In this document: one piece after another, positions 1-64,000 of the stretch
Layout: each line of letters opens with the position of its first letter
Numbering within the stretch: the stretch's first letter is position 1
From: Apostichopus japonicus
Taxonomy: Eukaryota; Echinodermata; Holothuroidea; Aspidochirotida; Stichopodidae
DNA: 64,000 nucleotides
NCBI RefSeq assembly: GCF_037975245.1
Contig: NC_092583.1
Span: forward strand, 13,295,764-13,359,763
Reading direction: 5' to 3'
Made by a program: the position numbers and the translations under genes
The notes under the pieces: generated by a model
Database searches by the model: none
What the model was told of the DNA's origin: nothing
The model's input: the letters and a program-made list of their open reading frames with translations, nothing else

Positions 1-1035
1 CCGGGTATTCGATTACCATATCAAGTTAACTAATCTTTTATTGTTTGCATAAGCAACCGGGACACTTGTACACAATATTGTAAGACGAGTAAATCTTTGT
101 TTACAAGTGCCAAATGTAAATACTAAGTACAACCGAGCAAACGATACACTGAGTTGTTTGTAGTATAGAGATCAAACCTGTCTTGATAGGATAGTTCTAC
201 TGCTCGGAATAAGCAGAGGCGTCATCATCACTTACTGTTTCCAGTTTGACTAACATAAATGATATATTTCATTCATTTATAACCTGAAATAGTAGCACGC
301 AATTATTAGCGAAATTGACGATAATGTGAATATTCATGAAGATGATAGCCTGGTGGCCTTAGGCATCGTATACGCGTGCATGCCTATACAGTATAGTAAG
401 CTATACAAGTTGGCAGATTAACAACACGAAAATATATGAAGTGTGAACAGAAGGAGTACTAACAATGGAATTAAACAACCCGATTACCGAATTGCTGGAT
501 TATAATATTGGAAAGCATTTGTTTTTAGAGCATATTTCACTATTGTTTGGTCTGTTTGTCAATTATGACAACTTCCTTGAGGTTGCTACTTCGTAAACTG
601 CTCCAAGCAGCTAGAGGGATCACCGTGCCAACTCATCCTGCTTTACCACATATATCTTTTGATTTATATTAAATTAAACGAATCCATTCTAATTTTTTTC
701 GACACGGATAGCTGTTAAACTAAATTTTCGCTATTTTTGGACATACGTATATTTACGTCTGAATTGTGCAAATGTTTGGCTGGCATTTGAATTCTGTGCA
801 TAAACGTGCGACCTCGATAATTAACGATATATGATATCATACTTATAGGATGCATGCTGTGTTTGTTACTCTGAGATATGCCTGACCATAGAATTACGAA
901 AATGAACTGATTTAAAAAAGAAAATCATTATGTTTTTATTGGCGAGCTCATTTTAATATCTCTCCCTTACACTTATATGGGTATTTTTGAAAGGAGGGCA
1001 ATCTTTTTACAAGCAATGTGATTCAATTATTGATA
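1..1035. other. Upstream region of the ankyrin gene, no gene seen
   Basis: AT-rich sequence with no open reading frame of note on either strand and no recognisable repeat. It should contain the 5' UTR and promoter of the ankyrin-repeat gene that starts at 1036. I see no convincing TATA box or CpG island, so no promoter is called. Confidence 0.4.
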
Positions 1036-4000
1036 ATGGAGGAAGAAGATGACAATTTGTCGCCTCTATTAGCGGCGGCTAAACTCGGCGAGGTCGCCAC
1101 CTTTAAATCGTTACTTCAAGATGGTGCTGATGTTTTGGAAGCAGATAAGGTAGTGTATTGTTTCTGCTTGTGTGTGTTTTCTCTTTAATAAAGGACATGA
1201 AAGCTTGTCAAGAAATGAGAAAATTTCAGAGCGTGTGGTGCGAAGGAAGTCTTTTTCCTTGGAACGCGCAATAAGGGGAAACAAAACTCATGTTAAATAT
1301 GTATATAGGGCCTATAACATTTCAAAGTCAGTGATTTATAGCACAATATGATAATCGAATAAACACGAAGAAAATTGTGGCTTCTCAGTGGCTCACATGG
1401 AATGGTTCTGCCGAGCGGCCCGAATATACTGCACCACCCAGTTGTCCACCCCCCCCCCACCCCGCGCCTCATGGTCACCACAACCCAATGCACATGTATT
1501 ACCGTGGTTTATAAGTGTATGACTTTTATTAATAACGCTCGTTATGAAAAAGTTTTCTCGAATAGGCCTAACCCTGAATTAAAACGTATGGGCCTTTACA
1601 GGAAACCACTAAAATTAACACTGACGACCAGAGCCGTATACTATACACGGGTCTGCTGACGAATGATGGGTGTTCAGCGCCATAGTTATTTTCTCATATC
1701 GTGAAAGCTTTCAATTTGATCAAAATAATTGCAATAAAGAGGATTATATATGCAACGTGGCAGAATGTGGCAGAATTCAGATTGTGCAGTTTTTCGTTTT
1801 TAAACTAAATCACACTTTTCACCCTTGTATAGCCATGGCAAGAATATGGGGACAAAGCTCACGTTGGAAATTGTCCACCACGGCCTTTGGTCAGTTTTAC
1901 GATGTTAACACAAACCAATTTAAGAAACCACTGATTACGTTTCTTGTATCCTTACGGACGGTATCCAAAGCAATGGACGCCGTTTGTTGTGGTTACGAGT
2001 GTAACTAATACTCTTCTGTTTGAACTAATTATGCGACAAATATCGCAGTATAATTCTTATGTGACAATGAAAGGTCAAGGCGTCCAAGTGACCCAAAGGA
2101 TTATATTTAACACAATATAGTGCACGTGATTACAAAAACGGTCGTGTTTGGATGATTCCTTTGACCAAACCAGATTGATATGTCTTTCCTGATTAAGTTT
2201 GTCTTCATATCAGAATATGGACAATGGAAATTCTGATTGGGAAGTTATAAACTAAGGAATTGGGCAAAGGAATGTAGGCTAGAACGAAATTCGAACCGGT
2301 GGCTCGACCCCAAGGTCATCGGTTTGAATCCCGTTGTAGCTAATTATTTTTTTACTCTTTCCCAAACCATTTTATGTAGCGTATTCATGCATGTATGTCT
2401 ACGTAATTCTTAACTCTATGGCTGTTATGTATTCTAGAAGGCCCGTATCAGAAAAAACACATACCTCGCCACTCTGACACTGTTAGCCACGCTGAATTGG
2501 ATGTGCGTCACGTGTCCAATTACTCCAAAAGAGAATAAATCCAAAAGAAAGCCATGATAGATGTTTCACACGTTTATTACATATCATGCATTTATAATTA
2601 AGAAGCGTTCGCTCAAGTTGAATTTCACGAAAACCGTAGTCTATGTATGCAGTTCAATATGCCCCGTTTAGACACAGCCTCTCTTAATGGGGTACGATGT
2701 CATGTCAGTGTTATGTCTATCATTACAGTATCACGATGCCCTTTAATACCTGATCTTGATTATCTATCCCCAACCACTGCCCATCATTCAGCCGGTGCCT
2801 GATTTATCGTACAAATTACTCTGCAGAACTAAACCACGTCAAACATTCGCAAGCACAATAGGAGGTATTTGTATAATTAACATAGAATACAATGGCGTTC
2901 AGACTGTCTGGAAAACTTGTAGTGAGTTCGCTCAGTATTCTAGCATAATTAAATTGTTCAAACAAAGAACCTAGTACTCGGACTCATCAGTATTTGAGTA
3001 CTCGAAAAGTACTCCATAGGCCTACTCCAGTAGTATTTAAGTAGCGCATTCACATTTACATTCAACTGTTATTTTATTTGCCTTCACTGATCAAGGCGGA
3101 GCAATAATCAACTTCAGGTACTCGAAAAGTACTCATACCCGGGTCCTAGGATACTAAAATGCTGTACTCGGATATTGGTACTCGGCACTCGGATCCTTAA
3201 AAGCAGTACTCGGAGTTGGCTATCTGGTACTCGTAAAAACCCTCAAGTATTCGATCGGTACTTGGATAAAAGAACTTGACTTCAACTTTCGGCACTCGTA
3301 CTAAGGGGAATGCTATACCGGTACTTGTTATCTCGTTCTGTTACTGAACTGCTCCTTGAATGGAGCGATGTTGTCTGTGAGGGTGGATGAGGGAGGGAGG
3401 GAGAAAGGGTAATTGATGCAACTATTCTATAGATAATGCCAATGCAACGAATGTCCACAGGGTGTCAGCCATCCACTAAACCATTTGATGTCTTTTTTTT
3501 TTTGCCTTACGGCAATCTTGTAACCTGTGACTATATGTATTAATCATCAACAGAATAACCGAACTGTTCTTCACTGGGCCACTCAAGCGGACAGCATATC
3601 CACCATTTTGGCAGGATTGTCGAAAGGACTCTCATGGCACGTGAACACCAAATCAAAGGTAAACTTTTATATGGGAACATAATGTACCCAATAGTTCAAT
3701 ATTCACTGTTCAATAGAATTATACACTTTTGCATAGACTCTTAAACAACATTAAATCGATCATCACCTTCTCAAATGGATGGGGTGGTAGTCCTATTCTC
3801 CGTATATTATTTTTTGCAATGACCCCTAGCCCTGGCAAACTTACTACTTCGCCAACCCTGAGAAAGGTCGCACTTAACCATTGTCGTTCACATTTTCCAT
3901 TGCTCCACGTTTCTCCCTCAGAGGGAATCTCTAACACCGTTACACGAGGCTTGCTTGGTCGGCCACAAACGCATAACGCATCTGCTGCTTGCACTCGGCG

Positions 4001-7000
4001 CAGACATCACTGCGAAGACACAGGTAACGTTTTAAGTAAAGGAAGTTGATCTAGGAGCTATAGGTCGTTCCATGGTAAATCGGAATATTAAAAGTGGTCA
4101 GAATTGGCTGGAATCTGTAGCATGCACGGGAAGTGAAAAGTAGCAAGGAAGTTGCGTAAAGGGAGGAGGGAAGGGGGGGGGGGGGAAGGTGAGAATACAA
4201 GGCCGAAGAAGGTTGTAGAAGATGGAAAGTCAGTAGAAGCTGGGAGGGTGAATGGGGGTTACGAATATGAACAAGAATGTGCAAGGTGAATAAGGAAGTG
4301 GAAGGGGCAAGGGGTGTAGAAGGATATGACATCAATCACAGAGAATGATAATCTTCTCCAGCATATGTTTTCGTTCATAGAGAATGTAGCACCATTATTA
4401 TCTAAGAAAAGTGATCCTTTTTTTTTGACAGGATGGGTATACCCCTTTACTGTGTGCGGCGGGAAACGGTCACGTGGAGGTTGCTAAAGTACTCATTGGT
4501 GCGGGATGTGACGGAAACGAGCTTATTTCTGTAAGTATAATGTACATATTAAAATCACGCCCTCTACTCTATACCTGCCAGGATAATGTACATATTAAAA
4601 TCACGCCCTCTAACTTATACCTGCCAGTATAATGTACATATTAAAATCACGCCCTCAAAACTATACCTGCCAGTATAATGTACATATTAAAATTATGCCC
4701 TCTAACCTATACCTGCCAGTATAATATACATATTAAAATTATGCCCTCAAAACTATACCTGCCAGTATAATGTACATATTAAAATGTATGCCCTTTATCC
4801 TATACGTGCCAGTCTTGTTTCAAACCAAAGCAAGTTGAATTCAGTATGCACCTATTCTTAGTATCAGATATTGAAATGACCCCCCGGTAAGATCGATTGC
4901 ATAGGTATATAACTCAGAAAGCGTTTTCAAGTTAGCCAGGACTATTCGTTAAATTTATCGACACCCTGATTCCATCCTACCACCACACCCCCACCCCAAC
5001 TTTTAAGTCTTCTTCTTGCATTTTACTTGCTACGGTACCTTATGACTGCATTGTTTTCTCACTTTCTGATATAAGCCGATAGGTATCAACGCCTTGCACA
5101 TTGCCGCATGGACAGGACAAGCCCATGTGGTCAAAACTCTGCTCGAAATGGGAGTAGAAGTAGAAACTCCTAGCAAAGTAAGTTTTTATTCCGCCAACGA
5201 CTGCTTGGGTTAAGGAACGTTATTGTGACGTAATCAATTTCACAAAGACTGTTTCACTGGGAGGGGAAGGGTGGAGAAGGAGAAGGGTAGGGTAGAGAGG
5301 GGGTAGGTGGAGGAGGGGAAGGTGGGTTACATTATACATGGAAAGAGTAGTTAGGATAGGAGATAATTTTCTTCAACAAGTGCAAATTGGAAAATAAAAG
5401 TCGGATACGGCTTTTCCGATATTGTTTGCGTGATCTTGTGCCTGTTGATGTGTGGACGAGAGGTAGCCTACACGTATAACTCGAAATGCAATTTATACAG
5501 ACCTAGTCAATAATCAGTTTATTAGCGTATTAAATTTATAACTATATTTAGATAGGATTGCTCTAGGTTGAGGGGTGGGTTGGGGAGGGGCGCACATGTT
5601 GTAAAGGAGGGGCAACCGAATTTCGTCACGCAGTATCCCGTGCTACATTATTTGTTGTTTTGAATGAATCCAGGGGCAAATGTTACTTTTTCATTGGACG
5701 AATGAGGCGCTACGTCACCACTATAATAACAATTTTAATTAAACTGGAACATTTACAAATCTGGAATTAAAAGTTGATAGAGAACATCTCTTCCGGTGCT
5801 ATCCCTCATTACAGATGCAGAAAACTGCCATAGAATTCGCGATTGAGCAGGGCCACACGGAGGTGATGGAGGAGATCAGGAACCATCGGAAAAAAGTAAG
5901 TAGCAAACGTAACTTGTAGAAAAAAAGTACAAATACAGATATTTGTGGGTTTAAGTGGAGTGGGGTTTTTGTTGTTGTAATTCTCTATGTATGTCATGGG
6001 AGGGGGTGGGTGTGATGTAGAAGACCATGGTTATGGGAGGGGTGCAGAAGACCAGGGTCATGAAAGGGGGGGGGGTGCAGACGTGTTTAAAAGTGGGGAA
6101 TAGTTGTCTGTAATAAGAACGTCCTCAGCTGGACAGATACAACCGTCAACCAGGAACTCTAGCCTATCACTGATCCAAAAGTTTTTTTTTTTCGTTTTTT
6201 ATCGAGATTTGAAGCGCAAATGGCCTACCATAAGATATGCTGCAGAAAACAATATTTAGACTTATCCATGTTACTTATTTTCCATTGCTTTTCGTTTGAT
6301 TTTCAGTTGGATAAAGGAATTCATGACAAGAGTTTCTTCCAAAAGAAAATAATGCAAGTCGGTGACAAAATTCGAGGATACTACGAAGAAACATTAAAAC
6401 AAGAGGTGGAATATTTTGAAGAGCAGATGGAGGAACAGAGCCTCAAGGAAGAAAATACAATTGCTCTGCTAAAGGGAGAGATTGAAAGGCTTAAAAGGGG
6501 AGAGGGACCATCCAAGGCACCTTTTCGAAGAAAGGCAGCAACCATAACTGAACCACCAACTTCGAACATAACAAACGGGAAGAAATACTCGAATTTTAAA
6601 AGGAAAATTGTTTTCCCTGGTTTGGCGAAATTTGTACCCCTGGACAAAGTCAGCGAGTCTGACAGGGAGACTGACCCTGATAGTGACCTCGAAGAGGGCA
6701 CGGACACGCCTTCATCCGGTACGTCATCAGTAGAGACTACTGTATCCTCACCAACGGTGACTGATACGTCACCGGTTACTCGTCGGGTATCGCGCCCGAG
6801 AACCGTAAGACAGAAGAGTATGGTAGATTTAGTATCCGAAATGGAGCAAAAAGAGCACTCGATGACTAACTTGAGGAAACCGGAAGGTAGCGAAGATTCT
6901 GTGAATTTACATTCTAGTTTGAAATCTCCCCATAGAGATACATCTGCAAAGGACGCTTCTAGCACCTCCCCCAGAAGGGTCACGTTTTCTTCCAGTGTTA

Positions 7001-7332
7001 TGCCAGAACCACCGCCGTATAAACCGTTACAAAAGGTCGAGGAGTCGTCTGACATGTTGTCCCCTTTGTCATCAGATCCCCCCAGACGACGTCGGAAAAG
7101 TTTCGCCGAGTTCTTCCGTCCGTCAGCTCCAGCGACAGAAAAGGAAGATGGAACGCCAATGAGACGAAAGAGTGTCGCTAGTAGGATGCAATCACAACCA
7201 ACTGCTCCGCCAAAACCAAAACCAACAAGAAATTCTTTTTCTGTCCTTCACTTTCCCCTCCCTGGGATTCAGACCAGATCACCACCGCAGGGGGGTGGGC
7301 AGTTCCCTCCTCGTTCATCGACACCTACTTAA
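1036..7332 (+). CDS. Ankyrin-repeat protein with coiled coil and basic Ser/Pro-rich tail (7 exons, 542 aa)
   Basis: Coding exons are 1036-1149, 3554-3658, 3922-4023, 4432-4530, 5076-5177, 5815-5895 and 6307-7332 (TAA). Every intron is GT/AG and phase 0, so exons are whole codons. Exons 1-6 (residues 1-201) each encode about one ankyrin repeat; typical cores are NRTVLHWA, TPLHEACLVGH, GYTPLLCAAGNGHVEVAKVL and NALHIAAWTGQAHVV. Exon 7 (residues 202-542) has no ankyrin repeat. It holds a Glu/Lys-rich coiled coil (about 218-266), an acidic Ser/Thr-rich stretch, two basic RRxS sites (RRRRKS, RRKS) that resemble kinase sites, and a PxxP-rich end (APPKPKP). There is no signal peptide or membrane segment, so an intracellular scaffold or adaptor is likely. 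I do not recognise an orthologue. The ATG at 1036 opens the first ankyrin helix directly; an upstream non-coding exon is possible. The last codons lie in a 128-bp tandem duplication. Confidence 0.86.
2282..2345 (+). repeat. tRNA-derived SINE fragment (B-box region)
   Basis: GGTTTGAATCCC at 2321-2332 matches a pol III B box, preceded by the GGCTCGACCCCAAGGTCATC context common in tRNA-type SINEs. No clear A box or cloverleaf is visible, so this is a fragment and not a tRNA gene. Confidence 0.4.
2968..3312. repeat. TACTCG-rich repeat block
   Basis: About a dozen occurrences of TACTCG and close variants (GTACTCGG, GTACTCGAAAAGTACTC, GCACTCGG) fall in about 340 bp. GTACTCGAAAAGTACTC occurs twice (near 2996 and 3119) and is itself a near-palindrome. 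This looks like the interior of a non-autonomous transposon, but terminal repeats were not identified. Confidence 0.5.
4535..4815 (+). repeat. 46-bp tandem repeat (about 6 copies) starting at a splice donor
   Basis: Six imperfect head-to-tail copies of a 46-bp unit (core ATAATGTACATATTAAAAT, then CACGCCCTC and ATACCTGCCAG). The first copy starts within the GTAAGTATAAT donor of exon 4 (4531), so the expansion began at the 5' splice site of this intron. Confidence 0.85.
5178..6306 (+). other. Introns 5 and 6 of the ankyrin gene (exon 6 between)
   Basis: Apart from exon 6 (5815-5895) this stretch has G-rich purine tracts (about 5258-5330, 5995-6075) and no repeat family that I recognise. Exon 7 begins after TTTTCAG at 6306; an in-frame extension upstream to 6220 is intronic. 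Confidence 0.6.
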
Positions 7333-7540
7333 GAATATTTTAAGAGTGTCAAAGCTCAAAGGAAGGTACTGATCAGTGGCATTTTTCTTCATTTTTTGGG
7401 GGAGGGGGGGAGGGGAGGGGGAATGGGCAGTTCCCTCCTCTTTCATCGACATCTACTTAAGAATATTTGAAGAGTGTCAAAGCTCAAAGGAAGGTACTGA
7501 CCATTGGCATTCTTTTTTTTCATTTCTTTTTTTTTTGGGG
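7297..7540 (+). repeat. 128-bp tandem duplication across the ankyrin stop codon
   Basis: GGGCAGTTCCCTCCTC starts at 7297 and again at 7425. About 100 bp downstream of each start is nearly identical, including CTACTTAAGAATATTT and GAGTGTCAAAGCTCAAAGG. The first copy holds the true stop at 7330-7332 and the second lies in the 3' UTR. G-rich runs separate the copies. Confidence 0.85.
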
Positions 7541-8129
7541 GGGGGGGGGGCGAGGGGAAGAGGAAGTATACAAGCAGATACCGATACCAAAAGAACAGTG
7601 CATAAGAAAACATCAGTGACAAGTAAGGTATTCCCGCGTGTGTAAATTTTCCCACAATGTACATTGTTTATGAGTAAAATTACGTTTTGCAGCTAAATTT
7701 TACTGCTAAAAACTAATTTACATGAGATCCTCTATCCTGAATCTGCTTATTAAGAAAGGTGTTTCCCAAGTGTACCAGTCTCATTTTACAGAACCAAATG
7801 TTCTCATTGCAGTTTATTAAATGATGGATTGTAGATCTGTCCCGGTGAAACAAAAGCAAAGACGTACCCACCATCAAAATTAGAAAGAAGCAAAGCTCAG
7901 TGTTGTTGGTTAATAAAGAAATTGGGCGGGAAATAACGCATCCATCTTTCTATCAAGGGTGCATATGCTTACTACTAGCTATCATGCATTCCGTCACAGG
8001 GTGTTGTCAACTTTTGTGATATTCTGCCCCCCCCCCCCCGGCACCCCCACATCTTTCCCGTAAAATGCTAAATACTACAAGAGAAACTGAATTTAAAAAA
8101 AAAAGGGAGGAGCCTAATGGAAGTTACCG
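7333..8129 (+). other. Probable 3' UTR of the ankyrin gene and flank
   Basis: Contains the second copy of the 128-bp duplication and an AATAAA at 7912-7917, the nearest good poly(A) signal downstream of the stop. Another AATAAA lies at 8993-8998, beyond the MITE. No coding sequence is seen. Confidence 0.45.
7912..7917 (+). terminator. Candidate poly(A) signal AATAAA for the ankyrin gene
   Basis: Canonical AATAAA about 580 bp downstream of the stop codon. Position fits, but no transcript evidence is available. Confidence 0.35.
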
Positions 8130-8534
8130 TTAAAGCCCGGTCACACTACAGCGATATTTTATCGGAATACGGTCCGATTTTAGGCCGAAGAGTGAGGTTT
8201 GTGGTAGTGAATGTAATGAATGCAGTGGAATATTCAAATACCATCTACTCCAAATCTGAGGGGTTCTGGAACAGACTACGTTCTGAAGTGACGTCACATC
8301 GAAAAACGATAAAAATCGGAAGAGAAATCGGATAGCTATCCAATAAAAGGAAACAGAGTCAATATCAAAAGTTAGGAGAGGGCTATTCCACATCGGAATG
8401 GCTCAACAGATAGCAAATCAGGTCCTTTATCACTGTGGCTTGAAGACCCGAACGAAAAACTGGCTGTTTCGATTCCTCCGGGAAAATCGGATAGTATTCC
8501 GATAAAAAATCGGTATAGTGTGACCGGGCCTTAA
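8130..8534. mobile_element. TTAA-flanked MITE with about 50-bp terminal inverted repeats
   Basis: The element spans 8134-8530 and is flanked by TTAA at 8130-8133 and 8531-8534. The left end AGCCCGGTCACACTA and the inverted right end GGCCCGGTCACACTA match, and the inverted similarity continues through TTTATCGGAATAC and CCGATTTT for about 50 bp. TTAA duplication is typical of piggyBac and Kolobok elements; which one drove this is not determinable. It has no transposase. The two short ORFs here are translations of the inverted repeats. Confidence 0.88.
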
Positions 8535-9304
8535 AGCTACTTTGTGAGGGTGCTAGTGCTTCTTTGTCACGCATATGCTAGTTTTTGCATTTATCGTTTT
8601 GAAGATGAACCATGTTTTTCGCATTCCATGATATTTGTTAGATGTAGTGAAATAAGATTATATTGAAGGTTTTACAGTGCTGTCAAAAAACAATCATACA
8701 TCAGCACAAATGTTGCTTTTTTTTTGTGTTTTCCTTGAAAATACATTTGATATTTCCGAACATGAAATTTTACTTCAAAAAAGAGCTTTATATGAAACAG
8801 CTACACACAGCATGTCTTACTTTGAAATTGACTCACATGGAAGGGACAAATGCAAATGTGCCCATTAGAATGCCGTCCTTGTAATTTCTAAGACTCTCTC
8901 TTTTCCTATTATAATGAACTAATTTCATTTACATTCCACTGTAACTGTAAATATCAGATAAGTTATAAACTCAAAATCAATACAGAAATAAGAATAAATA
9001 CAGCTTGTTGTAGTATAAATTATTTACACGCTTTATTTACAAACGAAAAACCAACTTTGAATTCATTAAACGTGAAAAAGCAGCTCATTATTTGGGCATC
9101 ATCTCAAAAAGACATTCTCCAATAAAATGGCAATGTAGTTGGCCTTTTAGTTATTGACTATGCCATACATTTGTTCACTAATTCAAAAGTTATGATATGC
9201 CACTCACATACTCACTCCAAAATTATGATATATGCCATCAAACGTGTGGTGATATCTCACCTATTCAAGCTACATAATGCTTACAGTAAGTGAAAATGTC
9301 ATTT
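8535..9304. other. Spacer between the MITE and the minisatellite
   Basis: AT-rich, with no convincing coding sequence. An AATAAA at 8993-8998 could serve as an alternative poly(A) signal for the ankyrin gene. Confidence 0.5.
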
Positions 9305-11045
9305 GGATATGTGACATCTAACTTCTGGAGAGTGGTGATAGGACATCTGGTGATGTGACATCACACTTCTTGGAGAGTGGTGATAGGACATCTGGTGATG
9401 TGACATCACACTTCTGGAGAGTGGTGATAGGACATCTGGTGATGTGACATCACACTTCTGGAGAGTGGTGATAGGACATCTGGTCATGTGACATCACACT
9501 TCTGGAGAGTGGTGATAGGACATCTGGTCATGTGACATCACACTTCTGGAGAGTGGTGATAGGACATCTGGTCATGTGACATCACACTTCTTGGAGAGTG
9601 GTGATAGGACATCTGGTCATGTGACATCACACTTCTGGAGAGTGGTGATAGGACATCTGGTCATGTGACATCACACTTCTGGAGAGTGGTGATAGGACAT
9701 CTGGTGATGTGACATCACACTTTTGAAGAGTGGTGATAGGACATCTGGTCATGTGACATCACACTTCTGGAGAGTGGTGATAGGAGATCTGGTCATGTGA
9801 CATCACACTTCTTGGAGAGTGGTGATAGGACATCTGGTCATGTGACATCACACTTCTTGGAGAGTGGTGATAGGACATCTGGTCATGTGACATCACACTT
9901 CTGGAAAGTGGTGATAGGACATCTGGTCATGTGACATCACACTTCTGGAGAGTGGTGATAGGACATCTGGTGATGTGACATCACACTTCTGGAGAGTGGT
10001 GATAGGACATCTGGTCATGTGACATCACACTTCTTGGAGAGTGGTGATAGGACATCTGGTCATGTGACATCACACTTCTGGAGAGTGGTGATAGGACATC
10101 TGGTCATGTGACATCACACTTCTGAAGAGTGGTGATAGGACATCTGGTCATGTGACATCACACTTCTGGAGAGTGGTGATAGGAGATCTGGTCATGTGAC
10201 ATCACACTTCTTGGAGAGTGGTGATAGGACATCTGGTCATGTGACATCAAGCTCTGGAAGACTGGACTGGTGATACGTCATTTATTCATGTGATATCTCA
10301 CTCTTGCATTGGTCATGTGACATCCAACTTCTAAAGACTGGTGGCAAGGCATCTGGTCATGTGACATCCTACTTCTGGAGAGAGGTGATAGGACATCTGG
10401 TCATGTGACATCCTACTTCTGGAGAGAGGTGATAGGACATCTGGTCATGTGACATCACACCTCTGGAGAGTGGTGATAGGACATCTGGTCATGTGACATC
10501 ACACTTTTGAAGAGTGGTGATAGGACATCTGGTCATGTGACATCACACTTCTGAAGAGTGGTGATAGGACATCTGGTCATGTGACATCACACTTCTGGAG
10601 AGTGGTGATAGGAGATCTGGTCATGTGACATCACACTTCTTGGAGAGTGGTGATAGGACATCTGGTCATGTGACATCAAGCTCTGGAAGACTGGACTGGT
10701 GATACGTCATTTATTCATGTGATATCTCACTCTTGCATTGGTCATGTGACATCCAACTTCTAAAGACTGGTGGCAAGGCATCTGGTCATGTGACATCCTA
10801 CTTCTGGAGAGAGGTGATAGGACATCTGGTCATGTGACATCCTACTTCTGGAGAGAGGTGATAGGACATCTGGTCATGTGACATCACACCTCTGGAGAGT
10901 GGTGATAGGACATCTGGTCATGTGACATCACACTTTTGAAGAGTGGTGATAGGACATCTGGTCATGTGACATCAAGCTCTGGAAGACTGGACTGGTGATA
11001 CGTCATTTATTCATGTGATATCTCACTCTTGCATTGGTCATGTGG
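9305..11045. repeat. 44/45-bp minisatellite, about 38 units with higher-order structure
   Basis: A 1.74-kb array of a 44-45 bp unit with core CACACTTCTGGAGAGTGGTG, then ATAGGACATCTGGTCATGTGACAT. Variants differ at a few fixed places (GGTGATGTG versus GGTCATGTG, TTCTGG versus TTCTTGG, GGACATC versus GGAGATC). In the distal half a composite block with a divergent unit (AAGCTCTGGAAGACTGGACT) recurs at 10249, 10678 and 10974, giving higher-order periods of 429 and 296 bp. Most units carry GTCATGTGAC, an E-box-type 10-mer. The array lies between the convergent ankyrin and TAF5 genes. Confidence 0.95.
11006..11011 (-). terminator. Candidate TAF5 poly(A) signal inside the last minisatellite block
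   Basis: The minus strand reads AATAAA here, 130 nt downstream of the TAF5 stop. It lies in the divergent unit of the minisatellite, and the same hexamer recurs in the two earlier copies of that unit (near 10281 and 10710). Functional use is inferred from position only. Confidence 0.4.
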
Positions 11046-11140
11046 ACACCAAAGATTGGTCATGTCTCTGTAAAACTTGAAATCTTAGGCAATTCATGAA
11101 TCAGGTTTTCCTAATCAAGGTACGTTGCAACAGCGCTTGG

Positions 11141-14100
11141 TCAGCTGGTAACAGAGAAGGCTCCCACCGCCAATAACAAGTTCCGCCTTGTGAAGTGAAG
11201 ATGATGTATGGTCGTGTTTTTGGTTGGATAGGAGCCTAACAGAAGTTGCATAGAGTCATTCCTGTTGATGAAATAAACCAGAGTGGTTAATACCATCCGA
11301 GTTTGCCATAATGAGCCGTTCAAGTAGATTGTTTGGAAATATTTACAGGATTTGTACCAAGGAGGGGCATTCAAACAATCATATATACATTACCAAACAT
11401 GTATGCGCATGACTAGATCGTGGACACAAACTATATCGCTTCCATCTTGTGGCAAGATGGCAGATTAAAGTACCCACTGTGATATGGATGGATATTGTAG
11501 AGGTAGTAAATGGGGGGGGGGTGGGAAAGGGAGTTGATCTACATTTAAGGTGGTCTAGTGATTGTGTTGAGATATTACGTTATTGCCAATATAAGTCGAT
11601 ATGAGCTTTTGCTCCCAATAATGTTTGCCAAAACCAGCCGTAACAATATTGCTTTACTTGAGCTGACAAGTAAGAGCACAGAACAAAACAACTTGCAAAT
11701 GAAAGTTCAGAAACTTTTAGAACTTACTGTTGCACTTGGTGGGCAGTGTTAAAGTCTTCAGATTCTGCCTCTGCAAATATTTTCTTGACATCCCAGAGTT
11801 TCACAACGTTGTCGAGACCACCTAGAGTCGAGAATATAACTGTGTCGGTTAGTTCAATGACTCAACAAACGGTTGTCAAACGTTCCTGATTTGCAGAGGA
11901 ACAAATATGATCAAGCCTGTCAAATTCTTTTCACAAATGTTCAATGTTCAAATATGTGCAGCTAATTTCAAAAGATTGGATCTCCTTCATTCCATATTTG
12001 ACGTAAACGTGTACCCATGATACATCACATCCAAATCAAGCAACAAATTTCAGGACTCAAACCTGTATTTAGTCATCCATTAAAACTTGGTACTAATTAG
12101 ACCAAGCCATGGAACCTACAACACATAAGTGGCCACCCCTGGATCGATACGCAAGAGATTTATGTCTTCGATACCATTCGGATCCTCCTAATTAGCGATC
12201 TATATTTAACCCATTGATCCGAAACAAGGAAAAACAGTGTCCCACAAATATCACAAAACTTAGAAGATTATGCTTAACTGCATCACTGTGGGTGATATAT
12301 TGGTATGAGGAGAGGTAGCTTTGTTTTTAGCCTAGTATGGTGCCCACCCTAGCAAATTATGAGAATGAAGTTTTAGAAAATCTAGCAAGAAAATCAAAGC
12401 ATTTTTATTCCCCTTCGTGATGGTTTTAACTGCCATCCTTGAGTTGGGCGCACGCTGTCCCAAAGGACTGTGGCCCGACTCCACTCCACCGTCGTGACCC
12501 TGTTTTTGATAGTCATTAAACACTTGAAGTCTTACAAGTGGTCCCTGCAAACCTAACCACTGGTGAAAGCACACAGAGACTGTCCTAAGGTAACAACACA
12601 TGCTTGTTTAGGTCACATGGAAAAACAATATTTCCATATATTTGGTTAGATCTGTTAAAAACGCTGTGCAGTTTAAGTCTCAAACTTTGGCACAAATGCT
12701 AGATTTTGATTGTCCCCACATTGAAGCTGGTAAGACTGAACTGGCCAGTGTCCATCAGTGTAATCTTAAACACATGGAACTATCCACAATTTCACACATA
12801 ACAGCAATAGGGCAGAGTGGAGCAGGCATTCAACATAACAGAGCAAATCTGTACCTACCAGAGGCGAGGACGTTTCCATCTCTGCAAAAGCTCAGCGAAT
12901 AGATGGATTCCGTATGGCCTTTCAACTCTGCGATCAGGTTGCTATGACGAAGGCCCCAGAGCATGACTGAGCAGTCCTCACTCACAGAGGCCAAAAAATG
13001 GCCATTTGGAGAAAAGAGGACCTTGTGGATTGGACCCTAGAAAAACATAAGAAACCAATAGACTTTATGATATATCTCAAGCTTTGGTCATTATAAGAAA
13101 TTAACTTTCCGTAGAAAAAAAAAACCTGTAGCCAAGTATGGGATATGAACCTATGTAACTGCTAAATATGAAATGATAGCTATCCTAAAGTCTAAAATGA
13201 CTGTAACCAAGGGAACATGAACCATCCCGACTGACTGTGCTGGATGGAACGTGAACCGACCTAAGGGTGACATATGGACTGTCAAACCATCCTCATTGTC
13301 TAGTATGAAGTTTGAACCATTCTAACTGCTATGAATGTAAAAAGGGATGAATAATATTCAAAACGCAAATTAATAGCTCACCTTATGACCTGTCATGACC
13401 CGAACACACTTTCCGTTAAGAATGTCCCAGACTTTGATCATGCGGTCACAGGATCCCGTGGCAACGTAGTTGCTGTTTGGATGGAAGCACACACACTGAA
13501 AAGACAGAAGAAAAATGTGAATAGGCAATCCTGTTTGATTCCAACTACTCATATTATTTCACTGCATCCTGTCTTCTGGACCTATGACGTCCTCAGCTGA
13601 AATAAACACTTCGCTAGAACACCAAACAGTCCTGGAAGCTTCCAATCATCAGTGAAAACTCTGACATCATAAATTCCAAAATTTTTGCATTTTTTCCAAC
13701 CAACAAAAAAATAATTTGGTGCAAGTTTTTGATGTAAGAATGTCTCGTCACTCCTCTGGCAGGAGAAGAAGTTTTGAGTGTCTGACTCAAAAGGAGCTTT
13801 AGAAATGACCTTTGGCCTCCTCAAATTCTTGCATCCCCTGGAATGCTAACTACCTCAGAATCCTATGTCCTCCCAAGATCATCCAAGATCACAAAAAGGC
13901 TTAAAGATAAGAACCATTTTATACCTTGTGAGCTACTGCTTCTACTTACATTAGTATCTGAGTAGTGTCCAGCAAATAGTCTGATTGGCTGGTGACTCTC
14001 TGTGGTCCAGAGACGGGCAGTTCTGTCTTTCCCACAGGAGACAAAATAGTGACCAAACGGACTAGAAATGTAGACAAAAAGAAATTTAAAGAAGCAAATA

Positions 14101-17100
14101 GTAAAAGGTACAAACTGAAAAACTAACCTCATGTGATCAACAGTGAATAGTATAGACATCTTACTGGGATTTGGACATGCAGAAGAATTGGAGACCATAT
14201 TACTATTGGAGAGTTGGAACCTTGAAGGCATTTTGAATTCTGGATGTTTCATAAGAAAATAGCAAACTTTCTTTGCAAACGCCAAGAGGATCACAGCTTT
14301 GGAATATGTATCGCCATCAAGGTGTACCTCTCACCTCGTTGGGAAGTAAACCATGTCATATTCTGCTATACTGGGATATCGAATATCTTATTAAGAGATC
14401 TGTTTGGTCATACCCATAAATTTTGAAAGATCCCAATTAGCTAGCTATTTATTCTTGTAATCAATTTATATTTTGTTGTTGCTTCATTTGCAAACCTTTC
14501 TGAGTGTATGCCTCATTTTATCCTTCCTGCGGAGATTGTGGTCAATTAAAGCAATCTCCATAACGTTTGAAGGTATTTTATATAATTAGGTATTATACCA
14601 CAGGATTGTGGATAGATTCAAATGAAAATAATCTTGACAATGTTTGAAGGTATTCTATATAATTAGGTATTATACCACAGGATTGTGGATAGATTCAAAT
14701 GAAAATAATCTCGACAATGTTTGAAGGTATTCTATATAATTAGGTATTATACCACAGGATTGTGGATAGATTCAAATGAAAATAATCTTGACAATGTTTG
14801 AAGGTATTCTATATAATTAGGTATTATACCACAGGATTGTGGATAGATTCAAATGAAAATAATCTTGACAATGTTTGAAGGTATTCTATATAATTAGGTA
14901 TTATACCACAGGATTGTGGATAGATTCAAATGAATATACAGCTTCAACCATTACACACATCATAACCATGTCCACCATTACGATAATGAGTCCAGGGTAA
15001 CGATTACGATATAACACACAAGAAACATCAAGACTGTCCAATAATTTAGCCAAAAGCAATCACACAAACTGGTCAGTGGACTTCCGTCTGAAAGTTTGTT
15101 TTCTTAGAAATTTTGGCAGTCATTCTGTTTAGAGGGGTGGGGAGGGGGGGGGGGGATGTTTACACTGAGGGTTTGTTGTCATACTAAACTTGATCTGATT
15201 TGTTTGCTTGACTTAGCTTAGCTTAGTCACCTAGCTGGGAATAAGCTTGCCGAGATACTTTTTATATTGTTGCAACTTGTATTTATCCACTGGTGAGTTT
15301 TCACCGTGCATTATCCATAGGGTTAATGCACGGTCAGTTGATGACAACGGGCCAATCAGATTCAAGAATGAAGAATGAAGAAAATGTCCAATAACTACCC
15401 AAAAGCAACGTCCCAAACTGGAAAGTTGTGACCTTTGTAGCAGACCAAGGTGGAAAAGGTGAAGAGATTCCACAACCTCACTGAAAAAAGAACGTAAACA
15501 AATTTGTCAAAATTTATCAATTTCTAATCACAATTATACATTGTAAACTATGAGAAATCCACTCCCCACGTGGTAATGAAATGAAAATGAACTAACAAGT
15601 ACAGAGGTAGTTCCCTGATTTTAACCTTGGCACCATTCTGCAGCCCCCCCTCCCCCCAAAAAATTGAAAAGCTAACTTTACCTGTTCCATCTCCAGATGC
15701 AGAGAGCAGTAAATTTCTGTCTGGACTAAAACTGGTTGCGTAAACAGGACCGCTGTGACCAACAAGTACCTTACAGTCTGTAGAACTCCTATCAAAAAAT
15801 TAAATGTATAGAAATAAAAAAAATGCACATTCCCTCCATCTCCCTAAGTAGCGTGGAAATTTTGAGACTTTTGCAAACTTGTAGTCTGACTCTTGTTACG
15901 ACTTTCCTGTCCAATATCTCATCTATCTCCTTCTGGTTGATTAACTGGGCCTATGAGTAAATTCCTTATCAAACACTGTCTAAGCAGTGCTTGCTGTATA
16001 ACCCACAAGCCTGTAACTTAACCCCCCCCCCCACTCTTAATGATGAGGGGAGAGATAAACTGAAATTTATTGGACCAACTTCATTACTGAGAGGTTACTC
16101 CAGCTGCCCCTACTACAGACACAACAACAAGAAATGATTGGCAATATGCAAAAAAAAACAGTTTTAGAGGTATAATCTATCTAGGGCCGTTGACTCACGT
16201 TGGCCGAAATTTAATCGGCAGAAAAAGGGGTATTATCAGAGCTATTGGACGAGACATTTATATCCAGAGATATACAGAACGAAAGACACATTAAATCATT
16301 CGCACATTGAGAGATGAATCACTTCAGTAACGAGAACAAACAATTGAAGGATAAAAGTAAAATCAATTCATGAAATAAACTCATAACGACCCACTTTGAT
16401 AACGACAATATTTATAGTTGGTTTTTAATTGCAGTGACACATTGAAGATTTATTTACACATTACAAATTCTACCTTTCAATAGCTTGGCTAACAGTAGGC
16501 ACTTGAAATCCAATACCATGTTTTTTGATCATGCATGACCTTTGACCTGAACCTGACATCATAAGTTGACGTACCTTTCATCCATGATTCTTTCCATGAC
16601 ATCCTCTGCTTCTTTTTCCAACTCTTGCAATATTTCTGCTGGTTTGATACTCCGAAGCTTCTTCGGGGTCAGGGTCCAGAGGCGAATGTTAGAATCGGCA
16701 AACCCAGCAGCCAGCAGACTGGAATCGTCGCTGATTTCTACCGATATTAGTCTACAAAATACAAACACATCAATATCTTGCATCACATACTGACGTACGG
16801 TTGCCCTTTGACCTTATGATTATGCAAATTAGCAATTTTTATGTTTTCCTTTACTGATTTCTAAGAAGAGTAATGTCGCTGCAAACAGATTCCCCCCCCC
16901 CACCCCAAAGTAACATCCTGTTAAACCGCAACTTTATATTAAAAAATATCAGTTCTGGAAATGATAGAAGGCTACTTTTGAAATGCCTAAAACAAGTTAC
17001 TGAGTAGGTAGTTATATTGATACAAATTTATCATTTCTAGCAAGCTTGTTCGTAATAATACTTGATCAAACCTGTCGATTCTTTAGACTCCTCAAAACCT

Positions 17101-20100
17101 TGGAATAGTGAATATAATTTCATGATTGCCAACACAATGAAAATTTAGTAACCAACTTTGAAAGATCATATTAGACAGCCTTTCCAAATGCCCAATTTTA
17201 CATTAGAAAAGTTTTGCGGTTTTTCTTTCTGGACTATGAAAAATTCAAAACATTATAGTTTCCTTTGATGGACATTCCTAACAGTGTAATAAGAGCAATG
17301 ACTTATTAGAATTCCAGCAAAAGGCAAAACTCTATCATAAAGCAAATATCAAAGTTTATATGTTGCATATACACAAACACACATTTTGTCGTAAGATATA
17401 TATCACCTTAAAAATTGTTACATGATCCCCCTGTGGGCCTAATAAGAATTTACTGTTGGTATTGCTTTAATAATACTAAAAAAAATACAAAATAAATTGG
17501 AAAGACTGTACTTGCTGCCAAAACAATCCCAAATTTACGATATTAATCAAACGATTATATGAAAGGAGAGTATGCAAGTAAAAGCTATGTTCTATATGTC
17601 ATCATGAACACTCTGGTGTCCATAATGGCATTTGGTTTATGAGTGGCTTTAACAACAACAAAGAACTCACCCTTGCGTAGCATTCAGTAGCGTGTAGAAA
17701 CAAACAGATGGTAACAGATCAGGACTTAGATGCACCCTTTTGGACAATTCTCGAAAACTTAATAATTTCTCCAACTTATCCACGTCCCTCCTGTAAAAAC
17801 ATGAGAATAAGTTTGACTGATGCAGAGAGATGATGAATGGACACTTGTTTCGAACATATCAAAAGTTGAATACTTGAAACTTCTCTTAAAGTAGCTTATG
17901 CTTCCTGGTGCATAATTCTGTAAATTGTTGGTAGGATTTCGATAAATTCTATTACTATGCAGTTTGCTAGCTTGACAGATGAAGTTTTAAATGTCAAAAT
18001 ACGCTGCAAATTTTCCAAAATAATTTCGCATGAGACTGATCATACAGGAAAAAGTGTCTGTTGGTTTGGGGGGCGGGGGGGGGAGGGGGGAGAGGAACCA
18101 CAGGCGTAGAGAGAACTTACATTTCAGGTAAAGGTATCCTGTTTTGTGCTGGAGCATTTGGATCCGGTTTGCTCTTCTTTACATCTAATCTCTTAGCTTT
18201 CTTTTTCTGTTATGTATATTAAAAAAAAAAGGAATGTTAAGAGACTTCTCTTGCTGTTGTATAATAATGAAAACAAAGAAAGTTTTAGAAACAACCTCTG
18301 ACAATTCTAAGAGCAACAACTTCGGTTCAACTGATCAGAAAACTGATGAATTCACCTTAGGTTTATCCTCCCCATCCACACCTTCTTCTTCGTCATCCAA
18401 TAAGAGGTTGATATCGGGCTCCTTTAACAACCCAAACGACATTTTACTCTTGTTGGCTGTAAGAATATAAAGAGTTCATTAATTTTGCATCACAAAATAT
18501 TGCTTTTATAATGTTATAATTTTTTATTTTCAAATCACTTCACGTGGCTTACCTACCTTATGAAGTTACGATCAAGACATTTACACAATAAGCATGACAA
18601 ATTAGACAGACACACATTCATTTTCTCTTTCATACATAAACCATTTATCAAAGATATATCATTTACAAAAACCTCAACTCTGCTATGTTGTAGACCATTC
18701 AAAACCACTGTCAACAATGCAGGTTGCATTTCCATAACACACTTTTAAGTTTTTGACAAACAATGCTTTGGAACATCTGGGGTGGAGCAAATTAAAAATT
18801 TACCTTTCCTCTTGGCTTCGCCACACATCCCACCAGAAGCTGCATCAATCTGCTCTTTACTACGTGGCATTCCGTCAAACACTGACGAAAGGAAAGCATT
18901 AAAAGGTAGATTGATGGATGGAATTATTGATCTGAAATACTACAACAGGGCATTCTATAGAGCACCACTAAGAGAAATAATAAAAGGCTAAATATTTACA
19001 TTATAATTATTGATAAATCAAACAACTCCCAATAGATACACGATGAAGTCTATCAAAACAAATACAAAACAAAACAAGACTAAAAAAAAAAATGATTTAA
19101 AAAGGGAGAGAAGAAACTTTTAAGGATGAAAAGGTTGATCAATCAAAAGCAGGATGCTAAGGGGGTTGCAGCATTCTGCAGCCAAGCTGCATAGGAGGCA
19201 GTCTCTTTGACATGGTGCCATTTGTGGGGCATTCCATCAAACTACTAACAAAAGGAGCTGTCAACACGGGTAGACAGTTTGGATGGAATAGTTTGATCAA
19301 CCGTAAACTACCTTGACATGGAATTCCATCAAACAGGAAGAAAGAGGAAATGTCTCAAGGGTAGACTGTTTGGATGGATTTGTTGATCAACTGTTAATTT
19401 CTTTTAACAAGGCTCACAAGAGGACACAATACAAAGGGGTGGCTTTATCTATGGTTGGAACGGTTCATCATTCACAAAACTTGAAGTGCCCCCCCCCCCC
19501 AAAAAAAAAAAACCCAAACATGATTGAGTATGGGATTAAAATCTGAATTGTTGATCTTACCATCGATGTACAAGTGTTCTTGCAGAATATTTAGGATCAC
19601 ATTGTTTGACTTTTCCTGTAATTGCCGTTTCAAGGATTGGTACGAGTCTCTTGACAGTCTCAATACGTATTTGCTTGATCTGTCGGATAATGTGCATCGA
19701 ATCAATACGAAGATATACCTGTTAGTGTTAACATCATGTTTGATATAGACATAACGAATGAAAAAAACGTTTTTGTTGATCTAAGGGTGCGGTACTACCA
19801 AATGCCATCACCATTGCTTACCTGAAGGATGTGAAGGAATTCAAAATAAATGAAATAAATTATTTTTTCAGCTGAACTTTCAAGGGCTTCTATATATTCT
19901 GTGGAGAAGTTATAGTCGTGTTATTATAAAGGGGAAACAAACCAAACCATGCATCTCTAGCTTATGTCTCTTTTATGACGGTGATCTTTTGTGACGAAGA
20001 ACAACTCCCGCAAACAGCTAAGAAAAATCTTGCTCCGATTGGTAGCTTAAAAGTTGTCTCTGGGAGATGTCATTTTGTAAATCTGTGATGTCACAGTGCC

Positions 20101-23100
20101 ACTAGGATTTTACTAGCTCTTCGTTTTTCTGTTCATATTTTCAAGATAAAATGTTTAACAGTGTTGACATTGAAATCAACGTCATCATTAGGTCATGTTA
20201 TGAGCCTCAATAGTTTAGATTCAGCTTTTGCAACACCCATCCCCATAACAGAAAATAAACATTGGAATATCTTAAGCGGAAAAAAATATTTTTTTTAGCA
20301 CATGTGGCTGGATGATGTCATGTTTAGACTTGATCAAGTCTTCAGCCTTGTGCGTGAAGGAACATTCAGCGTGAAGGAACATTCAATCATTCAATCTTCC
20401 AAAATGGAATGAGATATTTCCTAGCTGTTTGGAGAAAATGTTTCATGACAGTTATCTCTATCACATAGACCAATAATGATGGTTGGGTATTTGTCTCCAT
20501 TAAGCTGTTTATAGTAAATTTACTATTGGAGAGGAATCTAGCAACTTTATTTTATGTACCAGTTGTCTACAACAATTGATAAAATGGACAATTTATTCTC
20601 ATAAAGTAGTCATTTTGAGTCATTCAGTTGGTCCTATTATCCAGAGTCTTACTTCACGGATAAGAAGTATTTTTTCTTCCAAAAAAAAAAAAAAGAAGAA
20701 AAAAATGGCCACAGTTTGACAATCTCCTCTTCATACAACCATTGCAAATTATAAGGATATAAATTGTCTTCCAATTTCTTTATTTTAACTGTTTGACTTT
20801 TGACTGGACCCATAAAGTTATCCTTCCTTTTAACGTTATAAATTCCAATAAAGGAGAAACCTCCCCTCTCCCCCCCCCCCTCTCCACCCCATTCTACATA
20901 TTAGCAAGTCCAGTACATTGTTATCTGGTTCTGTCTATCTGTGACAAAAGATTACATGCATGTTCTCATGATTAACTGTGAAGTTCACAATGACATCACT
21001 GGAGAGTGTTTTATCCAATCAGAGTACAGTACTCATATCTTATGAAAAAGAAGGATTCCCTTCAACAAAACTATATATTACATGGTGTTAAATTGATCTT
21101 GAGGTTCATCAAAGTTCAATCTCTGAAATGAACTAGAGACAATCATCTGTGAACTTCAAAGAAGCTGTAAAATAATGAATAAAGTTTGGCTCAGTCATGT
21201 CTGTGACTAGATAAACACATCCTTAGTAAATCTCACTGCCATAAAATATGTGAATTGGGTAAATATTATTGAAAAAGGGTTTACACATTGAAAGAAGCAG
21301 TGCTTCATGAACGTGTAAAAAGTCTATTTACTTCCACAAAACCACATTTATGAGTGTTTTTTAACAATCTTCTGGTTGATCAAAGTCCAATTCCTAAGAT
21401 GAGAAAACAGACAACCATCGCCGTAGTTCAAAGAAGTTGTAAAATGATAAACAAACAGAACCGATATTGGCTTAACTCATCAAGGGTAATAAATAGGTAG
21501 TAAAGTTTGATATATGTGAGAGCAGTAATGATTTAGTCAATATGAATTGTTCAAAGTTTAATAGGACAAGTTTGCTTATCGCTAGTCTGTTAGCTCTTAT
21601 GTGTGAAGTTTTTCCACGAAATACTATGACCCAATGCAAATAAATAACAACCTTAATGCCATGCTGTGGCAGCGCCCTTGTTTACTAAAACTCACCCACC
21701 AAAGGTTACCCGTTGTGTGATTTGAGCATTAGAGTTGTTAAAAGAAACAATGCCTTGAGGGTTAGGTAGTTTCAATCTAAATGCACTCTCCTCAATTGAT
21801 TCAAGATCAATTCAAAATGTAGGTAGGGAGGGGGGGGGGGGAATACATTGAGAAAAGAACCTTTACAAGACTAAAACTAGAAGAACATAGGTCTAGCCAA
21901 ATTTGCATCTAAAGTTTTGGGTTGAAGATTTTTTACTGTTTTAAATAATTAACCTTAAATTGCTAGCTGACTGCACCGCTACTAACGAGAGATATACTTC
22001 CACAATGTGTGTATGTAACAAAAATCTAGTCACTAGTCTGGGGTTGTATGGTTGTTTTAAACATATTCAACAGAGATTTATATCCAATTTCACAAGAATT
22101 TATGCCTTAAAAAATGTCTGTTTCCAATACAAAAAAAGAACAACTAAAAAAAAAACAGAAAAAAAACCAAGACAATACAATGACCATAAGCCTATTAAAA
22201 GCACTTTAATATACATTATACAGGATCTCTATAGGTCTAAACTAAATTAACATATAACACTCAGGGCTGAATAAGTTTATTGATTTCTTGATGTGGTTAA
22301 TTACTAGCTGATTGTACAAGGTTTGTTTGGGCCCAATAGAACTTGTAGGACAAAAACAACAGATCTTGTGGCACATCTGCTACTGTGTTGTAAAGGTGCC
22401 TTAAATGTAAATTTAAATTGTACTTAAAAATGCACTTATATTTTATAAATTGTACTTAAAACTGCACTTAAATTTTACTTATATCTATTTTACCTGAGGT
22501 TCATGATCAGTTCACTGTGTCTCATGTGTTCTTTCTTCGTTACCGTAGCGAGCTGAACAAGATCGTCCTGATGGTAATCCTCCTGCTCATTCTGGAATGC
22601 TTGGAATAATTTTATGGCTGATGGCAACCACAGACACAAAAAACAAAAATAAAATAAAGATAAAAAAAATAAATACCCACAGTCAGGGAAAAATTTACTA
22701 CGTTTCATAATCTATAGATAGTTGAGAAAGAATTAGAGAACCAGGAAAATGACAAAGAAATAGCAGGGGACATGATAATTTACAAATTTTCCAAGTCAAA
22801 ATGGGAGGAATACAGTCATAATGCACCTATTGGTGACAATACACACAGTGTCAGAAGTCATCAAGAAAAGGACACTGCCAAGAAAAAAAGGCTTGAGCCT
22901 TGCCAGAATTATGACAGCATTCAGCGCAGTGACAAACTCTGTCCATTTTCTCCTCACGGAGAGGAACCCAGGGGTCACTGGTTCAAATCCTGTACTAGCC
23001 AAACAGATCTTTGCTCTTTCCCTTTATCTATAATTTCCCAGTCAGTTTTACTGTCATTCATCGACTTGTATATATTTCTTCCAAATGTGTCGTGTCACAG

Positions 23101-26100
23101 ATGAGAGCCCGTAACTATTCTGAGAGACTTATCCCGATTTATTTCTCAAATATAAATGGGTAGAGAATGCAATGACTCTGATCCACCGTTTTGATAATAA
23201 CAAGAAGTACTCACCTGCATGTTCGTGGCCGTTATATACCAACTCTAGGTACATGTGAACGTACACAGGGTACAAGAGTTGAGTCTGTTCCACCTGTAGA
23301 AACAAAGATAAGACACAACTTCAGGTAAAACTGTCAGATTTGAAAATAAGGAGGTGTGGGGGGGGGGGAGATGTGGGGATGTATGTGAAAAGACATAAAC
23401 AATCATAATAGAAACAATAGCAGAATGTGGATGATGAGTTGAAGTTATCATGAATTATCCAAAGTAAAGAAGAGCCTACAGGACAAGCTTCATCAAAAAC
23501 GTCTGACAACAATTTGATGTACTTAAGACAAGTTAAATATAAAACCTAAACACAGATATGCACTGATTGGAGGAAACTTTATTCAGGAGCATATCAATTA
23601 TTTACTGTAAACCATCTCACTCTTTCAGCAATTGCAGGTACCTCTACAAGGACTACACATATGACATACTGCCTAAAACTTAGATTTTATGAAGGAAGTT
23701 GGCCAAAGGAAATTTTCTCTTTAGATGACCTTATGACCTCATTTACAATTATTCATGAGGTTCAGCTTACACAATATAAAAGTCCCAAATGCTGTGATAA
23801 TGTAGCCTTTCCTTTCTCTCTTAAATTCCGTCAAACAAAGATACAACAGAGTGCTCACAATTCTTTGTCAGGCGTTATTCTACAGACCTTGGAACTACGA
23901 ATAGGACTCAAATAGAATATCGATATTATTAACAAGAAGCCCATGCAAGACCTTGTTATCAGGGCCTCACATTGAACTATTCCATTATTAGTACAGGGTT
24001 CTGCTTTACATACCTTTCTTGAATCAAGAGCAGTTTCTATAATATGCTTTAAGCTTCTGTAATTGGCTTCATAAAGAGATGGGTCTCCCTCACTGAAAAT
24101 AAACAAATCCATTATTAAACGCTGTTATATTGTCCATATAATGAGGAACACCTCCATCCTCTAGAGGAATCGTTTAATAATGCTCTGGGTACCAATTGTC
24201 CTCTCATGTAGTTATCTCATTGGAAGACTTTTCTTGCATGTTTTCACTCGACAGATTTTTTTTGTTTCACTTATGATTGGCTTTCAATATCTTGTAATGG
24301 CAATGTACAAAACAAATTGGAAACCTCAGAAATGTCTTTTCAAGATGCATTGAGTTTCAATGTCATTTTAATTAAATGTACACTACTTATAAGAGCAAAA
24401 AATACATTATTATAGCGACTTATTTTCAAGTTAAGCAACCAAGATGTTTTCAAACAAAACTGAAGGTGACTGCAACACACCTCTGATAAGCTGAGAGGAC
24501 AGAAGAGACTTCCTGCTCAGACCGTGTGCTTGAGTGATTAGCCGATTCTCCGTCAACTTTAGCTTCTCTCTTCAACAACTCCTCTGTAGCCTACAAATAG
24601 AAAAGATATTGTACAAACATTATAATAGCTCAACAACTTTCAAAAGTAAGTAGGTGTAATAGTACCAAAATGCAGTGAAACAATTAGAAGTACACAATGA
24701 AGACACCAGATGAGAAGGGCTTCACTTATGGTTGATGCTTGGTGAATATACATATGCAGAGGGTGGTGAACGGTCCTAGGGAGGGTATTGTTGAGCTATA
24801 AAGGTAGTTCATAACTTCATATAATATTACAGTAGGTTAGGGTTCTTGTTGTAATGATGTTAAGTCACACACATTTGTTAATTACTTCAATGGAACAAGG
24901 GAACCAAAATACCAACTTCAGATTACACAATTTTAGTGACACTTACAACAAATAGCTCCCTTAAGCAGCATTGGGAAATATTATTTGATTGAAATATATT
25001 ACGGTTTGAAATATTTTTTATGTTGTTCTCAAATAAAACTTCTATACCCACTGCAACTGAGCCACCACCACACAATGGAGACTCAGTGGACATTTGTCGT
25101 TTTCATGAAAACTCTGACATAACGTTGCATTGTTCAACTTCAAGGACTACAAACTATGTTCTATCATCACCATAACTGTGCCTCCACATTAGGATGGAGA
25201 GTTTCAGAATTTGATCAAATTTTCAGAAAATGCTAACAGAATAACAGATTATTCGTTTTGTTCCATGATAAGGATATTTATAACAAATGCAATCTGCATT
25301 TGCGAAGGTGACGTCAAGTTCACTACTGTTCAAGGTATATTTGAAATAATAATCATAAAAAAGGCTTAATAAAGGCTTATATAAGGGAAATATCCATCCT
25401 ATTTTTTCTTTACCTAGTTAGGCTGCACGGTTACGGTATTAGTGTTATTGTTAGGCCACAGCAGTATAGTCAGTATTGCGAAGTTCAGAACACTGCGAAG
25501 TTCGGACAACCTTAAGAAATACACAATTTCACCATGAAAACCTACAGCAAGAGCAAATTTCACGAAAACTACAAAGCTAGAGTTTTTTCATCTCCAAAAT
25601 TACCTGTGTGCAATCAAGTACTTACATATTTGTCAATAAAAGGAAGTTATAGTCTTGGGGTGTTTTAAGGCTTAGGTGTCCGAACTTCGCATTGTCCATG
25701 CTACTACTACTACTACTACTATAGTCAGTATTGCGAAGTTCGGCATACTGCGAAGTTCGGACACCCTAAGAAATACACGATTTCACCATGAAAACCTACA
25801 GGAAGAGCCAAATTTCACCAAAAAGTACGAAGCTACAGTTATTTTCTCTCAAAAATGACCCATGTGCAAGAAATTACTCACATATTTGTCAATAAAATGA
25901 CGAAGATCTATGAAGTCTGTTATAATTACTAAAAGAGCAACTGCGCCACCAATTTTATAACCAGCGCCACACTGTGGGTTGCGTGTCCGAACTTCGCAAT
26001 ACTCTAGCAAAGAAATACCAGTTCCACAATCACGAAGAATCTTCTTGGAAAACAATGTGAAAACAGTTTGCAGGAAAGAAAGTTTGGCCGTGTATCGTAC

Positions 26101-27040
26101 TATAACAAAATTCTCCCACCATATGAAGTATATTTTCAGGTGATTTATACCAGAAGATTTAGTTTTGGGGTGTTTTAAGTCTTAGGTGTCCGAACTTCGA
26201 AGTCACCATGCTACTACTAGTAGTAGTAGCATGGTGGGCTCATAATTGCTCATAAACGCACTTAAGGATATGATCAACGATGTCTTAATCCAAATCACTC
26301 AACTGTATGTGTTTTTCATGTGTAGTTCCTCAGAAATGTAATGATCTAAAAATATTTAAGGTTCTGTGCTTATGCACCATACAATTGAGCAGAATTTGAC
26401 CACAACATGTCTTCCATGTCAAGTTCTTTCATGCCCCTAAAATGACACATTCGTCGATAAGCTGTAGTCCTTGGTAAACATCCATTGGCTTTGGATGCTG
26501 TTTGCTATGCTCTGAGCCTCTAAGCTCAGACAGGTCAGGTCCCAGAGAGTAGTGTTATCATATTGAGGTAATGTTGGTTAATTTTACTTTGGGGTACGAT
26601 TTCCAATTGCCCCAAAAACGTGCAAAACTTGGAGGAGGAGGGTGTTAAAAGCTTAAAAAAAACACAATTTGGTAAGCAAATAGCTGACATGGATTCAAAC
26701 TCATGAAATATGTAATTCTGTTTGACTGCAAAAAGTTAAGGTGGCCTGCTGTATCGTTGCTAGTAATATTTGAAGGTGCGTCAATTACAAGGGTGCGTCA
26801 ATTATGAAGCCTTTACTATACCACTGCTAGGCACTAGGCCTAACTTAATGAGGCCTAATACAAATGTCAATGGGAAATAACGGTCAGAATACAGCAAGAA
26901 TAAGAACAACGTACCCTCAGGTTGTTCTTTTTCAAAAATAGAAGAACAGCTGCTAATGTTTGTTTGTCCATCGCATTTGCAGAATTATCTTCGTCAGGTT
27001 CCTTCTTGATCTCGGCTTCAAGCTCCATGGTAGTCGCCAT
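11141..27040 (-). CDS. TAF5: TAF5, transcription initiation factor TFIID subunit 5 (18 coding exons, 668 aa)
   Basis: Scaffold subunit of TFIID (and of SAGA in many animals), nuclear. Exons from the ATG, each written low-high on the minus strand: 26915-27040, 24481-24590, 24014-24092, 23215-23293, 22494-22617, 19561-19679, 18804-18881, 18356-18456, 18121-18206, 17671-17790, 16575-16751, 15682-15788, 15399-15480, 13950-14061, 13382-13495, 12859-13036, 11728-11821, 11141-11261. All junctions are GT/AG and the frame is continuous over 2007 nt. Residues 24-54 form a LisH motif; about 79-213 is the TAF5 N-terminal domain (SRDSYQSLKRQLQEK, QEHLYID); 214-300 is an acidic/Lys-rich linker (FDGMPRSKEQIDAA, DPNAPAQNRIPLPE); about 340-668 is the WD40 propeller (RLWTLTPKKLRS, GHSGPVYATSFSP, GHNFPVWDVAF, FHPNSNYVATGS) ending in LHFTRRNLLLAVGAF. 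It lacks the long N-terminal extension of vertebrate TAF5. The exon 13 donor (GGGTAGTT) is the weakest site. Confidence 0.95.
14565..14933. repeat. 77-bp tandem repeat, about 4.8 near-identical copies, in TAF5 intron 13
   Basis: GTTTGAAGGTATT recurs at 14565, 14642, 14719, 14796 and 14873, an exact 77-bp period. The unit contains AATTAGGTATTATACCACAG and GGATTGTGGATAGATTC. Copies differ at only a few bases, so the expansion is recent or homogenised. Confidence 0.95.
19228..19392 (-). pseudogene. Two decayed copies of the TAF5 exon 7 / intron 6 junction
   Basis: The start of true exon 7 and its acceptor (plus strand from 18866, GGCATTCCGTCAAAC) aligns with 19228 (GGCATTCCATCAAAC) and 19320 (GGAATTCCATCAAAC). 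In all three, similarity runs about 70 bp into flanking intron, ending in a GGATGGAAT and TGATC motif. The copies sit upstream of exon 7 in transcription order. They lack a full exon and a clean donor, so I read them as duplicated exon fragments and not as alternative exons. Confidence 0.55.
19680..22493 (-). other. TAF5 intron 5
   Basis: A 2.8-kb AT-rich intron. Two old copies of a segment (about 21097-21180 and 21370-21455) share GTTCATCAAAG/TTGATCAAAG, a CAATC..TGAA core and TTCAAAGAAG(C/T)TGTAAAAT. It also has C and G homopolymer runs near 20868 and 21830. No exon is seen here. Confidence 0.5.
22900..23015 (+). repeat. tRNA-like SINE fragment in TAF5 intron 4
   Basis: GGTTCAAATCCTG at 22980-22992 is a B-box-like sequence preceded by GGAACCCAGGGGTCACT. 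The antisense reading gives the GFEPVTPG-type peptide that arises wherever such SINE regions are translated. No complete cloverleaf is visible. Confidence 0.4.
25459..26220. mobile_element. Two adjacent copies of MITE family A (GCGAAGTTCGGACACC ends), TAF5 intron 1
   Basis: Copy 1 is about 25459-25704 and copy 2 about 25721-26220. Both start with TATAGTCAGTATTGCGAAGTTC, repeat the GCGAAGTTC motif within 30 bp, share the AAATACACGATTTCACCATG-like interior, and end with GTGTCCGAACTTCG in inverted orientation followed by CATGCTACTAC. Copy 1 is internally deleted relative to copy 2. A third copy lies at about 52036-52265 in reverse orientation. (TAC)n trinucleotides lie at the junctions. No transposase is seen; non-autonomous DNA transposons are inferred. 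Confidence 0.75.
26221..26822. mobile_element. MITE family B (CATAATTGACGCAC ends), copy 1, TAF5 intron 1
   Basis: Left end TAGCATGGTGGGCTCATAATTG; right end GTGCGTCAATTATGAAGCC, inverted. The whole interior is found again in reverse orientation at 46724-50394, where it is interrupted by another insertion. The left end abuts family A tail to tail: CCATGCTACTACTA and GTAGTAGTAGCATGG form a perfect inverted repeat at 26207-26235. No coding capacity. Confidence 0.78.
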
Positions 27041-27396
27041 TTTTGATAGTACAGTACTTCTATTTGTAAAATGTAACTAAATAAAATGCAAGCAGAAAAA
27101 TGCAAAATGAGTAAAATTTGTATAATTTTTAATGTCAATAGTCTTTAAAAAGTATTAAATTAATATAACTTAAATTAATAGACATAGAAAAATTAGAGTG
27201 GCCCGTATGTATTTTGGTAGAAATATAGCCTTGATCGAGGTTAGAAATGATCTCTCGCTACTCGTCCTTTTTATACGCACCTTGTTGAAGTGTGTATACC
27301 TGTGAAATACCGATGATAAAAATCCTGTAAAATCACAACCAGTCGTGAGTGTTTGTGATCATTAACGACTGAAGGTTTACTCAAAAACCTTCTGAA
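27041..27396. promoter_or_regulatory. Head-to-head TAF5 / RPL41 intergenic region, putative bidirectional promoter
   Basis: Only 356 bp separate the TAF5 ATG (27040, minus) from the RPL41 ATG (27397, plus). The RPL41 side has a pyrimidine tract TCCTTTTT near 27265-27272 that could be a 5' TOP start, as expected for a ribosomal protein mRNA. No TATA box is clear for TAF5. Shared regulation is inferred from arrangement. Confidence 0.5.
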
Positions 27397-30300
27397 ATGA
27401 GGGCTAAGGTAATTTCAGTATTTTAAGTGTTTTTATTTCATATTTTCTATTGATCATGCCGTCTTTCAGAAATTGTTGTGTTAGGTCAAAGTTAATATAA
27501 TGGCAGCTTCTATAATGGACAATGTCTATGCAAAGTTTACAGGTAGCCCTACAACTATGAAACATTCAGTGATTAATTGCCTGCAGTTCGTGTAACATTT
27601 CTGAGTTTACCTATTTGGTAAAATACTAGGGATGTATCTTTGCTAGTCTGCACATTTCGTAGTCTTGCACTTTGATATCACTAGCCTAGGCCCCTAGGCT
27701 AAGTGAATCAAGTGTTACTTAGGCCCAATATCACCCCGGTCGGATTCTTCCGTTTAGCATATTTATACCGCAGGCTAGCTAAGGTCTGAAGCCTTTCTCA
27801 ATTTAAAAACTAACTATGTTGAAGTCCTCTACAAAGTAGACTTTAAATATGCAAGGAAGTGAATTGTCGTTTCCAAAATTATTTGAGAACAATACAAAAC
27901 TTAGCCAAAGAGCACTGTTCACACTTCATTAGATTCGACAGCATACGATTCAATAAAAAACAAAATAACCACTACATGCAATCAACTTATTTGATAAATG
28001 CATCATTGATATGCCGCTCTTGCAGTCGACAAGAATGGTGTAGACCTAGAAATATATATGCCTTAACTTCACTTAACTCCATAACAATGCTTCATTTTGG
28101 CAAAGATATAAAGATGTATTGATTATCTTAAAAATCTTGCCCAATGGTACATCATGTGAACCAGGCTCTAACTGCTGTAGAGCCCTGACCCTAATTAGTA
28201 AATGGAAGAAGACTTGATGTGGTTCTGCAATGAATCCACATAGCTGATTAAGTAAAATCATTGCCCTCTAGAGGCTAAGCATAAATAGGTGCCCTGTATT
28301 TTTTTTCATTTCTGTTGAATGTCAAGTTGGCGTGTTTGTGTCCGTGTAGTAATCAAGTCTGAATAAAGACTCCATTATTCAAGGACTGAAACTCTGTTGT
28401 GCACAACCAGGATTGGGAATCGGATGTGTAGGGTTTGGACAGTCAGGACTCAAGGACTTGGATTAAGACCAAAATAAGTAATATTGTAAAATTCCCTGAA
28501 TTATATGTAATGTGCCAAATCCATTTGCATCTGAAAATGGCAGTTAGTTGCTCATAAAAAAAATGTCTAATTAGGCCTACTCAGAGTTTGCCTACAAATA
28601 TGGTGTCACATCACAACATGGGCAAACTGCTAAGTACAAGTGCAAAAACATATAGCAGTTTTGTACACAAGTAGCATAGAATTTAGTAAAGGAACATTCA
28701 TAAGTGTTTACAGACGTTGAACACAACATTATTCCATGGCATCGCCACTCACTGCCTTTTAACAAGCTCATTTCTTAACTGTTCCACATTTTTCTTTCTC
28801 ATTTTCAGTGGCGTAAGAAGAGAATGAGGAGGTAAGTATTCAGAGAGGTTTTGCAGATTTCAGTTAAGCAAAGAGCATCCACTGAACATTTGCTCTTATT
28901 TTGAAAGTAATCCACTTTCAGAACTTAAAAATCATGAAATATAAACGTAAAATTTCTACTGAAGTAAAGAGAGTGTAATGTCCTTGCAGTTATATTACCC
29001 GTCACATGCCCCTACAGCATTATTTCTTGGATTGTATAAAAAATTGTCAATTTGGTGAGTTGACATGACTTTGATAGACTGTTATATGTAATAGTACCCC
29101 TCTTTCAGCTGTTCAATACCTTTTCTTTAGCATGCAGAAGTTTCCTTTTACCTTATCACTGACAATATTTGAAGTAAGTGTGTTAAAACAACAAAAATTG
29201 ATCCGGTACAGTGAATAATTTGCAGCGCAACATGGTATGCAAAGATGTGTAGCAGTTTTTGCTAGGGATGCACCGGATATCCGGTCCGGCCGGATATTTT
29301 TCAAAATCCGGCCGGATCTTTTTCAAAATCTTGCCTGAATTATTCCTTAAAAAGGTGTTGGTATTAACTTAAATCAATGTAAACTATTTCCAAAACTTAA
29401 TAAAAACATTCAAAGTAAGGAAAAATTAGGTTTAACATGTTTAAATTAATTTTCTCAATGGTCTGACCCACTGTTTCTAAAGATCAACCAAAATAATACA
29501 ACTACTGTAATAATATCAAGGTATATACAACAAATACAGTTTGCAGTGAAATCATTTCTTGCAGCCTTCATCAGTTTAATATTGTGCAGTTAAAGTAGAC
29601 CATTCATATACTTATCAGTCAAAATACTGTTCCATTGAATCTTTACTTTCCCATTATTGTTGGCATTCATGTTTTCTCTGAATTTTTATGTGTGAAACAA
29701 TCTCTTATATGGTTAAATACGTCTGAATTTTTTTTAATTCCACAAAAACCACTTCATCTTAAAGTATGTAGATTACACCACTTGAAGTCATATTTAATCT
29801 CATAAATGGGGTCTTAATTTCACCTTCTTTATAATATGCTTATACCTCACCTAAGATTTGCTCCTTGTTTCATACTTCTACTTCTTATTAATGATTTTCT
29901 TTTGTGTAATGAAAAAATCCGGTTCCGGTCGGATTTTATCCGGCCGGATTTCATGTACTATCCGGCAAAATCCGGTTCCGGCCGGATCCAAAAATTTGGA
30001 TCCGGTGCATCCCTAGTTTTTGCACACAGAAACCATAGTATTTTTTATAGGAGACAAAACTTCATTGCCTTTAAAACCTCTTTTGATATGTTTTTTTTTT
30101 TTGGTATTAAATTATTCTCTGAGGTACAACCATACAATGTTCATACCTGGAAAAACCGGAATAAGAGGTACCAAAACATGTCTGATGAAGGTTCAGCCTT
30201 TCCTCAAATGTGATCCCCAGTACCATCTGAAAGGTTGAATTAGTTGGAACAAAATTTTCAACCCCCCCCCCCAAAAAAAAAGCTGCTCTCTGAAACAATA

Positions 30301-30464
30301 AGTTGTGCCAATTTGTAGTAATGGAGCCATTTAATTTTTTTGGTTTTTGTATCTCACCAGAGGTTTTTGTTCACTTGTAGTTTTCATCCCAGCCAATAAT
30401 GATATTATTTCTTTTATTTAGACTGAAGCGAAAAAGAAGAAAGATGAGGGCCAGGTCCAAGTAG
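27397..30464 (+). CDS. RPL41: Ribosomal protein eL41 (RPL41), 25 aa in three exons
   Basis: A component of the large cytosolic ribosomal subunit located at the subunit interface, and one of the smallest eukaryotic proteins. Coding exons are 27397-27408 (12 nt), 28809-28831 (23 nt) and 30422-30464 (43 nt, TAG), with donors GTAATT and GTAAGT and acceptors TTTTCAG and TTTATTTAG. Introns are phase 0 and phase 2. The protein begins MRAKWRKKRMRR and ends KMRARSK, the very basic eL41 pattern, at full family length. Its exons are too small to be seen as open reading frames. The second intron carries a hAT-type element. A close AATAAA follows at 30884. It faces away from TAF5. Confidence 0.96.
27409..28808 (+). 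other. RPL41 intron 1
   Basis: A 1.4-kb AT-rich intron. I looked for box C/D and H/ACA elements because ribosomal protein introns often host snoRNAs, and found no convincing pair. No repeat family is recognised. Confidence 0.45.
29263..30015. mobile_element. Non-autonomous hAT-type transposon (753 bp) in RPL41 intron 2
   Basis: Terminal inverted repeats TAGGGATGCACCGGAT and ATCCGGTGCATCCCTA. A perfect 8-bp target duplication GTTTTTGC flanks it (29255-29262 and 30016-30023), the hallmark of hAT insertion. Next to the ends are clusters of CCGGCCGGAT-type palindromic subrepeats. The interior is AT-rich with no transposase, so it was mobilised in trans. Confidence 0.93.
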
Positions 30465-30883
30465 AGAGTCTCCTTCGCGTATCCACTCCAATTACTTTAC
30501 TTGACGACTTCACCGCAGTTTTCATCTGGTCTTTGGTTGGCCTGGACCTTCAGTCAAGCTGGAGAGAAGGATGCCAGGAGCTGCCAAGTTCATTAGACTG
30601 AGTGAAAACTTTCCACCTTTTCTGGATAACATAACTAATGCTTACTGACTCATCTCACTGGAATTTGTTGTCAAACTGTCAAGTTGAAATTTTGGAAGTT
30701 TTAAATGCTGCCCTTTGCTCAAAAGTTCAGATCAGACATTTCTAAAAGACGTTTTGTATGGAAAAGACTTCTGTTGATTTTTGATATTCGTTCTGTTAGT
30801 TTTGAAGATTTGAAACACTTAACAGTTTTGTCAAGTTAACATTCCATTTTTACCCTAACTTGCATGTTTCCTGTTCATGTTGC

Positions 30884-30889
30884 AATAAA
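30884..30889 (+). terminator. RPL41 poly(A) signal AATAAA
   Basis: AATAAA within GCAATAAAAGT, 420 bp downstream of the stop, followed by a T-rich stretch (about 30920-30945). No other good signal is closer. Confidence 0.65.
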
Positions 30890-33800
30890 AGTAATTAGAG
30901 TGGATAAAGTTAAATTCCATTGTTTTACTGTTCTTTTTTTTTTTCATTTTCCGATTTGAGGCTTGTTGACAAATATTTAAAATTTACAAGGTGATTCCTT
31001 AGAAGCCAAACTAGTTTCTGAGAAACCGAACAGTCCACGAGTATATTGTTCTCTCATAAAGCAGCTTTTGTATTTGGTTGGCAATATTACCAGTCCCAAA
31101 GTTTCTCAAAATAGAGAGTGCACTTTATGGTAGCAAAAGATTAAACATGCAAATGAATTATATTTATACAGTATCAAACAGGATTGACAAATTAATTATT
31201 AAACCTCATTGCAAAAAGCTGGCACTTAAGTTGAAATTATGATGTAAGGAGCTAATTGCATGGACTTCAAAACCAGGAGCTATTTGTACACATATTCCCG
31301 AAATTAAAATTGTTCTAGTGGTAGGGGAATATACTGGAATAGCATATATTCCACGACCCTCTGTAAAGTATGTGAGCTAATGACAAAGTTGCATTTTGCC
31401 AGCAAAGATTATTATATAATGTGAAGTAGACCCACATTCCTACCTGCTGCCAGCAAAACATGCAGCTTATGGCTGTAGGGTTCAAATAGTTTTGAAATAT
31501 CCATGTGGTTTTCATAAGTTTGTTTCAAGACGATGTCTGTACAAAGAACTGAAGTTGAAAACGACAGTCTTCGTTTTAGCCCTACGACTACCATTTTGGT
31601 AAAACTAACATTCTCCCATCAATCCCATTTCCAAAAAAAATAAGTAGATTCGATTTTCATAATCTGCATGGTAATTTCTTACATCCTTTTCCTGCTGCTC
31701 ATACATTTATTATCATCATTTCTGTGTTGCTAAAATTAGGATTCTGAAGGGAAAAAAAATTGCAAAAGTCATATTCTGCTAATGATTTTTCATTCATACC
31801 AATCACAAAATTTAAAGGTTGAAAGTGTTGTGTTGTGGCAACAGTGAATTTTTGAAAGTTATGGATCCTCAAATTAGAATTAATTCAAAGAACTGTAAAT
31901 AAACTGCTTATCCATGAAAGAGCCCTGTGTAAGAGAATGAGTAATAGTAATTGGGCCCGACATTTTGAAGCTAGCAGGATATTCTTCAGTGTCTGAATTA
32001 CAAGTAACAGAAACTAAATGGGACAACATACATGCACAGACTACAGATAGGTTAAAGGCATTGAAGACTGGCGCACAAAGAAACGTCTGATGCTGGTAAT
32101 CTGACCTAGTTTCCAATGAGGTGTAACAGAAATGTTAGACACCACCATTGATCCCAGAAAATACACAGCTTGCTACCGTCGGTAATCAGACACTAGTGTA
32201 CAGTCAATACATGCAGCTACGGTCAATACCCATAACACGGTGTACATAGCAGCGATGGACATCTCAGGTCTAGATAAAAGATAACAAGGTATCAATCATT
32301 TCTGTCTGCATTTTGTAGCAACAAGAAAACACACTTGCAGGCAGCAGAAAGTTAACTTTTTCAGAGGGCGGCACTGGGTTTGGGGCGAGTCTGCAACGCC
32401 TTTAATGAGCAGGATGAACGCAGAAGAGATTGATGTACATAATAATGGATCTTAACAACTTTGTGATAGGTGTAAACTTCATTTATAGGTATCTCTAAAG
32501 CATCCATAGTAAGACTTCTGGCTTAGCATATAGGAAGCCTTCGTGTCTTCTCTGAATCTCAAGATCAATTTATTAGGTCCAAGGAGGGCAATAAGCATCG
32601 TTCCAGTAAGTTGGCTTGGATGACATCGTTAAGGGGAACCAACCAATGATGACAATATCATCCATGGATGGCAAAAGTCGATTCAACTGAGTATTATGTG
32701 GGTGGAAAGGAATAATGTTATACCTGAAAAAGGTCTCGGGTCATTTCCTTTAAATTAAGGGAAGTCATAGTTTTGTTGATATCAGATTTCATGCTCGGTT
32801 GCCTCAATTTATGCAACTAAAAATGAATGAGGTATAAATGTAGTTGTGGTTCTAGATGGTTATTTTTAAAGCATGCCCTCTTATTTCAGTTCTAGTCAGT
32901 ATAAAGAGTTAACAGCACTCTACAGCTATCCTGCTTTTTCAGTGATTACTTATTCAGTCTCTTCCCAGTACACATCCCCCCCCCCTCCCCCAGTTTCTCT
33001 CCCTCTCTTTCTCACTTGTCTCTTTTAATATTCTTGGTCTATACCAACCTCCAATCATTGTCCAAATGTGGGGTAATGAACAGGTCTTTTGCATGTTGAC
33101 TGAACGTTAAAGCCCATATCAAACCCTCTTTTTTTTTTCCTGAAAGAAAAATAGGTTGTCGGACTATTATCTTGCTGGATTATATAAAATACTTGCCTGA
33201 TTACATTATAAAAATGATGGACCAGCTGAACCCATTGTTTACTTCATGAAGTGAATTGTTGTGGTTGATCAATGGTGAATCAATGTCCAGTTCTTTGCAG
33301 AGAGCTCATCTAAATTTAATCTATTAAAAAGTGTAGTTGTTTGTAACTCAAAATAATGAACAGTTTTGATAATTGAAGCAGGAGTACTATGTTGGGATTG
33401 GGCAATTCTTTTTTGAAGCTTGCAAATTTCAGGGTGTGTAACTTTGGCTTCAACTCTGGTTGGCAGAGACATATACAACTTGATTCATTTTACAATGCCT
33501 AAGCAGATAATAGGCAAGCTAGATAATGAAGTTATAGAGTTTGACTGAAGTGTTTGTGTAAGTCGTTGCGATAACTGCTTCATATCTTACAAAAGCCTGC
33601 GAAATGGTCAATTAAAAGAGTGGGAGGGCTGGTGCATCCATGTGCAACAGGCTGTGTCTACCTTTGTGCTTTCTTTCGTTTTTGGTAATGCACTTGAGCA
33701 GATTGTAACAAAAGCAAACACCTTCATTGAATTTCTTTATGAATAGACTCCTTTATTACCAGTGTAGCAACTTATTGCATAGGCCTACTCTGACAAACAC

Positions 33801-36167
33801 TTCTGCGGCAACCCGCTTGGCTTCGATGCTGTACTAATGGTAAAGCAACTGATGCCATAAAAAAAAAACAAGCAAAAACCGAGAAATATCCATACGAGAC
33901 ATGTCAAGCAAATTCATACAAGAGAAATTTGATCCAAGCTTGAACTAATGACAATAACTGCTTTCTCAAAAATGCTTGCAAAGAGGTATAGTTTTATTTA
34001 CCTTTTTTTGCCATCAAGATATCCATAAAAAGCCAGGGAACACAGAATGCCATAAATATGATATGCCAACTGTATCTGCTTTTAAGTTTCAAGATTAAAT
34101 TTAGTCGACAACCTATACACAGCAGAGCAATTACAGAACATGTAGGGATTAAGTCTACATAAGCTACATCTAACCAGTTATACAATCACTCCTGTTTCAC
34201 TCCTCTGAAGCTAGGGCTTAAATGTCAGTGGATTGCCAGTAGAGAAGGAAAGAAAAGATGTGTATTTTTTTAGCCAGTAGTCATTAATTCAATTGGAATT
34301 ATCACTTTTTAGCATTCAAATTGTAGATTTTGTAGTCATTCTGTTTTATCGCTTTACGCTTCACCAGTACTTTTAATAGTTTTTCGATCTCATATCCCTG
34401 TATATTTCCGTAGATGGTATATGTATTTACTGTTTTTTCTATTTACTGTTTTATGGCATTGTATTTTTTTAGATTGTTTGTAAAGCGCACAGATGCATCG
34501 CGTGTAGTGCGGTTTATAAGATTTTATTTACATTACATTACATAAGAACATAAACACATGATAAGTCGGTTAACAATTGCCAGTCAAAAGAGAATCGTCA
34601 TGGTTTCTGTATCTATAACATAAGCCCCGTATTACTGCTTACTATCAGCAAATATTATTTAGCTGGTCTGGTAAGTCTGGCCAGTATAACTGATGTGTGT
34701 TGTAATTCACTAACATGCCAGTGGAAATTGATTTTAGCCTGTCGACTTTTTAAGCACAAGTTTGTATGTTTTTGGTAAATGCTATAAAATTGTGAAATCG
34801 TAGGCCTCATGTTGTAATGAAGATACTGACTAGCCATCAGACTTAAAGCAGCATTTTGCATATGGTCGCCGTTTTCAACTTTTTTGACATGTCCATCGAG
34901 TTTTTTACATATATCAATCACAAAACAGCAAACTAAGATATTAGCCAAGTTTTCCCCTGCCACCAACATCAATTGGCCAGTAATTAAGGATATTTGCAGA
35001 TAATGAGAAAAGTGTCCACCGACAAATTCCACATTTAAAATTAATCGCATACAGTTCCCCCAATGTGCTAGTTTGAATTCAACCAATCAGAGATGCAGGT
35101 TTAGTTATGCGCCGTTGCTAAAAATAGATTCAAAACTTTGCGTTGGTATAACAAGGGAGTTGTTATGGAACTACCTGGTACAACTGCCATATAGACTGTA
35201 CACAAATCAAGCATGGTGTTGTATTACGTAGGCCTAATGGTCAATGACGTTTGTAGTGTTTAAATATTCATATTATGGGCGAGGTTTATTGGGATCCCAA
35301 CAGAAAATATCTTGGAGTAAAACAAAGTTGAAAGTTGCAATGTTTTTTTACTTTCATGCCACCATTTGAAGTAAGATTTAAATAGATAAGCTGGTTATGT
35401 ATGTCGTTATGGCATCATGGAGTCAGTGAGGTTGAGAAAAATCATAGAAAAGGATGCTTTAAGAACCTCTCATATAGATCATATCATCAAATGAAGGTTT
35501 ATGAAAGAAAAACCTATGATTTCTATTGGATTTTGTTACCCACACAGTATTTCATAATAGAAATCAATAAGCACATATGGATAGCTAACCCACAAATTTT
35601 CCAGATTTTTTTCTTTTTCAATTCACTACTTTGTTTGAACTAAATACCACTTTATTAGAACGGCTGTGTTTAAGCTTGTAATTACCTGTTGTTTGCCTAG
35701 CCTTGTATCTTGTTATTACTTATAACCTATTTAGTATGGAAGGGGACAATAAGGGGAAGAAAAATAAATTGTAGTCGTACTAGTGCAACCTTCATAGTCA
35801 ATTGTAAATTGCATATATTGAACGTATAGCGTGGATAAAGATCTATGATGAATAGACCGTCAGTTTCTATTCCAGGAATGGCTGTTGCTTATATAATCAA
35901 AGTTTAGTTTTCAACAGCAGCAAAGAGAGAGAAATAGAGAGTATGTGTGTGTCTGGGTGATGAAATGTTGATACCGGAAACGTAATAAGAGGGGCCAGTG
36001 TCTTAATCTGACTTGCAAAATTTTATTTTGAGTAATATTTGGTAAATATGTTGACATGATTGCAAAGGAACGGCTTCAAAATCTTAGGTCTTGTAACTTT
36101 GAGAAAGCTCATATTGCTTTGATGCTCTTACATAATTGGTAATTGCCATTTTGTACAAATTCATAAT
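30890..36167. other. Intergenic region, no gene recognised
   Basis: AT-rich DNA with short ORFs only. The longest, 34655-35086 on the minus strand (143 codons), has no domain that I recognise, no splice context and no repeat partner in the window, so I do not call it a gene. A LINE/SINE-like 3' tail lies at 34474-34544. Homopolymer C tracts occur near 32976. Confidence 0.5.
34474..34544 (+). repeat. CR1/L2-like LINE or SINE 3' tail
   Basis: TTGTAAAGCGCACAGATGC, then GTGCGGTTTATAAGATTTTA, then a (CATTA)n-like end. This resembles the conserved GTAAAGCGC..TATAA 3' tail shared by L2/CR1 LINEs and their partner SINEs. The upstream body is not identifiable by eye. Confidence 0.5.
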
Positions 36168-36175
36168 GCCATTTG

Positions 36176-36553
36176 CATAGGCGTAGGAGGCAGGGGGCTG
36201 GGGGTGATGCAGAGCCCCCAACCAAAATTTTTTGTGAAAATTTGGGCAATATGCTGAGAATTTTTCGGGCACCTACGGAAAGAAAAATAATTTGCAATGT
36301 GTTTGTCAATGGTTAAACTGATATTATTATCATTATTATTGTAAGGACTTCTCCAATAATTATAAGCAATATGGAAGGGTAATAACACGGCAAATGATTG
36401 TATGTTATTTGCATGCGGTGTAACAACGGATGCATGCCTATATGATATGTACATTAAGATGTTGAACGCTCGGAGCGTGCAAACAGTTTTGGTTATATTT
36501 TTCGGGCAAGTCGTTACAGCCCCAGCAAATCAAATTGGGCTCCTACGCATATG
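36176..36553. mobile_element. hAT-type MITE (378 bp) with CATAGGCGTAGGAG ends
   Basis: Left end CATAGGCGTAGGAG and inverted right end CATATGCGTAGGAG are flanked by a perfect 8-bp duplication GCCATTTG at 36168-36175 and 36554-36561. The 8-bp duplication indicates hAT. No transposase is present; short ORFs inside are incidental. Confidence 0.9.
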
Positions 36554-36929
36554 GCCATTTGCATTGTTAACAAAGTTAGTTTTTGGGCATTAAGTTTATT
36601 TGTAAAATTTATTGATCCTTTGGAATACTAAAGTACCAAACAAATGCAACCCAATCACATATGTTTTGATGTTATTTCATGCAAGAGTTTGGACATTTGT
36701 GTTGCTGTTTGCCATGTCATCAAAGTTGAAATAGTCAATGCCCAGGGAACTGTGTTCCAGCTCCCTACTCAGACTGACTAGAATAAAGAACTTGTGTTTG
36801 CTTTTATTGTAGTGGTATGTACTTTAAATACCAAAATCCCATACCAGTGCAACTCATTAAACCATGAAGAATTTGCGGATATTGCTACATTACTTTGATT
36901 TATTGTCATTTTACATTCATTAAATTGTA

Positions 36930-37210
36930 CCTGTGATGTGGCTAAGTGGATAAAGGCAGTGGCATTTGAAGCAATGAGGCTTAGCAATAGGGAGGTTCCA
37001 GTTTGATACCCGGCCGGGTCATAGTGAGGTGGGTTTTCATCCAAGAGCATTCTACGGTTTGCCCATCTGAAATGACTTTCTAAATTGGAAAGATCCCAAA
37101 TTTGAGTTTAAATGATGAATTGGAAGCCTCCAGATGTGTTAGTTGTAATCCATTAGCCCTTGCGGGTTTCTCCCACATTTGAGGTCTAAAAGCATCGTAA
37201 ACAAAACTGC
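36930..37210 (+). repeat. tRNA-derived SINE with A and B boxes
   Basis: TGGCTAAGTGGATAAAGGC (from 36939) matches a pol III A box. GGTTCCAGTTTGATACC (36994-37010) matches a B box at normal spacing. A non-tRNA body follows, with no clean cloverleaf or anticodon arm, so this is a SINE and not a functional tRNA gene. The 3' end is set roughly. Confidence 0.65.
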
Positions 37211-37954
37211 TGGTTATTATTAAATTGTTATTATTCAGCCATCAGTATTCCCTGCCCTTAAATATGCCAGATAGTAAATAAAAATGGTCACTTATGCTCA
37301 GATTTTAACAAGCACTATATTGTCGCTCTCAAAAGAGTTTTGCTTTACTGAGGCAATTAACCTCTAGGAAAGTATACCTCTGCAAACTCTTTGCAATTTT
37401 TAGCATGCTCATATTTTTGGCCAATACTGATGACACTTAAGTATTAACTATCAGGTTTGGTGAAGATATTAAATTGTTATGAAGAGCTTTTATTAATTTT
37501 ATGATATTTATTCTGTAATACTACGTAGAAAAATTATTAGATATATTTTCTCCTCAGTCTGTGGGAAAACACTCTCCTTTGCAACAAACCATGATATTTA
37601 GAAACATTCACCTTTATATGACAAGATATTTATTACTTTTAGGAACTTGTTCACACAATACTGTCAAAGTAAGATCAAAGCTGGAGTGACTCCCCAATTT
37701 CAAACTTGCATCAGGGTCCCTGCTGTGGCAAATTCAAGTTATGGTTTAAAGTGAGCATTAAAAACTGGCCATTATTACCACCAATTTTCAAACTGGCTAA
37801 GTTATTCTTTCTCGCCTACTCTCCTGCCCATTCAATTCTACCTTTTACCTTTTCAGTGGAAGGAAACTGAATGAATATAAAACAGAAAACCAAGAAAAGT
37901 AAAATACATCTTTGGTAATTACTATTTGCTGCTCCGTCTGTTTTTGTTGTTGCT

Positions 37955-38140
37955 GGCATTATGCCACAGTAACTATGTTTTACAGATGTAGAAACCTGGG
38001 CAGTTATGTATGTGAGTATATGTATATGACTGCATGGTTTTTTTTTTTTTTTTTGGCATTATGCCACAGTGACTATTTTTTACACATATAGAAACCTGTG
38101 CAGTTATGTATATAAGTATATATGTTTATGTCTGCATGGA
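37955..38140 (+). repeat. 100-bp period local duplication
   Basis: GGCATTATGCCACAGT at 37955 recurs at 38055. Both are followed by AGAAACCTG(G/T)GCAGTTATGTAT and a TATATG-rich stretch, for about 85 bp of similarity. A T tract separates them. Confidence 0.8.
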
Positions 38141-41082
38141 ATCAATGGGACCGGTTGAAAGTTTTGAAGTGACTTGATGGGAGTGGGCGGGAGCTGATTT
38201 TGCCATGTCATTGTAGCATATTAAACTTGACGACAACCAAAATACTATCATTTGACATATGGTAAGATATATAAGTCTGATATGAAAATGAATTATATAT
38301 TCAATATATAATTAGTTGAATTAGGTTATGAAGTACATATTCCTTCAAATTAGTTTCTCTTTTAGATAAATGATTCTGCAGTTCAGAAAGTACAAAGACC
38401 TATATTTGCTGAATAAATAGGTCTTAACAGGTACAGTAGAATAAAGGGCAGTTGCCCTCCATTCAAATTGTGTGTACTTCTAATCATATAGTTTTATTTG
38501 TATTTCTAGCACCATATACTACTGTACTGAGGTACCAAAAGTCGAAGGTGTGAATTTTGCATAACTTGAGGGTAGCTACACAACCTTCCCAAACAACGAA
38601 GTGTTACTTTCAAATAGTCCTCCAAAAACTGGAAAAAAAAAAAAAAAAGTTAAACATTTGACACTTCAATGATTTCACCCAACCAACAGTTCTCTTGTTA
38701 TGTTCATTGCATATGGACCCATAAAGCATTACTGAAATTATTGAAAGTCAAAATCCTAAGACATGAGATCTCAAAATAACCGATGTGTAAATGCAACTTG
38801 AGGCACCCAGGAAGTGTCTTTTCTGACGCTCTAGGAGTAATTTTTGGCAAAAAAAAAAATTATGGTACGCTCCGTGCCAACCGATGTTAGCGCTCTGCTA
38901 AGATAGTATCAAGTAGTGTGTTACACCAACATGACCTACTTATTCCCCACCCCCCCCCATGGTAAACATTTATACGAACGCCCTTGCTTGGACCTGATAA
39001 GGGGCCCCTTTGGGCCAGGAGCCAAGGCCCCCAGGCTCATAGTTACGCCACTGCTCTTAGCATAATGTTATCAGCAAACAGGAAATGCACATTGAGTCAC
39101 ATCAGGGCAAATTTTTAAGGATTTTTCTGGTTGTCCCTTGGAAAAAGAACCACCTAGTATATGTGCACTGAGGGAGATATATGTAAGATTGGTGAATAGT
39201 AAACTGGTCTGCTTTGCGCCAGTAAAACTACCCATTGGGTGGATCATAGGCCTACCACTATTTTGGCTTTCTTTCAGTGTCTGGAGCGATGGAGGGTGAT
39301 ACCAATTTACCATTTTAACTATTTCGGGTATTTTAGTAACGATGCTAAATTTGCTCCAAACATCACGCCAACCATTGCAGCTGTCGTGCACGTCTACCTC
39401 TTGCAATATTCCATATTGATGACAAATTGATCCAAACAGTCAAACCTAAAAACAGTTCATTTTGTTGAAACTGATGATCTCCAGTAGATACTAACATATT
39501 TCAATAATGTATGATTTTCTAGAAATTCACAGCTGTGTTTATGCTGTTTGGAGGGATATTTCTAGTCAATTATGATTAGATTAAATTTACATAAATAATT
39601 AGAGTCTGTACTTGTTTCTGTCACTTGTTTACCATGAATTTATGTATGTATGCATCCATATGTTGTCCCTTAATTATTGATGTGTCCTGATCAAGTTTTG
39701 AATTGGACAAAGTTAAGCACAAAAGGATGAGTAATAAATTTTGGAGAATAATTCCCAGTAAAAACCATGCATATTGAAATCTGTTCTGATTTCTTTGATT
39801 TTAGCCAAAAGATCAAGGCCATTCCAGAAACCTATCCGTTGGGTTCCTACTAATAAAGCAATAGGTGAGGTTTTATTGCTACTGTTAAGGTTAAGCAGAG
39901 GGCCAGTGGGGCCATGCCCCCCCCCCATCCATTTCACATCGTGCGTCAGTTGAAGGTAAATGGTTGCTTACAATTACCCGTATATAAATTTGAAGACTTG
40001 ATAATTTTGAAATGTAAGGAGCTCACCCAGGCATTGTTTTAATTAGACAATAGAGATTCTTTGTTAAGCATTAATGTACAGTTAATAGACATCTAGATGT
40101 CTCATTAAACTGATATAGTGCTTTAAAGGCTGCTGCAAATTGCTTGGGGAAATTTGAAAATGGTATGACCATTTTGTTAATCCCTGGATTTTTAGGGGAG
40201 AGATATAATAAATTATTATGAGTTTTTTTTATTACATAACAATATATTGCCATTCTTTGATGCTTTAATGTACATGCCAATGGAGAGAAGTTAAAATATA
40301 ACCTTTCACACATGGTATTTGCAGTGCCATTATACAATATCTTACTAATTATCCAAACAATAATAAACCCCAAAAAGGAGCAAAACAGTTAAACAGACAA
40401 AAAGTGTAAATATCAGGATTTATTAAGACCATGTCACTTTAATGTATTTTGTCCAGTTTTATAGCAGTCATCTGCAAGGAACAAAAACACCTCACAAAAC
40501 TTCACTTTGTTATAAATGGCCCACATATTTGCCCTTTTAAGCCAATTTCATTTTGTCTCTCCCCCCTTTTTTTTTGCTTTGTTTTTCAGTTTGCTTTCAG
40601 ACAAACACAGTGCTTTTCAGCTTGAACGGGTTTATGGCCTTCACCGAAACGATACCCTGACAATACCATCCATAGTTGTGTAAGCAATCACCTTTCAGAT
40701 CTATTTGTCCTTGTTTGACCTGCTTGACCTTGCTGTACTATAATACTGAATGAAATAACTAATTAGAGAAAAGGTAGGTGCTAAGTTTAAAGATAGGGAG
40801 TGAAATAAAAACTCTTAGTTCTTAATTCTTTAAATAGAATTTGTTTTTGTGGAAATATTAAACTTTTCTGCTTGCAACAGTTGATAAGGTGAATTGGAAT
40901 TGTTGTAGGGAAAAGTTTATTAACTCAAATGAATCTTCATATGTTTGCTCTAGGGATTGTCCAGTGACATATAACTACAGCTGGTTTTATAATTCAGGGT
41001 GCATGATGGGTAATGTGAGATAGATATCAGCCAGTTGGGACAGTTTCCTAATGCTAATACCTCTCTAAACTGTACTCCAATA
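38141..41082. other. Intergenic region, with a degenerate transposon end near 39050
   Basis: No gene is recognised. GGCTCATAGTTACGCCACTG ending at 39054 resembles the 3' end of hAT-type MITEs (GCCACTG terminus), but no matching left end was found. The minus-strand ORF at 39071-39406 has no recognisable domain. Confidence 0.4.
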
Positions 41083-41367
41083 TCATGCTCTAAAAGCACT
41101 GGTATTGACAGTACAAACAGTTCCTAACCTTGATCTGATAGGAAAAGGATATTCATAATGCTCGTACTGACAATACGAGTGCTCTGAAGCGGGACATGAC
41201 TGTGCAGTATAGAAAACATTGTCCCAATTAACTGGGTGAAGATATACAGTATCATCACCAGTGTAGTATGCTCTGAAAATCATTCTGTGTTCTCTTGGGT
41301 TTGTTCGTGCATCTTCAGCCTCCTTAACATTGAAGAAGACGAGGGGCATCTGGTACCACGATGGCAA
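41083..41367 (-). CDS. Unidentified ORF or exon with a relative at 51.9 kb
   Basis: A 94-codon minus-strand ORF containing RAYYTGDDTVYLHPVNWDNV, CPASEHSYCQYEHYEYP and RSRLGTVCTVNTS. A related translation, [19 protein letters not shown] then [14 protein letters not shown], is readable on the plus strand at about 51926-52036. Between the two, the frame and the YCQY, YEY, RSRLG and VCTVNTS motifs are kept despite base changes, which suggests past selection on a protein. A possible acceptor (TGGTACCAG) precedes the ATGCCCC. It could be an exon of an unrecognised gene, a pseudo-exon or a mobile-element coding fragment. Confidence 0.3.
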   Translation of the reverse strand: MPSWYQMPLVFFNVKEAEDARTNPREHRMIFRAYYTGDDTVYLHPVNWDNVFYTAQSCPASEHSYCQYEHYEYPFPIRSRLGTVCTVNTSAFRA

Positions 41368-41394
41368 AAAAACTTTGCAGTGTTAATTAACACT

Positions 41395-41500
41395 TGCATG
41401 CTCAGGATCAAACCCAGGCGATCTCCCTTTTGGGGAGGATCCAGACTCCGAAAGCGGGATCACGATTGTAGTGCTAAGGCTCAACTGATCCAAATTCCCC
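41395..41500 (-). repeat. Possible tRNA-like SINE fragment
   Basis: On the minus strand CTGGGTTTGATCCTGAG (around 41400-41415) resembles a B box. No A box is convincing, so the call is weak. Confidence 0.25.
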
Positions 41501-41947
41501 AGTTTACTTGTCGCCGATCATTACTGTTCGCATCAACACAGGGAATGGCGAGGGTCTAAAGGCAGGAATCATGTAGAAGGCTGCTACTAGAATTAGTTAA
41601 CTGGTTTTTGCTAACATTCACATGTCAGGGACCTTTACCTTGGTGGTTCAAGGTTGATCCACCACCTGTTCCCAAATATGGACATGCCCTGGGTCAGCGT
41701 GTTAACAACTTCAAGGGCAAAACAAGATACTTCAACCCCATGCACTATATTTGACCGGTATATCTCCTCTTTCACAAAAAGTATGGCTCATGTCGACTGG
41801 GAGGGAGCATTGATGGGGTAACCAGGACGAAAACCGGTCATGAAATGAAACTTCCGTAATATTGTATATGTACAAGAATTGTTCATTCAATCTTCAAGAA
41901 TAGTATTAAAAAAAATGTGGTCAAACTGTCTAGGTAGGCAAATCACA

Positions 41948-42226
41948 AGTATTGTGAGTTGTTGGAAAAAAACACATTTCCTGCTACTCTGGTCTGAAAA
42001 CCGCTGACTGTATAGTAGTTAGCTGTTAGCAAATCCCATGTATTTGTCATATCAGACACACCTCAAAGCCAAGCTTCAGTGATCATTCTGTTAAGAGCTT
42101 ATGTCAATGGCATGGTTGCCAAACAGGTATCCCAAAACTTTTTTAAAAGTATTGTGAGTTGTTGGCAAAAAACACATTTCCTGCTACTCTGGTCTGAAAA
42201 CCGCTGACTGTATAGTAGTTAGCTGT
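41948..42226 (+). repeat. Direct repeat of 79 bp, 200 bp apart
   Basis: 41948-42026 and 42148-42226 are nearly identical; both contain AGTATTGTGAGTTGTTGG, CACATTTCCTGCTACTCTGG and CGCTGACTGTATAGTAG. The conservation points to a recent duplication. Confidence 0.85.
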
Positions 42227-43306
42227 ATTGATCATACATAAACATAAATTCACACTCTAGTGATAGAAATGTAGCAAAACATATATGTGCTGTAAGTGCA
42301 TTTATGGCATTAATTTGTGTGTGGCAAGGACTTAAAACATTGAGCTGTTCAGCTGGAGTTTGTGATGGGTGCACTTGAAGCCCCCCCTCCCGCAGCCTCC
42401 ACCCAAACTTGACGAGATCCACATTTTCATGTGTAAAGAATGGTCTTTCTTGCTCAATTGTAGGGTACAATAACACTTATATCAACGTCACAAAACAAGT
42501 TGATATAATTGTAAAATATAGCACAGTTTTTGTGTCATTATACAAATATAGATCCCTCCAAGATGGTGTGGCATGGTAATGCACCATCCCATAGTTATTG
42601 CAACGTACAGGCCTGGAACAATGCAGAACAGCAATTAATTTGATTTCTTAGACTTTGTTTGACCACATGGGGAAAGGGTTAAAATAACTTTATTAAGAAG
42701 ATTGACATATCAGGGCAAATTTTGGGATCAAAATGTAAACTGTTTGGAAATATCTAGGAATAGAAAATATTGATTTTTTTAAAATAGCTTCCAAGCAGAG
42801 TGACATGAAACACACAGGGTGTGTTATTAAAACACAACTGTTAACTATGTGGCTACATGGTAAAGTCATGTACAAGGATCTGCTTAATTCATAATTGCAT
42901 AATTTCTCAAATGGTCTAACCGATAAATCCCACCTCCATCCCCTTACAATATCACCCTACCCCCCCCCCTCCCCCTACCCACATTCCTATCCTCAACTGA
43001 TAGACATAGACCTACATGTTTGAAGGGAGAAAACTTGTTAACAGAAGCTGGTTTAGCTTTACAAAAAAAAAGAAGGCAAGCAATGGTTGCTGCATCAACA
43101 ATGAAGATGCACTGTATATATACTGAGGGCCAAGGCTATTAAGTTTATGTGTTAACGCTTATGTTCATGTCTTAAGAGGTATAAGAAAACCTAAATGTAA
43201 TTTCTTCATCATTCATATCTTCATCCCCTTTGATGCTGTAGAGTACATGGGTTAAAATTGGAAGGTCCTTGAGCTTCTAGTAATTTAGACTATAATGTAG
43301 ATATAG
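42227..43306. other. Intergenic, nothing recognised
   Basis: AT-rich sequence with C tracts near 42385 and 42960. No ORF, repeat family or RNA gene that I can support. Confidence 0.4.
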
Positions 43307-43468
43307 TCCCCTCCCAACCTTCCTCCCCTCACCCACTTCCTCCCCTCCCCCTTCCTCCCCTTCACCTCCCTTCCTCCCCTCACCCCCTTTCCCCCTTACT
43401 TTCCTCACCCCCTTCTTTTCCTCCCCTTCCTCCCCTTTCCTCTCCTCACACCCTTTCTTCCTCTTTTG
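43307..43468 (+). repeat. Polypyrimidine tract (CCCCTCCC / CTTCCTCCCC), about 160 bp
   Basis: Almost pure C/T on the plus strand, with loose repetition of CTTCCTCCCCT and CACCCCCTTTC. Such a long homopurine/homopyrimidine mirror-rich tract can adopt triplex (H-DNA) structure. Confidence 0.85.
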
Positions 43469-43571
43469 TAGAACTGTGCATGTCTTTTGATTGCTTTAAG
43501 TTTAAAAACTAAATTGAAGATTATCATACATGTGATTTAAATATTTCATTTATAAAGCATTGACTTCTTTC

Positions 43572-43757
43572 CAGGGCCGGTGTAGCTAGACTGATATCTT
43601 TATTGGGGCCAATTCTTTTCTAGGGAGAAAGCCTTGACCAATTTTCTATAAAAAAAACACCTCTTTTCTGACAATTTTGGGAGGGCCTGACCGAAATTGT
43701 TCTTTGTGGGGTTGGGTAGGCCTATGCCTCGTCACCCCCATCCCCTGGCCGCCACTG
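43572..43757. mobile_element. Short hAT-type MITE (186 bp), CAGGGCCGG...GGCCGCCACTG
   Basis: Starts CAGGGCCGGTG and ends GGCCGCCACTG, imperfect inverted ends typical of hAT MITEs. Flanks CTTCTTTC (43564-43571) and CTTTTTTC (43758-43765) match at 7 of 8 bases, consistent with an aged 8-bp target duplication. Confidence 0.6.
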
Positions 43758-44712
43758 CTTTTTTCACTTTGATAACTAACTAATCATAGTGAGTATTTGG
43801 AATTTGTCTGCTAAACAGCTTCAAATAGGATTATGTATAGCCACAGAGACTAAATATGTTGCTCTGTGGTATATCTTGTGTGCATGTTTCAAACCATTTA
43901 TCCTCCACTCTTTTCTATGATTAAGAAAGTGAGAAAGAGACTACAGTTCACAGTACATATAAGATACAAATCTACAACAACGACGACCACAAATATCCAT
44001 CAGCAACTTTTATTTAAAAAACTAAATATTTGCAGACACAAACCTAGAGGTTGTACTATTGACAAAATAATAATAATATTGACAAAACAAACAATGGCAG
44101 TGAGTTTATAGATATTCATGGAAAAGCAAAACCACTTTATATCTTCTACAGAGGTTAAATCTAGGTAGAACACTTCAATTTTTTTTAATAAATGAAATGA
44201 CTTGAAGTCTCTGATTACGAATGAAATTCCAACTGGGCTCCACAGATATCACAATAGGCAAAATTGCAAGGTTTCTGAGCACTCGGTTGAGTGAACACGA
44301 AGTGTTTCAGTACACGTTTTTCAGGCAAGGAATATTTGTTTCCAAAATTCAAGACTATATACAGGCAAAAACTTATGGTTTGTTGAAGGATTACAAAAGA
44401 GAAGTTAATGTGACCTTCTCTGGATAGAAATTCCTTTGTGTGAGTGCTTCAACTTTTATGGAACACTGAACACTTTCAGCTATCGTTGATTAACTATTTT
44501 GCTGTATCATCAACCTGATCATCCACGGTCGTACCTTAGTACTACACATTTTCTGTCAGACTAGCAAACGAGAAGCAAACAATAGCACTTTTTCGTGGTC
44601 GTTCTATGTTTATCAAATGCTTTGATTCGTTCGTTCAATATTTAGGACGCAACTTAATTTTGTTATCATAGTCGTGCGGATGCTGCAGCCACAAAGTGGC
44701 ATCAAGAGGAAA

Positions 44713-44879
44713 ATGAAGTGGCTAGTATTAGCAGCCTTGTTTGTTGCCCAAGTAGCGGGACAATACAGCTCTTATTATAATTATTATAGTTATAATTATG
44801 AATATTCTTCTTACTACTCAGCAGGTAAGACTTGTTTATTTTTGTATTCAATTTCTTAGCTGATTTTCTGTCAAGTAAC

Positions 44880-44915
<36 letters not shown>

Positions 44916-44916
44916 A

Positions 44917-44994
<78 letters not shown>

Positions 44995-45258
44995 GAAAAC
45001 ATAATGAGTTGGAAAATCCAGAACAGTGAAAAAACTTCCAGCCTCCACCAAGATTAGAACCCTGGCCTCCCGCTTTATATGCGGACACCCTTACCACTAG
45101 GCTATGGACGCTGATTGTATGTCGAGAGGTTCGAAACCGGTAAGAAAGGTCGTATTTCCACTGTAGGCTTTAGTCACCTGTATCGAACAATACTTGTTCT
45201 GTTTTGGTGACATATTTTCCTTACTCTAGCAATCAAACATGATGCTAACCAACTCGAA

Positions 45259-45321
<63 letters not shown>

Positions 45322-48300
45322 TGACACTGAGTAGCTGTTAGTACATCACAAAATATCGTGCAATTTATATTTATTTTTATTAGAAAAGTTAATGAATAAA
45401 AATAAAACAAAACTTCAAAGTATTGTACCGCTGAGCAACTGGACAATTATTAAAGCTATGTATGGATGTGGGAGTTAAATGATGATATTTTTCTTCAATC
45501 CACAAGCTCTGTCATTCTTTAAGGACAATCAGTCTTCCTGCTTATTTTACAATTGATTTATGAATGAATACATATTGACAACTATTGTTCTGATACTTGT
45601 GAGCACACGTCTCTGTGGTTGCCATAGCGATGGTTCAAAATTTAGCTGAAGAAGAGACTGTAATGATGATCAGAAGTGATTAAATACTGAATGTAGCAGG
45701 TAGTGAGCGATGGTAACTGCTTGGACGGTTTAATCACGATACATGCAGTGTCAGGCATGGTCTCCAAGCCCTGCAGTTTTATAATACAGTCAGTTTTGTA
45801 GATGCCTTTTATAAAGGAACTGATTATTTATATGTATAGAGAGGTTTCAGTACCCATATAGAGACTTAGAAAGTCGACCCCTTAATGAGACTACAATGAC
45901 TAGCTACAATTAGATTATCCTCCTGCTCGTATTATGGACTCCTCTCTAGTTATGAGACTGCAATGACTATGTGCAATTTGAGTATCCTCCTGCTTGTAAT
46001 GGACTCACTGTCTAGTTATGAGACTGCAATGACTAGGTGCAATTAGAGTATCCTCCTGCTGGTAATGGACTCACTGTCTAGTTAGGAGACTGCAATGACT
46101 AGCTACAATTAGATTATCCTCCTGCTCGTAATGGAATTGCTCTCTAGTTATGAAACTTGTAATGGACTCACTCTCTATTTATGAGACTGCAATGACTAGC
46201 TGCAATTAGAGTATCTTCCTGCTCGTAATGGACTCACTCTCTAGTTATGAGACACTTTCTAGAAGTATTTAACACATACCTTCATCCCTCAATATAGTCT
46301 GGTCCTAGCTCTCATTTTGGAGAACAGATAATAACTTAAAAAATATTGTTCAATTTGTGAGGTATCAAGAAGTAAATTTTTCTGTATTGAAAGTAAGTGG
46401 TTTGGAGCTATGTTATTAATAATCGGCAAATATTTCAGAAGAAATATAAATCTGTTAGGTGGGGTATGTGATATCGTGGTCTCCAGTGAGGAATAGGTCA
46501 AGGTAACACAAAGATAGTAATCACTTCCAAATGCAAGACCAAAATTGTACCTCACCGCCCCCCCCCCCAAAAAAAACCCTGCACACATCACTTTAAACAT
46601 CCAATGATGTCATGCTTTCATTAGTTTCCTTATTAGTACGTTTCTCAGTAGTCAGGAAATAATTTATCTGGCATCGCATACTATTACTAGCCAGTTGTGG
46701 GAATTCATGAAAGCTTAATTGGTAAAGTAAAGGCTTCGTAATTGACGCACCCCCGTAATTGACGCACCTTCAATTATAACTAGCAACGATACAGCAGGCC
46801 ACCTAAACTTTTTGCAGTCAAGCATAATTACATATTCATGAGTTTGAATCCATTTCAGCTATTTGCTGACCAAATTGTGGTATCTATTAAGCTTTTACCA
46901 CCCTCCCCCCAGTTCTACACATATTTTGGACATTTGGAAATCTTACTCCCAAAAAATTACCAAAATTATTTCAATATGATACAACTACTCTCTGGGACCT
47001 GACCTGTCTGAGCTAAGAGGTTCAGAGCATAGCAAACAGCATCCAAAGTCAATGGATGTATACTTAGGCCTACTCTACAGTTAGCTTATCGACGAATGTG
47101 TCAATTTAGGGGTATGAAAGAACTTGACACAGCAGACATTTTGTGTTCAAATTCTTCTCAATTGTACGTTGCGTAGGCACAGAACAATAAATATTTTGAG
47201 ATCATTACATTTGTGAGGAACTACACATATGAACAAGAGCCCAAGGGCACTGTGGTTCCTTGCTTGGGGTATATGACAATACACATAATATTATCAAGCA
47301 AGATTGGGCTCAAATAGTCCAAGTAATTGTGGTCCTACATGCTCCCATAAAGTAACCAACACTATAGCCAACACTTTTGTGATCACAAAATGTGATCGGA
47401 TTTTGGATCAAAAGGCACTTTTGAGATCTAAATATGGCGTCGAAAATGTAAGAAATATAAGAGACCTACAAGCGTGTCAACAGATATGATAACATTGGTG
47501 ACCTCAGATGACATGACCTTTAAGTTTCAAATGTTCCACCACCCCATTCACAACTTGCCCCAAAATATCAACCATGTCACACCTTGGCATTGAGATTTAA
47601 TTGCATTAAATTTCAAGAAATTAACTTTGAACTTGTATACATTACTTCACACAAACGTCACCCGGAGGTCAACCAATTGACATTTTTGATCCGTGAGACC
47701 TAAATAGAGCATGACTGTAAAAATTCAAACATTTTTTCTTTGCCCATTTTCTCCCCCCAAAATACTACTTTTTTAACATTAGCTGACCTTTGGTGACGTT
47801 GGACCACATGACCGTTAAGTTTGAAAATATTTCCCTATACCATTTGCAACTACTCGAAAAATATCAACCTTGTCACAACTTGGAACTGGGAGTTATTGCA
47901 TTAAATGTCTGAAAATTAACTTTGACCTCATATAACTTCGCACACGAAGGTCACATGGGGGGTCAACCCATTGACATTTATGATCAGAAGGTACCTTTAA
48001 CATCTGAAAATAGCATCGAAACTGTAAAAATCCACAAAACACGAAAAGGTCACCAGAGGTCAAAATGAGGTCAAGGGTCACCCAGATGCGGGTCGACAAT
48101 TGGATTACATTGAAGCAACCCCCAACTCTAACGGACAATTTGTTCTCAAGTTATCGCAAAAATACTAGTTTTTTATCATTAATTGACCTTTGGTGACCTC
48201 GGATCACATGACCCTTAAGTTTGAAAATATTCCCCTATACCATTTGCAACTTGTCTCAAAATATCAACTGTGTAACACCTTGGCACTAGGAGTCTGAAAT

Positions 48301-51300
48301 GTCTAATGTCTAAATGTCTGAAAATTAACTTTGACCTCATATAACTTCACACACAAAGGTCACATGAGGGTCAACCCATTGACATTTATGATCAGAAGGT
48401 ACCTTTAACATCTGAAAATAGCATCGAAACTGTAAAAATCCACAAAACAAGAAAAGGTCACCAGAGGTCAAATTGAGGTCAAGGGTCACCCAGATGCGGG
48501 TCGACAATTGGATTACATTGAAGCAACTCCCAACCCTAACGGACAATTTGTTCTCAAGTTATCGCAAAAATACTAGTTTTTTATCATTAATTGACCTTTG
48601 GTGACCTCGTATCACATGACCGTTAAGTTTGAAAATATTCCCCTATACCATTTGCAACTACTCCAAAAATATCAACCTTGTCACAACTTGGAACTGGGAG
48701 TTATTGCATTAAATGTCTGAAAATTAACTTTGACCTTGTATAACTTCGCACACGAAGGTCACACGGGGGTCAACTTATTGACATTTATGGTCAGAAGGTA
48801 CCTTTGACATCTGAAAATAGCATCGAAACTAAAAATCCACAAAACACGAAAAGGTCACCAGAGGTCAAATTGAGGTCAAGGGTCACCCAGATGCGGGTCG
48901 ACAATTGGATTACATTGAAGCAACTCCCAACCCTAACGGACAATTTGTTCTCAAGTTATCGCAAAAATACTAGTCTTTTATCATTGATTGACCTTTGATG
49001 ACCTCGGATCACATGACCCTTAAGTTTGAAAATATTCCCCTATACCATTTGCTACTTGTCTCAAAATATCAACTGTGTAACACCTTGGCACTGGGAGTTA
49101 TTACACTAAATGTCTGAAAATTAACTTTGACCTCATATAACTTAACACACAAAGGTCACCTTGGGTCACCTTATTGACATTTTTGATTGATGAGACCTAA
49201 ATTAGAGCATCAAACTATACAAATTCAAACATTTTTTCTTTGCCCATTTTCTGCCCCCAAAATACTAGTTTTTTATCATTAATTGACCTTTGGTGACCTC
49301 GGATCATGTGACCGTTAAGTTTGAAAATATTCCCCTATACCATTTGCAACTTGTCCAAAAATATCAACCATGTCACACCTTGGCACTGGGAGTTGTTGCA
49401 TTAAATGTCTGAAAATTAACTTTGACCTTGTATAACTTCGCACACGAAGGTCACACGGGTGTCAACCAATTGACATTTTTGATCGGAAGGTACCTTTGAT
49501 ATCCAAATCTAGCATCAAAACCAAACATTTTCTTTTTTGCTCGTTTCCTCCCAAAACAAGCACATTTTTTCTAATGTGACTTTTGACCTTGGTTTCAGAT
49601 GTAGTTTAATCTCCTGATTCCAAAAAACAAAACGACAAGTCTGTACAACCATCCTAATTCCGACCGAAAAACTTTGACCCCATATAACTTCGCACATAAA
49701 GGTCACACGGGGTCAACCTGATGACATTTATGATCAGAAGGTACCTTTGACATCTGAAAATAGCATCAAAACTGCAAAAATCCACAAAAACATGTAAAGG
49801 TCACCAGAGGTCAAATTGAGGTCAAGGGTCACCCAGATGCGGGTCGACATAAGGATTACATTGAGGCAACTCCAGACCCTAACGGACAATTCGTTCTCAA
49901 GTTATCGCAAAAATACTAGTTTTTTATCATTAATTGACCTTTGGTGACCTCGGATCACATGACCGTTAAGTTTGAAAATGTTCCCCTAACCAGTTCACAA
50001 CTTGTCCCAAAATATCAACCTTGTAGCACATTGGCACTGGGAGTTATTGCAGTTTTAATTTGTTCGGTTTTTGGACCATAACTGACCTTTGGTGACCTTT
50101 GTGGGCACCAAAAACAATAGGGCACACCTTCTCCATATGGTGGATCTATGGTCCAAGTTTGGCCTCAATCCAACATTCCCTTATTGAGATAGAGCGTACC
50201 CAAGCAAGTGTCACAGACACACACACAGACACACACGCATACATACACACACACACACACACACACGCCAACCTGACTGCATAGGTTCCTTTTGCTAAAG
50301 CAAGGAACCAAAAATGCATGCAGTTGAGTGATTTGGATTTTAGGTTGACAGACATCGTCAATCCAATCCTTAAGTGCGTCAATTATGAGCCCACCATGCT
50401 ACTGCAAATAGCTATTTGCAATGTAATGTGCATCCTGTTGTATTGTACTGAAAAAATTGGTCTTGCCGTGAATTACAATGAACATTACCCACTATAAAAG
50501 GAGACCAACCTTCGTCAGAAACAGTACCAGGCTCAACCAGTCACTTCATACATGAGTTGTCAGCCACAATAGATCTCAATTTTACTGGCATCGAGGATAT
50601 GCATAGAAATTGAAGCAGCTTGTAGTTCCTTGTTTTCCCCCATTTGGTTGGTATTGTAACTAAAATGTTATTTGTTGTTGAAGTAATTTTTATTTTTAGT
50701 GCGCGTGCGCGCTACAATATTGGCATTACTAGCCAAGTGAACCATACCCACATGACTGGACGTTGAAAATTAAAGTTTCATATAGTCTTTGTACATTTGC
50801 AGTTTCAGTGGCTAGCTGCGTAGCCAACTTATACTGAGCCTGTCAAGGTAGAGACCCTATTGTCCTGCTGTACGGTCTCTATGTCAAGGTAGAGTTCCTT
50901 TTTAGTGAGGCAGAGCCGTATATACGGCTCTGTACTGAGGTGCTCACAAGCGCCCTCACTTTGTAGGTACCTACATTACATTACTATACTCCCTTGTAGT
51001 GTGTTTTCCGCCCTAAAATAACACCATGACCAACCGAAAAGGTCTTCCTAATCTGCAAGCACCCCACTCGCACCACAATACTGCGTTTTTGCAGGCAAAT
51101 GCAGTTATAGTTTATTTTCGTTTGTTTCCGGAGTGAAGTCTAATGATCTCTAACTTAGAACTTGTCTCTTTTTTAACGCGCGGCCAGCTCGTAGTTTAGT
51201 GTTTTTCCATGTTCTTAAACTCCGTATTTGCATACGCTATGCTATTCGGCCAATCACTGGACAGCTGATTTCATCATCCGATATTTCCGGTGTATTCTTT

Positions 51301-54300
51301 TAGCCTTGGAAAATTCCATGTGATAGTGTAGTATACATGCGCGCTTTAGCTGTACGTAATGCATGAATTGAACTCACGTGCGAGTAGAGAAGAAGTCATC
51401 CAGCGAACGGGTAGGAAATCAGAATGCAAGTTGTGGTAATTTAGGGCAAGATAACCGTATATTGGCTTAGTTATGGTAGGGATAATGTTAAGACCTACCA
51501 ATTAATTGTGTGATAATAAGAACCTCGTTAAATTAAGTTTAGGCTCGAAATATTTGCGTGTCTTAAGTCAACCTAGTTCGTAGACTCGATAAGGGGCCGC
51601 GGCTAGGTTTGTTAGGCTGTGATTCTCTGCAACGTTAGACACTATATAAATTATAATTCACCCTTTGTTTTCGTAAGAATAATTGTGACCAGACCTGTGT
51701 CCATTTGGCTCAACTGTTTGCTACCTTAAAGAAAACGATTTAGGAGTATAGGCCTTAAGAATGTTTAACTTGGATGTTATCACAATTTCTTTGCAATAAG
51801 CCCATTCAACTTCAAGTTGTGATGTAAATTGTGCTCATATAGGCTATGGAAGCAGAGCCATCTTACTCATATATATATAGTAAGTCAAAACACCCAATTG
51901 GGACAATTTTTTCTGCACTGTGACTGTAGTGTCATATCCCGCTTTCAGAACACCCATATTGTCAGTACGATCAGTATGAATATCATGTTTCTGTCAGATC
52001 AAGGTTAGGAAGTGTTTGTACAGTCAATACCAGTAGCATGGACAGTTCAGACACCCAAGCCTTAAAACACCCCAAAACTATATCTTCTGGTATAAATCAC
52101 CTGAAAATATACTTGATATGGTGGAAGAAGTGTGTTATAGTACAATACATGGCCAAACTTTCTTTCCTGCAAACTGTTTTCACGTTGTATTCCAAGAAGA
52201 TTTTGCGTGATTGTGGAACGGGTATTTCTTTGCTCGAGTATTGCGAAGTTCGGACACCTGGCCCACAGTGACATCCTGGTGTATTGTACAGAAAAGATAA
52301 TTTCCAATGGGCCTTGCCAGGAATAACAATGAACGTTGCACACTGTAAAAGGAGAACAACCTTTGTCAGAAACAGTACTTACCAGGCTCAATCAGTCACT
52401 TCAGGCATGAGTTGTCAGCCATAATAAATCCCGATTTAACTGGTGTTGAGGATTTAGTTAGAATTTGAAGCAGCTATTATTATTATTATTTTTTTTTTTC
52501 AATTTGGTTTGGTTTTTTTCTAAATTTACCAATGTTTACTCAAATTAAAAATGCAACCAATGGCAAATTTTATTCTCAAACCTGGAGTGGAATTCAGTAT
52601 GATCAATACACCTATGGATTTATGAGTAATTAAACAAACACGAAGACAATGAATGCAAAGTTGGTACATATCTAATTTTTGGCTAAGAAAATAATGCAGC
52701 TTCTGTCGCAACGACTCAAGACTATAATTCCAGCTATAATTCCATAAAAATGTACAGTTGTAATTGTACATTGATGTACATTGCCCCTCCTCCCTCTCTC
52801 CCACCCCTCCTCCCCCCCCCCCCCCGCTTCCAAAAATTTGTGAAAATGTCATAAATGTGTTGAAAAATTGGTATTTTTACTCCCTCCAATGTTTTGGATT
52901 GTGTTGGATTGCTTTAAAACCATATAAAAATAGCAAGAGCAATAGTTACTGAATTGTTTTTGTTTTTGTAGTGAATTTTGGCAATTAAGGGCTTCATAAA
53001 GCAATGAATAAATGACAACAGTGTTGTGGGAGGGGAGGGGAGATGGATTTGTCTTCAGTTAATCATCTTCTTTCATGCTGAAACAATTCTTTACAGATGA
53101 TGATACTCCTGGCAGAGCTTACAGGGTCCTGTAAATGTTCTGTTAGTTATCTTCCATTAATTACATAATTACAGACAAAGAGAACTGTAAAATTAAGTCT
53201 AGAAATGACTCTTACTGTCATATAGTAATGTCAAAACTTCAGAGATAATAACGTAAAGGGTATTCCCCTACTCATGTGATAATCATTGCCGAATCATATG
53301 CGTGTTTTACGTGACGGGTTTCCGAGAGTGCAAGGTAGGGGGTTGGACAAGAAACGTGAGGAAGGACGAGTGTGCTTGTAAGAAAGGAAGAGATGTGTTT
53401 TCTTGGAAATAAAGTTATAACAAATAGAGTTATAACAATTAAGACGGACTCTTAGTCTACTTTCTAAGTTTGGCGTCAACGAAATAAAAGCACCCCAAAA
53501 CGAACAAATACAACATGGTGCAGGAGCTGAGCACACGGCACATCTTCGGAAATTTATTCAGGCCGTATCCTACCATACAGTTCAACCAAACGTCTGACTA
53601 GCTTAGGTAGACGAACCTACGCTATAACCATTTAGCCTAGCCGAGAATATGTCTGTAACCATCAGGCCTAGCTGGGATTGATGTAGTGTCCGACTTCAGG
53701 AATTTAAATAAGCCTAGAATCTTTGGGACTGAAACACAGTTTGTCCATCAAAAGTTTAAGCTATCCCATGACCAACCACTGATATTCGATGAACTAGCCT
53801 ACGCACATCCAAATTAGCACATCCAGTGACGAAGCCACCATCGATCTCATCATTTTTAAGTCTAGAGTATACAATGCAACTTAGGCTCGAGACTTTCCAT
53901 ATGCTTAACTACATCGTTAACGAATTCTATCATAGCCTATCGGCCGTACGTACGTTGTGAGCTATAGCCAACCGTAAGTTCGTAACGTGAGTGGCATCAG
54001 ACTGAAAAGACAAATTATAGAACCTCATTGATAACGTCGATTGCATTTTTTTTTAGAGCTTATTTTCACCGTGGAGCCGATGACCCTGTGGCCAACCAAA
54101 GCCTAGCCCTACACTAACATACAGCTTGAATTCACCATAGCCTAGCCTATGCTTTCAACACAGAGCCATGAAGCCTAGCCCTTACTGGAGCTTACAGCAC
54201 TGTCACCTGGAATAGCCTACTGCAGCCTACTACACTAATGCAGCCTGAAGCATTGAAAAAACCTAGCCAACGCAGTCTTACAAGGGAATTCAGCTCAATA

Positions 54301-57300
54301 ATCTAGCCTGCCTGGACTAATCCTATTCAAAACAAAACATGTTCAAGACTTTAGCAACAGAAAGTCTCTGCAGCAATTTCTAACCTTTCCTGAACTTTGG
54401 TATTAGCCAACATCTACCAACAGTTTTCTACCGGTGGGCTACCAGTACCACTACTCAATAGCCTATGTACTAGAAATTACAAACCAGTCTAACATAAAAA
54501 AAATTTCCATCATCGTGAGTAGAGTTGTAACCTAACATAGCCTACAACAGATTTTTGATGCACTGGTCAATCTTTTCATGTTACTTGGTGTTGCATGCAC
54601 ATTGATCAAAGCCAAATATTGGTCTGCTATACTGCAGGGCCTAGCTCTATATTGTGCAAATTTCCAGATTTGGCCAAGCTTTCTCTCACAATTCACTTTG
54701 AGTTTAATATTTGGTATGTTTGATGTGAATTTATTTTGGGTATTAGTCGTTAGTCTTTCATCAGTTAACATGGCACAACCAGCACAAAGGTTAAGAGTAA
54801 CAGATTTTCTTCCTACAAGATTTTGTGGTGATAGAATCGACAGTGATTGGTGTAGAGCACATTTTTATACCTTTGTATATTACTTAGAGGCTCATGACCT
54901 GCATGAACCTGCTGATCAGGCAGAACTTCACAATGTTGTACAACTTTTCAAACGTAGCCTCCAAGGTACTGCTAGATTATGGATTGAACGAAAGGTATTT
55001 GAGACATTACAGGATTTACAAACTGTATTTGTCGATCGCTTCAGTCCATCACAGTCTCAATTTGCCTATGTCACCCAGTTTGAGAATATTACATATATAT
55101 TCCTGGGGAAAGTGCTGAGCAACACTTATCCAAAATCAGTCAACTTGCTAAAATAATAGGGTATGGGGATGACCAAGTACAGTAAGACATAAGTTCTTAT
55201 CAACCCTGCTATCAAAATGTCGCACTGCTGTACTAATGTCAGCTCCTGACAACATTTTGGAGACCATAGTTACTAGTACAGGGATGCCATACAGTACGAT
55301 TTTATCGAATTTAGTACCATAAAACAAGTGAAATACGATAATACAATATTGCCTCTTGAAAATACAATTTTTCATCCCAAATTTTTTTTTTTTTTAATTT
55401 TTTAAATTTTTTTTAAAGGAAGCGGAATCGCATAGAAACATGTACAAGTAACCCCCCAAACCCCAACAAACACGTTGAACAACGAGCCTACATGGGTGGG
55501 AAATACGCGGAATCTGCAGCTTTACAATTGTCTCATTAAATGTTAATGAAAAAGCAAACATTTTACTTGCCCGTTCTTACCAGTAAAACATTTTTCTGAC
55601 ATTTTACTGGCCCGGAGCCAACGGGCCAGTGGTAGTGTTGAGTTTTCGTGAAAATCTGATTTTTCTCTCCAAAATCTGATTTTTTAGGATATTCAGTCTG
55701 TTTTTTTGTGTCAAGAAGTTGGCATCTCTGCTCGTACCCAGTCTTTTTTTTATCTCCAAGATGAAAAAGCTTCTAAGGAAGTATCATTCTCTGCTCGAGA
55801 AGTAGCCCCTGCCCCAAATTCTGCAATATATGATGAGATCTATGCACAGTTGAAAGATCAGTTGCAGACTTTAAATATGGCACGAGGAGAGTTCAGAGAA
55901 CCACGCAAATTGCAACGTGACAGTACTCCCAACCATAACCGATCAAATTCCCCATCAGTTAACAGAGGAGGTAAAAGCCCTAATAGGCGAACCTCAGGAT
56001 CGCACAATAACTTAAGGAAGGATACTGGTAGATATTACAGACGCAAAACTTTTTGTGACTATTGCCTGTATCCCGGTCATACATGGCGTAACTGTAGAAA
56101 ACGGCAAAGAGACCTTTAACAACGCCAAATCCAAAGAGGGACAAAAACTAATTCTGAAAGGGGTAATCCTTAGTTTGGTGAATTAAAAACTAACACATTC
56201 AAGATCTCAGCCAAAAAGTTGCATCTCGGACCTGCTTATGTTGCAATTAAACCTGGTCAAGAAAAATGCATCACTTTGAAAGGAAACGTACCACCTTATT
56301 TAAGGAATGCAGTGAAATTTAGAAGAGGTCGAACAAGTATTCCAGTTAAGAATCTTTCTCGTCAGACTATACATGTTGTGTCAGATATGCCAGTTGCTAC
56401 TCTACATTTCAGCCAGTTGATTGATGTTGTAAACCTTTGCCATCACAATATGTAACCCAACTGTCAAGTAATGATTCATTACACAAAGTATCTGTGGAAC
56501 TTCCAGAGTCGACTACTATTGTTGAGGAATGTGTTAAGAAATATCCACATTTATATCTAGATGATCCTAATTTGAAATTGTCTAAAGATGAGATTATCCA
56601 TAAATATGTCAGTTTGTCTCAGAGTGTGTTAACACCTGATGAAGAAGAGGAAGTGTATGACTTGCTCTCACAAAACAGACAGGCATTTTCCTTATATAGA
56701 AATTTGTCAAGCTGCCCAACTTTGAAGTTGATATTGAAGTTGATATTGAGCTATCCAATGATGAACCATTTTATATCAGACCTTATTTTGCTTCCTATAG
56801 TGGTAAGCAAGCAATTGACAAAGAGTTAAACCATTTGGTTAAATTAGGTATTTTGTCCATTGGACATCAGTCTAACACATCTCCGGTGTTACTCATATCA
56901 AATCAAGTGAAAAGAGGTTAGTTACAGACTTCAGATACTTGAATTCTAGAATAAGGAAAATCAATCATCCTTTCCCATTGCTTTCTGAGACCCTAAAGAC
57001 AATAGGCAATTCAGAAGCCAGAGTGCTGAGTGTAGTAGACATTAAGTCAGCCTTTCATTGCTTTCCACTTTCCAAGCATGCACAACAATTTACAGGAATA
57101 GCTTGGAAATCACTTTAACTATAAAAGATCGCCACAAGGTCTTGACATTACTCCAGGTATATTTCAGGCGAAAATCAATGATATTCTTAATGCTATACCT
57201 ATTTCTACAGAATTTTGTATTGCACATTACAACGACATTATCTTATTCAGTAAAGATAAGAGTGAACATAAGAAGCATTTAACATTGTTACTGAAATGTT

Positions 57301-60300
57301 TGGCAGATAATGGATTGAAAAGTTTGTCCTAAGAAATGTAAATTGTTCAGAAGCAGTGTAGTATACATGGGACATACGATTTTTGTGAATGAAAGGGGTT
57401 GTCTGTGTATACAAGCACTCACAGACAGATGTGAAGCAATTAGGAGAATGAAACGTGCAAAAGAAACAAGGAGATTTGTTGGAGCAGTAAACTATATTTC
57501 AAACTTTTTCCCAAAAATCCGAAGTGTTTTGAGACCAATTCATCACCTTGCAAGAAAGCATAAAAGATTTGTGTGGAGTGATGAACAAGCAGCATTTGAA
57601 CAGATAAAATCAATGATGACTAATCCACCAATATTGCATTTGCAAGAGGTATTGGTACATTCAATTTGTACAGTGACACTTCACATACTGGGTCTGTTGA
57701 AGACAAAGAATATATTCTTGGTTATTATTCTAAAGTCTTACCACCTGCCTGCCAAAACTATAGTGTTACAGAGTTAGAGATGTTTGGATTGTTGATCAAC
57801 ATCACAGCATTTAAGCATCTATTGAAGCCAAATTAATTCAATGCATTTGTTGATCATTCATCTATAGCTCAGATCTCACAATCTAAGGATGAACTTAGCA
57901 CTTCTTCGAAAATGAATCCTGAAATGATTCGATTATTCATTCAAGATTGGTTGCAAAAAGGGATCAGGTTTGGTTTTGGCAGATTTTTTGTCTAGAAATC
58001 CAAATTATAGTCACTCCGAGATTGACAAAGTTGTTCCTATAGCATTCTCTCTGTTTGCTTCAGAACTGTTGAATGATGAAGTTAAAGAACCTGTATGTAA
58101 CCCAATAGTTACAAGGTCATATGCAAGGACACATGGTATAGATATTCCAGATTTGTTCCCAAAGGGCTCAAAGACAAATGAAACTGTTGCAGAGCCAACA
58201 CAATGGCATAGTGAAATCGCTCAAACTAATGGTCAAAGGGCTAATCAGTCTTCTGATAGTGGAATCTCCAGAAGACAGTTTCCATTGCATAGACCTGTCA
58301 ATTTGCCAGAACATGATCACTTGCGAAATGGTGTAAGAGATCTCAGACCACATGTTAGCATCAGACCACCATTGGTAACCAATGAACTGGTCGATAGGGA
58401 AACTGAAGAGTTGGTCAGAGATCCCCCTCCTGAATTGTATAGGGTACCCGGGCCAAACCACTGATATCCAAAGTAGATGGTCTTGTAACACGTCATGTTC
58501 CAAAACAGGCCAAGTTAGATAAGATGATGGATATGATAAAGAGGAAAATTATTAGAGATTACAACTTACCAATTGATGTTCAGCAGTTAAAAGCTGAATT
58601 CAGATGTAAGGAATGAAATGAGTCTAATAGTTGGATCATTTATAACATCTTTTTTGGTTGTAAAGTACAGTAAAGACTATAGATACTGTATTTATTTGAT
58701 AATGGCAGTTCACCAATCAGAAACAGTTCTTTCTAGATGTGAGATTCATCAAGAACATCTGGATCATACAAGATGGTTTTGATTTTACACTTTAGATGCA
58801 GCGATGAAAGTAGGATGCTGAGGTAGCTGCAGCTGGGGTGTATTAGGACATAATCTTTTGTGATGTACCCTTAATTGTACTCATTTTGAAAATATTAGAT
58901 ATTCACACTTATTGTAAAGTTTTTGTTTTTGTGTTAATTTTTTTTCAGTCAGTATGTGTTGTTTGTTTTCTTGGCATTAATCTGCCATGCATGTTCTAAG
59001 TGACTTATCAAGCCAAGCAGTTTTGAGCAGTGACTTATAATTTAGTAGAGCAAAGCAGAAATACAGTTTATGTGCTTTGTCATACCTTCTCTACATTTCA
59101 TCAGTACAATTTTACTTTACTTAATGCCACTTTGACCTTATATTGACTCTGCCTATAAAATAGGACGTTCAAAGCTGTATGTTATTACATAAGGACATTT
59201 CATGGTAAGACTCTTTACCATAAGACTACATTGAGTATGGATAAGCAGAGATTTATTTTCTACAAAGAAAAACAAATTTAATGCTGCCTTGATCTTATAT
59301 TGAGTCTGTGTTTGTAGTCAAAACACCTTGCAAAATAATATGTTCAACAGCTGTATGTTATCACATAAGGACATTTCATGGTAAGACTCTTTATCATAAG
59401 ACTTCATTCAGTTTGGAAAAGCAGAGAATTATTTTCTATGAAGGCGAAAAATATTGCCTTTTTTTCCCACCCAGTCATTTGAGAAACAGCTATTTTTGTT
59501 AAAATTGCATAAGCAGTGTGCTAAGTTATTGTTCTGAAAACGTGAAGAATCCCTTTATAACCTCCTTCAAACTTTGGGGTGTATATGAAAATTAATATTT
59601 ATTTTTAAATGTTATCACAATTTCTTTGCAATATTCTTTTTCAAGTTGTGACTCTTAACTGGCATATGAATAGATGTAAATTGTGCTCATATATGGAAGT
59701 AGAGTAACCTTACTCATATAGTAAGTCAAAAACAGGTGCATGGTGAATATTCATCATATTATAATGATGAATATTGATATATTATAATGATGAATATTCA
59801 TAGTATAAGTTTCTTACAAGTTTCTTTTTGATCACTTACAGGCTGTTTCCAATGTAACACTGGCTCCTGTATTCCAGCTTATTGGGAGTGTGATGGTTTT
59901 GTGGATTGCCTTGATGGAGAAGATGAAGCTGATTGTGGTGGTTAGATAAATATTATTATATTTTCATTATTTTATATTTTCATTGCATTGGGAATATTTG
60001 CACTAGCAGTTGAATGATAGTAACATGGGAATTGCCACCTTAATAGTGTTCTTGTATTTAGAATCATGATCTTTCCCATTCCCCCCTCCCGCCCCCCCCC
60101 CCCTCTATCATACAATAAAGGACAATCATTGTTTGTTTCAACTTTATGATCCAACTTTAAAGATTTAAATCACAGTCCAGAATCTCTCACAGTGGTTAGT
60201 TTGCCAAATTTTGGAATTGGTCGTTTCATTTCTTGTTTAGGAAATCCTGTTTTACGAATGAAATCATTTGATTCATGATACCGCCATATGCTACGTACAC

Positions 60301-63122
60301 TACAAGCAAATGCAGTAGTAAGGATTATTGGAACATATGCGATATCTGCATGTCTCCTACAAATGTTTTACAGGTACGACATGGGCTACCAAAGGGATGG
60401 ATGGTTTGTTCTTAATCTTGTCCTTGCAGTTACAAACAGATGTGGGTAATGAATCAGTTCTCCATGGAGCAACATAACATGAACTGCACTGTAAGAGATA
60501 AACATTATTCCATTTCCATATGGAGGTGTAAACTTTACACCTTTTCATTTTGGTGGAGTCTGTTTATGCCAAAGTATATGAATACACTCTGCTTGATAAT
60601 CACAGGGTAACTTTCCAATTTTTCCTGCCCTTTGGTAGAAATTTTATTTCTATGGAGTAGCACCATGTTGTGTAGCAGTATTTGACAGTGATAACAGGGC
60701 TGTAGCCTGGGTAGAACCCCTATGGGTGCAGTTGAGGTCAGGGCCTTTTTTATGGAATTTTTAGGTGGGTGGGGGTAGTGGGGGGGGAGGATTTCCCAGA
60801 AGGGATCATCATGACAATATCAGAGTGGAGTGCCACCATCGGTTGGCGCATAGTGTACCAAGAAAAGTTTTGCCCAAATTGCTTCTCAGATTGCAGGAAA
60901 TGGCACTTCCCAGGCCTTGTAAGTTGCATCTAAACATTCTTCATTTTGAGAATCTCATCAATGATTGCTGAACACACTGTCTTGGTCGATGGTTCAGCTG
61001 TTGTATCACTGTTACACACCATTGCTGTGCATTAGCTACAGTACGAGACTTAAGAGATTAACCTACAAAATATTGACTTCAGGTGTGTACTGTGTATTGT
61101 GTTGTTAGGGCAACATCATCTGTAATCGGTATTCAGCAGCAACACTTTCATATTAGAATGTGCACACTAATTTAAATCTTAGGAGCTCTCTACGATTATT
61201 ATTATTCTAACAAAACTGAAAAAGCAAACACACTGTCATCGCTTCAGCGATTGTGCATGAACATGATGAGCAGTTAAATACATCTGGCGTTCTTTTTGAA
61301 TGTCATTCCTACAATACATGCCGAGGATCTTGAGGTTGCAAACTACTGACGAAAGAAACAAGAAACACATTGCTAAACTGCAGCTGCCACCCCACCCCCA
61401 CTCAACCCTGTATAAATAACATGCAACTTGTGCTATTCAGCTACTTCGATTGGTGAAAAGTGAACATGGGCTAGGGAAGTGTGCAAACTAATTCAGCAAT
61501 CTGTTCAGTCTTGTTCTGCAGATGGTCAAGAACTTTATTCCTCTATACTATCAACAGATAAATAAAATCACTCCTTATCATTTAGGTGAACCATAGCTAA
61601 ATCAGCTATTTGCTATACTGTTGAATTCTTTTTGCATCTTCTTTCAAATCAATTAGCTATTAATAGTACTACCATGGATAGTGCAATGACACCAATCTGT
61701 AATTATGAAGAAGTGTCAAGGGCAAGTAACTGGAGATCTTAGTTCGGGTAATCCTGCAAGCCTAACACTACTATCTTGATCTCACAGGATCAGAATCTCT
61801 CCTTAAAGTTTGGAGGGGGGGGGGATGGGGGGGTTCAGGATTGCAGAGTCTGATCCTGAGTATGGGTGTTCACATAACCACATTGATGGTCCCTGTGGTA
61901 TTAGATCCCACTTGCTAATACCAGGTATGAACAAGGCTTATGTGTTTGGCTATAAATAGTAAACATTTATATCATTTTTTCCGACAGATGGGACGTGTTC
62001 ATCAAGTCAGTTTACATGTGGTAATGGAAATTGCATCCCAGACTTCTATATCTGTGATGGCTTTTCCGATTGTTCTGATGACTCTGATGAAGAAGAATGT
62101 GGTACGGCAGATTCACTTTAATAAATATATAAGTTTGTTCTTCCATTGTTCATACTATGATGCAGCTGTTTATCTAGGTGGACTGTCTACAATCTGTGGA
62201 GTGTGAATTCAAAGTGGATGTGTCCGGAGCCTATAGTTAGTTTTCATGCATTCTGTGCTCAATGACACTGAGGGGTGGGATCTGGAGGGTCACTGCTCAC
62301 CCCTCATGGAAGATCCAGGATTGTAGGCTAAAAGTTTGCACAGAGTTGATATTTGCATATCGGCTCTAAAGAAGTCCTTCTACACTGTCCACCATGTGGG
62401 GTTTTACTCTGTACGTTCACAAGTCCTAATTGGTTTAGGAGGTTGGAAGATTACACCCACCACCAGGCAATCTTGTATCTGTTTGTTTAAAAGTATATAG
62501 TGAAGTTGCCAAGCCAAGCTGAGGGGATTGGAGGGTCCGTCCATCAACTATGAAGTTCACTAAGAAATCAAATGAGAAACACTGCAATGTCCTGGATGAT
62601 TCTCTCTAGCAAATTTAATGGTGCCTTCTTGCAGCTGCTGAAGCCAAGAATATTCTGTAAAATGTTACCCCTTGGTTAATTAAACTAATTATATTAATAG
62701 TACTTATAGTGCAATGACACCAGTCTGTAATTATTTAGAAGTGACAAGGGCAAGTAACTGGAGATCTTAGTTCAGGTAATCCTGCGAGCCTCACACTACT
62801 ATCTTGATCTCACAGGATCAGAATCTTTCCTTAAAGTTTGGAAGGAGGGGGGGGGGTCAGGATTGCAGAGTCTGATCCTGAGTATGGGTGTTCACACTAC
62901 CACATTGATGGTCCCTGTGGTATTAGATCCCACTTGCTAATACCAGGTATGAACAAGGCATATGTGTTTGGCTATAAATAGTAAACATATCATTTTTTCC
63001 GACAGATGTGACGTGTTCATCAAGTCAGTTTACATGTGGTAATGGAAATTGCATCCCAGACTTCTGGATCTGTGATGGCTTTTCCGATTGTTCTGATGAC
63101 TCTGATGAAGAAGAATGTGGTG
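44713..63122 (+). CDS. Secreted or membrane LDL-receptor class A repeat protein, 5' part (at least 4 exons, runs off the window)
   Basis: Exons: 44713-44824, 59842-59940, 61988-62101 and 63006-63122; all are separated by phase-1 introns. Exon 1 encodes a signal peptide ([17 protein letters not shown]) and a Tyr/Ser-rich stretch ([19 protein letters not shown]); an in-frame ATG at 44680 is an alternative start. Exons 2-4 each encode one complete LDLa module with six Cys and the Ca-binding acidic end ([32 protein letters not shown]). LDLa modules bind ligands extracellularly. Exon 1 is linked to exon 2 by phase and by fit across a 15-kb intron full of repeats, so that link is inferred. Donors of exons 2 and 4 are ambiguous by 3 nt (59937 or 59940; 63119 or 63122). 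No stop or transmembrane exon lies in the window. Confidence 0.75.
44881..44990. repeat. (AT)n microsatellite
   Basis: About 110 bp of nearly pure AT dinucleotide with a few TAT interruptions, just inside intron 1 of the LDLa gene. A minus-strand Tyr/Ile ORF here is an artefact of the repeat. Confidence 0.95.
44996..45262 (-). repeat. tRNA-derived SINE between two (AT)n arrays
   Basis: The minus strand reads TAGCCTAGTGGTAA (A box, 45091-45104) then GGGTTCTAATC (B box, about 45052-45062), with a tRNA-like GTCCGCATATAAAGCGGGAGG between. (AT)n arrays flank both sides (44881-44990 and 45263-45317). The body beyond 45110 is SINE-like; the limits are approximate. Confidence 0.65.
45263..45317. repeat. 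(AT)n microsatellite
   Basis: About 55 bp of uninterrupted AT dinucleotide directly right of the SINE. Confidence 0.95.
45888..46250 (+). repeat. 66-bp tandem repeat, about 5 copies
   Basis: AGACTGCAATGACTAG(C/G)TGCAATTAGAGTATCCTCCTGC followed by GTAATGGACTCACT and CTAGTTATG. Four copies keep the 66-bp period. The fourth is followed by a partial extra piece, so the fifth is offset. Confidence 0.9.
47233..50309. mobile_element. 3.1-kb insertion made of about 400-bp tandem units rich in AGGTCA half-sites
   Basis: Left part CAAGAGCCCAAGGGCACTGT then GGTTCCTTGCTT (47254-47265); right end AAGCAAGGAACC (50298-50309) is its perfect inverted copy, preceded by a hairpin-forming GGTTCCTTTTGC. About 2.4 kb of the interior is tandem units of about 400 bp (GACATTTATG landmark at 47973, 48381 and 48780) with later, shorter units. 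Four units carry a block of four AGGTCA-type half-sites. A (CA)n tract follows. No coding capacity; minus-strand ORFs here repeat with the unit. The element class is unresolved. Confidence 0.75.
50215..50267. repeat. (CA)n microsatellite
   Basis: CA dinucleotide with GCAT and CAGA interruptions near the right end of the 3.1-kb insertion. Confidence 0.9.
50911..50932. repeat. Perfect 22-bp palindrome
   Basis: CAGAGCCGTAT is followed directly by its reverse complement ATACGGCTCTG. A second hairpin (GAGACC..GGTCTC, 50851-50880) lies just upstream, and GTCAAGGTAGAG occurs beside each. Confidence 0.85.
50933..51772. other. CpG-containing unique sequence in the LDLa intron
   Basis: Less AT-rich than its surroundings, with several CGCG and CG-containing words (AACGCGCGGCC, GCGCGCTTTAG, GGGGCCGCGG). 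It could hold a promoter or non-coding first exon, but I see no ORF or splice pair that proves it. Confidence 0.25.
51773..51890 (+). repeat. Left copy of a 120-bp direct repeat (partner 59609-59729)
   Basis: Shares TGTTATCACAATTTCTTTGC, TTCAAGTTGTGA, TGTAAATTGTGCTCATAT and CTTACTCATAT..AGTAAGTCAAAA with 59609-59729, collinearly with small indels. The two copies bracket the retroelement region 7.8 kb apart. Confidence 0.8.
51926..52036 (+). pseudogene. Fragment related to the 41.1-kb ORF
   Basis: In one frame it reads [19 protein letters not shown] and [14 protein letters not shown], matching the minus-strand ORF at 41083-41367. The upstream match (CACCCAATTGGGACAAT) is frame-shifted relative to that ORF, and a MITE family A copy follows directly at 52036. 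It is read as a broken copy. Confidence 0.4.
52036..52265. mobile_element. MITE family A, third copy
   Basis: TAGCATGGACAGTTCAGACACCC at the left and GAGTATTGCGAAGTTCGGACACC at the right. The interior is the reverse complement of about 25980-26210, including ATTGTGGAACGGGTATTTC and the CCAAGAAGATTTT stretch. Confidence 0.75.
52266..53138. other. Repeat-flank sequence, nothing coding recognised
   Basis: CAGAAACAGTA..CCAGGCTCAA(C/T)CAGTCACTTCA..ATGAGTTGTCAGCCA in 52368-52430 repeats 50516-50570 nearly exactly, so both are pieces of another dispersed repeat. A C-rich tract lies near 52811. Confidence 0.5.
53139..53515 (+). repeat. Candidate 5' LTR of the gypsy-like element
   Basis: Ends ACAAATACAACA directly before a primer-binding-site-like sequence. 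It includes an AATAAA (near 53409) upstream of a GACTCTTAGTCTAC region that would fit R/U5. The left border is a guess and no matching 3' LTR was found downstream, so this is a weak call. Confidence 0.3.
53516..53533 (+). other. Candidate tRNA primer-binding site
   Basis: TGGTGCAGGAGCTGAGCA follows the ACA end of the putative LTR, and TGG starts are usual for PBSs matching tRNA CCA ends. The matching tRNA was not identified. Confidence 0.3.
53534..54769 (+). other. Leader of the gypsy-like element or unassigned, rich in AGCCTA words
   Basis: About 1.2 kb before the gag ATG with many AGCCTA/CCTAGCC words, especially 53600-54330. It has no clear ORF. A reading frame open from 54578 joins the gag start at 54770, but the earlier part shows no gag similarity. 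Confidence 0.35.
54770..58616 (+). pseudogene. Decayed Ty3/gypsy-like retroelement (gag, RT, RNase H parts)
   Basis: Remnant of an LTR-type retroelement inside the LDLa intron. The gag start is at 54770 with a retrotransposon capsid-like domain, broken by a frameshift near 55095. A nucleocapsid zinc knuckle CX2CX4HX4C lies at 56054-56095, with gag ending at 56119. The protease region seems deleted: the next ORF (56219-56455) already shows the post-protease linker ([13 protein letters not shown]). RT is spread over several frames at about 56700-57330; its YxDD active site reads YNDI (57228-57239), losing the second Asp. RNase H/connection follows (57343-57777, [12 protein letters not shown]), then LADFLSRNP near 57976. 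No integrase HHCC or DDE domain and no 3' LTR are seen before the similarity ends at 58616. It cannot be active. Confidence 0.85.
55275..55690. mobile_element. Foreign segment interrupting gag
   Basis: Gag-like codons stop near 55270 and resume near 55690. Between them is unrelated AT-rich DNA with T tracts, an ATACAGTACGATTTTATCG motif and an inverted CCAGTAAAA / TTTTACTGGCCCG pair. It is probably a small inserted element; ends and target duplication were not resolved. Confidence 0.45.
58617..59120. other. Intronic, nothing recognised
   Basis: AT-rich DNA downstream of the retroelement remnant, with no LTR-like copy of 53139-53515 and no ORF. Confidence 0.4.
59121..59447 (+). repeat. About 160-bp tandem duplication
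   Basis: CTTATATTGA(C/G)TCTG, GCTGTATGTTAT(T/C)ACATAAGG and CATTTCATGGTAAGACTCTT occur twice in order, about 165-185 bp apart. The second copy has an inserted stretch around 59310. Confidence 0.85.
59609..59729 (+). repeat. Right copy of the 120-bp direct repeat
   Basis: Partner of 51773-51890. It lies 110 bp upstream of LDLa exon 2 and is followed by an AT-rich palindrome (GAATATTCATCATATTATAA, 59750-59800). Confidence 0.8.
59941..61659 (+). other. LDLa gene intron 2
   Basis: No further exon is found. Contains C and G homopolymer tracts (60086-60101, 60770-60790) and no repeat family that I recognise. Confidence 0.5.
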
Positions 63123-63710
63123 GTACGGCAGATTCACTTTAATAAATGTATAAGTTTGTTCTTCCATTGTTCATACTATGATGCAGCTGTTAATCTAGGT
63201 GGACTGTCCACAATCTGTGGATTATGACCCAAAGTGGATGTGTCCGGAGCCTATAGTTAGTTTTCATGCATTCTGTGCTCAATGAACCTGAGGGGAGGGA
63301 TCTGGAGGGTCACTGCTCACCCCTCATGGAAGATCCAGGATTGTAGGCTAAAAGTTTGCACAGCGCTGATCTTTGCATATCAGCTCTAAAGAAGTCCTAC
63401 ACTGTACACCATGTGGGGTTTTACTCTGTACGTTCAAAAGTCCTAATTGTTTTAGGAGGTTGGAAGATTACACCCACCACCAGCGAAGCTGAGGGGATTG
63501 GAGGGTCCCTCCATCAACTATGAAGTTCACTAAGAAATAAAAAGAGAAACAGAGAACCCAAATAGGGTTTAAGTTTGGCATAATTTTTTCAACATCTTCA
63601 CACTGCAATGTGCTGGATGATTGTTTCTAGCAAACTTAATGGTGCCTTCTTGCAGCTGCTGAGGCCAAGAATAATCTGTAAAATGTTACCCCATTGTTTG
63701 CTTAATTGAC
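61660..63710 (+). repeat. Tandem segmental duplication, two 1.03-kb units each with one LDLa exon
   Basis: Unit 1 is about 61660-62693 and unit 2 about 62694-63710. They are collinear throughout: AGTGCAATGACACCA at the start, the exon in the middle, GCTGCTGA(A/G)GCCAAGAAT near the end. Differences are small indels (missing CAGGCAATCTTG stretch and an added AAACAGAGAACCC stretch in unit 2) and scattered substitutions. Each unit carries a complete exon with both splice sites, so duplication added a whole domain in frame. Confidence 0.93.
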
Positions 63711-64000
63711 TCATCTGGCAAAAAATGTCCTTTCAGCTCACTATACATTTACAAACAACCAAATGAAACATTTGCTTAGTTACAGATTTACAATGCATCT
63801 ATAGATTTGTCACTTTGAAATTACAGCAAACTTGGGAATGCCTTCACCTTTAATCTTTTACAGTGAATTTCAGTACACTACAGTTGGGTAAGGCACTGTG
63901 TCAAAAGATAAGCTGCAGCAGCTGCAAAATCCCCTGCAGCAAGGATGAATCATTATAAAACAAAAGAGATTATTTCGGAGACAAGCAGTTCCAATTGTAT
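63123..64000 (+). other. LDLa gene intron 4 (continues past the window)
   Basis: The rest of duplicate unit 2, then unique AT-rich sequence from about 63710. No third copy and no further exon before the edge. Confidence 0.6.

Follow-up and report, generated by a model that had tools for sequence, protein, structure and literature searches.

A non-autonomous Helentron of the sea cucumber Apostichopus japonicus with a dense array of nuclear-receptor-type half-sites, and its gene-bearing relatives

The stretch of Apostichopus japonicus DNA analysed here (the window; 64,000 nucleotides of contig NC_092583.1) contains an element of the HINE type, i.e. a non-autonomous Helentron, whose interior is a satellite-like array rich in hexameric half-sites of the kind read by nuclear receptors. 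A TFIID subunit 5-like WD40 exon is also present in the window. The features of the element, in window coordinates, are as follows.

47232..50311, minus strand: the whole HINE, delimited by end-point comparison with genomic copies
50284..50309, minus strand: 5' subterminal repeat GGTTCCTTGCTT with its own inverted repeat, a hairpin
50212..50266, minus strand: (GT)n microsatellite, with the hairpin on one side and the array on the other
47495..50100, strand not assigned: satellite-like array of eight full or partial units
48047..48080, plus strand: DR4-DR5-DR1 block, copy 1 (exact pattern match)
48455..48488, plus strand: DR4-DR5-DR1 block, copy 2 (exact pattern match)
48852..48885, plus strand: DR4-DR5-DR1 block, copy 3 (exact pattern match)
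49798..49831, plus strand: DR4-DR5-DR1 block, copy 4 (exact pattern match)
48184..48199, minus strand: DR4 (AGGTCACCAAAGGTCA), with other exact copies at 48592, 49284, 49935 and 50083
48357..48373, plus strand: second pair, AGGTCA..GGGTCA
47254..47265, minus strand: 3' subterminal repeat AAGCAAGGAACC, the exact complement of the 5' repeat
47237..47250, minus strand: palindrome GTGCCCTTGGGCTC with core GCCCTTGGGC, read by eye, followed by the terminal TTGTT

The 5' end of the element lies at 50311 and the 3' end at 47232 or 47233. On the minus strand, a T-rich flank is followed by the 5' repeat and its hairpin, then by (GT)n and the array, and last by the 3' repeat, the palindrome and the end. 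The repeats GGTTCCTTGCTT and AAGCAAGGAACC are exact 12-bp subterminal inverted repeats that bracket the array, one at each end, as is characteristic of HINEs and Helentrons, where such repeats measure 12–15 bp; with one mismatch allowed, neither has a further site in the window. Subterminal 12-bp inverted repeats and a palindrome near the 3' end are shared with the HINEs and Helentrons described by Thomas et al. (2014, PMC4067079), as T-rich insertion flanks appear to be, although the sea cucumber element is more compact at its 3' terminus than the mite families of that report: its 3' repeat lies ∼22 bp from the end rather than 38–60 bp, and its palindrome ∼5 bp rather than 8–35 bp. The Cg_HINE elements of oyster (PMC7492417) have the same order of 5' repeat, inverted repeat, microsatellite, satellite-like central repeats, 3' repeat and palindrome, but their monomers are mostly 140–180 bp, compared with ∼400 and 295 bp here.

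These boundaries are not peculiar to the window; the ends, the hairpin and the palindrome are common to genomic copies, which supports the identification as a HINE. Among 20 genomic loci picked for an exact block, the left end of the window element recurs in 14 and a second left-end type in five, with neither type present within the fetched stretch of locus L020; the right-end hairpin was found in 17, two of them of a variant type. Helentrons insert into T-rich DNA and leave no target-site duplication; in all 17 readable right ends, as in the window, AA (TT on the element strand) adjoins the repeat, these all being occupied sites. The alternative of a cut-and-paste transposon with terminal inverted repeats was dismissed, since beyond the repeat the left end runs on for 22 bp and carries a palindrome. 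The preliminary description of this DNA had spoken of a mobile satellite at 47640..50110, and mobility was borne out: what repeats in the middle of this Helentron/HINE transposon is the array, whose unit copies run into the thousands. The element as a whole is larger than that interval, at ∼47232–50311. In the host genome (671,581,487 bases in 35 contigs), the scan for the 34-bp block that had been suggested returned 2,226 exact occurrences, and the 5' hairpin has 678 copies at up to 2 mismatches; backward-read controls gave none genome-wide for either the block or the hairpin.

Which element could supply the machinery for such copies? A profile search with PF14214, the Helitron-type Rep, gave 50 genome matches. 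Six contigs (C1–C6), on which every exact copy of the hairpin is listed, contain four PF14214 matches. Three of them are strong, and each strong match has a correctly oriented hairpin, at a distance of 10,862 bp (C3), 10,043 bp (C4) and 9,624 bp (C5); the fourth, at C4:24062526, is weak (32.2 bits), contains two stops and lies near none of the listed hairpins. In all three 5' regions, the hairpin and the array, the latter with two exact blocks per copy, stand upstream of Rep. The strong C4 copy is ∼17.2 kb in total length and has OTU-like, DUF6570, Rep and endonuclease domains, the OTU score being slightly below the curated cut-off and the endonuclease matching PF03372 with an E value of 2.9e-11. 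Element position 2311 approximately marks the end of its array, and 7073 the start of its long open frame; the half-site unit belongs to the 5' noncoding region, ∼4.8 kb ahead of the Rep open frame. In its 3' part there are about one and a half more units and the same end as in the window element. Several half-sites are missing from this 3'-side unit, as they are from unit 1 of the window.

Since positions 48074–50315 of the window match the 5' part of the C4 copy at 94.0% identity and positions 47241–47922 match its 3' part at 85.7%, the window element looks middle-deleted. Sharing of the hairpin and array with the C3, C4 and C5 copies, and of the 3' end with the C4 copy, which also has the endonuclease, indicates that the window element is a deletion derivative; in other words, gene-bearing partners with the same ends exist, the 5' hairpin having been compared in all three and the 3' end in C4. 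A parent that encodes Rep with a C-terminal endonuclease (here PF14214 and PF03372), and a HINE that is its deletion derivative, is also the relationship set out for Helentrons by Thomas et al. (PMC4067079); a difference from the elements of that account is that the parents here too carry the half-site-dense, satellite-like array.

The best explanation, in which we have high confidence, is that the feature is a HINE that came from a gene-bearing Helentron of ∼17 kb, its half-sites probably being protein-binding sites that serve the element. The HINE would have arisen through loss of the coding middle, and since array units flank the gene on both sides, recombination or skipping between units is a likely route. 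From what is known of the family, the Rep/endonuclease protein of the parent would then move the HINE by rolling-circle transposition, and unequal exchange would alter the number of units. The half-site-rich unit itself is part of the 5' noncoding region of the parent and predates the unit duplications.

The half-sites merit closer description. The block, AGGTCA-4-AGGTCA-5-AGGTCA-1-GGGTCA, occurs in four exact copies in the window, at the positions and with the spacings that the preliminary description had given, and the opposite-strand DR4 that it had noted in the units is confirmed by five exact occurrences of TGACCTTTGGTGACCT, starting at 48184, 48592, 49284, 49935 and 50083. Direct repeats of RGKTCA at spacings of 1–5 are thus represented by DR4, DR5, DR1 and the opposite-strand DR4. 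Tandem repeats of period 408 span 47759–49187, and self-comparison stretches the array to ∼47495 through ∼50100. The monomers are of two kinds, ∼400 bp with the block module (∼150 bp) and ∼295 bp without it, the module being present in four of the eight window units and absent from the remaining four. All four blocks derive from a single ∼400-bp unit by copying and do not represent four independent events.

The strongest rival to a binding role is a neutral passenger, i.e. a satellite unit with chance AGGTCA repeats that a Helentron captured and amplified, leaving the half-sites idle; we put this at somewhat short of an even chance. Chance is hard to reconcile with the composition of the 408-bp unit at 48184–48591, which holds 10 RGGTCA sites on both strands, whereas dinucleotide shuffles contain 0.58 on average and 4 at most, none of 2000 reaching the observed count; the counts of two weaker units are reached by 14/2000 (47495–47783) and 31/2000 shuffles (49935–50060). 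RGGTCA sites number 17.0 per kb within the element but 0.79 per kb elsewhere in the window, a ∼20-fold difference. The presence of the array in all three parents examined also argues against a passenger. In the other direction, oyster HINEs have different array monomers, which indicates that central repeats are replaceable (PMC7492417).

Half-site pairs with a gap of 0–10 in the eight units and the tail are direct repeats without exception, mostly at a start-to-start distance of 10–11. In rolling-circle replicons, iterons are repeats bound by Rep, and the directly repeated hexamers, about one helical turn apart and carried by the gene-bearing copies as well, could similarly be bound by the HUH Rep of the element. 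We nevertheless consider iteron-like sites quite unlikely: more than 200 bp separate the 5' end from the start of the array, which also extends far from either terminus, and a spacing of this kind is equally suited to receptors. We know of no Rep binding site in this element.

Is the spacing conserved among genomic copies? The preliminary description had named a lack of such conservation as grounds for refutation, and the outcome is mixed, differing between pairs. The first DR4 has a spacing of 4 in 69 of 76 modules (3 in one; no intact pair in six), and the full block keeps 4,5,1 in 54 of 62 modules in a sample picked for exact blocks. The second pair, AGGTCA..RGGTCA, drifts: in 92 modules the spacing is 4 in 17, 5 in 37 and 6 in one, and the pair is not intact in the other 37, a point in favour of the neutral passenger. 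In the window units starting at 47784, 48184, 48592, 48989 and 49670, its spacing is 6, 5, 5, 4 and 4, and this series, together with the genomic drift, means that strict dimer spacing is not kept there. COUP-TF tolerates varied half-site spacing, and a spacing-tolerant receptor of this sort would fit the second pair better.

Candidate readers are encoded by the host. The zf-C4 profile has 48 matches in the host genome, counted by exon; one of the DNA-binding domains has NR5A2 as its best match (1.2e-41), another COUP-TF1 (2.8e-43), and further domains are HNF4-like and TR-like by eye. Judged from sequence, receptor binding to the array is plausible, and in its simplest form the array might be an enhancer for the element, read by spacing-tolerant host nuclear receptors such as COUP-TF. 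A more elaborate proposal is that the Helentron keeps the 5' receptor-element array as a hormone-responsive control of Rep, with receptor signalling timing transposition and HINEs scattering enhancer units; this we think unlikely.

Whether the half-sites are constrained was approached in four ways, all of which point to fewer changes at half-sites. In the window units, 13/252 cells deviate at half-sites and 109/1134 elsewhere, with 4/212 shifted masks as low. In 92 A modules, whose half-sites had no part in retrieving the loci, changes number 79/2657 at half-sites and 1485/18970 elsewhere (1060/17233 elsewhere without CpG columns), with 6/258 shifted masks as low. For the block module, the comparison is biased because loci were picked for exact blocks, and one exact copy per locus was therefore dropped; the rates are then 0.0068 and 0.0324, with at most 3/157 shifts as low. 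Finally, when half-site bases were left free in genome patterns, 13 of the first 100 listed rows were changed (13/1800 bases), compared with 34 of the first 100 (40/1800 bases) when the free bases were those of an identically laid-out control stretch (p = 0.0007 on row counts), the rows being counted by eye, the control stretch having been picked after column rates were known and its excess coming mainly from two recurrent variants. Free spacer bases of the block pattern were changed at 23/1000 positions in the first 100 listed places, again counted by eye. A further, whole-unit alignment test (6/300 vs 237/2141; 0/398 shifts) was set aside, as two different unit tails had been forced together, inflating the class of other positions.

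The nature of these differences is informative. The contrast between half-sites and the control stretch is mostly due to recurrent variants; with these removed it is 6 vs 14 (p = 0.11). Mutations confined to one locus are not significantly rarer at half-sites than elsewhere, either in the A modules (13/2657 vs 103/17233, p = 0.58) or in the block module (7/1037 vs 56/5376, p = 0.39), which favours the neutral passenger. Highly variable columns are rarer among half-site columns (3/54) than among others (55/329; p = 0.039 pooled, with neither module significant alone). Because units of one element are related, all of these p values are optimistic. Lower variability between lineages speaks against idle half-sites. 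A possible reading is that constraint acted while element lineages evolved, with none detectable on inserted copies; the lower half-site variation hints at constraint on the element and not at host use of each copy.

This last distinction bears on whether the host uses the sites, either as a regulatory network of copies near genes or as a sink that soaks up receptor. The 2,226 exact blocks alone account for 8,904 half-sites, the host encodes receptors whose DNA-binding domains match, and Alu offers a precedent (PMC1785376), but single inserted copies show no significant excess conservation, and we judge a host network or sink very improbable. Inserted copies decay and their half-sites have no detectable protection, so there is no support for a general function in the host.

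Mouse L1 5' promoter monomers, like the array described here, are tandem units upstream of the gene of an element; here, the Rep frame lies kilobases downstream, and the promoter role is putative. Alu elements likewise carry consensus receptor direct repeats, of the DR2 and DR4 types (PMC1785376), but these are single motifs mutated within a SINE, whereas the sea cucumber element has a tandem array of many putative sites, which the gene-bearing DNA transposon itself also carries; HNF4 sites are also reported in Alu (PMC3252374). The suggestion that the window holds an undescribed regulatory element was not upheld: the carrier belongs to a known transposon class, and transposon-spread receptor sites are precedented in Alu (PMC1785376). 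With gene-bearing relatives that hold the same cluster ahead of their gene, it is a known kind of transposon that spreads the sites.

Searches outside the host gave little. In viral contigs neither the block nor the 5' hairpin had a match, and phage records had no match to the element. A 19-place DR4 motif was found at three loci outside the host, and in a Sulfobacillus reading frame among genome contigs; all were judged chance matches. The TGACCTTTGACC triple was found at seven loci in searches outside the host. Six strings from the element were not found in literature text, and a literature query combining Helitron and receptor terms gave no mention of 'helitron' among the matches listed.

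The feature is thus genuine, and a HINE with its Helentron parent accounts for it; the unusual point is the dense array of half-sites that the gene-bearing copies, too, have ahead of their gene. A satellite-bearing HINE is tied here to a gene-bearing Helentron with the same array, whereas the oyster study reports that its HINEs could not be tied to autonomous elements (PMC7492417). The sea cucumber element offers a concrete and testable case of a DNA transposon in whose gene-bearing form receptor-type half-sites are densely clustered ahead of the gene. Should receptors bind to it, the array might place rolling-circle transposition under hormonal control and seed response elements.

Outside the window's HINE, a non-autonomous Helentron (about 47232-50311, minus strand) that carries a satellite-like array rich in receptor-like half-sites, the window holds five close pairs of the half-site RGGTCA, at 6672, 13386, 16536, 23726 and 40716, all of them direct repeats on the minus strand, and comparison of these five pairs with the element revealed no clear similarity. 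Other tandem arrays are also present in the window:

4534-4813, 46-bp tandem array
9309-10974, 44-bp tandem array (higher-order periods: 177 and 429)
14565-14938, 77-bp tandem array
45885-46157, 66-bp tandem array

The open frames at 54578-58464 have, by eye, the appearance of a gypsy-type retroelement; a Pfam search with pieces of these frames returned no match at E 0.001.

In the host genome, the Helitron-type genes are strongly clustered on two contigs, C17 and C22, among the 50 Helitron_like_N (PF14214, Helitron-type Rep) profile matches listed: 32 of the 50 lie on C17, mostly at 15.7-24.3 Mb, and another six on C22 at 20.2-20.5 Mb. Many of the matches on these contigs are broken copies. 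The gene-bearing parent copy on contig C4 has a long open frame that combines an OTU-like domain with a 21-residue coding repeat, i.e. a 63-bp tandem repeat of about 11.7 copies (899-1633 of the fetched sequence, L052).

The same array is found in a second subfamily, represented by five genomic loci (L021, L023, L028, L030 and L035), whose 3' end (the left end, AACCAGAATGAAAACATTTCAT) differs and whose hairpin is slightly different from that of the window's element type. That one array is common to two subfamilies with unlike ends points to a modular exchange of ends.
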